DNA of 53,803 bases from Pseudomonadota bacterium (GTDB taxonomy: Bacteria > Pseudomonadota > Alphaproteobacteria > Acetobacterales > Acetobacteraceae), in assembly GCA_018240405.1 (NCBI GenBank), contig JAFEFW010000003.1, positions 1 through 53,803 of the forward strand. Reading direction: 5' to 3'. Below, one piece after another: positions 1-53,803 of the stretch. Positions within the stretch are counted from its first letter, which is position 1. Every line of letters begins with the position of its first letter. The notes beneath the pieces are model-generated. The model had not been told where the DNA came from, searched no databases, and saw nothing but the letters and a program-made list of their open reading frames with translations. The translations under genes and the position numbers were made by a program.

Positions 1-1
1 C

Positions 2-1051
2 AACACTTCGAAGCGGGGCATCACGCTCGATCTGGCGACCGCCGACGGGCAGGCGCTGTTCCGGCGCCTCGCCGCAACCACTGATGTCATTCTGGAAACG
101 TTGCGACCTGGCACGCTAGAGTCCTTCGGCCTCGGCTATGAATCGCTGCGCGCGGCGAATCCGCGGTTGGTGCTGTGTTCGCTGACGCCGTTCGGGCAAA
201 CCGGGCCGTGGCGGGACTATCTGTCCAGCGATCTGCTGCATCTGGCGGCCGGCGGCGAAATGGCCTCCTGCGGCTACGATGAGACGGACATCCCGAACGC
301 GCCACCGATCGCGCCGGGGGGCGGCAATGCCTGGCACATGGGATGCCACTACGCCTATATGGCGATCATGGCGGCGCTGGTTTTCCGCACCGTTTCCGAC
401 CAGGGCCAATACATCGACGCATCGATCCATGAAGCCTGCGCGCTGACAACGGAATCGGCCATCGCCAACTACGTATATCGTGGGGAAGTGCTGAAGCGGC
501 AGACCGGCCGCCATCACGCCGTCGGTCCGACACCGCGCACGCAGTTCCTGGCAAAGGATGGCATCTATGTGACCGCCCTGATTGCCGGCGGGCTCAACCC
601 ACGCAATGTGAAGGCGCTGGCCGAGCTGATGGAGCCGTACGGCATGGCAGCTGACCTGAAGGATCCGAAATATCAGGATCCCGCCGTGGTGACCGAAAAC
701 ACAGCGCACATCATCGATGACGTGCTGGCCGGCTTCATTGCCTCGCTGCCCGCGGATGAAGTCTACCATGCCGCGCAGAACCGCGGCTTTACCTGGGGTG
801 CGGTACGCCCACCGGAAGCGCTGCTGGACGACCCGCACCTGCACGACCGCAACTTCTGGAAGCAGGTCGAGCACCCGGAACTTGGCCGCACCGTCACCTA
901 TCCCGGAGAGCCCGCGATCTACAACGGCACGCCCTGGCGCATCTCCCGCCGGGCACCGCTGATCGGCGAGCACAATGTGGAAATCTACGGCCAGGAGCTA
1001 GGGCTGTCCCACGCGGAACTGGCGATGCTGGCGGAGAACGGGGTGATCTGA
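2..1051 (+). CDS. CaiB/BaiF family (type III) CoA-transferase, 5' truncated by window edge
   Basis: This family moves CoA between a CoA-thioester and a free carboxylic acid in the cytoplasm. The frame is open from the first bases of the window. It begins with the family's N-terminal signature (NTSKRGITLDL), so the internal ATG at 101 is not the real start and the true start lies upstream of the window. Further along are the typical GLGYE..., LVLCSLTPFGQTGPWRDY and DLLHLAAGGEM blocks, the last probably carrying the catalytic Asp. A second family member follows after 63 bases in the same direction, so the two may be co-transcribed or form a heteromeric enzyme of the BbsEF type; that is inference. 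The substrate cannot be told from sequence. Confidence 0.9.
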   Translation, partial: NTSKRGITLDLATADGQALFRRLAATTDVILETLRPGTLESFGLGYESLRAANPRLVLCSLTPFGQTGPWRDYLSSDLLHLAAGGEMASCGYDETDIPNAPPIAPGGGNAWHMGCHYAYMAIMAALVFRTVSDQGQYIDASIHEACALTTESAIANYVYRGEVLKRQTGRHHAVGPTPRTQFLAKDGIYVTALIAGGLNPRNVKALAELMEPYGMAADLKDPKYQDPAVVTENTAHIIDDVLAGFIASLPADEVYHAAQNRGFTWGAVRPPEALLDDPHLHDRNFWKQVEHPELGRTVTYPGEPAIYNGTPWRISRRAPLIGEHNVEIYGQELGLSHAELAMLAENGVI

Positions 1052-1114
1052 CACACGCCTGTTTGGACCTTCGGCCGTGCCTGTGCCAATCTGGCAGTCA
1101 GGGAGGAACAGGCC

Positions 1115-2350
1115 ATGTCCGAAAAGGTCGCAACGTTTGACTTTCTCGCCGGCGTGCGTGTGGTTGATTTTACCCAGTTCGAAGCTGGACCATCCTGCAC
1201 CGAAGCCCTCGCCTGGCTCGGTGCCGAGGTCGTGAAGATCGAGAATCCCGGTATGGGCGACCCAGGTCGCCGCCTGCGGAAAGGCCATCCGGACGACGAT
1301 CCGTACTACTTCCAGATGTTCAACGCGAACAAGAAGTCGCTGACGGTGAACCTGAAGTCGCCGCGCGGCCTGCAATTGGTGAAGGACCTGCTGAAGCACG
1401 CCGATATCTGCGTGGAAAACATGGCGCCCGGCACGATCGAGCGGCTGGGACTTGGTTACGAAGACGTGAAGGCAGTCAATCCGTCGATCATCTACTGCCA
1501 GGTGAAGGGGTTTGGCGAAGGCAGCCCATACGAGAAGAATCTCGCTTTCGATATGATCGCACAGGCGACAGGCGGCACGATCAGCGTCACCGGCGAACGC
1601 GGCCGCCAGCCGGTGAAGCCTGGCATCTCGCTCGGCGATACCGGAACCGGCATGACCATGGCCGTGACCATCCTCGGCGCGTTGCGCAAGCGGGAGAAGA
1701 CCGGTCAGGGCGCCCGACTGCAGGTCGCCATGCAGGACGCGATGCTGCATTACATGCGCACCAACTTCTCGACACAGGCGAAGACCGGCAAGGCGGTGGA
1801 GCGTGACGGCACACGATCAGGCGGCGGCAGCAATGGCCCGTCGGGCCTGTATCCCTGCGCTCCCGGCGGACTGAACGACTATGTCTGGATCATGACCAGC
1901 CGCGGCAATCCGGAACATTGGACTCGCTTGTGCAAGGTCATCGGTCGCGAGGAACTGATCGAGGATCCACGCTTCGCCACCGCCGCGTTGCGAGCAAAGA
2001 ACGACGCGGAGCTGGACCCGATCATCCGCGAGTGGACCATGCGGCACACCAAGCACGAGGCCATGGCGTTGGTCGGCGGCGCCGGCATCCCCAGCGGCGC
2101 GGTTCTGGACACGATGGAGCTACAGAACGACGAAACTTTCGTGCAGCGTGGCGTTATGCAGGAGATGCAGCATCCGGCCTACGCTACGCCCCTGCGCATG
2201 CCCGCCTGGCCCGTCCGCATCAACGGCCGCATGCCAAAGGTCGAGCCATCCCCGATGCTGGGTCAGCACACGGCTGATGTGCTGGGCGAGTGGCTGGGGA
2301 TGAACGCCTCAGAGATTGAGGGACTGAAGGGTGAAAATGTAGTAGGCTGA
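1115..2350 (+). CDS. CaiB/BaiF family (type III) CoA-transferase
   Basis: A full-length 411-residue type III CoA-transferase, the normal size for the family. The N-terminal Rossmann part reads LAGVRVVDFTQFEAGP and LGAEVVKIENP. The central block has NKKSLTVNLKSPRG, and Asp146 in NLAFDMIAQATGG is the likely catalytic aspartate that forms the acyl-anhydride intermediate. A GGAGG-like ribosome site lies about ten bases before the ATG. It follows the partial CoA-transferase by 63 bases and precedes a DDN-type reductase by 31 bases, so these form a likely operon. The two transferases are clearly divergent rather than a recent duplication. The acid substrate is unknown. Confidence 0.93.
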   Translation: MSEKVATFDFLAGVRVVDFTQFEAGPSCTEALAWLGAEVVKIENPGMGDPGRRLRKGHPDDDPYYFQMFNANKKSLTVNLKSPRGLQLVKDLLKHADICVENMAPGTIERLGLGYEDVKAVNPSIIYCQVKGFGEGSPYEKNLAFDMIAQATGGTISVTGERGRQPVKPGISLGDTGTGMTMAVTILGALRKREKTGQGARLQVAMQDAMLHYMRTNFSTQAKTGKAVERDGTRSGGGSNGPSGLYPCAPGGLNDYVWIMTSRGNPEHWTRLCKVIGREELIEDPRFATAALRAKNDAELDPIIREWTMRHTKHEAMALVGGAGIPSGAVLDTMELQNDETFVQRGVMQEMQHPAYATPLRMPAWPVRINGRMPKVEPSPMLGQHTADVLGEWLGMNASEIEGLKGENVVG

Positions 2351-2381
2351 CATCTTCCGTCACCAAGGGAGTACCAGACCG

Positions 2382-2840
2382 ATGGCTGAAGCCAAGCTTG
2401 CACCTAACCTGCCGCAGTGGATGATCGACCACTCCAACCGCTACCTGTCGAGTGGCGGCACTGACGGGCATATGTACAAGGCAAACCCGCCGGGCTACGG
2501 CGAGATGGTCGTGCCGTCGCTGATGCTGACCACCACAGGCCGCAAGTCGGGCGAGAAGTTCATGTTCCCGCTGTATTACGGTGACTACGGCAACAGCTAC
2601 GTGATCGTCGCATCCAAGGGCGGCGCACCGGACCATCCGGGCTGGTACAAGAACCTTCTGTCCAACCCGGAAGCCGAAGTGATGGTTGGGACCAAGAAGC
2701 TGAAAGTGAAGGCTCGGACGGCTTCAGGCGACGAGCGTGCCAAGCTCTGGCAGATCGCGCTGAAGTTCTGGCCGCCTTACGCCGACTATCAAAAGAAGAC
2801 TGAGCGGGAGATTCCGGTCGTCGTTCTGGATCCGGCGTGA
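2382..2840 (+). CDS. DDN-type nitroreductase / deazaflavin- or flavin-dependent oxidoreductase family
   Basis: A 152-residue small split-barrel protein. It resembles the family of mycobacterial deazaflavin-dependent nitroreductase (Ddn), whose members bind F420 or FMN. Visible family features are LMLTTTGRKSGEKFMFPLYYGDYGNSYVIVA around residues 47-77 and the GAPDHPGWYKNLLSNPEAEV block after it. It is the third gene of a plus-strand set with two CoA-transferases and is followed by a strong hairpin. Whether it uses F420 in this organism cannot be decided from the window, since no cofactor biosynthesis gene is present. It could reduce an unsaturated acyl or nitro substrate made or used by the neighbouring CoA-transferases, but that is a guess. 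Confidence 0.85.
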   Translation: MAEAKLAPNLPQWMIDHSNRYLSSGGTDGHMYKANPPGYGEMVVPSLMLTTTGRKSGEKFMFPLYYGDYGNSYVIVASKGGAPDHPGWYKNLLSNPEAEVMVGTKKLKVKARTASGDERAKLWQIALKFWPPYADYQKKTEREIPVVVLDPA

Positions 2841-2856
2841 ACCACAAATAGCTGAC

Positions 2857-2890
2857 GTTCCGGCCCGCGCTGTGCCCAGCGGGCCGGAAC
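2857..2890. terminator. Strong 12-bp hairpin between convergent genes
   Basis: Positions 2857-2868 (GTTCCGGCCCGC) are perfectly complementary to 2879-2890, leaving a 10-base loop. It sits in the 70-base gap between the convergent reductase gene and the binding-protein gene, so it probably ends transcription from both sides. There is no T tract on either strand, so its strength as an intrinsic terminator is uncertain. Confidence 0.65.
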
Positions 2891-2910
2891 CGCTTCGGAG
2901 TGCAGCCGGC

Positions 2911-4107
2911 TTACGCCGGCATCAGCTTCCACCGCTCCTTGTCGAACTGCGCCATCTGGAATTTTTCGATCGGATAGTGATCCGTCGCGCTGGTCGTGAT
3001 CTTCGAGCCTGGCAGCAGCAGTGGCAGCGGAAAGTTCAAATTCTCGGCCTGACGCATGATGTTTTCCCGCGACAGGTCATTGCCGCACTGCGTCAGAACC
3101 TGCACGATCGTCTGGGCCGTTGAATAGCCGTAGACGTTGGACAGATCCGCTGCATCGCCATCGGGAAAATCCGACTTCATCCAGGCGAAGTAGCCGCGTA
3201 CGCCTTCATCGCTGGCCCACTCCTCATCGTTCGGATCCTTCAGGTAGAAGGCACTGATGATCCCCTGCGCCTTCTCGAAGCCAGCCGGCCGGATGGCGCT
3301 GGCAACCGAAGTGCCGGTGCTGGACAGGAAGAAGGTCGGCTTCCATCCCATTTCGTAGACCTTGCGGATCCCCAGGGCCGAGAACTTCGGATTTGACGCC
3401 AGCAGCAGCGTATCGGCACCGGACTGTTTCGCCGCCACGATCTGCGAGTCCAGCGTCGGGTCCGTCACCTCGTACGTCGTGCGCAGCGCAATCATCTGCG
3501 CCGCCTTGTCGCCGAAGCCACGCGTGCAGCCGTCCATGTAGTCGCGTCCGGAATCATCGTTCTGGCCCATCATCGCCAGGCGGGCACTTGGCTTGGTGCG
3601 GATCAGCCACTCGGCATAGGCGGCGCCCTCGGCCGAGTAAGTCGGCGCCCAGCCCATGCTGAACGGAAACGATTTCTGGTCGCCCCAGAAGGTTGCCCCG
3701 GAGCCGATGAACAACTGCGGAATCTTCTTGTCGTTCAGGTATTTGCGCGTCGCCACACTGGTCGGCGTGCCAAGTGGCGCGAAGATGAAGGACACCTGCT
3801 CCTGCTCGATCAACCGGCGCGTCTGCTCGACCGTCTTGGGCGGACTGTAGCCATCGTCGAGGCTGACGAACTCAATCTGCCTTCCGTTGATGCCGCCGGC
3901 CTTGTTCACAGTGCGGAAATACGCCGCGTGGGACCGCCCGATCGTTCCGTAGGCCGAGGCAGGGCCGCTATACGGCATGGTCTGGCCAATCTTGATCGTC
4001 GTGGCGGTCACACCCGGCGGAAACGATTGCGCCCGAGCGCGGCGGCCGGCCGCGATACCAAGCGCGGCCGCTGGCGCAAGGGCCAGTGCGTTCCGACGTG
4101 TCAACAT
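2911..4107 (-). CDS. ABC transporter substrate-binding protein, branched-chain amino acid type (Peripla_BP_6)
   Basis: A 398-residue periplasmic binding protein of the Leu/Ile/Val (LivJ/urea) superfamily. The N-terminus (MLTRRNALALAPAAALGIAAG, then ARAQ) looks like a twin-arginine-type export signal with cleavage near residue 27. The mature part starts with the family pattern TTIKIGQTMPYSGPASAYG, followed by INGRQIEFVSLDDGYSP and the RLIEQEQVSFIFAPLGT block. No permease or ATPase gene lies nearby, so it is an orphan binding protein here; the ligand may be an aromatic or small acid rather than an amino acid. It is transcribed divergently from the flavoprotein gene, with 129 bases between the two starts. 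Confidence 0.92.
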   Translation of the reverse strand: MLTRRNALALAPAAALGIAAGRRARAQSFPPGVTATTIKIGQTMPYSGPASAYGTIGRSHAAYFRTVNKAGGINGRQIEFVSLDDGYSPPKTVEQTRRLIEQEQVSFIFAPLGTPTSVATRKYLNDKKIPQLFIGSGATFWGDQKSFPFSMGWAPTYSAEGAAYAEWLIRTKPSARLAMMGQNDDSGRDYMDGCTRGFGDKAAQMIALRTTYEVTDPTLDSQIVAAKQSGADTLLLASNPKFSALGIRKVYEMGWKPTFFLSSTGTSVASAIRPAGFEKAQGIISAFYLKDPNDEEWASDEGVRGYFAWMKSDFPDGDAADLSNVYGYSTAQTIVQVLTQCGNDLSRENIMRQAENLNFPLPLLLPGSKITTSATDHYPIEKFQMAQFDKERWKLMPA

Positions 4108-4236
4108 ATTGTACCTCCCTGGTTCTTCTTTATGACGGCCGACAATAATGGTTCGGTTGCCGCCACGTCCAGCATCGTGCGGTCGCCGAACATGGCGCGG
4201 CGGTGCATAACGCGCGGGGACGAAGGAGCCTGCGGC

Positions 4237-5118
4237 ATGGCGGAATGGGACGTGGTGGTGATTGGCGGCGGCGCGGCAGGCCTCAGCGCAGCGGCTACGG
4301 TAGCGGCGAGGGGTCTACGCTGTCTTGTGATTGACCGAATGGGCGGCGGTGGCGAATTGATGAATCTGGGCACGCTGCACGACATGGATGAGGCGCTCAC
4401 CGGCCCCGACCTCGCCGCGCGCTTGCTGGAGGACGCAACGAATGCCGGTGCGGAGCTCGGCATCGCCGAGGTCAGCGGCCTGCGACGCGACGGCGACCGC
4501 TGGCGGGTCGTTACCGAGGATGAACCCCACATCGCCAGGACTGTCATCCTCGCTGTCGGTCTCGCTCCCGGCACGCTGGGGCTGGACAATGAGGCAGCAT
4601 TCGAGGGCCGTGGGCTGTCGCATTGTGCTGCCTGCGATGGGCCACTCTACGCCGGCCAGAGCGTCGTGGTTGCCGGCGCCGACCGCTGGGCGCAGCTTGA
4701 GGCGTCGGAACTTGTCGGTACTGCATCGGACGTGACGCTGGTGACGCAGGGCCAGGCCGCACCTCAGTTGGAGGGCGTCCTCGTCAGGACCGGGCGGGTG
4801 ACCCGATTGCACGGCGACAACGGGCTGGAGTCCGTTACGATCTCGGATGAGCAAGGCGCGGCGCCGCTGCCGGCCTACGCGATCTTCATCCAGACCGGCC
4901 GGCGGCCGTCGCTCGGTTTTGTGCCGGAGGACCTGGCGTGCGATGACGCCGGCAGGATCGTTACCGATCCGGCGCTTACAACGAACCTGCCTGAGCTGTA
5001 CGCCGTCGGCGACGCCCGCAGCGGGTCGCCTCGGACGATCGCCGCGGCGATCGCCGACGGGCAGCACGCCGCCGCTTCCTCCCCTCTCCCCTCCCCTCTT
5101 GGCAAGCCGCCCGAATAG
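4237..5118 (+). CDS. Thioredoxin-reductase-like FAD/NAD(P)-dependent oxidoreductase
   Basis: A 293-residue flavoprotein resembling low-Mr thioredoxin reductase, slightly shorter than the usual 310-320. It has an N-terminal FAD site (VVVIGGGAAGLSAA, residues 6-19), a redox CxxC pair Cys130-Ala-Ala-Cys133 in HCAACDGPLYAG, and the C-terminal FAD motif LYAVGDARSG near 255. The pyridine-nucleotide loop reads VVVAGADRWAQLEA rather than the standard GGGDSAxEEA, so nucleotide use may be altered. I chose the ATG at 4237 because AAGGAG lies just upstream and upstream codons run into the divergent gene. The last 13 residues are a Ser/Pro-rich tail encoded by a pyrimidine-rich run. A selenoprotein follows after 37 bases, which suggests this enzyme is its reductase. 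Confidence 0.88.
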   Translation: MAEWDVVVIGGGAAGLSAAATVAARGLRCLVIDRMGGGGELMNLGTLHDMDEALTGPDLAARLLEDATNAGAELGIAEVSGLRRDGDRWRVVTEDEPHIARTVILAVGLAPGTLGLDNEAAFEGRGLSHCAACDGPLYAGQSVVVAGADRWAQLEASELVGTASDVTLVTQGQAAPQLEGVLVRTGRVTRLHGDNGLESVTISDEQGAAPLPAYAIFIQTGRRPSLGFVPEDLACDDAGRIVTDPALTTNLPELYAVGDARSGSPRTIAAAIADGQHAAASSPLPSPLGKPPE

Positions 5119-5155
5119 CGCTGTGATGTCCGGTGTTGGGTAGAGGGAACGCAAC

Positions 5156-5674
5156 ATGCGCATCGTGAATCCCAGCTACGGGATCGCGCCGCAAGGCGAG
5201 GGTTCGGCAACCGCCGGCCCCGTCGACTGGGCCAACGATCCCATCATTCTGTTCTCTAACAACAAGCCCAACGCGAAGGAATTGCTGGAGGGTGTCCGCA
5301 ACCGCCTTTCTGCCATCCGCCGCGTGGACAACATCGACTACATCGCCAAGGGCAGCGCCAGCCAACCGGCGCCGCCTGAGATGATCAACGAAGTGGCGCG
5401 CAAGTACCGCATCGCGTTGCTTGCGCTGGGCGACTGAGGGTCCTGCTCATCGTGGAGTTTCCACGACAGCATTGAACTACGGAAACGAGGCCTGGCGGGG
5501 GTGGTGATAGCCACCGAAACGTTCCGGCCATTGGTCCTGGCCCAGGCCAAGGCGCGTAAGCTCGAACCGCACCTGATCGTGGTGAAGCATCCCGTTGGCG
5601 GGTTGAACACCGCGGAACTGCAGGATCGGATCGACACCGCGTTCGAAGGCCTGAAGCTGGAGATGAAGGGGTAA
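5156..5674 (+). CDS. UGSC-type selenoprotein with in-frame UGA (selenocysteine at residue 94)
   Basis: The frame opens with MRIVNPSYG after an AGAGGGA ribosome site and runs 93 codons to TGA at 5435-5437. The same frame continues for 78 codons to TAA at 5672-5674. Read through, the junction is ...LLALGD-U-GSCSSWSFHDSIELRKRG, giving a 172-residue protein. From memory, the UGSC-containing (seleno)protein family has this layout: an N-terminal IVNP block, a Pro-rich segment like SASQPAPPE, then GD-U/C-GSC. Sec94-Gly-Ser-Cys97 is a CxxC-like pair, suggesting selenenylsulfide redox chemistry. A SECIS-like hairpin lies just 3' of the codon. The gene sits between a thioredoxin-reductase-like flavoprotein and two paralogous cysteine proteins. 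selA, selB and selC must lie elsewhere. The biochemical function is unknown. A call ending at 5437 would be a truncation artefact. Confidence 0.88.
5435..5437 (+). other. Selenocysteine (UGA) recoding site
   Basis: TGA in frame between GGC-GAC and GGG-TCC-TGC, giving Gly-Asp-Sec-Gly-Ser-Cys. Homologous coding continues on both sides and the family is defined by U or C at this residue. Neighbouring genes use TGA as an ordinary stop, so this is site-specific recoding and not a changed genetic code. Confidence 0.86.
5444..5471 (+). promoter_or_regulatory. Bacterial SECIS-like stem-loop
   Basis: The upper stem pairs 5450-5455 (TCGTGG) with 5461-5466 (CCACGA), six perfect pairs, closed by a five-base loop AGTTT at 5456-5460. 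A lower stem pairs 5444-5447 (TGCT) with 5468-5471 (AGCA), separated by a small CA/C internal loop. The apical loop begins 18 bases after the UGA and has G as its second base followed by T. This fits the published bacterial SECIS pattern of a short hairpin within the coding sequence whose loop contains a G and which SelB binds. No folding program was run; the pairing was found by eye. Confidence 0.75.
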
Positions 5675-5695
5675 CCCTTCGTCACGACTGATCCG

Positions 5696-5727
5696 GGGCC
5701 GCGGGCGATGTCCGCGGCCCTTTCTGT
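5696..5727 (+). terminator. Hairpin with T-rich tail between selenoprotein and first companion gene
   Basis: Positions 5696-5704 (GGGCCGCGG) pair perfectly with 5712-5720, with a 7-base loop, followed by TTTCTGT. It looks like an intrinsic terminator, yet lies inside a same-strand gene set, 22 bases after the selenoprotein stop and about 20 before the next start. It may lower expression of the downstream genes or protect the upstream mRNA. Confidence 0.6.
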
Positions 5728-5744
5728 AAGAATTCGGAGATCGC

Positions 5745-6791
5745 ATGTCCGACGCCGCCGAAGCCGAACTGCTCGACATTCCGGAAATGGACGCCGATGC
5801 CTGGGCGGACTATGTCGAGGCACAGGGCTGGACCGACGGGTTGCCGCTGGTCGTGCCAACCGAGGACGCTGTGGCGCGCATGATGGACGGCGCCCGTGGC
5901 GATAATGAGCCCTTCCCCGCCATCACGCCACGCCAACTCATTCCGACCCTGCGCAGCCTGGCGGCCAATGCGGTGATGGCGGGCTGCCGCCCTGCCTATT
6001 TCCCAGTCGTGCTGTCGGCGCTGCGCGGCGTGCTGGTGGCCGACTACAATCTGCATGGCTCGCTGGCGACGACGCATGCGTGCGCGCCGATGATCATGGT
6101 GAACGGCCCGCTGCGACAAACGCTGAACATCAACTGCGGCACCAACTGCATGGGCCAGGGCTGGCGGGCCAATGCCGCTATCGGCAGAGCGCTGCAGCTG
6201 ATCCTGCTGAATATCGGCGGCGCCAAACCGGCGATCATGGACCGCTCGACTTTTGGCTCGCCGGCGAAATACACCTTCTGCTTCGGCGAAAATGAGGAGG
6301 AAAGCCCGTTCCCGCCCTACCACGTCCGCCACGGCTTCAACGCCATCGAAGGGGTGGTGACGGTGATGTCCGCCGAACCAAACCACAACCTGAACGACCA
6401 CGGCAGCACCACGGGCAAGGGAATCCTGACCACATTTGCCGGAGCGATCGCCTCGCCGGCGGCTAACACAGTCTACGCCAAGGGGCCGTTCTTCATCGTT
6501 TTCGGGCCGGAACACGCGGCGACGCTGGCGCGGGACAAGTTCACGGTCGAGCAGGTTCAGCAATTCCTCTACGATAAGGCCCGCGTGCCGGTGGACCAGG
6601 TATCGCCAGAGAATCATCAAATCTACGCCGAATCGGGCCACTTGCCGGAGAACGGCTTCTATCGGGTCGCGCCAACGCCGGACGACATCCATGTCGCCGT
6701 CGCAGGTGGCCCCGGCAAGCACTCGGCGTGGATTCCATCCTTTGGCGGCACGGCGGCAATTTCGGTGCGGGTGAAACCGCCCGCAGCCTGA
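5745..6791 (+). CDS. Uncharacterised UGSC-linked protein, paralogue 1 (two conserved cysteines)
   Basis: A 348-residue protein of a family I cannot name with certainty. It is a clear paralogue of the product at 7048-8046. Shared blocks are DGLPLVVPTE (31-40), MAGCRPAYFPVVL (78-90, Cys81), VNGP (119-122), GTNCMGQGWRANAAIGRAL (132-150, Cys135), LNIGGAKP (155-162), SPAKY (172-176) and DDIH (313-316) followed by a Gly-rich strand. It has extra cysteines at 113, 131 and 179. No signal peptide or membrane segment is visible, so it is probably cytoplasmic. A GGAG ribosome site precedes the ATG. Its position after the selenoprotein suggests it acts with it, perhaps as the catalytic or substrate-binding partner; this is inference from context only. 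Confidence 0.8.
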   Translation: MSDAAEAELLDIPEMDADAWADYVEAQGWTDGLPLVVPTEDAVARMMDGARGDNEPFPAITPRQLIPTLRSLAANAVMAGCRPAYFPVVLSALRGVLVADYNLHGSLATTHACAPMIMVNGPLRQTLNINCGTNCMGQGWRANAAIGRALQLILLNIGGAKPAIMDRSTFGSPAKYTFCFGENEEESPFPPYHVRHGFNAIEGVVTVMSAEPNHNLNDHGSTTGKGILTTFAGAIASPAANTVYAKGPFFIVFGPEHAATLARDKFTVEQVQQFLYDKARVPVDQVSPENHQIYAESGHLPENGFYRVAPTPDDIHVAVAGGPGKHSAWIPSFGGTAAISVRVKPPAA

Positions 6792-6865
6792 TGTTGTAGC
6801 GGCATCCGGGCAAAAGCAGTCTAGAGAGTCAACGGTCGGCTGGGCGGCGGGCGATTAGGGGATCG

Positions 6866-6989
6866 TAACCACAGATGAACACAGATACACGCAGGCGTTG
6901 CGTTTGTAGCCGGCACTTGGTGAAGAACTTTAGCAATCAGCCATACTCGGCAAATATAATCTGTGTTTATCTGTGTTCATCTGTGGTTA
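6866..6989. repeat. Inverted-repeat element, 22-bp perfect arms (possible MITE/REP-like)
   Basis: The arm at 6866-6887 (TAACCACAGATGAACACAGA plus TA) is the exact reverse complement of 6968-6989. The 80 bases between include a further partial copy of the CTGTGT motif and an AT-rich stretch with TATAAT at 6955-6960. The whole 124 bases stand out as AT-rich against the GC-rich surroundings. The ACCACAGATGAACACAG type of sequence recurs in many bacterial genomes as short dispersed repeats. It separates the two paralogous companion genes and encodes no protein. Confidence 0.8.
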
Positions 6990-7047
6990 AATTCCTTTCT
7001 TACTGTCAACGACCGTCTGCCGCTGCCGTACTGCTGGCATCGATGGA

Positions 7048-8046
7048 ATGACCGACCGAACAATCCCGGTCGGCGACCGCGACGCCCCGTTATTCGCAGC
7101 GGACACAGACTGGGACACGGCACAGGCGACCCTGCTGGAGGCGGACTTGGTCGATGGCCTGCCCGCCGTCGTCCCGACCGAAGCACGCCTGGCGGCGATG
7201 CTGGACGGCCGCGACGCAGGCATTTCGTTCGGCATGATGCCGCCGCTGTTCGGTGACATCACCGCGCAGGCGGTCGCCTATTGCTGCGTCATCGCCGGCT
7301 GCCGCCCGGCCGAGTTTCCCGTTGTCCTGGAAGCCGCCATCGCCACACTTGAGCCCGAATTCAACCTGCTGGGCATCCAGACCACCACCGGCACGCCAAC
7401 CGCCGCCGTCCTGGTACACGGCCCGGCCACGCAACGGCTTGTCATGAATGCCGGCACCAATTGCCTTGGTCCCGGCAATCGAACCAATGCCTGCATTGGA
7501 CGCGCGCTGCGCCTGGTGCTGACGAATATCGGCGGCGCCCGACCACTGGTCGGCGACATGGCAACGATGGGGCAGCCAGCGAAATACGGCATGGCCTTCG
7601 CCGAGGGCACGCATCCGTTGGCCGAACCGCTGCCGGTTCGGCGCCGACTGCAGCCGGGAGAAAGCGCCGTCACGGTCATCGGCCTGTCCGGCACCATCGA
7701 AGTGCTGCCGGAAGCCGGCGCCGCAACGCCCGAGGCGGTACTGCGCCCGGCGCTGGCCGCCATGCAGGCCGGCCGTATCGCCGGATCGGGCGGACGGCAA
7801 CGCGAACCCGGTGAGCAATTCCTGCTGCTACCGCCTGAAATGGCGGATGTGATCGCCAAGGGCTGCTGGAGCTTCCGACAAGCGCAGGAATTCCTGTTCA
7901 ATGCCGGCGGTTCAGCCTGGCCGATCGCGCGGTCGGCCGACGACATCCACCTGATCGTCACCGGCGGCGCCGGGGTGAAGATGACGTGCCTGGTGCCCTG
8001 GGGCGGCGGCACAATCTGCGTCACGCGACGGCTGCCGGGGCTGTAG
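7048..8046 (+). CDS. Uncharacterised UGSC-linked protein, paralogue 2 (two conserved cysteines)
   Basis: A 332-residue paralogue of the 5745-6791 product. It keeps DGLPAVVPTE (36-45), IAGCRPAEFPVVL (82-94, Cys85), VHGP (123-126), GTNCLGPGNRTNACIGRAL (136-154, Cys139), TNIGGARP (159-166), MGQPAKYGMAFAEG (174-187) and DDIH (298-301). The two cysteines shared with paralogue 1 are therefore Cys85 and Cys139; the rest differ. The ribosome site before the ATG is weak, and the gene lies directly after an inverted-repeat element that may have been inserted between the two copies. Two divergent paralogues side by side may form a heteromer. Function unknown. Confidence 0.8.
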   Translation: MTDRTIPVGDRDAPLFAADTDWDTAQATLLEADLVDGLPAVVPTEARLAAMLDGRDAGISFGMMPPLFGDITAQAVAYCCVIAGCRPAEFPVVLEAAIATLEPEFNLLGIQTTTGTPTAAVLVHGPATQRLVMNAGTNCLGPGNRTNACIGRALRLVLTNIGGARPLVGDMATMGQPAKYGMAFAEGTHPLAEPLPVRRRLQPGESAVTVIGLSGTIEVLPEAGAATPEAVLRPALAAMQAGRIAGSGGRQREPGEQFLLLPPEMADVIAKGCWSFRQAQEFLFNAGGSAWPIARSADDIHLIVTGGAGVKMTCLVPWGGGTICVTRRLPGL

Positions 8047-8056
8047 CCTCACCGGT

Positions 8057-8581
8057 TCAAGCTTCGCGGCGGACGAAGGTCCGGATGCGGTGGACGACGC
8101 CCTCGGCGTCCAGCACCGTTGCAACGTAGGATTGCCCGTCCGGCGCCATCCGCCGCAGCATGACGTTCTGCGGGGAGCCGTCTTCCGCCTTGCCAATGCG
8201 GTAATGCGTGCGCTCATCGACATAGACCGTGCGTACCAGGCCATAGGGCCGCCCAACCTCGAAATTGCGCGCGTTCGGGCCTTCGGTCGCGCCGATGCGG
8301 GCACGGAACTTTGCCACCGCATCCGCCTGGCTCTCGCCGGGCCGGCCGATGATCTCGCGCACGGCATATGGTACCCACTCCGGCGAGTCATAGCGGCTGG
8401 TGTAGCCCATGCGGATGACCGGATCGTTGCCATAAAGCACTTCGTAGTCCTGCACGCCGTCCTCGATCCGCAGCGTGATGATCTCTTCGCCGACCTCGTC
8501 AGGGACATAGGTGCCGGTTGCGGCGTCCCATTTGCTGCTGCGCGCCAGATCGATTTTCCAGGTGCCGTTGAAGACCGACAT
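8057..8581 (-). CDS. Conserved hypothetical protein (possibly a small beta-barrel)
   Basis: A 174-residue protein I do not recognise. It starts MSVFNGTWKIDLARSSKWD, reminiscent of lipocalin-like small proteins that open with a G-x-W motif, and is rich in alternating beta-type segments with many charged residues. There is no signal peptide, membrane segment or cysteine pair. It is convergent with the second UGSC-linked gene (10-base gap) and divergent from the Rieske oxygenase gene, whose start is 110 bases away, so it may share a control region with that operon. Confidence 0.7.
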   Translation of the reverse strand: MSVFNGTWKIDLARSSKWDAATGTYVPDEVGEEIITLRIEDGVQDYEVLYGNDPVIRMGYTSRYDSPEWVPYAVREIIGRPGESQADAVAKFRARIGATEGPNARNFEVGRPYGLVRTVYVDERTHYRIGKAEDGSPQNVMLRRMAPDGQSYVATVLDAEGVVHRIRTFVRREA

Positions 8582-8691
8582 GAACCTCTTCCCCCGTGGA
8601 CTGGATTATCCGGCGAACTGCTGCCGCCGATGCCGGACGGTATGACAATCCGGCACGGCCACGCTACGCTCCACGGCAAAGGGAGGTAACC

Positions 8692-9921
8692 ATGGACCAG
8701 GCCTACCAGCTGCAAGCCTCAGCGCCAGCCACCCTGACCCGCGTGCCATTCCACTGGTACCAGGACACGGCGCTGCTGCAGCAGGAACAGCGCGAGGTTT
8801 TCGAGGGTCCGGTCTGGAACTATCTGTGTATCGAGTCCGACATTCCGAATCCCGGCGACTGGCGCACGACCTTCGTCGGCCGCATGTCCGTCGTCGTCGT
8901 CCGCACGGAAGACGGAACGATCACCGCCTTCGAGAATCGCTGCCTGCACCGCGGCGCGCTGATCTGCTTCGACAATGCCGGCAACAGCAAGGACTTCACC
9001 TGCGTCTACCACTCCTGGCGCTACGACCTGTCCGGCAACCTGAAATCCATCGCCTTCGGCAAGGGCGTCAACGGCAAGGGCGGCATGCCGGAAACGTTCC
9101 GCATGCAGGAGCACCAGACCCGCAAGCTGCGTATCGCCTCGCTCAGCGGCATCGTCTTCGGCACCTTCTCCGATGCCACGCCGCCAATCGAGGAGTATGT
9201 CGGTCCCGACGTGCTGTTCGCGCTCCGCCGCAATGCCAGCAAGCCCCTGCGGGTCATCGGCCGATTCACCGAGGTGCTGCCGAACAACTGGAAGATGTAC
9301 GCCGAGAATGTCCGCGACACCTACCACGCCAGCCTGCTGCACGTGTTCTTCGCCACATTCCGCATCAATCGCCTGAGCCAGGGCGGCGGCGTCACCGTCA
9401 GTGACAATGGCGGCTGCCACGTCTCCACCACGCTGGCCCCAACGGAGGATCAGGACAACGCCTATGCCGGGATGCGATCCGTCGACGATGGGCTGCGCTT
9501 GTCGGATCCGTCGATGCTGGACGCGGCGGATGAACACGGTGACCGCGTGCGGCAGCAGATCATCGGGGTGTTTCCTTCGTTCGCCATGCAGCGCACCTAC
9601 AATGTGCTGGCGATCCGGCAGTTCGTGCCGAAAGGCGTGGACAGCACCGACCTGAACTGGATCTACCTTGGCTACCAAGACGATTCGCCGGTACTACGCA
9701 AACGCCGGCTGAAGCAGCTGAACCTTGCCGGACCTGCCGGTTTCGTTTCCATGGAGGATGGCTGCATCGGCAACTTCGTCGAACGTGGCGCCGCCGCCGC
9801 GCCGGATGCGCTGTCACTGCTGGAAATGGGTGGCGACGGCGTGGAAAGCCAGGAGACACGAGCGACCGAGACAGCGGTGCGCGGCTTCTGGCAGATGTGG
9901 CGCAGGCTGATGCGGATCTGA
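8692..9921 (+). CDS. Rieske aromatic-ring-hydroxylating oxygenase, large (alpha) subunit
   Basis: A 409-residue oxygenase alpha subunit that would insert oxygen into an aromatic or related ring using electrons from a ferredoxin/reductase not seen here. The Rieske [2Fe-2S] site is Cys84-x-His86 and Cys104-x2-His107. The mononuclear iron site follows the textbook spacing: bridging Asp209, then His212 and His217 in ENVRDTYHASLLH. I chose ATG 8692 because GGGAGG lies seven bases upstream; the frame extends to 8596 but that part looks non-coding. The beta subunit gene starts five bases after the stop. The substrate cannot be read from sequence. Confidence 0.93.
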   Translation: MDQAYQLQASAPATLTRVPFHWYQDTALLQQEQREVFEGPVWNYLCIESDIPNPGDWRTTFVGRMSVVVVRTEDGTITAFENRCLHRGALICFDNAGNSKDFTCVYHSWRYDLSGNLKSIAFGKGVNGKGGMPETFRMQEHQTRKLRIASLSGIVFGTFSDATPPIEEYVGPDVLFALRRNASKPLRVIGRFTEVLPNNWKMYAENVRDTYHASLLHVFFATFRINRLSQGGGVTVSDNGGCHVSTTLAPTEDQDNAYAGMRSVDDGLRLSDPSMLDAADEHGDRVRQQIIGVFPSFAMQRTYNVLAIRQFVPKGVDSTDLNWIYLGYQDDSPVLRKRRLKQLNLAGPAGFVSMEDGCIGNFVERGAAAAPDALSLLEMGGDGVESQETRATETAVRGFWQMWRRLMRI

Positions 9922-9925
9922 TGCC

Positions 9926-10381
9926 ATGGCCGATCTGCTGACCCGCTTGATGCACCTGAACGCGGAGTACGCGGCGACGTTGGACGACGACCGGCTGGAA
10001 GACTGGCCTGACTTCTTCGTGACCGAGTGCCTGTACAAGATCACTTCCGCCGACAATGTGCGGGACGGCAACGAGGCAGGCATCGTCTACGCTGACAGCC
10101 GGGCAATGCTGGCAGATCGGGTGCTGGCACTGCGGCGGGCGAATATCTATGAGCGCCAGTCGTATCGCCACATCGTCAGCCTGCCGCGCCTGACCGGCAC
10201 CGATAAGGCGGAAACGCCGTTCCTGGTGGTCCGCACCATGCGCGACGGCCGCATGGACCTGTTTGCCGCCGGCCGCTACGTCGACCGGTTCGATGATAGC
10301 GCCGGCATGTTACACTTTCGGGAACGAATCGTCGTCTGCGATTCCGCCCGATTCGATACGTTGGTGGCAATTCCGCTCTGA
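9926..10381 (+). CDS. Ring-hydroxylating oxygenase small (beta) subunit
   Basis: A 151-residue protein of the SnoaL/NTF2-like fold used as the structural beta subunit of alpha3beta3 Rieske oxygenases. It begins with a helical LTRLMHLNAEYAATLDDDRLEDWPDFF segment typical of the family and has the RQSYRHIVS strand in the middle. It follows the alpha subunit gene by only a few bases, so the two are surely co-transcribed. No ferredoxin or reductase gene follows within the window, so the electron donor must be encoded elsewhere. Confidence 0.9.
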   Translation: MADLLTRLMHLNAEYAATLDDDRLEDWPDFFVTECLYKITSADNVRDGNEAGIVYADSRAMLADRVLALRRANIYERQSYRHIVSLPRLTGTDKAETPFLVVRTMRDGRMDLFAAGRYVDRFDDSAGMLHFRERIVVCDSARFDTLVAIPL

Positions 10382-10464
10382 CCCGCGCCGCCAGGCGCCC
10401 TTGATTTGCGATGCGCGGCGCCTACCTACTCACCATAATCGATCCGGGCCCCTCTGGCAGGACG

Positions 10465-10480
10465 CCGGCAATCATGCCGG
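10465..10480 (+). terminator. Short hairpin downstream of oxygenase operon
   Basis: CCGGCA at 10465-10470 pairs with TGCCGG at 10475-10480 around a four-base loop, followed by TTAACCTT. It lies 84 bases after the beta subunit stop. The T tract is poor, so this is only a candidate terminator. Confidence 0.35.
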
Positions 10481-10592
10481 TTAACCTTGCGATGTCGGAT
10501 CACCGCGCGCTATGCAGCGAGCGGCTGTGGCCCGATCGCCTCTGCCCGACCTGCTCCCAGCGTGTGATGCCAACCGCAAGAAGGAGCCGGCC

Positions 10593-11030
10593 GTGTTGCA
10601 GTCTTCGGTCTCAACCGTTTCCAGTACTGTCGTCGTTACCCGCCCGGCGCACGCGACATTGGCTGCCATCGCCCAGGCAGCCGCGCTGATGGCACAGGCG
10701 GACGGCACAGTGGACGGGGCGGAGCAGCAGGCTTTACTGCGGTTCCTCCGCGGCCACGATTTATTGCGCTACTTCGGCCGCCGGGCCTGCCTGAGCGCGT
10801 ATCACGCGGCACTGGAACACAATGCGCCGGAGGCGGAGGTGCTCGGCAGCCTGGGGAGACAGGCAGGCCACGTCGCCGCACCACTGATCGCGTCGGCGGC
10901 GGCGTCGATCGCCCTGGCCGACGGAGATACCCATCCGGCGGAAGTCGCTTTGCTCTGCCGCCTCGCCGAACGTTTGAGCGTACTCGGAGACTGCGACGAC
11001 GTGGCCACTGTGCTGTTCAGCGCGCAATAA
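10593..11030 (+). CDS. TerB-like (tellurite resistance / DjlA-type) helical protein
   Basis: A 145-residue all-helical protein with the TerB-like pattern: ALMAQADGTVDGAEQQALLRFL near the N-terminus and its internal counterpart IALADGDTHPAEVALLCRLAERL near the C-terminus. The two A-x-A-D-G-x-x-x-x-x-E motifs probably bind a metal, as in TerB. I chose the GTG at 10593 because AAGGAG sits about eight bases upstream. A TerC-family gene follows in the same direction after 253 bases, which supports the assignment. The real role is probably metal or membrane stress, not necessarily tellurite. Confidence 0.75.
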   Translation: MLQSSVSTVSSTVVVTRPAHATLAAIAQAAALMAQADGTVDGAEQQALLRFLRGHDLLRYFGRRACLSAYHAALEHNAPEAEVLGSLGRQAGHVAAPLIASAAASIALADGDTHPAEVALLCRLAERLSVLGDCDDVATVLFSAQ

Positions 11031-11283
11031 GCGCCTATGCGCCGACGAGCCTGCATCGGCTGGAGGCCGCGCTGCCGGTATAGGCTGGCGACACCGCCCC
11101 GACGGACGCCGGCTATCATCGGCCTGGCCCTGGCCACAACAGCCAGGAACGGTTACGCCGGGCTGGCCAGGCCGGTTCTGATCCGTCGTGCCACGACGAT
11201 CGATGCGATATTCTTACGGACCGGCTATCACGCGGTGTTGGCCTGATTTAGCTAGCTGGTCTGACTGAAGGAACCACTGCGCG

Positions 11284-12006
11284 ATGTTTGACCTGAGCGA
11301 CCCGAATATCTGGGCCAGCCTGGTAACCCTGACGGCGATGGAGATCGTCCTCGGGATCGACAACCTCGTCTTCCTCTCCATTCTCGCTGACCGCCTGCCC
11401 GCAGCGCAGCGCGGCCGGGCGCGGCTGATCGGCCTGAGCCTGGCGTTGGGCATGCGCCTGCTGTTGCTGCTCAGCATTACCTGGATCATGCGCCTGACGC
11501 AGCCGATCTTCCCCGGCTCCAGCATTCTGGACTGGCTGTCCTGGCGCGACGTCATCCTGATCGCTGGCGGTCTGTTCCTGATCTACAAGGGCACCAGCGA
11601 GATCCATGAAGCGATCGAGGGCGAGGAGCATAACCATAGCGGGCCCGGGCGTGCGGCTGCCGGCTTCTGGATGACCATCGTGCAGATCGGCCTGCTTGAC
11701 ATCGTGTTCTCGCTGGACAGCGTGATCACTGCGGTGGGCATGGCCAGCCACCTGCCGGTGATGGTTATCGCCATCCTGATCTCCATGGGTGTGATGCTGG
11801 CCGGCGCCAGCGCGGTGGGCGGCTTTATCCAACGCCACCCGACGGTGCGCATGCTGGCGCTCAGCTTTCTGCTGCTGATCGGCATGACGCTGGTAGCCGA
11901 TGGATTCGGCGCGCATGTGCCAAAGGGCTACATCTACGCCGCGATGGGCTTCTCGGCCGTGGTAGAGGCGTTGAACTACGCCCGCCGACGGCGCACCACC
12001 GCATGA
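11284..12006 (+). CDS. TerC family integral membrane protein
   Basis: A 240-residue inner-membrane protein with about seven hydrophobic segments. Family hallmarks are the paired acidic membrane motifs TAMEIVLGIDNLVFL near residues 17-31 and QIGLLDIVFSLDSVITAVGMA in the second half, proposed to bind divalent metal. The last segment is YIYAAMGFSAVVEALNYARRRR. TerC/YkoY-type proteins are linked to manganese efflux and metal loading of secreted enzymes as well as tellurite resistance. I looked for a yybP-ykoY manganese riboswitch upstream and saw none. The next gene starts five bases after the stop. Confidence 0.92.
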   Translation: MFDLSDPNIWASLVTLTAMEIVLGIDNLVFLSILADRLPAAQRGRARLIGLSLALGMRLLLLLSITWIMRLTQPIFPGSSILDWLSWRDVILIAGGLFLIYKGTSEIHEAIEGEEHNHSGPGRAAAGFWMTIVQIGLLDIVFSLDSVITAVGMASHLPVMVIAILISMGVMLAGASAVGGFIQRHPTVRMLALSFLLLIGMTLVADGFGAHVPKGYIYAAMGFSAVVEALNYARRRRTTA

Positions 12007-12010
12007 GCGG

Positions 12011-12964
12011 GTGGCAGTGAACGCTGACGGCGCCGAGGCTCCCCGGCCGCAGACCGTGCTGCTGCTGGTCAACACGAGAAGCCGTCGTGGCCGCAGCATC
12101 GGCGCCGAAGCGATGTATGCCCTGCAATGTCTCGGCTGCACGGTGATTTCAGCGGGGACGTCGCACGGTGCCAAGCCGGCCGCCGTGGTTCGCCAGCACG
12201 CCGGGGTCGTTGACGCCGTGGCTCTCGTGGGTGGCGACGGTACGTTGAACGCCGCCGCGCCGGCCCTGCTGGAAACCGGGCTTCCGTTGCTGGTCATCCC
12301 AGCCGGCACCGGGAACGATCTGGCGCGGACCATCGGCATTCCCACGGACCCGCACGAAGCAGCCAACCTGCTGCATCATGGCAGGTTACGGCGGATCGAC
12401 CTGGGAATGGTCAACGACGTGCCGTTCTTCAACGTCGCCAGCATCGGCTTTGGCGTCGACCTGACACGCGCGCTGACGCAGGACTCGAAGCGGCGCTGGG
12501 GCGTGCTTGGCTATATGATTGCCGCGATCAGAGCGCTGAGCCGGCTGCGGCCATTCACTGCCTGGATCGTGCATGGTGACGAGACCCATGTCTCGCGCAC
12601 CGTACATGTCGCGATCGGCAACGGCCGGCACTATGGCGGCGGCATGATCGTGGCCGAGGGTGCCCGCATTGATGACGGGCGACTGGACATCTTCAGTCTG
12701 GAGGTCTCCAGCGTCTGGGGGTTGCTGAAACTGCTGCCGTCCCTGCGCTCCGGCCGGCACCATGCCTGGGTCGAGGTGCGCAACCTGGCCAGCGAGTCGG
12801 TGGAAATCCGCACGCGGCGGCGGCGGTCGATCAACACGGATGGGGAGATCACCACCAGCACGCCGGCGGTGTTTCGGGTGCTGCCACGAGCTATCGCGGT
12901 GTTTGTGCCGCTTGGTGTCGCGGCCGGTCGCGAACCCGACACGACGTCTGTGTCGGCGAGCTGA
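12011..12964 (+). CDS. Diacylglycerol kinase family lipid kinase (YegS/BmrU type)
   Basis: A 317-residue cytosolic kinase of the DAGK catalytic family, which phosphorylates lipid substrates with ATP. The nucleotide-binding signature VGGDGTLNAA is at residues 73-82, with IPAGTGNDLART downstream and the C-terminal beta-sandwich motifs IGNGRHYGGGMIVAEGARIDDGRLD. The GTG start at 12011 lies five bases after the TerC stop, so translation is probably coupled. Which lipid is phosphorylated cannot be told from sequence. Confidence 0.9.
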   Translation: MAVNADGAEAPRPQTVLLLVNTRSRRGRSIGAEAMYALQCLGCTVISAGTSHGAKPAAVVRQHAGVVDAVALVGGDGTLNAAAPALLETGLPLLVIPAGTGNDLARTIGIPTDPHEAANLLHHGRLRRIDLGMVNDVPFFNVASIGFGVDLTRALTQDSKRRWGVLGYMIAAIRALSRLRPFTAWIVHGDETHVSRTVHVAIGNGRHYGGGMIVAEGARIDDGRLDIFSLEVSSVWGLLKLLPSLRSGRHHAWVEVRNLASESVEIRTRRRRSINTDGEITTSTPAVFRVLPRAIAVFVPLGVAAGREPDTTSVSAS

Positions 12965-13102
12965 CACCAGTAGGGTCGGCCTCGGAAAGCCGTTGCAAAT
13001 CAAAGCACTATCTGCAGACAGAACAGGCATGATTCTTGCTTGCCGAGGCTCCAAAGCTTTCGGTCGCTGTCGGTATGACGACCGGCCCTTGCGGAGTGTT
13101 GC

Positions 13103-13600
13103 ATGCAGTCGATCGAAGAATTCCTTGCGTATGCGGTCAAGCTGGAGGAAGAGGCCGCGCTCCGCTTCGGCCAGTTGGCGGATGCGATGGCGGCTTGCGG
13201 CAATGCCGAGGTGTCTCGCCTGTTCCGGCGCCTGTCCGACTACTCTCGCATGCACTTGGCCGACGCCCGGGCGCGGACCGGGTTCCGCGACATGCCGGTG
13301 ATGGATCCAAGCGAATTTGTCTGGCCGGATTTGGAAAGTCCTGAGACGGCCGAGATCTGGGCCGCCGATCCCTTCATTGGGCGGGATCAGGCGCTGGAGG
13401 TGGCGCTGGCGGCGGAGACGGCGAGCCACGCCTACTACCTGCGGATCCATGAGAGTACGAGCGATCCGGAGATACGGGACATGGCGAAGGAGTTCGCCGA
13501 CGAGGAAGCGGAGCACGTGGCGGAACTAAAGAAGTGGATGGCATCGCCAAACCGGATTGCCGAAGGACGGTACACGTCCGCCACGTCGACCTCCGGCTGA
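13103..13600 (+). CDS. Ferritin-like / rubrerythrin-type diiron protein
   Basis: A 165-residue four-helix-bundle protein. Metal ligand candidates are Glu15-Glu17 in VKLEEEAALRF, the SRMHLAD segment near 50, the Glu in AAETASHAYYLRIHE, and the EEAEHVAEL motif near the C-terminus. That is the E...ExxH pairing of ferritin-like diiron proteins. No rubredoxin (CxxC) domain is attached, so it is not a classical rubrerythrin. Its likely role is peroxide or iron handling. It follows the lipid kinase by 138 bases on the same strand and is followed by 262 bases in which I see no gene. Confidence 0.8.
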   Translation: MQSIEEFLAYAVKLEEEAALRFGQLADAMAACGNAEVSRLFRRLSDYSRMHLADARARTGFRDMPVMDPSEFVWPDLESPETAEIWAADPFIGRDQALEVALAAETASHAYYLRIHESTSDPEIRDMAKEFADEEAEHVAELKKWMASPNRIAEGRYTSATSTSG

Positions 13601-13862
13601 CCGATCAGCGAGCCGGTGTCGCAGTAGCGGAAGCTAAGGGACTCGCCGTAACCGGGACACTGAGCATTCTGACCCAGAGCCGCACGTCGACATCTGACCG
13701 ATCTGTCTTCGGCGTTCATCGCGCTCCAGGCCACCACTTTCCACGTCCGGCTTGCCCTTCTCGAACGGCTTCTGGCGGAGAGCCATCAGCGATGGCGGAA
13801 ACCGAACACTGCGCTTTCCCTGTGTCGGTGAGCCGTGGAGAAAGATTACAGCGCAGCCCCCC

Positions 13863-15005
13863 TCACCCGCTCCGGCTCGGCAATTCCACCACGCCGCGCC
13901 CGAGCACCGACAGGTCCCCGTCCTGGTTCTGCGCCGATTGCTCAATCTCAATCAGGTGACGCCCATCCTCAACAAACTTGCGGACCACCTTGCCGTCGAT
14001 GAACAGCAGATCGCCTTCGGGGTTGTGCCGGCGGATCTTGCAGGACGCCTGCCGCAGGAACCCGTCATCGCCCATCCAGTTGGTCAGATGATGCGTCAGC
14101 CAGGAACACCGTTCCGGGCCATAATCGTACGCCCCCGGCGCGCCGACCTTCAGCGCGAACTCCGGCTCCCAATGCACCCGCTCGGGACAGTCAGGAATGC
14201 CGAACCGGTTGGGGATTCCCAGTCCCGGATGGTGGTTGACCTGCTTCCAGGCCAGCTTGTTCGCTCGGATATACAGTCCGCCCCAACCCTGGGCATAGGC
14301 GATGAACCCGGTCACCGTCATTGGGCCTTTCGCCATGGTTGGTAACGCTTCGCCTTCCGCGACATCCTCCCAGTAGCGCGGCGTCGCGCCGCGGATCGTT
14401 TCCGTCTCGTACAACGTGTACAGACGCTGCAGATCCTCCGGTGTATAGACGCGCGGCGGACGCGCCTTCACCTCGGTGTATTTCGTTCCCTGCTCCCGAG
14501 CGTGATCGCGGTCAGTACGAAAGCACCAGCTATCCGCCTCGGCGACCAGGTCGCCCTCATCATCGAAGAATCGCACGTGATAAATCTGCTGAACCGCGCG
14601 GCCGGCGAACTTCGTCTGGTGTTCAACCAGGTCCTTCAACCAGGCTTCCGTGCTGATCTCCTGATTGCGATAGACCGGCTTGTGCCAGGTCCAGTCCGCG
14701 CCCGCCCACATGGCATGCACGCCGGGCAGCCCGCCGACATAGCCCGAAACGATCCGGCTGGTGGTAAACAGGAAGCTAGGCAGCGCGACAATGCCGCCAA
14801 ACCGGGTCTTTGCCGCATAGGCCGGATCACACCACAGCGGATTGTCATCGCCGATGCCGTGCGCGTAATGACGAATATTGTCACGCGTCGCCTCATGACA
14901 CCAAGGCTCCAAAGTGTTTTCAATGCGCACGCCAATTCGGTTTCGCAACGCATCGAGCCCCTCGTCCGTGATCGTTGGGAAGCTGCGAGAGGGGTCGGCG
15001 TTCAT
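13863..15005 (-). CDS. MaoC-like double-hotdog acyl dehydratase
   Basis: A 380-residue protein with two hotdog domains, a layout seen in MaoC-type hydratases/dehydratases acting on acyl-CoA. The first domain carries TRDNIRHYAHGIGDDNPLWCDPAYAAKTRFGG, where the D-x-N-P-L/H motif holds the usual catalytic Asp region, followed by the APP/ALPSF-like strand. The second domain is less canonical, with GYIRANKLAWKQ-like and LTHHLTNWMGDDGFL segments. It is downstream of an acyl-CoA ligase gene on the same strand, with a 57-base gap, suggesting hydration of an enoyl-CoA made from the ligase product. Confidence 0.82.
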   Translation of the reverse strand: MNADPSRSFPTITDEGLDALRNRIGVRIENTLEPWCHEATRDNIRHYAHGIGDDNPLWCDPAYAAKTRFGGIVALPSFLFTTSRIVSGYVGGLPGVHAMWAGADWTWHKPVYRNQEISTEAWLKDLVEHQTKFAGRAVQQIYHVRFFDDEGDLVAEADSWCFRTDRDHAREQGTKYTEVKARPPRVYTPEDLQRLYTLYETETIRGATPRYWEDVAEGEALPTMAKGPMTVTGFIAYAQGWGGLYIRANKLAWKQVNHHPGLGIPNRFGIPDCPERVHWEPEFALKVGAPGAYDYGPERCSWLTHHLTNWMGDDGFLRQASCKIRRHNPEGDLLFIDGKVVRKFVEDGRHLIEIEQSAQNQDGDLSVLGRGVVELPSRSG

Positions 15006-15062
15006 GCTGTCTCCGGATGCTGAAGTCGTAGTACTTACATTGTGAAAACTGTGCCGCCGGCG

Positions 15063-16616
15063 TCAGCGGGCGGCGGCCTCCTGGTCGCGCAGCGCCTTGC
15101 GGTTGATCTTGCCGGCTGGCGTCCGCGGCAGGTCAGGCACGAACACAACGATGCGCGGATACTCGTGCTGGCTCAGCCGGCTGCGCACCAGGTCCTGGAT
15201 CGAGGTCACCGTCCGGCGCGTGGTCGGATGTCCCGGCTGTGGCACCACGAAGGCTTTCACCACGAGCCCACGCACCGGGTCCGCTGCGCCAATCACCGCC
15301 ACCTCCTTGACCGCCGGATGGGTCAGCATGGCGTTTTCGATCTCCACCGCGCTCATGGTCCAACCGGCCGAAATAATGACGTCGTCCGCGCGGCCGGCAT
15401 GAAAGAAGTAACCGTCGGCATCCACGCGGCCGCGGTCCTTGGTGGGGAACCAGGTGTTATGGCGCAAAACCTTGATCTCGCCGAGTTCGCCGGCATCGCA
15501 GCGCGAACCGTCGGGTCGCTGCACCTCCACCGTCACACCCGGCACCGGCTTGCCCAGCGCCCCGTCCCGCACCGTAAAATCCGGGGCGCCGGGGTAGTTT
15601 GCCAGCACCACGCCGACCTCGGTGGTGCCGTACATGCTGCACAGCTTGATGCCAAACGCTTTCTGCACGTCGGCGGCGGTCTCCGGATCGATCGGTTCGC
15701 CGGTGAACGACATCTTATTCAGCGCAATCCGGTATTCGGCGAGCCGCCCGGTGTTGCGCATCATCCGGTAATGCGTGGCGGCGGCCGAAAGATTGTTCGT
15801 GCCGTAGTCCTGCAACGCCTTCAGCAATCGCTCCGCGTCGAACTTACCACTATAGGCGCCGGTCTCGATCCCCAGCGCCAGCGGTGCCAGCGTACCGTGC
15901 CACAACCCGTGGCCCCAGGCCGGTGACGATGGGCAGAAGTATTTGTCCCCCGGTCGCAATCCCGTGCCGTAGAGCGCCGCGTTCATCACCACCACGACCG
16001 CCCGGTGCGTATGCTTGATCGCGTCCGGCAATTCCCGCGTGGTACCGGAGGTGTACTGGAAGATTGCCATGTCATTGGCGCCGGTGTTTGGCTCGTAATG
16101 CGTCGGAAACGCCTGCAGCCGGGTCATCAGCGCCGTGTCGGCGGCAAACACGCGCGGTCCCTGCAGATCACCAAGGAGCCCGGCCTTCTCCTGCGTTGTG
16201 AGCAACAGGGTCGGTGAGCAGTCCCTGGTGCGCAGCTTCACGCCGTCAGGACCAAACAGCGTAAACAGCGGTACCGCCACCGCGCCTCGCTTCATGGCCC
16301 CAAACAGCGCGGCATAGAATGGCAGCGACGGCTCCAGCATGATCGCCACACGGTCGCCGGGCTGCACGCCCTTGGCATCCAGCCAATGGGCGAAGCGGGC
16401 TGACCAGATCGAGAGATCGCTGAAAGTGATGGTCTCGTCCGACCCATCCGCATGCGCAACCCGCAGCGCGACGCGGCCCGGTTCGGCATGACGATCGACG
16501 CATTCCTGCGCGATGTTCAGGCTGTCGCGGTCGCCATCAAACAACTCCCACATGCGCGCGCTGGAAAATTCACGCTGCGCATCGGCATAGGTGATGTACT
16601 CCGTCAGCTTCGGCAT
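15063..16616 (-). CDS. AMP-dependent acyl-CoA synthetase (benzoate-CoA ligase-like)
   Basis: A 517-residue ANL-superfamily ligase that activates a carboxylic acid to its CoA thioester through an acyl-adenylate. The P-loop-like motif is FQYTSGTTRELPDAIKHTHR, a variant (RELPDA in place of GxPKG) seen in benzoate-CoA-ligase-like members. Later motifs are SMYGTTEVG, the hinge DDVIISAGWTMSAVEIENAM, and the catalytic lysine in LPRTPAGKINRKALRD near the end. I chose the ATG at 16616, giving MPKLTEYITY, because GGGAGGAA lies just upstream; a longer frame to 16673 looks non-coding. A hotdog dehydratase gene follows on the same strand. Confidence 0.92.
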   Translation of the reverse strand: MPKLTEYITYADAQREFSSARMWELFDGDRDSLNIAQECVDRHAEPGRVALRVAHADGSDETITFSDLSIWSARFAHWLDAKGVQPGDRVAIMLEPSLPFYAALFGAMKRGAVAVPLFTLFGPDGVKLRTRDCSPTLLLTTQEKAGLLGDLQGPRVFAADTALMTRLQAFPTHYEPNTGANDMAIFQYTSGTTRELPDAIKHTHRAVVVVMNAALYGTGLRPGDKYFCPSSPAWGHGLWHGTLAPLALGIETGAYSGKFDAERLLKALQDYGTNNLSAAATHYRMMRNTGRLAEYRIALNKMSFTGEPIDPETAADVQKAFGIKLCSMYGTTEVGVVLANYPGAPDFTVRDGALGKPVPGVTVEVQRPDGSRCDAGELGEIKVLRHNTWFPTKDRGRVDADGYFFHAGRADDVIISAGWTMSAVEIENAMLTHPAVKEVAVIGAADPVRGLVVKAFVVPQPGHPTTRRTVTSIQDLVRSRLSQHEYPRIVVFVPDLPRTPAGKINRKALRDQEAAAR

Positions 16617-16777
16617 CCTGCGCCGGTTCCTCCCCCGAAACGCGATGGAAGACGCGCATCCGGGGGTTGTCAACGCGCGACGCCACTGCGGACCATTCGG
16701 CGCAGCGGAAATTGGTCCAATACCTCTCGGCTGATTCGTGTAGAAGCGTCATATCAATTTCGCCGGGACACCGAGTG

Positions 16778-17491
16778 ATGAACGATGCCTCCTACCCTGT
16801 CACCGAGCGCAATCGCGTGCGCCGGAAGCCGGACCGCGGCCGGTTCGACAAGGCGACGATCTACGACATCCTCGATTCCGCCCTGGTGGCGCACATCGCC
16901 TATACGATCGATGGACAGCCGTATTGCACGCCCACTGGTTTCTGGCGTGAGGATGACCGGCTGTACTGGCACGGGTCATCGGCCAGTCGGATGATCCGCA
17001 GCCAGGCAAAGGGTGTCCCGGTCTGCGTGACGGTGACGCATATGGACGCCATCGTGCTCGCGCGCAGCGGCTTCCATCACTCGGTCAACTACCGCTCCGT
17101 CATGGCGTTCGGCACCGCTCGGCTTGTCACGGACGCGGCGGAGAAGGCGCGGGCGCTGGATGGGTTCGTCGACCGGTTTTTCCCGGGGCGGTCGAAGGAA
17201 ATCAGGCCGGCGGACCCGCAGGAGATCAAGGCGACCAGCTTTGTCGTGATGGATATCGAGGAGGCATCCGGCAAGATCCGCTCTACCCACGTCATGGACG
17301 ACGAGGAGGACTACGCTTTACCAGTCTGGACTGCGCGTATTCCGGTGCGTCAGGTGCTGGGCGAGGCGGAAATGTGCCCCCGCTCTATCCCCGGCCTGCC
17401 GGTGCCGGAAGGGCTGAAAGGATACACCGCCGGGCGCTCGCTGGATGAGGCGCTGCTGGAGGCGTACCACAAGGTGTATCCCGAGGGATAA
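16778..17491 (+). CDS. Pyridoxamine 5'-phosphate oxidase-family flavin-binding protein (NimA-like)
   Basis: A 237-residue split-barrel protein. Segments such as ILDSALVAHIAYTIDGQPYCTPTGFWREDDRLYWHGSSASRM (about residues 30-72) and VPVCVTVTHMDAIVLARSGFHHSVNYRSVMAFGTARLV match the PNPOx-like / nitroimidazole-resistance group, which binds FMN, F420 or heme. I chose the ATG at 16778; an upstream ATG at 16667 lies inside the neighbouring divergent leader. It is divergent from the acyl-CoA ligase. The substrate is unknown. Confidence 0.87.
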   Translation: MNDASYPVTERNRVRRKPDRGRFDKATIYDILDSALVAHIAYTIDGQPYCTPTGFWREDDRLYWHGSSASRMIRSQAKGVPVCVTVTHMDAIVLARSGFHHSVNYRSVMAFGTARLVTDAAEKARALDGFVDRFFPGRSKEIRPADPQEIKATSFVVMDIEEASGKIRSTHVMDDEEDYALPVWTARIPVRQVLGEAEMCPRSIPGLPVPEGLKGYTAGRSLDEALLEAYHKVYPEG

Positions 17492-17534
17492 GGTCCTCGC
17501 CCTGATAACCCGAAGATCGGAACACACCGCCACG

Positions 17535-17571
17535 GCGGCAAGAACGCCAGTGCGCCGGTCGCTCTTGCCGC
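17535..17571. terminator. Hairpin between convergent PNPOx-like and GST genes
   Basis: GCGGCAAGA at 17535-17543 pairs with TCTTGCCGC at 17563-17571, nine perfect pairs around a 19-base loop. It lies in the 94-base gap between two convergent genes, where a bidirectional terminator is expected. There is no T tract. Confidence 0.5.
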
Positions 17572-17585
17572 TGGAGGCGCCGCTC

Positions 17586-18254
17586 CTAAAAATCGAGATC
17601 GGTATAATGCGCGGGCGGGGTCACGCCCGCCACCCGGTCCGCCAGCACGCCCCGAAAGCTCGGCCGCGACTTGATCCGTGCATACCAATCCTTCGCCGCC
17701 GGTGAGATCGACCAGTCGATCTCGCCCAGGAAATCCAGCGTGGACAGATGCGCCGCGGCGGCAAAGTCAGCCTGCGACAGCATGCTGCCCGCCAGCCATT
17801 TCCGATTCTCCGCCAACCAGCCAATATAATCGAGGTGATAGCGCAGGGCGGTGTAGCCGGTCCGGATTGCGGCCGGTTCGGGATTGCCACGGCCGGCCAT
17901 GCGGCGCAGATGCTTTTCCCCGTACAGATTATTCGTCACCTCATGGGCGAACCGGCCGTCGAACCACGCGCAGAGGCGCCGCACCTCAATCCGCTCCGCC
18001 AGCGTACGGCCGAGCAGACCCTGGTCCGGGTAGGCTTCGTCGAGATATTCGCAGATGACGGCGGAATCGGGGATGATGAGGCCGTTATCCTCCTCCAGCG
18101 TCGGCACCGTTCCAGCAGGATTCATCTCAAGATATTCAGGCCGCCGTTCCCATACTTTCTCAACGCGCAGGTCAAACGGCAGGCGCTTTTCCGCCAGCAC
18201 AAGGCGGACCTTGCGGCAATACGGCGACAACGGAAGGTGATGAAGGATGCGCAT
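17586..18254 (-). CDS. Glutathione S-transferase family protein
   Basis: A 222-residue GST. The thioredoxin-fold N-terminal domain reads MRILHHLPLSPYCRKVRLVLAEK, with Ser10 or Cys13 as candidate catalytic residues, then NPAGTVPTLEEDNGLIIPDSAVICEYLDE carrying the cis-Pro and the glutathione gamma-glutamyl contact (Asp-Ser). The helical C-terminal domain includes MLSQADFAAAAHLSTLDFL, the family's N-capping box region. It likely conjugates or reduces electrophiles. It is convergent with the PNPOx-type gene and 84 bases downstream of the PotD-type binding protein gene. Confidence 0.92.
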   Translation of the reverse strand: MRILHHLPLSPYCRKVRLVLAEKRLPFDLRVEKVWERRPEYLEMNPAGTVPTLEEDNGLIIPDSAVICEYLDEAYPDQGLLGRTLAERIEVRRLCAWFDGRFAHEVTNNLYGEKHLRRMAGRGNPEPAAIRTGYTALRYHLDYIGWLAENRKWLAGSMLSQADFAAAAHLSTLDFLGEIDWSISPAAKDWYARIKSRPSFRGVLADRVAGVTPPAHYTDLDF

Positions 18255-18338
18255 CCCTGGTTTTTATTGCATCCACTTGCGCGTCGCGCCAAGCGCGAAT
18301 TACCGCGCGTCGCACACCAGCATGGCCGCTTCGGGGGC

Positions 18339-19388
18339 TCAGTGCTCCAGCCAGGTCTCAAACCGCTGGCGCAGCTTTGAACCGTTGTCGCGCCAGAAGC
18401 TGGCATCGAGGCGCAGCGCGCCGCTCAAATTGGCGGGATTCGATGGCAAGATCGCCAACTGGTCGGGCGGCAGTCCGTCGTTCACGCCCTTGGTCAGGCC
18501 GGTATTGCCGGCTGACTTAAGCAGCCGCCATTCGACCGCCTGCATGCCGGTGAAGTAGAGAAACTGCTGCGCTGTGCGCAGCGCCTGCGCACCTTTCATA
18601 ATGGCCCAGGAATGCAGCTCATAGAGGCTGCCGGAGAATTGCAGCCCGAAATTCCGATGCTCCTGCTGTCCCTTGATGGCGATCGGGCCGCTCGGTCCGG
18701 TGGTCATGAGCACGCCGCCCGCCTCAAGCGCCTTGGCCGCCTCGATCTCCTTGCTCCACCACTGGATATACGGTTTCAGCTGATCCAGCTTACGGAACGC
18801 GCGATCGATACCATCATTGGTTGAAAGCGTCTTATAGACATCACCTGGGGCCACGCCGTCGGCCATCAACGCGATTTCGAGATTGCCGCGCACCCCTTTC
18901 CGCAGGCCGCGCTTGCCAGGATATTTGGCGACATCCCAGAAATCGGCCCAGGTCGGCGTGACCGGAAACTTGTCGCGATCCCAGGCCAGGACGGTGTTGA
19001 CGAGCACGGCGCCAACGCCACAGTCGCTGACGGCAAAGCCCTGATAGTGGTCCTTGCCACCAATCATCGACCAGTCAAGCTTCTCGAACAGGCCTTCACC
19101 GCAGCCAGCCGCCAGTTCGTCCGGATCGACAAGCACCAACGACCAGTCGTTGTCAGCCGACTTAACCTGGGCGCGCAACGCGTCCAGTCCGCCTTCCCAG
19201 GTCTGTTGTTGCACCGGCAGGCCGGTCACGGCCGTGAAGGGTTGGACATAGGCAGCCTGCAGGGCACGCTGAAACGAATCTTCCCGCGTTACGATCACCA
19301 GATCGCCAGGGCCGGCAGAGGCCGGGGAAGTGGCCAAGAGCGTGGCGGCTGCCATCGCCAAAGCGGCCAGGAACGAACGGGCGGGCAT
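18339..19388 (-). CDS. Extracellular solute-binding protein, PotD/PotF-like (spermidine/putrescine type)
   Basis: A 349-residue periplasmic binding protein. The signal peptide MPARSFLAALAMAAATLLAT...ASA is cleaved near residue 26. The mature part has DLVIVTREDSFQRALQAAY, PTWADFWDVAKYPGKRGLRKG (a very typical polyamine/iron-type binding-protein block) and GVLMTTGPSGPIAIKG. I placed the start at 19388; the frame runs upstream to 19628 but that part lacks a signal peptide. No permease or ATPase gene accompanies it. It is divergent from the HyuB gene, with starts 157 bases apart, so the ligand could be the substrate of that enzyme. Confidence 0.9.
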   Translation of the reverse strand: MPARSFLAALAMAAATLLATSPASAGPGDLVIVTREDSFQRALQAAYVQPFTAVTGLPVQQQTWEGGLDALRAQVKSADNDWSLVLVDPDELAAGCGEGLFEKLDWSMIGGKDHYQGFAVSDCGVGAVLVNTVLAWDRDKFPVTPTWADFWDVAKYPGKRGLRKGVRGNLEIALMADGVAPGDVYKTLSTNDGIDRAFRKLDQLKPYIQWWSKEIEAAKALEAGGVLMTTGPSGPIAIKGQQEHRNFGLQFSGSLYELHSWAIMKGAQALRTAQQFLYFTGMQAVEWRLLKSAGNTGLTKGVNDGLPPDQLAILPSNPANLSGALRLDASFWRDNGSKLRQRFETWLEH

Positions 19389-19545
19389 GAACAGACGGAA
19401 TTCCGCTTCCTTTTTATCCGGTCGCAAGCTACAGGCCACCGGCCTTGGGGGCAACGACCCCACCCAATAAAACAAGGCCGAAACATGCGTCGAGCGCGCC
19501 AGGGATGACTTCCCTGCTACCGCAGGATCGGTGCAGCATGGCGCC

Positions 19546-21177
19546 ATGACCGATCCGATCACCATTGCCGTGCTGCAGAACCGCCTCAACGCGATCGCCG
19601 AGGAAATGGGCGAAGCGATGCTGCGCACGGCCTATTCGCAGATCCTGAACTCTTCGCGCGACTTCTCGATCGCCCTGATCGACGCACAGTGCCGGCTTGT
19701 CGCACAAGCGGATCACATCCCCGTTCATGTCGGGGCGATGTCGTGGGCGGCCAAGGCACTGGCGGAGCGGTTTCCCGATCCGCGGCCGAACGACGTCTAC
19801 TTGCTGAATGACCCCTACCGGGGTGGATCGCATCTACCCGATCTGACCGTGTTCGTTCCTGTCTTCGCCGATGGTGTGCTGATGTTCTGGTCAGTGGTGC
19901 GCGCGCACCACTCTGATATCGGCGGTGCGACGCATGGCGCCTACAACCCGGCGGCGACCGAAATTTGGCACGAGGGGCTGCGCCTGCCGCCGATGCGGCT
20001 GACCGAAAACGGCGTGCTGCGCGAAGATCTGCTGGAGATGCTGGCGCTGAACGTTCGTCATCCCCGCGACTTCCGCGGCGACCTTGCCGCGCAGATCGGC
20101 GCCGCCCGGTTGGGTGAGGTGCGGCTTTCAGCGGTGATCGCCGAATTCGGGGCAGCCACGTTGTCGGCGTCCATCGAGGCGATGCTGGATGCCACCGAGC
20201 GGTACGCTCGCGACATCGTCGCGGCCTGGGCGGATGGCGAGTACCTTGGCGAGGCGGTGCTGGATGATGACGGTTTCGACCGCAAGGACATCGTCATCCG
20301 GGCGCGGGTGACCAAACAAGGCAGCGACGTGACGGTGGACCTGACGGAGTCGGACCCACAGGTCACCGGGTTCATCAACTCCTCGCATGCCAACACCCAA
20401 TCGGCTGTGGCGATCGCCTATGCTTTCCTGCTCGATCCCGGCATCACCAAGAACGAAGGCGCGTTTCGCCCGCTGACCGTGCGGCTGAAGGAGGGTACGA
20501 TCGTCTGGGCGCACGAAGGCGCCCCAGTGACGATGTGCACCAGCCACTGCTCAAATGAGATCATTGAAGCCATCGTGGTGGCGCTGTCGCAGGCCTGTCC
20601 GGAGCGAGCCATGGGCGGGTGGGGACGGCGTCTGCGCATCGCGCTGAACGGGGTGAACCCGAAGACCGGGCGGCGCTTCATCTGGCACATGTTCCAGGCA
20701 AGGCCCGGCGGCGGCGGATCGGTGGCGGGCGACGGCTACTCCACGATCGGCGAGTGGCACAGCGCCGGCGGCATCAAGTTCGGCAGCATTGAGGTGGCCG
20801 AGACGCGCTTTCCGCTGGTGTTCGAGACGCACGAATACCGTCCTGGATCGGCGGGGAACGGCCAGTTCCGCGGTGGCTATGGGGGCGACATGCGGCTGCG
20901 GATCGAGGCCGAGGGCACGACCATGGCCAACACCGCCGGTGAGGGGGTCGTGCATGGCGCCCGCGGCATGTGCGGCGGCAAGGACGGCGCGCCGCACGAT
21001 TACACGCTGCTGGCTCCAAACGCGCTGCCGCGCAAGCTGAAGACGAAAGAGGTGAATGTACCGGTGCCGTCGGGCAGCGTGATCCATGTCCTGTCGGGCG
21101 GCGGTGGTGGATGGGGTGATCCCGCCAAACGCGATCCGGCAGCGCTGGCGCGCGACACGGCGGAGGGCCTCGCGTGA
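19546..21177 (+). CDS. hyuB: Hydantoinase B / oxoprolinase family protein, without adjacent HyuA
   Basis: A 543-residue HyuB-type subunit. In known systems HyuA and HyuB together open cyclic amides such as hydantoins, oxoproline or methylhydantoin with ATP, or carboxylate ketones (acetone/acetophenone carboxylase relatives). Family blocks are ITIAVLQNRLNAIAEEMGEAMLRTAYS at the start, HVGAMSWAAKALAE, NDPYRGGSHLPDLTVFVPVF and the C-terminal VLSGGGGGWGDP. I preferred ATG 19546 over 19531 because family members begin MTDPIT. Unusually, no hyuA gene is adjacent; the next gene is a broken Uma2. The A subunit may be encoded elsewhere, including the 29677-31746 gene. Confidence 0.93.
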   Translation: MTDPITIAVLQNRLNAIAEEMGEAMLRTAYSQILNSSRDFSIALIDAQCRLVAQADHIPVHVGAMSWAAKALAERFPDPRPNDVYLLNDPYRGGSHLPDLTVFVPVFADGVLMFWSVVRAHHSDIGGATHGAYNPAATEIWHEGLRLPPMRLTENGVLREDLLEMLALNVRHPRDFRGDLAAQIGAARLGEVRLSAVIAEFGAATLSASIEAMLDATERYARDIVAAWADGEYLGEAVLDDDGFDRKDIVIRARVTKQGSDVTVDLTESDPQVTGFINSSHANTQSAVAIAYAFLLDPGITKNEGAFRPLTVRLKEGTIVWAHEGAPVTMCTSHCSNEIIEAIVVALSQACPERAMGGWGRRLRIALNGVNPKTGRRFIWHMFQARPGGGGSVAGDGYSTIGEWHSAGGIKFGSIEVAETRFPLVFETHEYRPGSAGNGQFRGGYGGDMRLRIEAEGTTMANTAGEGVVHGARGMCGGKDGAPHDYTLLAPNALPRKLKTKEVNVPVPSGSVIHVLSGGGGGWGDPAKRDPAALARDTAEGLA

Positions 21178-21208
21178 CGTTCGACAGCGGCCGCGTTATG
21201 TACGGACT

Positions 21209-21787
21209 ATGGGCGCGTCGCTGAAATGGGCGGACCCAATGACCGTCGAGGCGTTCCTCGCCTGGGAGCCTCGGGACGGATATCAGTACGAGCTGGTGGA
21301 TGGCCAGCCGCGGGCGATGGAGCCGGCGAGCATCGTCCATGGACTGTTGCAGGGCCATTTGGCTCGACAGATTGGCGAGCATCTTCTGCGTCTTGGGCGA
21401 TCGTGCGAAGTCATTGTCGCACCTGGCGTCATCCCGCGGGTGCTGTCCGCCGACAACGTGCGCATCCCCGATCTCGGCGTGACCTGCTCGCCTGTTCGAT
21501 CGGGGCAGCAGACGATTGTCGATCCGGTCCTGCTGATCGAAATTCTGTCGCCAAGCAACCGCGCCGAGACCTGATCGAATGTCTGGACCTACACCAGCAT
21601 TCCATCGGTGCAGGAGATCCTGGTGCTGCAAAGCGATGCCGTCGCGGCCCATGTGCTGCGGCGCGATGCAGGCGGCATGTGGCCCGAAGCACCTGAGAAG
21701 GTGGTGACCGGCGACCTGATCCTGGCGTCGATCGACTTTCGCGCCGCACTAGCCGATCTCTACGCGGGCACAGACCTGGTGGGTTGA
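21209..21787 (+). pseudogene. Uma2 family restriction-endonuclease-like (DUF820) gene, broken by an in-frame TGA
   Basis: The frame reads MGASLKWADPMTVEAFLAWE, then YELVDGQPRAMEPASIVHGLLQGHLARQIG and the PD-(D/E)xK-like core VRIPDLGVTC...VDPVLLIEILSPSN, ending at TGA 21572-21574. The same frame continues as SNVWTYTSIPSVQEILVLQSD to TGA 21785-21787, giving a full-length 192-codon Uma2 protein. In relatives this position is a Trp (SPSNxAETWxNVW), so TGG changed to TGA by one base. The truncated product would keep the catalytic core region but lose the C-terminal strands. I see no SECIS-like hairpin after this TGA. Confidence 0.8.
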
Positions 21788-21859
21788 CTGGCGGTAGCCC
21801 ACAGCTTCGAGGCCTGCCAACAATGGCGGTAACCTCGCGCTCCGTAACCTAAGGCGAAC

Positions 21860-23002
21860 CTACAACCTGGAGGCCGTGACCACCGCCTGACAAATCCGCT
21901 CCACATCCGCTTCGGTCAGGTCTGGATGGATCGGCAGCGCCAGGATGCGCTGTGCCACGTCTTCGGATACGGGCAGCGCCGCCCCATCGTGGTGGCCCTG
22001 GTAAGCCGGCTGCCGGTGCAGCGGCCGCGGATAATAGATCGCGGTCGGCACACCCTCATCCTTCAGCGCTGCTTGGATGCGGTCCCGCTCCGTGCCGTCC
22101 TTTAGCAGGATCGCGTAGATCGCCCAGGCGCTGCTGCTGTCCGGCACGCGCGCCGGCGTCGTCACCACGTTACCCAGGCGCTGATCGTAAATCCGCGCGA
22201 TGCGTTCCCGCGCCCGCAGTTCCTCGGGGAACACCGTCAGCTTGCTTAGCAGCACCGCAGCCTGGATCGAGTCCATCCGTCCGTTCATGCCAGTGCGCAG
22301 CACCTCGTAGCGGGTCTTGCCTTCGCCGTGCGTGCGCAGACTGCGGTACAGCTCCGCCCGTTCAGCCGATTCGGTGAACAGCGCCCCAGCATCGCCATAG
22401 GCGCCGAGCGACTTGGACGGGAAGAAGCTGGTCGCGGTGGCGTCCGCCTGGGTGCCCAGCATAACCCCATGCAAAGAGCCGCCGAAGCTCTGGGCGAGGT
22501 CGTCGATGGTGATCAGATTGAAGCGCCGGGCAATGTCCGTCAGCGCGGGCCAGTCCGCTGGCTGGCCGAACAGGTCGACGCCGATCAGCGCACGAGGACG
22601 CAGCTTGCCTTCGGCCAGCACCTGCTCGATGCGAGCGGTCAGGTGCGCGGGGTCGATCTGGAAGGTACGGGGGTCCACGTCGACGAACACCGGCGTCGCG
22701 CCCAGCACCAACGGCACCTCGGCGGTCGCCGTGTAGGTGAAGGCCGGCAGGAACACCGCGTCGCCGCGGCCGATATTCTCCGCCATCATGGCAATCTGCA
22801 GGGCATCTGTGCCGGAACTCACGCTGACGCAGTGCTTCGCGCCGCAGAACGTCGCCAGCGCTTCCTCCAGTTCCCGCACTTCCGGGCCGAGGATGAACTG
22901 GCAGTGCTCCAGCACCGTATCCAGCCGCCGGCGCAGATCGGCAGCGATGCGCGCCTGCTGCGCCTTCAGGTCGAGGAACGGGATCGGCTTGGCAGCGGTC
23001 AT
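21860..23002 (-). CDS. DegT/DnrJ/EryC1/StrS-family sugar aminotransferase (PLP)
   Basis: A 380-residue fold-type I aminotransferase that would aminate a 4-keto nucleotide sugar, typically with glutamate as donor. It has IPFLDLKAQQARI at the start, VSVSSGTDALQIAMMA, LPAFTYTATAEVPLVLGATPVFVDVD, the Asp of IDDLAQSFGG, and the PLP lysine in SFFPSKSLGAYGDAGAL. I chose ATG 23002, with GAAAGG upstream, over the GTG at 23020, which overlaps the previous stop. It directly follows a FlaA1/CapD-like dehydratase gene, so the two likely make a 4-amino-4,6-dideoxy sugar. Confidence 0.92.
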   Translation of the reverse strand: MTAAKPIPFLDLKAQQARIAADLRRRLDTVLEHCQFILGPEVRELEEALATFCGAKHCVSVSSGTDALQIAMMAENIGRGDAVFLPAFTYTATAEVPLVLGATPVFVDVDPRTFQIDPAHLTARIEQVLAEGKLRPRALIGVDLFGQPADWPALTDIARRFNLITIDDLAQSFGGSLHGVMLGTQADATATSFFPSKSLGAYGDAGALFTESAERAELYRSLRTHGEGKTRYEVLRTGMNGRMDSIQAAVLLSKLTVFPEELRARERIARIYDQRLGNVVTTPARVPDSSSAWAIYAILLKDGTERDRIQAALKDEGVPTAIYYPRPLHRQPAYQGHHDGAALPVSEDVAQRILALPIHPDLTEADVERICQAVVTASRL

Positions 23003-23012
23003 CAGGGGCCTT

Positions 23013-24926
23013 TCAGGCACGTATTTCGCCGGCGGAGCCGTCGGCGTTATGTTCGAATTCCGGGATCAGGCGGCTCAGCAGGGTCAGCGCCAGCTTCACC
23101 TGGCCGCCGCGGCAGGCGCTGCCGATTTCCTCGATGGCGCGCGCGACGATCGCCGGGTCGGCGGTACGCGGCGAGGCCATCAGCAGCCCGGCATGACCGG
23201 TCGGCACCGGCGGTTCCTTGCCGTGGAACATCTCTTCATAGAGTTTCTCGCCGGGACGCAGGCCGGTGAAGCGGATCTCGATGTCCTTGTCCGGCAGCAA
23301 ACCGGCCAGCCGGATGATCTGGCGCGCCAGATCGACAATCTTCACCGGATCGCCCATGTCGAGGACGAAGATGCCACCAGTGTCACCGGACGGCAGCGCG
23401 GCTCCGCCAAGGCTCAGCACGGAGGCCTGCAGCACCAGCCCGACCGCCTCGCGCACCGTCATGAAGTAGCGCTGCATGTCCGGGTGCGTGACAGTCAGCG
23501 GCCCGCCGCGCGCCAGCTGGCGCTGGAACAGCGGGACAACCGACCCGGTCGAGCCCAGCACGTTGCCAAAGCGTACGGTCACACAGCGCATACCTTGGTG
23601 TGCAGACTGCGCGGCGATATCCAACGCTTGGCAATACATCTCCGCCAGCCGCTTCGAGGCGCCCATGACCGAGGTCGGGTTCACCGCCTTGTCCGTGGAG
23701 ATCAGTACCATCGCTAGCGTACCGACTGCCCGGGCCGCATCTGCGACGTGGCGGGTACCGGCCGCGTTGGTCGCGAGACCCTCCAGCGGGTTGTCCTCCA
23801 CGATCGGCACGTGCTTCAGCGCGGCAGCGTGAAACACCAGCTCCGGCCGATGCTCCTGGAAGATGGCGTGGACGCGCGCCTCATCACGGATATCGGCGAT
23901 CAGCGCCTTGCGATGCACGCTGGGGTGGCTCTCGGCCAACTCCAGGTCGATTTGCCACAGCGCGTATTCGCCGTTGTCCAGCAGGATGAGCGTGCCGGGC
24001 CCGAAGGCGGCGACCTGGCGCGCCAGTTCGCTGCCAATGGTGCCGCCGGCGCCGGTCACGATAACGCGCCGTCCCTGGATCAGCCGCGCCATGCCGTCGC
24101 GGTCCAATGGTACCTGCGGGCGGTTCAGCAGGTCTTCAATGGCAACAGGACGGAGTTCCACCGGCCGCGGGCGGTCCGGGTCGGCCAGTGCGGTCGGGCG
24201 CGGCGCCTGCCGCACGGTCAGGCCAAACCGGTCAGCCTGGGCGACGACTTCCGCCAGCCTCTGGCCGGCAAGCTCCGGCGTGACCACCACCAGCATGTCC
24301 GGGCGGCGATCATCTGCCTCAAACTGCTCCAGCACGGAGGCGGCGTCCTGCAGGGAGCCGAGGATCGGCCGCCCCTGGATGCGCCGACCGGTCTGGCGGT
24401 TCGAGGACACCAGCAGACCCTCGACGCGGAATGCCTGGCGCCGGTCCTGCGCCAGGGCGCGCAGGAACAGGTCGGCGTCCTCGATGCTGCCAACCAGCAG
24501 GACCGAAGCGGCTTCCACCGAGGCCGGGCGGGGCGCCGGGCGCCAGCGGCGCCAGCGGTAGAAGACGCGCGGCGCGCCCAGGAACAGCAGCAGCGTCAGG
24601 GCATAGATGACCGGATAGGCTGGGTTGGGAAAGGCGACGCCCAGCGCTAGCGTGGCGATCCAGAACAGCGCTGCGCCCAGCGCGGCGCTGGCGGCCACGG
24701 TGATCAGGTCGCCAATAGCAGCGAAGCGCCAGTATTGGAGCGACAGGCGGAAGGGAATGCCGGCCACCAGCAGGCAGGCGGCGCCCAGCGGGATACGCCA
24801 GAGCGGCACTAGGCCCGGCGCCGCCGGTTCCGCCAGCCAGGCTGCCACCGGCACCGAAAGCGCCGCCATTGCCCCGTCAAGGGCAGCATTGACGGCGATG
24901 CGAATCGTGGAGCGCGCAGCGGCCAT
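23013..24926 (-). CDS. FlaA1/CapD-like membrane nucleotide-sugar 4,6-dehydratase/epimerase
   Basis: A 637-residue protein with four N-terminal hydrophobic segments (about residues 10-120), a central Rossmann-like sensor domain (VLLVGSIEDADLFLRAL), and a C-terminal extended SDR domain. The NAD(P) motif is VIVTGAGGTIGSELARQV, followed by FHAAALKHVP, LISTDKAVNPTSVMGASKRLAE (catalytic region with Lys) and RFTGLRPGEKLYEEM. Such proteins (PglF/WbpM/CapD type) convert UDP-GlcNAc to a 4-keto-6-deoxy sugar for surface glycans or glycoproteins. The start at 24926 is chosen because the upstream extension to 25013 is Arg-rich and not membrane-like. It overlaps or abuts the aminotransferase gene downstream. 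Confidence 0.92.
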   Translation of the reverse strand: MAAARSTIRIAVNAALDGAMAALSVPVAAWLAEPAAPGLVPLWRIPLGAACLLVAGIPFRLSLQYWRFAAIGDLITVAASAALGAALFWIATLALGVAFPNPAYPVIYALTLLLFLGAPRVFYRWRRWRPAPRPASVEAASVLLVGSIEDADLFLRALAQDRRQAFRVEGLLVSSNRQTGRRIQGRPILGSLQDAASVLEQFEADDRRPDMLVVVTPELAGQRLAEVVAQADRFGLTVRQAPRPTALADPDRPRPVELRPVAIEDLLNRPQVPLDRDGMARLIQGRRVIVTGAGGTIGSELARQVAAFGPGTLILLDNGEYALWQIDLELAESHPSVHRKALIADIRDEARVHAIFQEHRPELVFHAAALKHVPIVEDNPLEGLATNAAGTRHVADAARAVGTLAMVLISTDKAVNPTSVMGASKRLAEMYCQALDIAAQSAHQGMRCVTVRFGNVLGSTGSVVPLFQRQLARGGPLTVTHPDMQRYFMTVREAVGLVLQASVLSLGGAALPSGDTGGIFVLDMGDPVKIVDLARQIIRLAGLLPDKDIEIRFTGLRPGEKLYEEMFHGKEPPVPTGHAGLLMASPRTADPAIVARAIEEIGSACRGGQVKLALTLLSRLIPEFEHNADGSAGEIRA

Positions 24927-25047
24927 GGCGCGCGGTATAGCGCGTGGCGGCCAGGGGAGATAGGCACGGGTGGCACGCCGCCTATGTCGCTGCCGGGGGT
25001 TGTTACCTTGCAACAGGGATTGTGAGGTACGGGCGGCGCCGTGACCG

Positions 25048-25443
25048 TCAGTCAGCCCGCGCCGTCAGGTCCGACAGGACGCGGGTCCAGGCCTCATCCA
25101 TCTCGGGTGTCCAATCCGGCCCCAAAATGTCGCGGAATGCCGCCATGACCGTCCAGTAGAAGCGGTCGAACATGCCGGTTTCCACCCCCAGGCCCTGGTG
25201 GTTCACCCGCTCAATCTGGATCAGCGTTGCGCCGTAGGACCGGTCGCCGAGGTAATCCAGCAGGCTCTCCATCGTGACCTGGAACATCTGCCCGCGGACA
25301 AGGCCTTCAGGATCGCGGACGAACAGGGCCTGCGCCTCCGGCATCTCCTGGAACAGGCGGCGGAACACGTGCGGCGTTGGATCACCGACGCGCAGCGATA
25401 CCTGCTCCAGCGTCGCGCTGACGATCGCCGTATCGTCACCCAT
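25048..25443 (-). CDS. Single-domain globin
   Basis: A 131-residue heme globin. The probable proximal heme ligand is His82 in IERVNHQGLGV (F-helix position), and Phe41 in PEAQALF fits the conserved CD1 Phe. The E helix reads GLVRGQMFQVTMESLLDYL, giving Gln or Met rather than His at the distal position. The length matches free-standing bacterial globins rather than flavohemoglobin, and no reductase domain is attached. It lies 35 bases downstream-facing from the sugar dehydratase gene's 5' side on the same strand, but a functional link is not obvious. Oxygen or NO sensing or detoxification are the usual roles. Confidence 0.82.
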   Translation of the reverse strand: MGDDTAIVSATLEQVSLRVGDPTPHVFRRLFQEMPEAQALFVRDPEGLVRGQMFQVTMESLLDYLGDRSYGATLIQIERVNHQGLGVETGMFDRFYWTVMAAFRDILGPDWTPEMDEAWTRVLSDLTARAD

Positions 25444-25833
25444 GGCCGCCTCCCCACGTCCTCTCCATTGTTCCGGCGACTATCAGAGAGCGCGGCGGCT
25501 GCACAAGGCACTGAGCGGGCTTTTGGATGATTAACCGACCACGGGTAAGGCCGGTCGGAAACGCAACTGCATTGGACCGGCGCGACACTGCAAGTGCTCA
25601 GCGACGGCGACCAACCCGCCAGCAGCCAGGCGCGCCGAGCAGACGTCGTTTGCGTTGGCGTAGCGAGACTGCGTTCATCGACGAGGCATCGCCGCACGTG
25701 TGGGGGACCGGCAACCGGCCCTCAATGCAACCGCGGATGCCAGCGACGAACCTGGCGTTGCTCGCTGTCAAACCAGAATGGGAAATCGGCGCACCTGCCC
25801 GACGACAGGTGCGCCCTTGGGCCGGTCGGGTAA
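25444..25833. other. Intergenic region, no gene recognised
   Basis: About 390 bases between the globin start and the end of the RTX-like gene, both on the minus strand. Short frames on either strand look like GC-rich noise with no recognisable domain, ribosome site or codon bias. It must hold the globin promoter, but I cannot point to one. No T-tailed hairpin was seen. Confidence 0.5.
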
Positions 25834-27684
25834 TCAGGCTCCCTTAATCGTCAGGAAGTCACTCCCTGGCAGGCCCGGCAGATCCGTAGTGCGGCCCCAG
25901 GTCATCGTCAGGCGGCCGTTGCTCAAGTCGTCGCTGCGGTACCCGGCGATGGTGAAGCTGACCGGCACCTGCCCATCCTTGGTGAAGATCAGGTCGAGAC
26001 CGGTGTAACCGGGCGCGCCGACGTCATCCAGCGTGAGCATCTTGAAGTCTTTCTGGTTGACCCCCCACACCGTCGCCTCATCGCCCGAGTGGAAGTTGAC
26101 GATGGTGGACCAGATCGGATCGGCCGGATTGCGATTGTCCAGGTAGAACGTGTCCTTGCCGGTGCCGCCAATCAGGAAGTTCGATCCGGTCCCGCCATCC
26201 AGCACATTGGTGCCGTTCACGTTGCTCACGTTCAACCCGTCCATGCCGGAGCCACTGCGCAGGAAGGAGTTCGGTGCGGTGGCAGTCAGGTTGAGGTTTT
26301 CCGTGCTGATCTGAACAACCTGCCAGTCCAGGCCGGCCACCGGACCCGTATAGACCTCCGGCGTGACAGAGGTTTCCACACCAGTCGTGGTATTCAGCAT
26401 GGTAAACGCCGGCGCCGGCGCCGTGGTACCAACCGTGACGACAGAGCCGTTGACGGTGAACCGCCCGCTGCCGATCGTCCCACCGCCCATCGTGATGCGG
26501 CCAGCCGCAGTGATGCCGTCACCGAAGACCAGCGTGCCGTTGTTCACCACGGCGCTGGTCACCGTCTGGCCTTGCAGCACGATGCGGTCGCCTGCCTGGG
26601 CTACGACCGTGCCGGCAAAGGCCGACGGGGTCTGCAGGATCAGCGAGTCGTTGCCGTCCATGACAATCGTCTGGCCCGCCGCGACGCTGTTGACCTCGAG
26701 CGTTGATCCGACCGTGCCACCCTGGTTCAGCGCCAGGACGCCGGTGCCAGTCAGGCTGCCGTTGACGTCAATCGTGCCGCCCACCACAACGACCGATCCG
26801 TTATTCACCATATTGGCATCAATGTCGCCGAAGCCGCGAAGCCCGCCACCATTCAGCACAAGACCGCCGGCGGTAATGGTGCCGGTATTCAGCTTAATCT
26901 GACCACCGGTACCGACCGTTAGCGTGTTTGTGGTGTTGTAGTTAAAGCCCGCAAGCACTTCTAGCGTCGCTCGGTTGCCAATCTGCTTCAGGCTCTTTTC
27001 GACAGAAACGTATTTCGTGCCATCCCACTGCTCAATCTTGCCCGTTGGGTTGTTGAAGATCAGCTCCGTCCAACCGGTGGGGATCAGCGGCGGGCCGACG
27101 ATCGTTTCGATGTTAGCGATCAGATTCCCCTGAGACCCACCGAAACGGATCAGCGAGTTGTCACCCTGTACCTCGAAGATCCCGTCGAACAAGGTCGTTC
27201 CATTAAGCTCATAGAACGCGCTTGTATCCATCGTAAGGGTACCCAGTGCCTGGACCCAGTTGGTGAAGTTGACGGCGTTGGTGCCGGTCATCAGCAGGTT
27301 GCCGGCGACCTGCAAAAAGGCGTCAATCCGACCGGCATTGATCAACCGAGCGTCGGCGGAGCCGACGTGAATGAAGGTTTGTAGTGAGTCGCCGATGGTG
27401 CCGAGGGAGCCGGGTGCAAACGCCAGCGTGCCATTCAAGTCGAGGATAGCCGCCTTGTATTCTGCTGTGTTTGAGCCGTCGCGATTGTTGACGCCGTTCA
27501 TGGTCAGGCTGTCAATCGTTACGCTACTGCCAGCCGGCAGTTCCACCGTATAACCGCCGGCAACGGTAGTGGGGGCGTCAATAACGACGTCTGCCGCGGC
27601 GTCGTTCGGTGCCGTCGCCGGGCTCCAGTTCGCAGCGGTCGTCCAGACGCCGCTCACTGGTAGGGCCCAACTATATGTCGCCAT
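25834..27684 (-). CDS. Large repetitive beta-helix protein with RTX-type calcium-binding motif (probably secreted)
   Basis: A 616-residue, Gly/Asn/Thr-rich protein. It starts MATYSWALPVSGVWTTAANWSPATAPND with no Sec signal peptide. The body is a run of imperfect beta-strand repeats (DLNGTLAFAPGSLG, AGGLVLNGGGLRGFGD, VVVVGGTIDVNGSLTGTGVLALNQGG) as in adhesin-like beta-solenoids. Near residues 490-515 is an RTX nonapeptide-like stretch, LDGGTGSNFLIGGTGKDTFYLD, followed by a C-terminal domain of about 100 residues. RTX plus no signal peptide points to type I secretion, though no ABC/HlyD/TolC genes are nearby. AAAGGA precedes the ATG at a good distance. Function is probably surface or matrix; the ligand is unknown. 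Confidence 0.82.
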   Translation of the reverse strand: MATYSWALPVSGVWTTAANWSPATAPNDAAADVVIDAPTTVAGGYTVELPAGSSVTIDSLTMNGVNNRDGSNTAEYKAAILDLNGTLAFAPGSLGTIGDSLQTFIHVGSADARLINAGRIDAFLQVAGNLLMTGTNAVNFTNWVQALGTLTMDTSAFYELNGTTLFDGIFEVQGDNSLIRFGGSQGNLIANIETIVGPPLIPTGWTELIFNNPTGKIEQWDGTKYVSVEKSLKQIGNRATLEVLAGFNYNTTNTLTVGTGGQIKLNTGTITAGGLVLNGGGLRGFGDIDANMVNNGSVVVVGGTIDVNGSLTGTGVLALNQGGTVGSTLEVNSVAAGQTIVMDGNDSLILQTPSAFAGTVVAQAGDRIVLQGQTVTSAVVNNGTLVFGDGITAAGRITMGGGTIGSGRFTVNGSVVTVGTTAPAPAFTMLNTTTGVETSVTPEVYTGPVAGLDWQVVQISTENLNLTATAPNSFLRSGSGMDGLNVSNVNGTNVLDGGTGSNFLIGGTGKDTFYLDNRNPADPIWSTIVNFHSGDEATVWGVNQKDFKMLTLDDVGAPGYTGLDLIFTKDGQVPVSFTIAGYRSDDLSNGRLTMTWGRTTDLPGLPGSDFLTIKGA

Positions 27685-28021
27685 TTCGCAGTCCTTTACT
27701 ACAGGGCTATGATTTGACCAGGACCGAAACGATATCCGGCCGCTGCCGACACAGCAGACGTACGGCCGCACCGGCAAACAAGCCGGCGACATACCTCGCC
27801 TCCCAGGAGCACCAACGAGCCGGACCTGCGGGACCGGGACGAGTGGGAGAATGGCTGCAGTGGTTAGAACAGTGAAATCACGTCGCAGTAAGATCGATCA
27901 CTCAACGCAAGTGTGATGAGGCTGATTACCATTCCACCAGCCTGCAGCCTGCTTTCATGACAAAACGTTAAGTGACGATGTGCAACGGCTTGATCACGCG
28001 GAGCCGCCGACAACGGAACGA
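27685..28021. other. Intergenic region, no gene recognised
   Basis: This stretch of 337 bases separates the RTX-like gene from the downstream end of the hydantoinase genes, all on the minus strand. The part at 27890-28000 is more AT-rich than its surroundings and could carry the promoter of the RTX-like gene. I see no clear -35/-10 pair, hairpin or small gene. Confidence 0.45.
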
Positions 28022-29680
28022 TTACTGCTCCGTTCCATAGTCCCGCCGCGCGGCCTGGGGCGAGACGTAGCCCAGCCTGACGTCATTGCGGAGCGCGTCC
28101 GGCTCCCGCTCGGTCGGTACACCCATACCGCCGCCGCCCGGCATTTCGATGACTAACCTGTCATTAGGCGGCACAACGCTGAGCCCCTTCGCCTTCAGCA
28201 CCGTTCCCGATGCCAGCGAGAGTCGCCCCGGCGCACCGGGCCCGCCGCCTTTGCGTCCGCGCGCCGGGTGCCGCACCCGCTCAAATCGGGCAAAGATGCC
28301 GAACGGGGCGTTCTCGCGGGAGCCGACTTCCATGACCTGCCCAAGGCCGCCGCGGTAGCGGCCGGGTCCGCCGGAATCCTGGCGCAGCTCCTTGCGCCAG
28401 ATCACCAGCGGTGTGATCGCCTCGGTTGCCTCCACCGGCACGTTGCGCACACCGGAGGGGAACGGCGTCGCCGACAGCCCATCCTGCGCGGGGCGCGCAC
28501 CGGCGCCGCCGGAGTGGAAGGAATTGACCATGAAAGCGGAACCCGCCGCCTTGCCGATACCGGTCAGGCCATGCCCGGCGATCAGGTTCAGCGTCCACAG
28601 ATTCGATGTGCCCTCAGCCGGCACCCGGTCCGGCAGCGCCTGATCGAGGCAGCCATACACCACGTCCGGCAGCATGTGGCCGATCACGGAACGGGCATAA
28701 ACCGCGGCTGGATGGGTCGCGCTGACGATGGTGCCTTCCGGCGCGGTTACCTTCACGGCTTCGAGCGTGCCGGCATTGTTCGGCACGTGCGGTGCGACGA
28801 CGCAGTTCACGCCGAAGGTTGTATAAGCCTCCGTGTAGCACATCGGGCAGTTGATGGCGTAGGTCGACATGCCGGAAGAACCCGTGAAGTCAACATGGAT
28901 CGTGTCCTCGCCGATCGTCACTGCAGCAACCAGGTCGATCGGCGCCTCATAGCCGTCGATGCGCATCGACGCCGACCATGTGCCCTTCGGCAGCCTGCCG
29001 ATCGCCTCCGCCATTGCGCGGCGGCTGCGGCTGATGATTTCGTCCGCTAGCGTTTCGATCTCGCCGAGGCGGAACTCGCGCATCATCGCCACCAAGCGGC
29101 GGCTGCCGATTTCGTTGCAGGCCATCAGCGCGTAGATGTCGCCCACCACCTGCACCGGCTCACGCACATTGGAGCGGATCATCGCCAGCAGGTCCTCATT
29201 CATCGCGCCAGCGTTGACCAGGCGCAGCAGCGGAATGAACAGACCTTCGTGATAGATTTGCCGGCCCTCGGGCGTTTGCCCGACACCGCCCATGTCCACC
29301 AGGTGGGACGTGCAGGCAAATAACGCAACGATCCTGCCGTCGAGAAAGGTCGGCGACACCACGACCAGGTCGTAGAGATGGCCAGTGCCCTTCCACGGGT
29401 CGTTGGTGATGTAGACATCGCCTTCTTTCATGTCGGCGACGGGGAAGACATCCAGGAAGTGCCCGACGGACGCAGCCATGGTGTTGACGTGGCCGGGGGT
29501 GCCAGTCACCGCCTGAGCGATCATGCGCCCGCGCAGGTCGAACACGCCGGCGGAGATATCGCCCGCTTCGCGCGCCGAGGTGCTGAAGGCGGTGCGGACC
29601 AGCGTCTGTCCCTGCTCCTCGACCACCGACAGCAGCCGGTTCCACATGATCTGGACGTCAATTTCAGAGATGCGGGTCAT
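28022..29680 (-). CDS. hyuB: Hydantoinase B / oxoprolinase subunit
   Basis: A 552-residue HyuB-family subunit beginning MTRISEIDVQIMWNRLLSVVEEQGQTLVRTAFSTSARE, the usual start of the family. It has VNTMAASVGHFLDVFP, YITNDPWKGTGHLYDLVVVSPTF, HSGGAGARPAQDGLSATPFPSG and the C-terminal MPGGGGMGVPTERE. It overlaps the upstream hyuA gene by four bases (ATGA), so the two are translationally coupled and form one enzyme. Known relatives hydrolyse hydantoins, N-methylhydantoin or 5-oxoproline with ATP; which applies here is not visible. It is a distant paralogue of the product at 19546-21177. Confidence 0.95.
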   Translation of the reverse strand: MTRISEIDVQIMWNRLLSVVEEQGQTLVRTAFSTSAREAGDISAGVFDLRGRMIAQAVTGTPGHVNTMAASVGHFLDVFPVADMKEGDVYITNDPWKGTGHLYDLVVVSPTFLDGRIVALFACTSHLVDMGGVGQTPEGRQIYHEGLFIPLLRLVNAGAMNEDLLAMIRSNVREPVQVVGDIYALMACNEIGSRRLVAMMREFRLGEIETLADEIISRSRRAMAEAIGRLPKGTWSASMRIDGYEAPIDLVAAVTIGEDTIHVDFTGSSGMSTYAINCPMCYTEAYTTFGVNCVVAPHVPNNAGTLEAVKVTAPEGTIVSATHPAAVYARSVIGHMLPDVVYGCLDQALPDRVPAEGTSNLWTLNLIAGHGLTGIGKAAGSAFMVNSFHSGGAGARPAQDGLSATPFPSGVRNVPVEATEAITPLVIWRKELRQDSGGPGRYRGGLGQVMEVGSRENAPFGIFARFERVRHPARGRKGGGPGAPGRLSLASGTVLKAKGLSVVPPNDRLVIEMPGGGGMGVPTEREPDALRNDVRLGYVSPQAARRDYGTEQ

Positions 29681-31746
29681 GGCATCGGCGCCTCGATGAT
29701 CAGTTCGCCACCGGCGGCGACACGGGCGGTCATGCCCGAGGGGACGATAGTGGTTGTTCCCGGTTCGACAATGGCGGCCGGACCGCTCAGCCTCGCTCCG
29801 AACGGCAAGGCGGCTCGCTGGTAAACCGCCGCTTCCAACGGTTCGCCGGTCGCACTCTCGATCAGGCGTCGCGTGCCGGCCGGTGCTGGCGCGATCTGCG
29901 ACGGCGGGTCTGACTGGCGCGCCGGCAGGTCGTGCGGTTCGGCTACCGCCAGCGTCCAGGTGACCGCCTCGATTTCCAGCTTCGGGATGATGCGGCCGAA
30001 CAGGCGCTGATAGGCAGCTTCAAAGGCCTGCCGGAGCGAGGCGGGATCGACGTCGCTGTCGTCCAGCGGAACGGCGATCTCATGTCCCTGGCCGCGGTAG
30101 CGCATATAGGCGGTGCGCGTCGCGGCAAGCCGTCCGGCGGGGACGCCAAGCCGCACGACGGCTTCGGCCTCGGCGTGCATGTCGCGGAACAGCGTGCCGA
30201 CGAGGTCCGGGTCCAGCGCCTGGATGCGGACCAGGAAGGTGCGAACTACTTCATAGGCGATGGGCGCATCGAGAAAACCATGGGCCGACCCGACACCGGC
30301 ATCGACCGGGATCACCACCCGCCGGATGCCCAGCTTCTGCGCCAGGCGCGCGGCGTGCAGCGGTGCGGCGCCGCCAAAGGCGATCAACGTGCGGCCGGCG
30401 GTGTCCTTGCCGTTTTCCACCGCATGCACGCGGGCAGCGCTGGCCATGGTTTCGTCAACGATTTCAGTGATGCCACGTGCCGCCTCGACGGTGTCCATCC
30501 CAAGCGGCGCGCCGATACCGGCAGCGACGGCGGCAAGCGCCTGCTCCGGCCGCAGCACGATCTTGCCGTCGGCGAACCGCTCCGGGTCGATGCGTCCGAG
30601 CACGACATCCGCGTCGGTGACGGTTGGCGCAGTGCCGCCGCGGTCGTAGCAGGCCGGGCCAGGGTCGCTGCCGGCACTGTCGGGGCCGACGGCAATCCGC
30701 CGCAGCGGGTCGACACGCCCGATGGATCCCCCGCCGGCGCCGATTTCCACCATGTCGATGACCGGGATGCGCACGGGGATGCCGCTGCCCTTGGCGAAAC
30801 GATACGCCCGCGCCACCTCGAAATGCCGCGACTGCTGCGGCGCAAAATCGTCGATCAGAGTGATCTTGGCTGTGGTGCCGCCCATGTCGAACGACAGCGC
30901 GCGGTCGTAGCCACCCAGCGCGGCGACTCGGCGGGCGAGGATGACGCCGCCGGCCGGGCCGCTCTCTACCAGCCGCACCGGAAACCGGCGGGCCGTTTCC
31001 ACCGTGCAGATGCCGCCCGAGGACATCATCAGCAGCAGCGGGCAGCGCACGCCGATTGCGGCGAGGCCTTCGCTCATCTGGCCGAGGTAGCGGCTCATCA
31101 GTGGCAACACATAGGCGTTGGCGACGGTGGTGGAGGTACGTTCGTATTCACGAATTTCACGGCAGACTTCGGACGAGACGGTGAACGCCACGTCCGGCAG
31201 CGCGGCCGACAGCAAGTCCAGCGCCCGCAGTTCGTGCGCAGGATTGACGTAGGCGTGCAGGAAGCTGATCGCCGCGGCCTCGATCCGTTCGGCTTGCAGC
31301 ACCTCCACCAGGCGCAGCAGCGCGGCCTCGTCGAGCGGCAGTAGCACCGACCCGTCCGCCGCCATGCGCTCTGGCACCTCCAGCCGCAGGTCGCGGGACA
31401 CCAGCGGCGCCGGACGTTCCATGTATAGGTCGTACTGCTCGAAACGATGTTCGTAGGCGATTTCCAGCGAGTCGCGGAACCCAGCCGTAGTGATGAGCGC
31501 AGTGCGCGCGCCCTTGCGCTCGATCAGCGCATTGGTGGCGAGCGTCGTGCCGTGGATCACCAGGTCGAGGGCGCTGCCATCCAGCCCCGCCTCCGCCAGG
31601 ATCGCCTGGGTGCCGGCGATCACCGCCTCGGCCGGCGCTGCATGCGTGGTGAGCAGCTTGCTGGACAGCGTCCGATCCGGCAGCGAAAGCACAAGGTCGG
31701 TAAAGGTGCCGCCGATGTCGACGGCCAGGCGGGTCCGAGTAGTCAT
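29677..31746 (-). CDS. hyuA: Hydantoinase A / oxoprolinase subunit
   Basis: A 689-residue HyuA-type subunit with the ASKHA-like ATPase fold. The N-terminal phosphate motif is RLAVDIGGTFTDLVLSLPD (residues 6-24), followed by VIHGTTLATNALIERKGARTALITTAGF. Mid-protein blocks are SSGGICTVETARRFPVRLVESGPAGGV, LSFDMGGTTAKITLI and EIGAGGGSIGRVD. The C-terminus has GPAAIVEPGTTTIVPSG. It couples ATP hydrolysis to opening of a cyclic amide with HyuB, whose gene overlaps its stop by four bases. It is divergent from the AtzG-like/amidase/asparaginase operon, with 256 bases between starts, suggesting joint regulation of a C-N hydrolysis pathway. Confidence 0.95.
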   Translation of the reverse strand: MTTRTRLAVDIGGTFTDLVLSLPDRTLSSKLLTTHAAPAEAVIAGTQAILAEAGLDGSALDLVIHGTTLATNALIERKGARTALITTAGFRDSLEIAYEHRFEQYDLYMERPAPLVSRDLRLEVPERMAADGSVLLPLDEAALLRLVEVLQAERIEAAAISFLHAYVNPAHELRALDLLSAALPDVAFTVSSEVCREIREYERTSTTVANAYVLPLMSRYLGQMSEGLAAIGVRCPLLLMMSSGGICTVETARRFPVRLVESGPAGGVILARRVAALGGYDRALSFDMGGTTAKITLIDDFAPQQSRHFEVARAYRFAKGSGIPVRIPVIDMVEIGAGGGSIGRVDPLRRIAVGPDSAGSDPGPACYDRGGTAPTVTDADVVLGRIDPERFADGKIVLRPEQALAAVAAGIGAPLGMDTVEAARGITEIVDETMASAARVHAVENGKDTAGRTLIAFGGAAPLHAARLAQKLGIRRVVIPVDAGVGSAHGFLDAPIAYEVVRTFLVRIQALDPDLVGTLFRDMHAEAEAVVRLGVPAGRLAATRTAYMRYRGQGHEIAVPLDDSDVDPASLRQAFEAAYQRLFGRIIPKLEIEAVTWTLAVAEPHDLPARQSDPPSQIAPAPAGTRRLIESATGEPLEAAVYQRAALPFGARLSGPAAIVEPGTTTIVPSGMTARVAAGGELIIEAPMP

Positions 31747-31884
31747 GCCGGAACGCTAACCCGACGGCTGATGGCCGGGAAGTACGAGCGCGCCTCTGCC
31801 ACTCCGTGGGACACTCGCGTGCTCTCCGCGTCGGCTTGATTTCGTGCCACCGCACCAGCATCCAAACGGCGGCACCCAACCAAT

Positions 31885-32001
31885 CCGACACCGAGCACAC
31901 AGAGCCTCGCACGGAGACGCACATAGGAGGCGTCCCCGCCGTTGCCGCAGTGCGGAATCTGGTGCCTAATCACCGCCGCAGAGACAGAACCGCAGAGGCC
32001 C
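31885..32001. repeat. Degenerate CACAGAG/CGCAGAG-type short repeats in the divergent promoter region
   Basis: The gap between hyuA and the AtzG-like gene contains imperfect copies of a short purine-rich unit: CACCGAG, CACACAGAG, CACGGAG, then CCGCAGAG twice near 31976-31998. They resemble the dispersed short repeats common in bacterial intergenic DNA. Decay makes the unit boundaries uncertain. Confidence 0.4.
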
Positions 32002-32002
32002 C

Positions 32003-32206
32003 ATGAGCAGCACGTTCGAGCCATCGATCGAAGCCAGCATCAAACTCTGGCACGGCATCGAGCCACCGAACGATCCTGCCAGACGTCTCGCCGCCGAATT
32101 GGAACAGACCATCGCCGCCTTCGAAGCGCTGCGCGGGACTCTGGTGTTCGAGGACGAACCCGCCGGGTTTGAAGCTGCGCTGCAGGCAACGAAGGAGCCG
32201 GGCTGA
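32003..32206 (+). CDS. AtzG-like small amidase-partner protein
   Basis: A 67-residue helical protein whose stop codon overlaps the next gene's start by one base (TGATG). Its second half, ELEQTIAAFEALRGTLVFEDEPAGFEAAL, resembles small proteins that precede GatA-like amidases. The best-studied example is AtzG, which binds the amidase AtzE in cyanuric acid breakdown and replaces the role of GatC. The resemblance is by length, helical pattern and position rather than by strong sequence identity. If correct, it stabilises the amidase encoded immediately downstream. It is the first gene of a three-gene operon that is divergent from hyuA. Confidence 0.7.
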   Translation: MSSTFEPSIEASIKLWHGIEPPNDPARRLAAELEQTIAAFEALRGTLVFEDEPAGFEAALQATKEPG

Positions 32207-33645
32207 TGGCCGGGCTCGCCGACCTCTCGCTGATCCAGGCCACCGACGCCGTCCGCAAAGGCGAGGCCACCTCAGGCGATCTCCTGCGTGCCTGCTGGAC
32301 CAATCTCGATGCGGTTAATCCGCAGGTCAACGCGATGATCTGGGAAGACCGCGCCGCCGCTGAACAGGCCGCCGAAGCCGCGGATAACGCCGTCCGTGAG
32401 AAACGCCCGCTCGGCCGCCTGCACGGGGTGCCGATGGCGCACAAGGACATGTATTACCAGGCCGGCCGCCTCGCCACCTGCGGCTCCGCCCTGCGCCGCG
32501 ACTATCGCCCGACAGTCACCGCAACGGTCATCGAGCGCCTGGCAGCCGCCGGCGCCTACGTGTTTGGCGGCCTCAACATGGCCGAGTTCGCGCAGAACCC
32601 GACCGGCCACAACAAGACCTACGGCGACTGTCACAATCCATGGAACCTGCCCTATGTCACCGGCGGCTCCTCATCGGGATCCGGCGCCTCAGTCGCCGCC
32701 CGGTTCAACTACATGGCGCTGGGGTCGGACACTGGCGGATCGATCCGCATCCCCGCCTCTGCCTGCGGCGTCACCGGCATCAAGCCGACACAGACCCGGG
32801 TCTCCCGCTACGGCGTGATGCCGCTGTCCTTTTCGCATGACAATGTCGGCCCGCTCTGCCGCACCGCCCGCGATTGTGCGCGCGTGCTGCGGGTGATCGC
32901 CGGCCATGATCCGAAAGACCCGACGAGTTCGCGCGAACCGGTGCCAGACTACGAAGCCTTCATGGACGGCAACCTGCGCGGCCAGCGCATCGGCGTACCG
33001 ACCAACGTCTTTCTCGACGGCGCGGACGACCCAGTGGTGAAGGCGATGGAGGCGGCGCTGGAGGTACTGACGGCGCGCGGCGCCACCGTCACCAGGCTGG
33101 AATTGCCATACATGGACGCTGTCGCCGCGTTCGGCGGCATCGTCTCCCGCTGCGAAGCGGCACCAATTCACGCCGAGTGGATGCGCAGCGACCCACAGGC
33201 CTACGGCGCGCATATCAGCGGTCGCATGTACCCCGGCTACGCCATCCCCGCCGCCTATTACATCGAAGCGCTCAGCCGCCGCGGTCCGGTGCTGCAAGCT
33301 TTCGCCGCCGAGGTCTTCAGCAAGGTCGACGTGCTTGTGACGCCGACCATCCGTACCTGCCTGCCGACGCTGGCGGAGACCGATATCGACCACGGGCCGC
33401 CGGGGACGGAGCATCGGTTCATGGCGCTGTCCGCCAACACGCGGCCCTTCAACTACCTGGGCCTGCCGGCGATCAGCATACCGTGCGGATTCGATCCGAA
33501 CGGGTTGCCGATCGGCCTGCAGATCGCCGGCCGGCCGTTCGCCGAAGGACGCATCCTGAAAATCGCCGGCGCTTACCAGTTGGACACCCGCTTCCATTGG
33601 GCCCGGCCGGCAATCCTCGACACGTCGAAGGCAGCGCAGGCATGA
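32206..33645 (+). CDS. Amidase signature family hydrolase (GatA/AtzE-like)
   Basis: A 479-residue amidase with the Ser-cisSer-Lys triad visible: Lys80 in [13 protein letters not shown], cis-Ser155 in [16 protein letters not shown], and nucleophile Ser179 in [18 protein letters not shown]. The 24-residue spacing between the two serines is the family standard. It hydrolyses a carboxamide to acid and ammonia. It is coupled to the AtzG-like gene upstream and overlaps the asparaginase-like gene downstream by four bases (ATGA), so the three are one operon. No GatB gene is present, so it is a catabolic amidase and not a tRNA amidotransferase. Confidence 0.93.
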
Positions 33646-34643
33646 CCGGTCTTCCGAAAGTTGCCTTTATCGGCACCGGCGGGACCATCGCCTCGCTCGG
33701 CCGCGATCCGCTCGACATCCAGGACTACGCCGCCGCCGGCAACATGATGCACGCCGAGGACATCCTGGCGCACTGGCCGGAGACGAAACTGGTCGCCGAT
33801 GTGCTGCCGGTACGGTTCAGGGCGATCCCAAGCCCCGCCATCGGCTTTCCGGAATGGAAGGAACTGGTGGCGCTCTGCCAGCGTCTGGAACGCGACCATC
33901 CCGACCTGGCGGGCATCGTCATCGGTCATGGCACGGCGACGCTGGAGGAGACCGCCTATTTCCTCAACCTGACACTGAAGGTTGCGGTGCCCGTCGTGCT
34001 GGTCGGCTCGCAGCGCCCGTCCAGTTCGCTGTCGAGCGACGCCGGTATGAACCTGGTGAATGCGATCCGCACCGCGGCCAGCCCGGACTCACGTGGCCTG
34101 GGCGTGCTGGTGCTGCTGAACGACGAAATCCACGCCGCGCGGGAGGTCACCAAGACCTCCACTTTGCGCCTGCAAACCTTCCGCTCCCCCGATTTCGGCG
34201 TGCTCGGCCATGCAGACGGCGACGCGGTCGCCTACTATCGACGTCCCGTGCGCCGCCACGCACCGGACACCGAGTTCGACATATTGACGCTGCCAGCGCT
34301 ACCGCGGGTCGATATCTCCTACTCCTACGCAGGCGGTGATGGGACGGCGACGCGAGCATTCATGGCGGCCGGCGCAAAGGGCATTGTCGCCGCCGGGTTC
34401 GCACCGGGCATGTGCCCGCCAGACGAGTTCGCCGCATTGAAGGAGGCAGCAGCCTCGGGCCTGGCCGTCGTGCAATGCACGCGCGCTGGGTCCGGCCGCA
34501 CATTCCGTGGCACACGCTTGCGGGAAGCCGGCATCCTGATCGCGGACAATCTCAATCCACAGAAGGCCCGCCTGCTGCTGGCGCTGGCGCTGACAAGGAC
34601 GCAGGATGCGGAGGAAATCCTGCGGATATTCCGGACGTACTGA
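33642..34643 (+). CDS. Asparaginase/glutaminase-family protein with Asp-to-Ala change in the catalytic motif
   Basis: A 333-residue protein of the bacterial L-asparaginase fold. The first catalytic motif is intact (FIGTGGTIAS, Thr15). The second motif reads GHGTATLEETAYFL: Thr98 is present, but the normal Asp of the HGTDT motif is Ala99. The conserved lysine is kept (Lys171 in EVTKTSTLRLQTF). The change suggests a different amide substrate or altered mechanism rather than ordinary asparaginase. No signal peptide is present, so it is cytoplasmic. I chose ATG 33642, which overlaps the amidase stop; the frame upstream is a shadow of the amidase. It is the last gene of the AtzG-like/amidase operon. 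Confidence 0.9.
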   Translation: MTGLPKVAFIGTGGTIASLGRDPLDIQDYAAAGNMMHAEDILAHWPETKLVADVLPVRFRAIPSPAIGFPEWKELVALCQRLERDHPDLAGIVIGHGTATLEETAYFLNLTLKVAVPVVLVGSQRPSSSLSSDAGMNLVNAIRTAASPDSRGLGVLVLLNDEIHAAREVTKTSTLRLQTFRSPDFGVLGHADGDAVAYYRRPVRRHAPDTEFDILTLPALPRVDISYSYAGGDGTATRAFMAAGAKGIVAAGFAPGMCPPDEFAALKEAAASGLAVVQCTRAGSGRTFRGTRLREAGILIADNLNPQKARLLLALALTRTQDAEEILRIFRTY

Positions 34644-34997
34644 CCTGCCTGCTGCCGTTGCGGCCGGCCCCGCGCCCTGACGGATTTATAGTTTTTCACA
34701 ACGATTAGGCGTACAGCCCTCGTTTCAGCCATGACGCGGCTCGTCGGCATACGGGTTAGGATACCCGCGGCTAGCGATGTCGTCGCACGCCGCGGCATCC
34801 TCTCGGTGTCAGGCGCACAAGGCCGGCCATGACGGTGGAAGGCAGGGCCGCCGCGACTTGCATGCCGATGCCGGCTTTTCCTGCCCACTCAAACCGGTAC
34901 GTCGCTCTCTGTGGCCCCAACCTCGAAATCACTCCGAGGGCACGCATTTGGGGACCAAGATGGAGCTAATCGATGGTCAGCGTTACGGACGACGGTT
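34644..34997. other. Intergenic region between convergent genes, no gene recognised
   Basis: This stretch of 354 bases separates the asparaginase-like gene and the peptide-type binding-protein gene. I see only a weak 5-bp hairpin (CGGGT/ACCCG near 34750-34765) and a short AT-rich patch around 34682-34706. No coding signal or clear terminator was found. Confidence 0.5.
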
Positions 34998-36578
34998 TCA
35001 AACCGACTTCTTCAGCGTATAGAACTGCGGCCAGCCTTCCGGCACGTCCTTCATGTAATTCTTGAACGCCGTCGGCTGATCATACATCCCCAGCGGCGCG
35101 AAGGTGGGATCCTCCCAAAACGCTACCTGCATCTGCTCGCTCAGCTTCTGCTGCGCCGCCATGTCCGGCGCGTCAAACCAGGCGTCACGCAGCGCCTCTA
35201 GCTTCGGCGCAGTCGGCCAGCCGAACCAGGCGCCCTCCCCATTGCCGCGAATGGCAATATTCGGTGCCGGCGAAATGTTCCCGAAGCCGCCGAGCCAGGT
35301 GTAGAAGATGTTCCAGCCGCCCTGGTCGACGGGCTCCTTCTTGGCGCGGCGCTGCACCACTGCGCCCCACTCCATCGGTTGCAGGTCGATGTTGAAGCCG
35401 GCCTTTGACAGCATATCCGACGCCACCTGGGACTCCGCCCAAATCGTCGGAATCGTGGTCGCGGCCAGTACGACGATCTTTTCGCCCTTATAGCCGGCAG
35501 CGGCGAGGTCCTTCTTCAGCTTCTCATAATCCTTCGGCCCGCGCGTCCGCTCGACACCCACCGTGGAGGCCATCGGCGTGCCCGGAATGAAAATGCCCGT
35601 GTCGACCTTGTAGAGCGATGGTTCGGCGCCGCAGACCGCTTCCATCACTTCCTTCTGGTCCACCGCGGCCAGGGCAATGCGGCGGATGGCGGCGCTGTTG
35701 AACGGCGGCTGTAACTGGTTGAACCGCATGCAGCCGATCTCACCGGTGCGGTCCTTCACCACCATGGTAACGTCCTTGTACGTCTTGATCTGTGGCACAA
35801 GGTCCAGCGTCGGGTTCTCCCACCAGTCGATCTCGCCCCGCTGCAGCGCCGCCGACGCCGTGGCCGGATCCGGAATGAACGTCCAGACCACCCGGTCAAC
35901 ATTCACAATCTTAGGCCCGGCGTTGAAGCTTGGCGTGCCATCCTTGCGGGGCACATAGGCCGGGTTCTTCACGAACACGACCTGGGAGCCCGGAACACGC
36001 TCACTGGCAACATACTTGAACGGGCCGCTGCCAATCGCCTCAGGGATCTGCTTCAGCGGATCGGTCTGCGCCAGGCGCTCCGGCATGATGGCGCAGTAGA
36101 CCTGGCCGATGGCCTCGGTCAGCAGTGGGAACGGCTTCTTCAGCCTGAAACGAATCACCTTGTCGGAGGGGGCGGCAATCTCATCCACTCTCGCCATCAG
36201 TGCCTGGCCGAACGGATTGCGGGTGCCAAAGCGCTTGATCGAGGCAACGCAGTCCTTTGCCAGCACCTTCTCGCCGTCATGGAACGCCAGGCCGTCGCGC
36301 AGCGTCACCTCGACGGTCTTGCCGTCATCCTCGACGCGCGCGCCGTCTGCCATCTGTGGCTGAATCTTGAACTGGGCGTCGTAGGCATACAGCGTATCGA
36401 ACACTGCCAGAGAATAGTTGCGGGTGACGTCGGCCGTCGTCCAGACCGGGTCCAGCGAGGCCAGATCGGCGTGCGGGACGAATGTTACCACCTTGCCGGC
36501 CTGGGCGTGGCCGATCCGTGGTGCGGCGAGGGCGGCCGTGGCCGCTGCGGCAGATTTCAGGACCGTACGTCGCTTCAT
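34998..36578 (-). CDS. ABC transporter substrate-binding protein, peptide/nickel type (family 5)
   Basis: A 526-residue periplasmic binding protein of the DppA/OppA/NikA class. The N-terminus MKRRTVLKSAAAATAALAAP...HAQA is a twin-arginine-type signal with cleavage near residue 26. The mature domain has VVTFVPHADLASLDPVWTTADVTRNYSLAVFDTLYAYD, DGKTVEVTLRDGLAFHDGEKVLAKDCVASIKRFG and AIGSGPFKYV, all family hallmarks. ATG 36578 has GAGGAGA upstream; the longer frame to 36638 lacks a signal. No permease or ATPase genes are adjacent. It probably delivers a peptide, amide or opine-like compound, which would fit the C-N hydrolase genes next door. Confidence 0.93.
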   Translation of the reverse strand: MKRRTVLKSAAAATAALAAPRIGHAQAGKVVTFVPHADLASLDPVWTTADVTRNYSLAVFDTLYAYDAQFKIQPQMADGARVEDDGKTVEVTLRDGLAFHDGEKVLAKDCVASIKRFGTRNPFGQALMARVDEIAAPSDKVIRFRLKKPFPLLTEAIGQVYCAIMPERLAQTDPLKQIPEAIGSGPFKYVASERVPGSQVVFVKNPAYVPRKDGTPSFNAGPKIVNVDRVVWTFIPDPATASAALQRGEIDWWENPTLDLVPQIKTYKDVTMVVKDRTGEIGCMRFNQLQPPFNSAAIRRIALAAVDQKEVMEAVCGAEPSLYKVDTGIFIPGTPMASTVGVERTRGPKDYEKLKKDLAAAGYKGEKIVVLAATTIPTIWAESQVASDMLSKAGFNIDLQPMEWGAVVQRRAKKEPVDQGGWNIFYTWLGGFGNISPAPNIAIRGNGEGAWFGWPTAPKLEALRDAWFDAPDMAAQQKLSEQMQVAFWEDPTFAPLGMYDQPTAFKNYMKDVPEGWPQFYTLKKSV

Positions 36579-36734
36579 CCGGAGACTCTCCTCGGGCTCG
36601 TTCCAGGGCAGGCTAGGACGGATGCTGAAACAAACCAAGTTGCATTCTGGTCAGCCGCCGGTCATGCCGCCGGTCACGATTTCCTGATGCCAGTGCCAAG
36701 GGTCGTCCCGCAGCAGCAGGGCCAAATACTTGCA

Positions 36735-37805
36735 ATGTCCTCATCCCAACACTCATCCGGGCTGGTGCATGGCGCGAGCCGCCTGCCGGCCGTCCAGGTC
36801 GATGCCTACAACGCCGAACTCCGCGACGACGACGGCTTCCTCGGCGACAGGGCCAATAAGAGAGCCTTCCACGCCATACTGGATGATTGGCGGGATCGGG
36901 TCAGGCGGGTTGGCGAGGATCCATTCGGTGACAAGCCGAGCGCGGAAATCGGCCGCCGGCGATTGGTGAGAGCGCTGGATGAAGGGGATGTTGAGTGCGC
37001 CGGCCTGATTCTGAGTGCCATTGAGGAGTTTGCGCAGGAATTCGCCACAGTCTGCCGGCGCCTGCTGCGGCTGAAGGCGTGGCAGGACACGCAGCGCATC
37101 GTGATTGGTGGCGGGTTCAGCGGGAGCCGCCTTGGCGAACTGGCCATCAGCCGCGCCGCTGTCCTGCTGAAATCGGACGGGCGGCCGATCGAGATCCGGC
37201 TGATCCGCCATGACCGCGATGAAGCGGCACTTATCGGCGCGCTGCACATGGTGCCGCACTGGATGTTTGCCGGGCACGACGCCGCCATCGGCGTCGATAT
37301 CGGCGGCACAAATATGCGGGCAGGTGTCGTCCGCTTCGCGGCCGACGGCACCGTCGATCTGGCGAACGCAGCAGTTGTCCGATCAGAGCGATGGCGTCAC
37401 GCCGACGAAAGCCCGACACGGGAGGAGGCGGTGGAGCGGCTGACGCGGATGCTGCGCGGGCTGATCACTTTCGCCGACCGGAAGGGGCTGCGGCTGGCGC
37501 CATTCGTTGGCGTCGGATGCCCCGGGGTGATCCAGGCCGATGGATCTATCGAGAAGGGCGGCCAGAACCTGCCGGGGAACTGGGAAAGCAAACGCTTCAA
37601 TCTGCCGGACCGGCTGCGGGAGGCACTGCCGCGCATCGACGGCCACGACCCGATGGTGTTGCTGCACAACGACGCCGTGCTGCAGGGACTCGCCGAGGTG
37701 CCGTGGATGCAGGATGTGCAGCACTGGGCAGTGCTGACAATCGGCACCGGGCTAGGCAATGCGTGCTTCAGCAACGTGGCAGCGGACGATGATGCGGATC
37801 GGTGA
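36735..37805 (+). CDS. ROK-family-like protein with N-terminal extra domain
   Basis: A 356-residue protein. Residues about 185-356 form an ATP-binding sugar-kinase-like (ROK/ASKHA) part with GVDIGGTNMRAGVVRF (186-201), VGVGCPGVI, NDAVLQGLAE and a C-terminal TIGTGLGNACF. The N-terminal half contains a second kinase-like piece, RIVIGGGFSGSRLGELAISRAAVLL, and may be the other lobe in permuted order. The Cys-rich zinc motif of classical ROK glucokinases/repressors (CGxxGCxE) is absent. The start is uncertain: ATG 36735 has a weak ribosome site, and an in-frame ATG at 36687 is possible. A kinase activity is likely but unproven. Confidence 0.75.
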   Translation: MSSSQHSSGLVHGASRLPAVQVDAYNAELRDDDGFLGDRANKRAFHAILDDWRDRVRRVGEDPFGDKPSAEIGRRRLVRALDEGDVECAGLILSAIEEFAQEFATVCRRLLRLKAWQDTQRIVIGGGFSGSRLGELAISRAAVLLKSDGRPIEIRLIRHDRDEAALIGALHMVPHWMFAGHDAAIGVDIGGTNMRAGVVRFAADGTVDLANAAVVRSERWRHADESPTREEAVERLTRMLRGLITFADRKGLRLAPFVGVGCPGVIQADGSIEKGGQNLPGNWESKRFNLPDRLREALPRIDGHDPMVLLHNDAVLQGLAEVPWMQDVQHWAVLTIGTGLGNACFSNVAADDDADR

Positions 37806-37886
37806 CCGCATCGCCACCGTCTCGAGTGGAACGCGGCGCGCGTAAAGGCGTTTCGCATCGGTATTCTATGACAGACCGGTGCCATC

Positions 37887-38843
37887 GTGCCGTTGAGTCA
37901 ACGGGTCAAGACTGCGCTGGACGAGACGCGCACGCTCATCCTCGGCGCGCAGATCCTGCTTGGCTTTCAGTATCAAAGCGTGTTCCGGCCACGGTTCGAT
38001 GTTGTATCGCCGGCGGGCCGTGCAACCAATGCGGCGGCGCTCTGCCTGATGCTGATCACGCTGGCTCTTCTGGTGGCCCCGTCCGCGTATCACCGTATTT
38101 CGGAAAATGGGCTGGCCACTGGCGCGATGCAGAGCGTGACGGGACGCTGTGCCGAGGCGGCGCTGCTGCCCTTTGCGGCCGCTTTGGGTATGGATCTGGG
38201 CCTTGCCGGAAGCTGGGCCTTCCGCAGTGTCTGGGCCGGCGCTCTCACCGGTGCAGGGTTTGCCGTGGCCGCGCTGGCAAGCTGGGTCGGGATGGGGACA
38301 ATCATGAAACGGAGCTATGGCGCGGCGGAGCGGCGCAAGGCGGCGTCGGAGCGCGACAGGCAGGAAACCGGGCCATTGCACGGCCGCATCGAGCAATTGC
38401 TGACCGAAGCGCGGGTGATCCTGCCCGGCGCGCAGGCGCTGCTCGGCTTTCAGCTTGTCATCGTCCTGACCAGCGTGTTCGAGAAACTGCCGGACCTGTC
38501 CAAGACGCTGCATGGCCTCTCCTTGCTGTGCGTGGCGCTGGCAGTGGTGATGCTGGTCACGCCGGCGGCGGTGCACCGGATCGTCTGGAGTGGCGAGGAC
38601 AGCGAGACCTTCCTGCGCGTGGGCGGCCGGATCATCGTCGCGGCCCTGCTACCGCTGGCCCTGGGCATGGCGGGCGAGACCTACGTCGTGTTCACGCGCA
38701 TCTTCAACGCCACCGGGGCTGGTCTGGGCGCAGGCGCGGGCAGCCTCGCCTGTCTGCTGGGATGCTGGTTGGTCTGGCCATTCACCGCGCGGTGGCGCCG
38801 TGCTCGGGCGCGCCGGATGGAGCACCGGCAGCGGGTTGCGTGA
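37887..38843 (+). CDS. Tandem-repeat membrane protein (DUF6328-like)
   Basis: A 318-residue inner-membrane protein made of two related halves. Each half starts with a soluble helix leading into LILGAQILLGFQYQSVF (residues about 17-33) or VILPGAQALLGFQLVIVLTSVFEKLP (second half), followed by three hydrophobic segments. The G-A-Q-x-L-L-G-F-Q repeat is plain. The start is GTG at 37887. Such proteins are conserved but uncharacterised; the assignment to the DUF6328 family is from memory of its motif. The Nudix gene follows on the same strand after 74 bases. Confidence 0.75.
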   Translation: MPLSQRVKTALDETRTLILGAQILLGFQYQSVFRPRFDVVSPAGRATNAAALCLMLITLALLVAPSAYHRISENGLATGAMQSVTGRCAEAALLPFAAALGMDLGLAGSWAFRSVWAGALTGAGFAVAALASWVGMGTIMKRSYGAAERRKAASERDRQETGPLHGRIEQLLTEARVILPGAQALLGFQLVIVLTSVFEKLPDLSKTLHGLSLLCVALAVVMLVTPAAVHRIVWSGEDSETFLRVGGRIIVAALLPLALGMAGETYVVFTRIFNATGAGLGAGAGSLACLLGCWLVWPFTARWRRARARRMEHRQRVA

Positions 38844-38917
38844 CCGCCTCTGTTGCAATCCGGCCAGGACTGTCAGGATTGGCCACAGGTGAATGAGGGC
38901 GGGAGACGGGCGCGGCG

Positions 38918-39547
38918 ATGGCGGAACCGGACTGGCTGATCTGGACGCGGGAACTACAGGCGATCGCCCAGACCGGGATCGCGTTCACCAAGGACCCATA
39001 CGACCGGCAGCGCTATGATGCCCTGCGGACCCTCGCCTCGCGCATCATGGCTGGACACTGCGATGCGACGCCGGAACGGATAGCCGCCCTGTTTGCGGCA
39101 GAACGTGGCTATGCGACGCCGAAGGCCGGCGTTCGCGGCGCGGTGTTCGACACCGGCGGACGGCTGCTGATGGTGCGCGAGACGGAGGACGGCGGCCGCT
39201 GGACGATGCCCGGCGGCTGGGCCGAACCCAACCTGACGCCGGCCGAGAACGTGGTGCGGGAAGTCTGGGAGGAAAGCGGCTACGAGGTGCGCGTTCGCAA
39301 ACTGGCCGCGGTCTGGGACCGAGGCCGACAAGGCCACCCGCCGAGCGCGTTTTCGGTCTACCGGTTTTTCTTCATCTGCGACCTGATCGGCGGCGCGCCG
39401 AGGACGAGCCTTGAGACGTCCGAAATCGGCTGGTTTGCGGAACATGAACTGCCGGACGATCTGTCGGTTAATCGTGTGCTGCCGCACCAGGTGCGCCGCA
39501 TGTTCGCGCATGCGCGGGATGAGTCGCTGCCGACTGAGTTCGACTAG
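38918..39547 (+). CDS. Nudix hydrolase
   Basis: A 209-residue Nudix enzyme hydrolysing a nucleoside diphosphate linked to another moiety. The Nudix box is at residues 100-122, with the pattern G-x5-E-x7-R-E-V-x-E-E-x-G: GWAEPNLTPAENVVREVWEE. An N-terminal helical extension of about 70 residues (WLIWTRELQAIAQTGIAFTKDPYDRQRYDALR) is typical of a subgroup with an ADP-ribose or CDP-choline-type role. The substrate cannot be fixed. A strong hairpin lies just after the stop. Confidence 0.92.
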   Translation: MAEPDWLIWTRELQAIAQTGIAFTKDPYDRQRYDALRTLASRIMAGHCDATPERIAALFAAERGYATPKAGVRGAVFDTGGRLLMVRETEDGGRWTMPGGWAEPNLTPAENVVREVWEESGYEVRVRKLAAVWDRGRQGHPPSAFSVYRFFFICDLIGGAPRTSLETSEIGWFAEHELPDDLSVNRVLPHQVRRMFAHARDESLPTEFD

Positions 39548-39574
39548 ACCGCTCCCCGCCCACCGAAGCGCCAC

Positions 39575-39601
39575 CCACCAGAGCCGGTACGGCTCCGGTG
39601 G
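39575..39601. terminator. Hairpin between convergent Nudix and amidohydrolase genes
   Basis: Positions 39575-39586 (CCACCAGAGCCG) pair with 39590-39601 (CGGCTCCGGTGG) with a single A/C mismatch and a three-base loop. It lies in the 81-base gap between convergent genes. There is no T tract, so it may work mainly as a transcript-end stabiliser. Confidence 0.5.
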
Positions 39602-39628
39602 AGGTGGTACCTGACAGCGGGCCAGTCC

Positions 39629-41347
39629 TTAGGACGCCAGTTCCGCTTGCGGCCCGCGCACCAGCTTGCCGGGCAACGTGCCGGTCGGCGTACCGTCACG
39701 GAACGTGACTTTACCGGAGACCAGCGTAGCCTCGTAGCCATTGACCTTCTGCAACAGCCGCCTGCCGCCGGCCGGCAGGTCGTTGACGACATACGGCATG
39801 CCGGCACCCAGCCGGTCCCAGTCGATGACATTGACGTCGGCCTTCAGTCCCGGCTTCAGCACGCCACGGTCGCGCAGGCCAGCAGCACCAGCGGTATCTG
39901 ACGTCAGGCGGCGGATCAGTTCGCCGACGCTCCAGCGCTGCTTCGTGCGGCCCCAATGCGTCAGAAGCCAGGTCTGGTAGCCGGCGTCGAGAATGAACGC
40001 GACATGCGCGCCGCCATCGCCCAGGCCCATGATGGTGTTGCGATTGCCCAGCACCGTTTCGGACATGGACAGGTCGCCGGAGGCGTAGTTGCTCAGCGTC
40101 ATGTAGATGAAGTTGGCGCCGTCGTCCTCGATGAGCCAGTCATAGGCGATTTCCGGGGGCGAGCGGTTGGTGCGGGCCGAGATGGCGGCGATGCTGTCGT
40201 TCGTGTTCGGGATGTAGTTTGGGGGATTACCGAAGCGGAACATGATGTCGTACGACATGCGGTGGAACAGCGGGAAGGTGTTTCCTTCCTTCGGGTCCTC
40301 GCTGAGAATGGCAGCCTTGACCTCGGGGTCGGCCATGCGGCGCGCCCGTTCCGCCACCGGAAGATGCGCGATGGTCTTGTAGGTGCGGCAGCCACTGAAC
40401 GGGTTCTGGCTGCCGGCCAGGCCCAGCAGCACGCCGATGGCGCGCGGTGCGACCACCGGGCGGATGTGCAGCCCGTCGGCGGCGGCCTTATCAGCATGCG
40501 CCAGCAGGTCGCGCCAGACGCCGGGACGGGAGTGGCGCTGCGTCAGCGTGAATACCGCCGGCCGGCCGCAGGCTTCCACGACGCGGCGCAGCATGGCGAA
40601 TTCTTCGTTATGATCCGGCAACCACTCCGACACCATCTCCAGCATGCCCGACCCGGCATCCTTCATGCCGAGGGCGATGCCACGAAGCTCTTCCTCCTGC
40701 GCACGCAGGGTCGGGGTGGGGTTTCCGGCCAGCGTCTTGTGCGACAGGCTGCGTGAGGTGGAGAAACCAAAGGCGCCGGCTTCCATCGCCTCACGCGTGA
40801 TCTCACGCATCTGCGCGATGTCGCCCTGATTGGCGTTCTCCAGGTTGATGGCTCTATCGCCCATCACATAGACGCGGACCGCGGCGTGCGGCAGCAGGGC
40901 GCAGATGTCGATGTCGCGCTGCCTGCGATCGAGTGCGCCGAGGTATTCGCCGAATGACTCCCACTCCCACTTCAGGCCCTCGTGCATCACCGCACCGGGG
41001 ATGTCCTCGACGCCTTCCATCAATTCGATCAGGCGCTCCCGGTCGGCGGGCTTGCAGGGCGCGAAGCCGACGCCGCAATTTCCCATCACCGCGGTCGTGA
41101 CGCCGTGCTGCGAGGACGGCATCATGTGGCTGTCCCATACCGCCTGGGCGTCGTAGTGGGTGTGGATATCGACGAAGCCGGGTGTCACGAGCTTGCCCTT
41201 GGCGTCGATTTCCTCGGCGCCGGCGGTGCTGATCTTACCGACCTCGGCGATGCGGTTGCCGATGATGCCGACATCGGCCTCACGCGGATCGGCGCCGGTT
41301 CCGTCCACAACGTTGCCGCCGCGGATCACCACGTCGAATGCGGGCAT
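39629..41347 (-). CDS. D-aminoacylase-type amidohydrolase (N-acyl-D-amino-acid deacylase family)
   Basis: A 572-residue metal-dependent amidohydrolase. The metal-binding His62-x-His64 pair is in PGFVDIHTHYDAQAVWD, and Cys91 in TTAVMGNCGVGFAPC is the cysteine ligand typical of D-aminoacylases. Later motifs are KWEWESFGEYLGALD and LGDGGAHVAFILDAG (the Asp of the active site). Members deacylate N-acyl-D-amino acids or related N-substituted compounds. I chose ATG 41347, preceded by AGGAGA; the frame runs upstream to 41506 but that part is not family-like. It fits the cluster of amide-cleaving enzymes at 19.5-36.6 kb. Confidence 0.92.
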   Translation of the reverse strand: MPAFDVVIRGGNVVDGTGADPREADVGIIGNRIAEVGKISTAGAEEIDAKGKLVTPGFVDIHTHYDAQAVWDSHMMPSSQHGVTTAVMGNCGVGFAPCKPADRERLIELMEGVEDIPGAVMHEGLKWEWESFGEYLGALDRRQRDIDICALLPHAAVRVYVMGDRAINLENANQGDIAQMREITREAMEAGAFGFSTSRSLSHKTLAGNPTPTLRAQEEELRGIALGMKDAGSGMLEMVSEWLPDHNEEFAMLRRVVEACGRPAVFTLTQRHSRPGVWRDLLAHADKAAADGLHIRPVVAPRAIGVLLGLAGSQNPFSGCRTYKTIAHLPVAERARRMADPEVKAAILSEDPKEGNTFPLFHRMSYDIMFRFGNPPNYIPNTNDSIAAISARTNRSPPEIAYDWLIEDDGANFIYMTLSNYASGDLSMSETVLGNRNTIMGLGDGGAHVAFILDAGYQTWLLTHWGRTKQRWSVGELIRRLTSDTAGAAGLRDRGVLKPGLKADVNVIDWDRLGAGMPYVVNDLPAGGRRLLQKVNGYEATLVSGKVTFRDGTPTGTLPGKLVRGPQAELAS

Positions 41348-41688
41348 GGTTCGTAATCTCCTGGCTGGGTAGTCAGGATTGTGCGGCACGGACTGCGGGA
41401 TGGCAAGATTTGCGGCGGGTGCGGGCAGGGCAAGTGCTTGAACACCCGGTGCGTGGACATGCATCGTGCCACTGATTTTGGTGTCGGCTCGGTGCAAAGT
41501 CGGCATGCAACGCGAAGGGGTGACGGGCGCGCAGGCGTCGATCGTTCGGCTGGCGCGTCCGCGCGGACGGCTGGTTTGGCTTTGGCTGGAACCGTCCGCG
41601 GCGAGCCCGTAACCCTTTACTTACTAACCTCGAAAGACCTCGGCACCCTGCCGCCCCGTACAGTCCACTGCATCGGCGTTCGACACGC
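41348..41688. other. Intergenic region with 9-bp inverted repeat, no gene recognised
   Basis: This stretch of 341 bases separates two minus-strand genes. CGCGGACGG at 41562-41570 is repeated inverted at 41592-41600 with a 21-base spacer, and 41557-41568 is itself a 12-base palindrome (GTCCGCGCGGAC). These could terminate the LLM gene transcript or bind a regulator of the amidohydrolase gene. No T tract and no coding signal were seen. Confidence 0.45.
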
Positions 41689-42876
41689 CTACCAGGCTTC
41701 CCGTCCCTTTGTCGGGCGCGTCATCGCCGCCTTCTGTTCCGCCTCATGCTTTTCGAACATCTGCCGCGCGGCGGTGGCGCGCTTTTCCGCCAACAGGTCG
41801 CGGTTTTCACTGCACCAGTCGAAGGATTCGATCCGTGGCCGGTTGTCGGCGGAGAAATGCGGCATGACGTAGCGCTGGTAGAGTTCGTAGGAACGCTTCG
41901 TCGCCTCGAAGTCCGCCCAGTTATGCACCTGCTGCAGGAAGACGCCGAAATCGCCCTGCTTGTCGTACAGCCGTTGAATCAGGGCGATCGCGTCGTCCGG
42001 CGTGCCGATCACGCCGAACTTGTTCTCGACGAACCATGTCGCCGGATCCTGCCCGGCCGGCACGATGAAGCGCGGCTGGTTGTTGTTCAGGTAGTTCAGG
42101 TAGGGCTCAAAGCCGAACTTCACGTTTTCAAACGCCTGCGCGCGCGTTTCCGCGATGTGCATGGGCCCGACGAGGCGCAGGCGCGACGGGTCCATCGTCC
42201 GTCCGTCCTGTGCAGCAATATCGTTGGCGATCTTCCAGTTCGCCGCGAGTGCATCGTAGCCGAACGGATTGGTGGCCGCGACGCAGATCATGCTGAGATC
42301 GTATTTACCGGCCAACCTGCCGCCGGAGGGCGTTACGGCGCTGACCACCGCGACCTCGGGATACGGCTTCGTATGCGGCAGGATGTGCGCGCGGGCGTTG
42401 ACCAGGGTGTACCACTCGGTCTTCTCGGTGACGATCTCGCCGCGGAACAGCCGCAGGATCACATCCAGCGCCTCGGCCATGCGGTCGCGCTGCGTGTTGG
42501 GATCGATGCCCAGCATCAATGCGTCCGATGCCAGCAGGCCAGGCCCGGCCCCGAACATGACCCGGCCGCGCGTGTGGTGATCGAGCTGGATGATGCGGTT
42601 GGCCGTCATCAGCGGATTGTGATACGGCAAAGAAATGACACCGGTGCCGAAGCGTATCCACTTGGTCCGCTCCGCCGCCACCGCGATGAACAGCTCCGGT
42701 GAGCTGATCAGCTCCCAGCCGGCGGAGTGATGCTCGCCGATCCAGGCTTCGTGGAAGCCGAGCCGGTCGAGCCACTGCATCAGTTCCAGGTCGCGCTCGA
42801 TGCAGGCCGAGGGGTTTTCGTTCATCGGGTGGAACGGCGGCAGAAAAACGCCGTGACGCAGCGGGATGCCTGGCAT
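41689..42876 (-). CDS. LLM-class (luciferase-like) flavin-dependent oxidoreductase
   Basis: A 395-residue TIM-barrel flavoprotein of the bacterial luciferase-like monooxygenase superfamily. It has RDLELMQWLDRLGFHEAWIGEHHSAGWELISSPELFIA near the N-terminus, the typical W-x-GEHH motif, then TGVISLPYHNPLMTANRIIQLDHHTRGRVMFGAGPGL. The C-terminal GTPDDAIALIQRLYDKQGDFGVFLQ is the usual end of the barrel. It probably oxygenates an organic substrate using reduced FMN from a partner reductase. Related limonene, alkane or F420-dependent enzymes share the fold, so the substrate and cofactor are open. Confidence 0.93.
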   Translation of the reverse strand: MPGIPLRHGVFLPPFHPMNENPSACIERDLELMQWLDRLGFHEAWIGEHHSAGWELISSPELFIAVAAERTKWIRFGTGVISLPYHNPLMTANRIIQLDHHTRGRVMFGAGPGLLASDALMLGIDPNTQRDRMAEALDVILRLFRGEIVTEKTEWYTLVNARAHILPHTKPYPEVAVVSAVTPSGGRLAGKYDLSMICVAATNPFGYDALAANWKIANDIAAQDGRTMDPSRLRLVGPMHIAETRAQAFENVKFGFEPYLNYLNNNQPRFIVPAGQDPATWFVENKFGVIGTPDDAIALIQRLYDKQGDFGVFLQQVHNWADFEATKRSYELYQRYVMPHFSADNRPRIESFDWCSENRDLLAEKRATAARQMFEKHEAEQKAAMTRPTKGREAW

Positions 42877-43035
42877 GGTTACCTCCGGGTTGCGCCCAGG
42901 GTAGCGCCGGACGTCCGGTCAGGCCAGTCACGCACAGAGAGCGACAGGAGTCTTGATCCTGGCAGTGTAACCTCGGGCGCTACGCCCGGAGCGGATCTCA
43001 CCAGGGCTGTCGCCGCCGGGTCGGCCGTCGAGTAA

Positions 43036-45756
43036 CTACTCGGCGGCGCGCTTTGGTGCCGCTGCCTTCTTCGCCGCCGCCTTCTTGCCGGCTGCCTTCT
43101 TCGGCGCCGCCTTCTTGGCAGCCGCTTTTTTCGGAGCAGCCGCCTTCTGGGATGCAGGCTCCTTGCGCGGCGCTGCCTTCTTTGCAGCCGAAGCCGCAGC
43201 CTTGGCCGGCGCTTTACCCTTGCGGCCGGCAGCGCCGCGCGGCTTCAGCGTCTTGCCCTTCTCCGCCAGCAGCGCCACCGCCTCATCCAGCGTCACGTCG
43301 TCCATCTGCACGCCACGCGGCAGATTGGCCACCGTCTTACCCCACTGCACGTACGGGCCAAACCGGCCCTTACGCACCGTCACCGCCTCCTTGTCGCCCG
43401 GATGCGCGCCCAGGCTCCGCACGCTCGCCAGCTTCTTCGCCAGCAGATCCACCGCCCGGTTGATGCCGATCGACAGCACGTCGTCATCGCGGTCGAGGGA
43501 CCCGAACACCGCACCCATGCGCACGAACGGGCCAAAGCGGCCGATGCCGACCTCGATCTTCTCCTGCGTCTCCGGATGTATACCGACCAGGCGCGGCAAC
43601 GACAGCAGGCCCAGCGCCTGCTCCAGCGTCAACTGGTCACCGTCCATGCCGCGCGGCAGCGATGTGCGCTTGGGCCGGACCTTCTTGTCCTCGGGGTCGG
43701 CCTCGCCCTGCTGAACATAGAGCCCGTAGGGGCCACGGCGGACGGTGATCTGCTCGCCGGTTTCCGGGTGCTCGCCCAGAACGCGCATGCCGTCCTTCAG
43801 CGTCTCACTGCTATCGTCGCTGCCGAGATCGATGGCCAGCCGTCGCGTGTACTGGCACTGCGGGTAGTTGGAGCAACCGATAAAGCTGCCATAGCGCCCC
43901 AGCTTCAACCCCAGCCGCCCGGTGCCGCAGGCGACGCATAGCCGCGGGTCAGAGCCGTCCTCACGTGCCGGGAAGAAGTGCGGCCCGAGGTCCTCGTCCA
44001 GGGCCGAGATGACGTCGCTGATCTTCAGATCCCGCGTCTGCTCCACCGCCTTGGAAAACTCGTCCCAGAAGGCATGCATGACGCTGCGCCAGTTCAACTG
44101 GCCCGCCGAGATGTCGTCCAGCTTCTCTTCCAGCGCCGCGGTGAAGCCGGTGTTGACGTAGTGCTCGAAGAAGCTGACCAGGAACGCGGTCACCAGCCGT
44201 CCCCGGTCCTCCGGGATGAAGCGCCGCTTGTCCAGCCGGACATACTTGCGGTCCTGCAGCACCGACAGGATGGAGGCGTAGGTGGAGGGGCGGCCGATGC
44301 CGAGTTCCTCCATCTTCTTCACCAGGCTGGCCTCGGAGTAGCGCGGCGGCGGCTGGGTGAAGTGCTGCGTGGCGTCGACCTTGATGCGCTTCAGCGGGTC
44401 ACGCTCCGCCATCGGCGGCAGCATGCGGTTCTCATCGTCGTCCGCCGCGCCTTCCGGCTTGTCGTCGGTGTCTTCGCGATACAGCTTCAGGAACCCGTCG
44501 AAGGCAACGATGGAGCCGGTGGCCCGCAGCTTGATCCCTTTGCCGTCCGTGACCTCGACGCTGACCTGGTCCAGCTCCGCCGACTGCATCTGCGAGGCGA
44601 CGGCGCGTTTCCAGATCAGTTCGTAAAGACGCCGCTGCTCAGGCGACAGATAGCGGCCGACCTCATCCGGCGTGCGCGCAACATCGGTCGGACGGATCGC
44701 CTCATGGGCTTCCTGCGCGTTCTTGGCGCGCGAGGTGTATTCCCGCGGCGCGCCCGGCAGATAGCGTTCGCCGAACGCGTCCTTCACATGGTCGCGGATG
44801 GAGAAGATCGCCTCGCGGGCCATCTGCACGCCATCGGTCCGCATATAGGTGATCAGGCCGGTGGTCTCACCGCCGATATCCACCCCCTCGTAAAGCTGCT
44901 GCGCCAGGCGCATCGTCTGTTGCGCACCGAAGCCCAGCTTGCGCGAGGCTTCCTGCTGCAGGGTAGACGTGGTGAAGGGCGGCGGCGGGTTGCGCTTGAC
45001 GCGCTTGCGCTCGACGGAGCCGACATGGAACGTAGCGGCCTCGACCGCAGCCTTTGCCTCCATCGCAGTCGGCGCGTTATTCAGGTCGAACTGATCCAGC
45101 CGCTTGCCGAGCAGGTGGGTCAGGCGGGCCGTGAACGGCGCGCCGGCGGGGGTCAGGAAGTCAGCCTCGACGGTCCAGTATTCGCGCGGCTTGAAGACCT
45201 CGATCTCCGCCTCGCGCTCACAGATCAGGCGCAGCGCGACCGACTGCACGCGGCCGGCACTGCGGCTGCCGGGCAGCTTGCGCCACAGCACCGGCGACAG
45301 GGTGAAGCCAACCAGATAGTCCAGCGCCCGGCGGGCGAGGTACGCCTCGATCAGAGGCTGGTCCAGGTCGCGCGGGTGCGCCATCGCCTGGCGGATGGCG
45401 TTGCGGGTGATCTCATTAAAGGTAATGCGGCGAACCTCGACGCCGCGCAGCGCATTCTTCTCCGCCAGCATGTTCTGCACATGCCAGGAGATCGCCTCGC
45501 CTTCGCGGTCCGGGTCGGTGGCCAGGTACAGCGTCTTGGCGCCCTTCAGCGCCTTGGCGATGGCGGAGACCTGCTTGTCACCCCGGGAGTCCGCCTCCCA
45601 GTCCATGGCAAAATCTTCGTCCGGGCGGACGCTGCCATCCTTTGGCGGCAGGTCGCGGACATGTCCGAAACTCGCCAGAACCGTATAACCGCCACCCAGG
45701 TAGCGGTTGATGGTTTTCGCTTTTGCTGGCGATTCAACGACGACAACGTCAGACAT
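43036..45756 (-). CDS. topA: DNA topoisomerase I
   Basis: A 906-residue type IA topoisomerase that relaxes negative supercoils. The Toprim domain has Glu9 (VVVESPAKAK) and the Asp81-x-Asp83-x-Glu85 acidic triad in LATDPDREGE. The catalytic tyrosine is Tyr304 in GLITYMRTDG. A four-cysteine zinc ribbon is seen in CVACGTGRLGLKLGRYGSFIGCSNYPQC, followed by several Topo-C repeat domains (GRFGPFVRMG, GRFGPYVQWG). The last 65 or so residues are a Lys/Ala-rich histone-like tail, encoded by near-repetitive DNA at 43045-43240. It is the last gene of the plsY-dprA-topA run; the gap after dprA is 26 bases. Confidence 0.97.
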   Translation of the reverse strand: MSDVVVVESPAKAKTINRYLGGGYTVLASFGHVRDLPPKDGSVRPDEDFAMDWEADSRGDKQVSAIAKALKGAKTLYLATDPDREGEAISWHVQNMLAEKNALRGVEVRRITFNEITRNAIRQAMAHPRDLDQPLIEAYLARRALDYLVGFTLSPVLWRKLPGSRSAGRVQSVALRLICEREAEIEVFKPREYWTVEADFLTPAGAPFTARLTHLLGKRLDQFDLNNAPTAMEAKAAVEAATFHVGSVERKRVKRNPPPPFTTSTLQQEASRKLGFGAQQTMRLAQQLYEGVDIGGETTGLITYMRTDGVQMAREAIFSIRDHVKDAFGERYLPGAPREYTSRAKNAQEAHEAIRPTDVARTPDEVGRYLSPEQRRLYELIWKRAVASQMQSAELDQVSVEVTDGKGIKLRATGSIVAFDGFLKLYREDTDDKPEGAADDDENRMLPPMAERDPLKRIKVDATQHFTQPPPRYSEASLVKKMEELGIGRPSTYASILSVLQDRKYVRLDKRRFIPEDRGRLVTAFLVSFFEHYVNTGFTAALEEKLDDISAGQLNWRSVMHAFWDEFSKAVEQTRDLKISDVISALDEDLGPHFFPAREDGSDPRLCVACGTGRLGLKLGRYGSFIGCSNYPQCQYTRRLAIDLGSDDSSETLKDGMRVLGEHPETGEQITVRRGPYGLYVQQGEADPEDKKVRPKRTSLPRGMDGDQLTLEQALGLLSLPRLVGIHPETQEKIEVGIGRFGPFVRMGAVFGSLDRDDDVLSIGINRAVDLLAKKLASVRSLGAHPGDKEAVTVRKGRFGPYVQWGKTVANLPRGVQMDDVTLDEAVALLAEKGKTLKPRGAAGRKGKAPAKAAASAAKKAAPRKEPASQKAAAPKKAAAKKAAPKKAAGKKAAAKKAAAPKRAAE

Positions 45757-45782
45757 AAGCCGGGTGCGATATCCTGTTCATG

Positions 45783-46886
45783 TCAGGCCGACAAGAGCGC
45801 GACCCGGTTCCCTGGCAGCATCTCTATACGGCCTGCCAGTTCCAATTCCAGCAGAACCGCCATAGCAGCAGCGTGCGGCAAGTGGCAGCGGCGGACCAGA
45901 TCGTCAATGGTCGTGCTGTCCGCGGACAGCAGCGCCAGCACCGAAACAGCCGGATTTGCGGCGAATTCGGCCGGTTGCGGCACGACCTCCGGCACCTCAG
46001 CCAGCGCCAGGCGCGGCTTCAGCGGCACCGGCGCGGCCGGCAGATTCTCCAGAATGTCGGCGGCGCATTCCACCAGAATGGCACCCTGCCGGATCAGGTC
46101 ATTACCGCCGCGTGCCCGCGGATCCAGCGGCGAGCCGGGCACGGCAAACACCTCACGGCCGGCCTCCTGCGCCAGGCGGGCGGTAATCAAGCTACCGGAG
46201 CGCTGCGCCGCCTCCACCACGACCACCCCCAGCGAAAGGCCGGCGATGATGCGATTGCGCCGGGGAAAATGGCGTGCTTGCGGGGTGGTGCCGGCCGGCG
46301 CCTCGGTGACTACCAGACCGGTGGCGGCAATGCGCTGTTGCAGGTCGGCATTCTCCGGCGGATACGGCTGGTCCAGGCCCCCGGCGATGACTGCGACGGT
46401 GCGGCCGGTAGTCATGGCGCCGCGATGCGCGGCTGTGTCGATGCCACGCGCCATGCCGGAGGCGACGGGAATCGTCACGGCCAGTTCGGCCGCCAGCGTC
46501 TCCGCCATGCGCTGGCCGTTGGCCGAGGCGTTGCGTCCCCCGACGACGGCCACGCAGCCAGCCTGCACCAGGGCCGGGTCGCCCGCGATAGCCAGACAGG
46601 GCGGCGCGTCCTCGGTCAGCGCCAGCAACGGCGGGTAGTCGGCATCGCCTAGGAATACCAAGCGCCCCCCGGCCTTGCGGGTAGCCGCGATCTCCCGGGC
46701 CGCCTCCTCGGCCGCTGGAATGCTGGGGGGACGGTCGCGCCCCCCAGCCCTGGCAAGCAGCGGCACTGCCTGCAGCGCCTCCGCCACCGTGCGATAGCGT
46801 TCCATCAGGCGCCGGTAGGTGATCGGCCCGACACCCTCGGTGCGGATCAGCCGCAGCCGATCGATGATTTCTTGCTGTACGGTCAC
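45783..46886 (-). CDS. dprA: DNA-processing protein DprA (Smf)
   Basis: A 367-residue DprA. It protects incoming single-stranded DNA and loads RecA during natural transformation. The Rossmann core has VAVVGGRNASANGQRMAETLAAEL, VASGMARGIDTAAHRGAM, VIAGGLDQPYPPENADLQQRIAATG and LSLGVVVVEAAQRSGSLITARLAQEAGREVFAVPGSPLDPRARGGNDLIRQGA. There is a winged-helix-like C-terminal domain and an N-terminal helical part. I chose the GTG at 46886 (AGGAGA upstream) over 46964. It lies between plsY and topA on the same strand. Confidence 0.96.
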   Translation of the reverse strand: MTVQQEIIDRLRLIRTEGVGPITYRRLMERYRTVAEALQAVPLLARAGGRDRPPSIPAAEEAAREIAATRKAGGRLVFLGDADYPPLLALTEDAPPCLAIAGDPALVQAGCVAVVGGRNASANGQRMAETLAAELAVTIPVASGMARGIDTAAHRGAMTTGRTVAVIAGGLDQPYPPENADLQQRIAATGLVVTEAPAGTTPQARHFPRRNRIIAGLSLGVVVVEAAQRSGSLITARLAQEAGREVFAVPGSPLDPRARGGNDLIRQGAILVECAADILENLPAAPVPLKPRLALAEVPEVVPQPAEFAANPAVSVLALLSADSTTIDDLVRRCHLPHAAAMAVLLELELAGRIEMLPGNRVALLSA

Positions 46887-47027
46887 GCGCGCTCTCCTGC
46901 GCCATCGGCGGTCATGGCGCCAAAGACGACGCAGCCGCGCTGGTCCTGCCCGCACAGCCAACACCGGAAAGGTAAAAATGCGCTTAACGGTCAGCGGCGC
47001 CCCCTGCCGGGACCGCGTCTAGATCGA

Positions 47028-47639
47028 TCAGGTTGCCTCGACCTTACCCTGGCCGATCCGCGGTTCGGTGCCCGCGAGCAGGCGCCGGATGTTGGCGTGA
47101 TGGCGAATAAACACCAGGAGCGCCACGACAAGCGTGAGTTCGACCAGCGCCAGATCGCCCAGCAGCGCCGCCAGGATCGGGGTGGAGGCGAAGGCGGTCA
47201 GCGCCGCCAGCGAGGAAAACCGGCCGATCTTTGCCACCAGTAACCACGCTACGCAGGCGCCGATACCAACGGGCCAGCTTGCCGCGATCAGCACGCCCAA
47301 GCCTGTGGCAACACCTTTGCCACCCTTGAAACCCAGCCAGACCGGGAACAGATGCCCGATGACGGCAAACAGGCCAGCCACTAATGCGGCCGGCTGCCCA
47401 CCCATGGCTCTGGCGACCAGGACCGCGACAAGGCCCTTCAGCGCGTCCAGCAGCAGCGTTGCCGCGGCCAGCCCTTTCTTGCCGGTCCGCAGGACATTTG
47501 TCGCGCCAATATTGCCCGAGCCCACATTACGAATGTCGCCCAGCCCGGCGGCTTTGGTAAGTAACAGACCAAATGGAATCGAGCCGAGCAGGTAGCCGAG
47601 GGCCGCGAGTGCCAGCAGGGAAAGGGGACCGTCGGTCAT
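47028..47639 (-). CDS. plsY: Acyl-phosphate:glycerol-3-phosphate acyltransferase PlsY
   Basis: A 203-residue inner-membrane acyltransferase that makes lysophosphatidic acid from acyl-phosphate and glycerol 3-phosphate, the first step of phospholipid synthesis with PlsX. Conserved motifs are [12 protein letters not shown] (motif 1), [13 protein letters not shown] (motif 2) and [14 protein letters not shown] (motif 3), with hydrophobic segments between. The ATG at 47639 is preceded by AAGAAGG at good spacing; longer starts at 47654 or 47678 are possible. It is the first gene of the minus-strand run plsY-dprA-topA. Confidence 0.95.
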
Positions 47640-48007
47640 GTATGCCTTCTTCATAAAGCGGCCAGAGCGCCCGATCATACATCACTCGGCGCTCGGCGCG
47701 ATGCACGCCGGCACGCGCCAGAACGCCAGTCAGATCGGGTATAGCACTGCAGAGGCCGGGGCTGGAGACGGTGTGACCGCGACGCAAGGAGGTCGGAGCA
47801 CGAGCCGCAAAGCACAGGTATGAATCAGTTTCGCTGTAAGATGGCAGATCGCACGACGTTGCTGCGCCTGCGACGGCTACAGCGGTCAACGGCAGGCTCA
47901 GTGACGATGACGTGATCGATGAAGGTGGACAACGGCCTACTCACACGGATTGCATGAACCTAAGGTAATTTCAATTAATCCCTTGTTGCAGACCAAGGAT
48001 TTTTCGA
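47640..48007. other. Divergent intergenic region between plsY and the receiver gene
   Basis: These 368 bases hold the promoters of both genes. The end near 47950-48007 is markedly AT-rich compared with the surroundings, which suggests the plus-strand promoter of the receiver gene. I cannot define -35/-10 boxes with confidence. No small gene was seen. Confidence 0.5.
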
Positions 48008-48436
48008 ATGGTCAAAGCATTTAAGGAGGCATCCGCGCAGAACGGAGACATTGATACATCTGCCGTCATCCTGGTTGTCGACGATGAAGCCCTGGTACGA
48101 CTAACCGTGACGGAATATCTCCGTGCCAGCGGCTTCGAGATCATTGAAGCTGCCAGTGGCGATGAGGCGGCCATGCTGCTGGCTGGCGGCGTCGCTGTCG
48201 ACCTGGTTTTTTCTGACGTAAGGATGCCGGGCCGGCTCGACGGTTTCGGCTTGGCACGTTGGGTTTACAATCATCGGCCGGACGTTCCGGTGCTGCTGAC
48301 CTCGGGCTACAGTGGCGCCGTCAGTGAGGCTGCGAGCCAGCTCGCACACGTGCCGCTGCTGGCGAAACCGTATCGCTACGATGTGCTACTGGAGCAACTG
48401 GAAAAGATGCTGCGGGATCGATCCAATCGACGGTGA
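48008..48436 (+). CDS. Single-domain response regulator (CheY-like receiver)
   Basis: A 142-residue receiver domain without an output domain. The acidic pocket is Asp25-Asp26 in VILVVDDEALVRL. The phosphoacceptor is Asp70 in DLVFSDVRMPG, the switch Thr98 is in VLLTSGYS and Lys120 is in LLAKPYR. The SDVRMPG and GFEIIEAASGDEA segments are typical of receiver proteins associated with hybrid or HWE-type histidine kinases in alphaproteobacteria. No kinase gene is adjacent, so its partner is elsewhere. A divergent promoter region shared with plsY lies upstream. Confidence 0.92.
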   Translation: MVKAFKEASAQNGDIDTSAVILVVDDEALVRLTVTEYLRASGFEIIEAASGDEAAMLLAGGVAVDLVFSDVRMPGRLDGFGLARWVYNHRPDVPVLLTSGYSGAVSEAASQLAHVPLLAKPYRYDVLLEQLEKMLRDRSNRR

Positions 48437-48729
48437 AAGTCGCATAGATGGAGTTCGTGCGATCCCAAGATCTTGCAATCGTCATTGCCAGACACTCCGG
48501 AATTACGCTCGTACGTAAACTTCCGCGCCGGTTCCGGCACTGTCATTCCATTCTTGTCATGGCGGCTGCATATTCCGTACGGTAACATAAGCGCGGTCGT
48601 CGCCCTACGCATGGCGGTCGGCACATTGCCAGACCATGACGTTTTCGAACCAGATAAGCGCTCGATCCAGGAGTGGCGCCCAAGTGCGGCCTTATCATAG
48701 CCGAACCCGGAATGGTCGGCTGTCCGTCC

Positions 48730-50400
48730 TTAGAACAACCCTTCGATTTCGCCGGCATCCGTCAAATGGATCGTTTCCGCCGCAGGCACACGCGGCAGGC
48801 CCGGCATGGTCATGATGTCACCGCAGATCGCCACGACGAAACCGGCACCGGCGGACAGGCGCACTTCACGCACCGGCAGCACATGATCTACCGGGGCGCC
48901 CAGCGCCGTCGGATCGGCGGAGAAGCTGTACTGCGTCTTGGCGACGCAGATCGGCACATTGCCGTAACCTGCCTCCTCAAAGCCCTGCAGCCGCCGAGCC
49001 ACCGAGTCCGGTAACGAAATGTCCTTGGCGCGGTAGATTTCCCGGGCGATCGTGCGCAGCTTGTCCGCCAGCTTCATGTCCAGCGGATACAGCGGTGCGT
49101 AGCGGGCCGTCCGCGCCTCGATCCGCTGCATCACGGCGCGCGCCAGCGCCTCCGCCCCCTCGCCGCCGTGCGCCCAGTGCGTGCAGGAGATCGCTTCGGT
49201 GCCCGATGCCGCCATCGCCTCACGGATCGCGCCGAACTCGGCGTCGGTGTCCGAGTTGAAATGATTGACCGCCACCACCACGGGCAGCCCGAACTTCTGC
49301 AGGTTCTCGACGTGCCGCTGCAAGTTGACGATCCCGCGCTTGACCGCCGCGACGTTCTCGGTGCCGAGTTCGTTCCGCGGCACGCCGCCATGCATCTTCA
49401 GCGCCCGGACTGTGGCAACAACGACCGCGCAGGACGGCGTCAGCCCGGCCATCCGGCACTTGATGTCGAGGAACTTCTCCCCGCCCAGGTCGGCGCCGAA
49501 GCCGGCTTCCGTCACCACCACGTCGGCCAGCTTCAGCCCCAGCCGCGTCGCCATCACCGAGTTGCAGCCGTGCGCGATGTTGGCGAACGGTCCGCCATGC
49601 ACCAGCGCCGGTGAGCCCTCCAGCGTCTGCACCAGGTTGGGCGCGATGGCGTCCTTCAGCAGCACCGACATCGCCCCGTCCGCCTTCAGGTCGGCAGCGG
49701 TGATGTTCTTGCCGTCACGCGTCTGCGCCACGATCATCTTGCCCAGCCGTTCCTGCAGGTCGGCCAGGTTCTTCGACAGGCAGAACACCGCCATCACCTC
49801 GGAGGCAACAGTGATGTCGAACCCATCCTCCCGCGGGAAGCCGTTGGCTACGCCGCCCAGGCTGCCGACGATGCCACGCAGCGAGCGGTCGTTCATGTCC
49901 ATGCAGCGCCGCCAGGAGATGCGGCGCGCATCGATGCCCAGCTTGTTGCCCCAGTAGATGCTGTTGTCGATCATCGCGGCCAGCAGGTTGTTGGCCGAGG
50001 TGATGGCGTGGAAATCACCGGTGAAGTGCAGGTTGATCTGGTCCATCGGCACGACCTGCGCATAGCCGCCGCCGGCCGCCCCGCCCTTCATGCCGAAGCT
50101 CGGTCCCAGGCTGGGCTCACGCAGGCAGATCACCGCGCGCTTGCCGATGCGGTTCAGCGCGTCGCCGAGGCCGACCGTCGTCGTGGTCTTTCCCTCGCCG
50201 GCGGGCGTCGGATTGATGCCTGTCACCAGCACCAGGGCCCCATCCGGTCGCGATTCCTGCTGGGCAACGAAGTCCAGGGCGATCTTGGCCTTGGTGCGGC
50301 CGTATGGCTCCACCGCATCCGGCGGGATCGCCAGCTTGTCGGCGATCTGCTGGATCGGTTGCAGCCGAGCGGCACGGGCAATGGCAAGATCGGGATTCAT
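48730..50400 (-). CDS. fhs: Formate--tetrahydrofolate ligase
   Basis: A 556-residue enzyme that makes 10-formyltetrahydrofolate from formate, THF and ATP, feeding one-carbon metabolism. The P-loop is in [21 protein letters not shown] (residues 62-82). Other landmarks are [83 protein letters not shown] and [12 protein letters not shown], all strongly conserved. Length is typical. It follows a class V aminotransferase gene with a one-base gap on the same strand, suggesting co-transcription, perhaps around glycine/serine-type or C1 metabolism. Confidence 0.97.
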
Positions 50401-50401
50401 C

Positions 50402-51514
50402 TCAGGCGGCCTTCCTGCGTGTCACGCCGATCTCCTGCAACGCCTGGTGCATCGCCTCAACCGCGCCCGCCATCTCCGCGGGCGTGATCGCGCCGATGCA
50501 GCCGACGCGGAAGGTGGGAACCGGCGTATTGTGAAAATTGCTTATCAGGACGTTACGCCGCTTCAGCGCATCCACAAAGCCCTGCAGGGTCCAGGCCGGG
50601 TCGGCGGGCACATGCACGTTCATGATCACCGGCCCCTGCTGCTCCTCCGGCAGGTATGGCGTCAGGCCGAGACGCTGAATCCCGGCATAGAGCGTGCGCA
50701 TGTTGGCGGTGTAGCGTTCCAGGCGCCGCGGGCGAGTCTCGGCTTCGTAATAATCCAGTGCAACGTCCAGCGCCGCCAGGATCTGCGCCGGCGGAGTGAA
50801 GCGGAAGCTGCCAGGGCCAGCGCGCAGCGCGTGCGCGTAGATGTCCGACAGGTCGAACGACCAACTTCCGGCGTTGCCGCCGCAGGCCTGCAGCCGGTCG
50901 ATGCGCGCCACGGCAAAGCCGGCGCCGGGCAGCGCCTCCAGGCACTTGTTGGTGGTGAAGACAGCGGCGTCCACTTCCGGCATTGCCGAGAGGTCGAGCG
51001 GCAGGGCGCCGAAGGCCGAGACGGAATCGACGATCATCCGCCGGCCGGCCGTTCGGACCACGGCACCGATCGCCACGGCGTCATGGATCACGCCGCTGCC
51101 GGTCTCGGAGTAGACGACGCCGACATGCGACAGCGTCGGGTCCTCGGCCAGCGCACGCGCCACCGCCTGCGGATCGGTAGTTTCGGTTGGCCCGAGTGGT
51201 AGCGGGACCGGGACGCGGCCGGACTCGCGGGCGAGACGGACCATGCGATCGGCATAGGCGCCGGTTGCCGGGATCAGGATGCGGCCGCCCGGCGGCAGGA
51301 AGGTGCGCAGCGCGGCCTCGGTAACGAAATGGCCGCAGCCTTGCAGCGGCAGCGCGGCGTGCTCGTCCGGCCTGCCGCCGGCGACCCGCAGGATACGCTC
51401 CCGCAGGCGGACCAGCACGGCCCTGAAATCATTGTCCCACGGCGCGATGTCCTGGCTCATGGCACGACGGACTTCCGGGCGGGTGGTGACGGGACCGGGG
51501 ATCAGCAGCAACAT
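50402..51514 (-). CDS. phnW: Class V aminotransferase, 2-aminoethylphosphonate--pyruvate transaminase-like
   Basis: A 370-residue PLP enzyme of fold type I. It starts [27 protein letters not shown], a start typical of PhnW and alanine-glyoxylate aminotransferases. Asp163 in VDSVSAFG contacts the pyridine nitrogen, and Lys190 in [15 protein letters not shown] is the PLP lysine. The N-K-C-x-E motif favours the PhnW branch. I chose the ATG at 51514, with the frame extending upstream to 51964 as noise. No phosphonatase gene (phnX) or phosphonate transporter is nearby, so an alternative donor such as alanine or serine with glyoxylate is possible. It is one base from fhs. Confidence 0.85.
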
Positions 51515-51586
51515 GTCGGAAAAACTCGCATGGGAGCGGCGAGAAATCCATCCATCCCGGTTCGGGAGGGTGATAGAATCACTGGC

Positions 51587-52045
51587 ATGAACATCCCCGT
51601 TGTTTTGCCGGACTGGGTCCCCTGGTGGGTGCCGATTGTCCTGCTGGTCCCCGCGCTGCTCTATGCGCTGGCCTTCCTGTTCATGCCGTTCAGCGTCCTG
51701 GGGCTGAAGAGCCGACTTGAAGTGTTGGAGGCGCGGCTGGACGAAATTCAGAATGAGATCCGAATGTTGTCGTTGCGGCTGCCGGCCGGCCCACGCGAGG
51801 TGGATTTCGACGACGTGTATGCACCGATCTCCTCGGTGACGCCGCGACGGGCGGAACCGGCCGAGGACCGCACCCCGTTGCCCGAACGCCCGCCGATTCC
51901 GCCCGCCGCGCGTGACCTGTACGATGAGGACGGGCCGGTGGAGCGTGAACCGCCGCCGCCCCACATGCGTCCCGTACGCCGGCTGGATGCGCCGCCGGTG
52001 GTACGGGCTGACCGGGTCGAGCCGCGGCTGGACCGCCGGCGGTAG
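51587..52045 (+). CDS. Small membrane-anchored conserved hypothetical protein
   Basis: A 152-residue protein. It starts MNIPVVLPDWVPWWVPIVLLVPALLYALAFLFMPFSVLGLK, with one or two hydrophobic segments at residues 12-34. An amphipathic helix follows (SRLEVLEARLDEIQNEIRMLSLRL, possibly a coiled coil), then a Pro/Arg/Asp-rich low-complexity tail. GGGAGG precedes the ATG. I do not recognise the family; it looks like a small inner-membrane scaffold with a cytoplasmic tail. It is divergent from the aminotransferase gene (72 bases) and convergent with the FMN-dehydrogenase gene. Confidence 0.7.
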   Translation: MNIPVVLPDWVPWWVPIVLLVPALLYALAFLFMPFSVLGLKSRLEVLEARLDEIQNEIRMLSLRLPAGPREVDFDDVYAPISSVTPRRAEPAEDRTPLPERPPIPPAARDLYDEDGPVEREPPPPHMRPVRRLDAPPVVRADRVEPRLDRRR

Positions 52046-52129
52046 CCGGCAGCGCCAAAGCCAGGCAGTCCCGTTCCTTGCCTGTCACGGCCAGATCAGG
52101 CTCCACCGGCCACGCGGGCGGGACCGGCG

Positions 52130-53332
52130 CTACCGCGCCAGCATCGCACCGGTGTTGCGCCGCTCTTCCTCCGCCCGCACCGTTTCCAGCAGGTATTGCG
52201 GCCCGAGATCCTTCAGCGTCACCGCGCCGATCTGGCCCATCACCAGATCGATCTCCCTCTGCAGGATGGAAACAGCCTTCTTCACCCCCTCCAGCCCGCC
52301 GGCGGTGGCGCCGTAGAGCGTTGCCCGTCCGGTCAGGACGAAATCGGCACCCATGCAAAGCGCCGCCACAATGTCGGAGCCGCGACGCACGCCGCTATCG
52401 AGCAGCAGCGGCACATCCGGCCCGACCGCGGCGCGGATCATTGGCAACACGTCGATCGGTGATGGCATGTTGTCCAACTGCCGTGCGCCATGGTTGGAGA
52501 CGATCAGGCCGTCCAGCCCCAGACCCATGGCGATGCGCGCATCCTCGGGGTGCATCACCCCCTTCAGCAGCAGCTTGCCGGGCCAGGCGGCGCGAATCGC
52601 CTCCAGGTCGCGCCAGGTCTGGCTGGCATCGGGCGTCTGCGCGGCGAAAACGTCCGCCACCTGATCGGGCGTCGAGCCGTTCGGCGCATAGGGTTGCCAG
52701 TTCCCCAGCATCGGCAGGCCGCCGTTCTTAAAGTAGGTGTAGACCCATTCCGGATGCAGCATGGCCTCCAGGATCGTCGGCAGGGTCATACGCAGCGGCC
52801 GCACGAACCCGTTGCGCCGGTTGCGCTCGCGGTTGGAGGACACCGGCACGTCGCAGGTGACCGCGATGGTGGACAGTCCGAGATCCTTTGCCCGCCGCAC
52901 CAGATCCAGTTGGAATGAGCGGTCCTTCGCGCCGTAAATCTGGTACCAGAGGTTGCGCGGCGCAAGTTTAGCGCCTTGTTCCATGGACGCATTGGACGCC
53001 CCGGACATTAAATACGGCACGTCGGCATCATTGGCTGCCTGCGACAGGAACAGTTCAGCATCCTTGCGAAAAGCGCCGGCCATGCCGGTCGGCGCGATAC
53101 CGAACGGGCTGGCATACTCGCGGCCGAAAAGCGTCGCCTTCTGCGATCGTTTCGAGGTATCGATGTAGTAGCGCGGCACCAGCCTGATGTCGCGGAAGGC
53201 CTGGGCGTTGGTGCGCAGACCGACCTCGTCCTCGACGCCGCCTTCGATGAAGTCGAATATGATCTTCGGCAGGCGTCGCTTGGCGATGCGCTTCAGGTCG
53301 TCGATGTTGATGGCGCTGTCGATGCGGCTCAT
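52130..53332 (-). CDS. FMN-dependent alpha-hydroxy-acid dehydrogenase (lactate dehydrogenase/glycolate oxidase family)
   Basis: A 400-residue TIM-barrel flavoenzyme that oxidises an L-alpha-hydroxy acid (lactate, mandelate or glycolate type). The catalytic His281 and Arg284 are in LIVSNHGARQLD, preceded by Lys257 in LLLKGVMHPEDA. FMN-binding features are IAPTGMAGAF near residue 79 and LLDSGVRRGSDIVAALCMGADFVLTGRATLYG. It lacks the N-terminal cytochrome domain of yeast-type enzymes. The start is ATG 53332. The substrate and electron acceptor cannot be told from sequence. Confidence 0.93.
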   Translation of the reverse strand: MSRIDSAINIDDLKRIAKRRLPKIIFDFIEGGVEDEVGLRTNAQAFRDIRLVPRYYIDTSKRSQKATLFGREYASPFGIAPTGMAGAFRKDAELFLSQAANDADVPYLMSGASNASMEQGAKLAPRNLWYQIYGAKDRSFQLDLVRRAKDLGLSTIAVTCDVPVSSNRERNRRNGFVRPLRMTLPTILEAMLHPEWVYTYFKNGGLPMLGNWQPYAPNGSTPDQVADVFAAQTPDASQTWRDLEAIRAAWPGKLLLKGVMHPEDARIAMGLGLDGLIVSNHGARQLDNMPSPIDVLPMIRAAVGPDVPLLLDSGVRRGSDIVAALCMGADFVLTGRATLYGATAGGLEGVKKAVSILQREIDLVMGQIGAVTLKDLGPQYLLETVRAEEERRNTGAMLAR

Positions 53333-53803
53333 GGCTTGCGGCGGACCCCCGTTATTCGGCCGCCAGCATTATCAGGCGATGTGGCGTCGGGCCAGCCTGC
53401 GGGGTCGAGGTGCGATCGCGGTGCCGGAGCCACCTCATCGGCTGGCATCAGCCAGTAAGTGCACTGCCAGTTACAAAGGCCTGGCACCGACGACAGTGAG
53501 TTTCCTAACCACGAAGTCACGAAAGCACGAAGCCTTCCTAACACCATTGCAGTTGCCGTGTGCTGCTTAAATGAGATGGCATGGCGCCGTGCAGTAAGGT
53601 TGCCGGTGCTACTTCCGCCACAGCCGCCATGCCGGCGTTGATGCAGTTGTCTTGCATGCGACAGCACCGCCGGGATTGGCGCGTCAGGACCTGCAACAGA
53701 TACGATCCCCCGGTTGCAGGAACCGAGTGCATCCCCGGCCACATTCTGATACGCAGAGCGCACCACAGGCTGGAGTTTGCATGTCCGTGTCAGCACCCGT
53801 CGC
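53333..53803. other. Window end, no gene recognised; short CACGAA tandem repeat
   Basis: These 471 bases contain no frame with recognisable protein features. At 53510-53533 there are three tandem 8-base units (CACGAAGT, CACGAAAG, CACGAAGC), of the kind that recurs as short dispersed intergenic repeats in many bacteria. The upstream side must contain the promoter of the FMN-dehydrogenase gene. Confidence 0.5.

Follow-up and report, generated by a model that had tools for sequence, protein, structure and literature searches.

The window, a stretch of 53,803 nucleotides, carries a likely operon in which a gene that almost certainly encodes a selenoprotein of the UGSC family lies between a thioredoxin-reductase-like (TrxR-like) gene and the genes of two paralogous partner proteins, A and B. 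The features of this locus are as follows.

4228..5118, forward strand: TrxR-like flavoprotein with a CAAC motif, opening the likely operon (TIGR01292, Pyr_redox_2, CxxC)
5156..5674, forward strand: gene for a selenoprotein of the UGSC family, 172 residues, Sec94 and Cys97 (Pfam match, TGA read as Sec)
5435..5437, forward strand: TGA codon, selenocysteine 94 (TGA also in the homologous locus L029; 34 genes with TGA at the motif, the window included)
5444..5471, forward strand: SECIS hairpin (inner stem 5450-5455 with 5461-5466, loop AGUUU)
5745..6791, forward strand: partner A, 348 residues (no family match; co-occurrence and fusions with UGSC)
7048..8046, forward strand: partner B, 332 residues, a paralogue of A with 35% identity (A-then-B order also in L029)

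The reading frame of the UGSC gene is present as the original prediction described it. It starts at ATG 5156, which is preceded by the ribosome-binding-like sequence AGAGGGAA, meets an in-frame TGA at 5435-5437 and stays open for another 78 codons until TAA at 5672-5674. In this frame the standard code yields only a 93-residue ORF, and read-through yields a product of 172 residues with the motif D-U94-G-S-C97. The family named in the original prediction is the right one: PF24696 (UGSC) gives a single Pfam match that spans the TGA, with residues 4-163 aligned to positions 3-163 of the 172-position model, and its score of 112.1 bits exceeds the Pfam gathering score, a cut-off of 25. The product reaches 109.9 bits against NF041046, 'UGSC family (seleno)protein', and stays below the cut-off of 125, so that the protein is placed in the Pfam family and not in the NCBIfam equivalog. 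By its sequence it is a divergent member of the known family PF24696.

The 78 open codons could by themselves have arisen by chance, and standard ORF calling terminates at the TGA, as would be expected if this codon were a genuine stop and the downstream frame a remnant produced by a pseudogene or a sequencing error. This reading is opposed by a homologous UGSC gene in another genome (L029), which is 66% identical to the window gene and shares the position of the TGA. Of the two halves, the one after the TGA is the more conserved and under the stronger constraint (73% identity, NG86 dN 0.23 and dS 0.91), compared with the half before it (60% identity, dN 0.37 and dS 1.14), which speaks against a remnant.

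Evidence for recoding is also found in the RNA. The inner stem of the SECIS hairpin starts 12 nt and its loop 18 nt after the UGA, a distance that is right for a SECIS. Since the fold of the window sequence alone (-13.1 kcal/mol) has a z of only -1.49, with 14 of 200 shuffles equally good, comparative evidence was taken. Against a Cys control that is not taxon-matched, and with a conserved peptide that forces some of the pairs, the full set of six inner pairs is formed in 26 of 34 Sec genes vs 21 of 84 Cys genes, and at least one of the first two loop bases is G in 34 of 34 vs 25 of 84; with random synonymous codons for these peptides, 2.6 complete stems in 34 would be expected. In an alignment of the 34 Sec stretches, 96.1% of cells pair vs 91.4 in shuffled ones, three of the six inner pairs have two-sided changes, and the covariation score is 0.205 vs 0.105 in shuffles, none of 500 being as high. 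The loop-adjacent pair is C-G in 31 Sec genes and G-C in three (the window, L029 and L038); this trio has the Trp codon TGG at a place where the other genes use TGC, or GGC in the case of L124, with a matching change in the opposite codon. The hairpin that follows the TGA thus covaries across 34 Sec homologues. A separate GC-rich hairpin of 12 pairs, followed by TTTCT, is located at 5695-5721 between the UGSC gene and partner A (RNAfold -25.6 kcal/mol for 5688-5735). It could be an attenuator or a processing site of the operon transcript; a terminator scan of 4000-9000 gave one site vs 3.4 expected and none at 5695-5721.

The genome that contains the window (7.37 Mb in 681 contigs, 97.57% complete, 0.74% contamination) encodes a complete selenocysteine machinery. 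The tRNA-Sec (73.1 bits, anticodon tca by ARAGORN) adjoins selA on contig C583, selB is found on C521 with 407.8 bits (cut-off 242.25) and selD on C189 with 287.2 bits (cut-off 125). The sel genes, whose presence had been proposed as a check, are therefore all there above curated cut-offs. The selD gene lies within an open frame of 709 codons whose N-terminal half is, by eye, FAD-oxidoreductase-like, and this frame is probably an Ndh-SelD fusion of the kind described in PMC2398784. A second UGSC gene with TGA is present in the same genome on contig C188, where a partner-family gene is located directly upstream of it and genes that look by eye like MFS transporters flank the pair (12269-13835).

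At the aligned motif position a motif script counted TGA in 34 genes, the window included, and Cys in 84, though it selects on [Sec/Cys]-G-x-C and other residues could not appear in these counts. The original prediction had looked to homologues for Sec or Cys at this residue together with the GSC extension, and this is what they have. The counts leave out four loci that repeat those of the window, L026 or L027 (L022, L023, L030 and L031), L027 itself, whose frame is broken, and the GrdB loci L111-L120 and L149-L154. The L027 gene has one in-frame TGA but Cys in the motif, the TGA being elsewhere, so a single in-frame TGA is no proof of Sec on its own. Annotated plasmids illustrate the truncation that had been foreseen for standard gene callers. 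In p2-T1 of Acidovorax sp. T1 the annotated ORF 6410-6700 ends at the TGA (from 6698), and in pFER4 of Paracoccus ferrooxidans the ORF 6420-6707 does so (TGA from 6705), with the remainder annotated as a second ORF; in both the truncated product is a 'hypothetical protein'. In pFER4, selB lies about 4.4 kb downstream of the UGSC gene.

Chance is excluded for the 78 codons by the Pfam match across the TGA, the constraint seen with L029 and the covarying SECIS. The reading as a pseudogene or sequencing error is rejected as extremely improbable on account of the motif TGA in 34 genes, the constraint, the SECIS covariation and the Sec machinery. On this sequence evidence, the UGSC gene of the window is almost certainly a true selenoprotein gene.

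The family is widely distributed. UGSC was found in 5 of 398 genomes drawn from the phylum and in 38 of 385 drawn from the class. The class draw gave 98 matches, 93 with exactly one TGA, whose position was confirmed at the motif only for 28 new loci (L121-L148, 28 of 28), and five with none. One genome (G622) holds eight UGSC matches, all eight with one TGA, and in this and other genomes of the class the selenoprotein family is, judged from such matches, unusually expanded. With a pattern that contained Cys, species genomes yielded 79 loci, which include Pseudomonadota, Actinomycetota, Bacteroidota, Myxococcota, haloarchaea and Methanobacteriaceae; because of this pattern the loci are uninformative on the frequency of Sec. 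In the GOS data, according to PMC2398784, UGSC is among the commonest selenoproteins of aquatic metagenomes, with 255 Sec and 21 Cys sequences, and UGSC selenoproteins of Geodermatophilaceae are described elsewhere in the literature together with a tRNA-Sec of anticodon CUA.

In an alignment of 45 UGSC proteins, position 94 is invariably U or C, and P6, D104, F123 and P146 are invariant too, in the window as elsewhere. Neither redox residue is universal, because MGTS replaces [U/C]GSC in a fused relative from Sporomusa (L158), which at 28.3 bits is barely above the Pfam cut-off. This fusion, at 6308-8032 of the locus on a Sporomusa termitida plasmid, has lost the Sec/Cys redox residues, which suggests that its chemistry has been changed or lost. 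A tree built from 123 domains, 36 with Sec and 87 with Cys, needs nine changes of the Sec label vs a shuffled mean of 31.6, and at least six of the nine are forced by well-supported branches; Sec and Cys have hence been exchanged several times. The window and L029 form one divergent branch of this tree, in which several long branches have unsure placements and one entry (L060_Cys_4247) is probably a chance pattern match.

The UGSC protein is nearly obligatorily paired with a family of partner proteins of about 350 residues, and the window has two copies. In the class draw the identical 38 of 385 genomes contain UGSC and the partner and none has just one, by a comparison of the two sets by eye. 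The partner profile used for this comprises partners and fusions, and almost every match starts in the first 30 of 364 positions, which belong to the partner part. By tblastn with A and B, the family was detected in 78 of the 79 loci. Of the 84 UGSC genes of these loci, 25 are fused in-frame to the partner, another 56 have it on the same strand no more than 400 nt away, at a median gap of 0, and three show neither arrangement; the single Sec gene among the 84 is the L038 fusion. The exceptions are L036 and L062, where the partner is about 1.4 kb away, and L060 (Methanobrevibacter), which has none in its flanks. In these three Methanobacteriaceae loci UGSC stands behind the same upstream gene clusters. 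A partner occurs within about 1.5 kb in 27 of the 28 new Sec loci, L136 being the exception.

Single-sequence tblastn detected the partner in 24 plasmid records (E limit 1e-10) and UGSC in only 10 (1e-4), at first sight an argument against pairing, yet all eight regions opened from the 24 records have a UGSC domain beside or fused to the partner, seven with the [U/C]GSC motif. Three of the eight lacked a tblastn match to UGSC and still carry the domain, as seen from the motif in L159 and from Pfam in L156 and L158. The partner is annotated as 'hypothetical protein' or left unannotated in all eight.

Partners A and B have no Pfam or NCBIfam match at E<=0.1. Across 49 family members (28 partners including A and B, and 21 fusions) the best E besides UGSC and GrdB-type matches is 0.033 in Pfam and 0.015 in NCBIfam, and searches of PDB sequences with partner A and with the profiles of UGSC and of the partner family gave nothing convincing (best E 0.14). 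Residues kept in 49 of 49 rows include, in A numbering, D31, G32, A79, G80, T110, G121, G137, R148 and G321, and C81 is found in 45. The partner has no model in Pfam or NCBIfam and the Sec versions of UGSC are truncated in annotations, and the system is therefore hidden from ordinary genome annotation. That UGSC and its partner constitute a two-subunit enzyme is very probable.

The nature of this putative enzyme is suggested by a kinship with glycine reductase. TIGR01917, the model of glycine reductase selenoprotein B (GrdB), is matched at E<=1 by 26 of the 45 UGSC proteins (best 2.7e-5), and further matches go to the models of sarcosine (19), betaine (17) and, weakly, proline reductase (PrdB, four); the window protein alone matches none of the GrdB-type models. 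HHalign of the 45 UGSC proteins against eight GrdB-type proteins, taken from ten loci of which L116 and L117 were not parsed by the motif script, gives 96.1% with E 2.9e-9 for this comparison over 98 columns, with Sec on Sec, vs 2.6% and 0.9% for controls with reversed profiles. GrdB-type genes occur in 7 of 61 genomes from the class of L102. From this profile similarity, the Sec segment of the UGSC family has a common ancestry with the C-terminal domain of the selenoproteins B. HHalign of the partner against six sequences of GrdE, which is presumed to be the pyruvoyl subunit of glycine reductase, gave 0.1%, with no profile similarity, nor does PF09338 appear in the family list of the 49 partner-family rows. 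The partner as a relative of GrdE is thus unsupported by profiles, and the substrate-activating part of the glycine-reductase analogy is unproven.

The UxxC motif also agrees with a general thioredoxin-like thiol oxidoreductase of the antioxidant or peroxidase type with incidental neighbours, and the 2008 GOS paper suggests a Trx-like fold. A structure model of a Sec fusion (pTM 0.89) points elsewhere: Sec95 is predicted between a strand and helix 96-111, and the order of elements, b-a-b-a-b-(Sec)-a-b-a-b-a, is unlike Trx. The best structural neighbours of the model are flavodoxin-, receiver- and Rossmann-like domains, although none of 1465 Foldseek matches reaches E<=0.001; the VIA structural rows mostly span residues 24-187, so that the partner domain is barely covered, and Trx folds do not appear among the rows shown, an absence from a list that does not amount to exclusion. 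The homology to GrdB, the distribution identical with that of the partner and the frequent fusions also count against a general Trx-like oxidoreductase, which is the less likely reading and an improbable one.

The gene context provides clues to the electron source and to the substrate of the proposed two-subunit enzyme. The TrxR-like gene, whose start was placed at the ATG that precedes the FAD-binding motif (the frame at its longest opens at GTG 3928), matches Pyr_redox_2 and TIGR01292 with E 2e-49 and carries the segment HCAACDGPLY. Its 168.1 bits compare with a TIGR01292 cut-off of 343.45, which makes it a TrxR-like enzyme of its own kind. The gene order of L029 is that of the window (TrxR-like, UGSC, A, B). 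In 11 of the 79 loci, which are partly related and were counted without a matched control, a TrxR-like CxxC protein lies in the flanks, 0.8-4.3 kb from UGSC, and the TrxR-like proteins of L070 and L084 have a thioredoxin-like CxxC tail. If genomes have one or two TrxR-like genes each, a rough estimate is that fewer than one would lie in the 1.37 Mb of the 79 loci. The 1.5 kb flanks of the 28 new Sec loci contain no match to the TrxR-like protein of the window. In the plasmids, trxB is annotated in three of the eight regions, and Arthrobacter has the order trxB-trxA-partner-UGSC.

Other neighbours suggest organic-acid catabolism. In a rough ORF clustering of 86 loci, the window counted among them, CoA-transferases of family III are the most frequent neighbours (19 loci, with Pfam for the window member), a cluster with the AMP-binding ligase of the window comes next (17), and TRAP or TTT carboxylate transporter genes are found in five of the eight plasmid regions. 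Other genes beside the window operon, namely a deazaflavin-dependent oxidoreductase, a ring-hydroxylating oxygenase pair and a GST-like gene, would fit a variant that detoxifies or degrades xenobiotics, for instance by removing halogen or nitro-linked substituents, and a Variovorax from linuron-contaminated soil carries a partner-UGSC pair on a plasmid. Weighed against the CoA-transferase cluster and the carboxylate transporters, this variant is rather unlikely for the window system, and ordinary carboxylate catabolism is preferred. In L051 (5498-8367), a 3-hydroxyacyl-CoA-dehydrogenase-like gene and a BKACE gene precede the partner and UGSC. This arrangement is reminiscent, by analogy, of the breakdown of carnitine to betaine, whose reductase is a GrdB relative. 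The window also contains an Rfam terC RNA element at 10436-10507 (44.8 bits, gathering score 39.9).

The recoding signals, the family, the partner, its fusions, the GrdB homology and the reductase neighbour, all obtained by computation, can be combined in a mechanistic model. The UGA at 5435-5437 is almost certainly decoded as selenocysteine through the SECIS hairpin. UGSC would be the small, Sec-bearing subunit and the adjacent A and B the large subunit or subunits, which in other organisms form a single polypeptide with it. The large subunit would bind and activate a carboxylate or CoA-ester substrate, the selenolate of Sec94 at the start of its helix would attack this substrate and remove an alpha substituent, and Cys97 would resolve the selenium as a selenenylsulfide. 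Return to the reduced state would then fall to the TrxR-like flavoprotein (4228-5118), acting directly or via thioredoxin. From the glycine-reductase analogy and the gene context we infer the catalysis, the electron path and the class of substrate, and the substrate itself is a guess. A GrdB-like catalysis fed by a thioredoxin-type system in a two-subunit reductase is, by analogy, somewhat favoured.

The same pairing would also fit a donor and its acceptor, which could well be fused or share an operon. In that case UGSC would be a redox donor dedicated to the partner, which would be the actual enzyme and be kept reduced through its near-invariant C81, and the conserved residues of the partner itself (D31, G32, T110 and R148 in all rows) agree with such a role. 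Against this, C81 is replaced in 4 of 49 rows, and in the mechanism proposed for D-proline reductase in PMC10298544 the Sec of the relative PrdB attacks the substrate carbon; four of 45 UGSC proteins match the PrdB model weakly. The role as a donor is unlikely, and attack of Sec94 on the substrate is preferred.

The passages on UGSC in the papers found deal with its abundance and, as noted above, suggest a Trx-like fold; they give no function and name no partner gene or GrdB homology. The partner, the fusions, the glycine-reductase kinship and the TrxR-like neighbour turn an 'unknown redox protein' into a testable two-subunit enzyme. We tentatively propose, as a possibility short of an even chance, that UGSC and its partner are widespread undescribed reductases, in which a Sec domain of the glycine-reductase type works with a different substrate subunit in a thioredoxin-driven reductive cleavage of carbon-heteroatom bonds. 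If this is true, such reductases would extend far beyond the Stickland clostridia to Pseudomonadota, Actinomycetota, Bacteroidota, haloarchaea and methanogens, with Sec and Cys versions swapped repeatedly and as many as eight copies in one genome.

Close known systems are the glycine, sarcosine and betaine reductase selenoproteins B (GrdB, GrdF, GrdH) and PrdB, whose C-terminal segment of about 100 residues is homologous to UGSC at the family level, with Sec on Sec. A thioredoxin system belongs to the grd operon too. PMC10880999 describes trxA and trxB genes of their own (trxA3/trxB3) in clostridial grd operons and says that these reduce GrdA and not GrdB, which differs from the role proposed here, and D-proline reductase is said in PMC10298544 not to use thioredoxin. 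GrdB differs in having UxxCxxC where the window has UGSCSSW, with Trp at the second Cys, and in an N-terminal part of 330 residues that is missing in UGSC (172 residues vs 431 model positions); GrdE, in addition, is not recognisable in the UGSC partner. The likeness to thioredoxin reductase (TIGR01292) consists of the model match of 4228-5118 and its CAAC motif. PMC2398784 mentions an 'Unknown_1' domain fused to UGSC in the GOS data, an uncharacterised domain as the partner is, and the two may be the same. With the UGSC family itself (PF24696, NF041046) the protein shares a domain-long match, the [U/C]GSC motif and the invariant P6, D104, F123 and P146. Within this family the window stands apart in its divergence, which it shares with L029, in the Trp after the motif, and in an operon that unites a TrxR-like gene with two paralogous partners.
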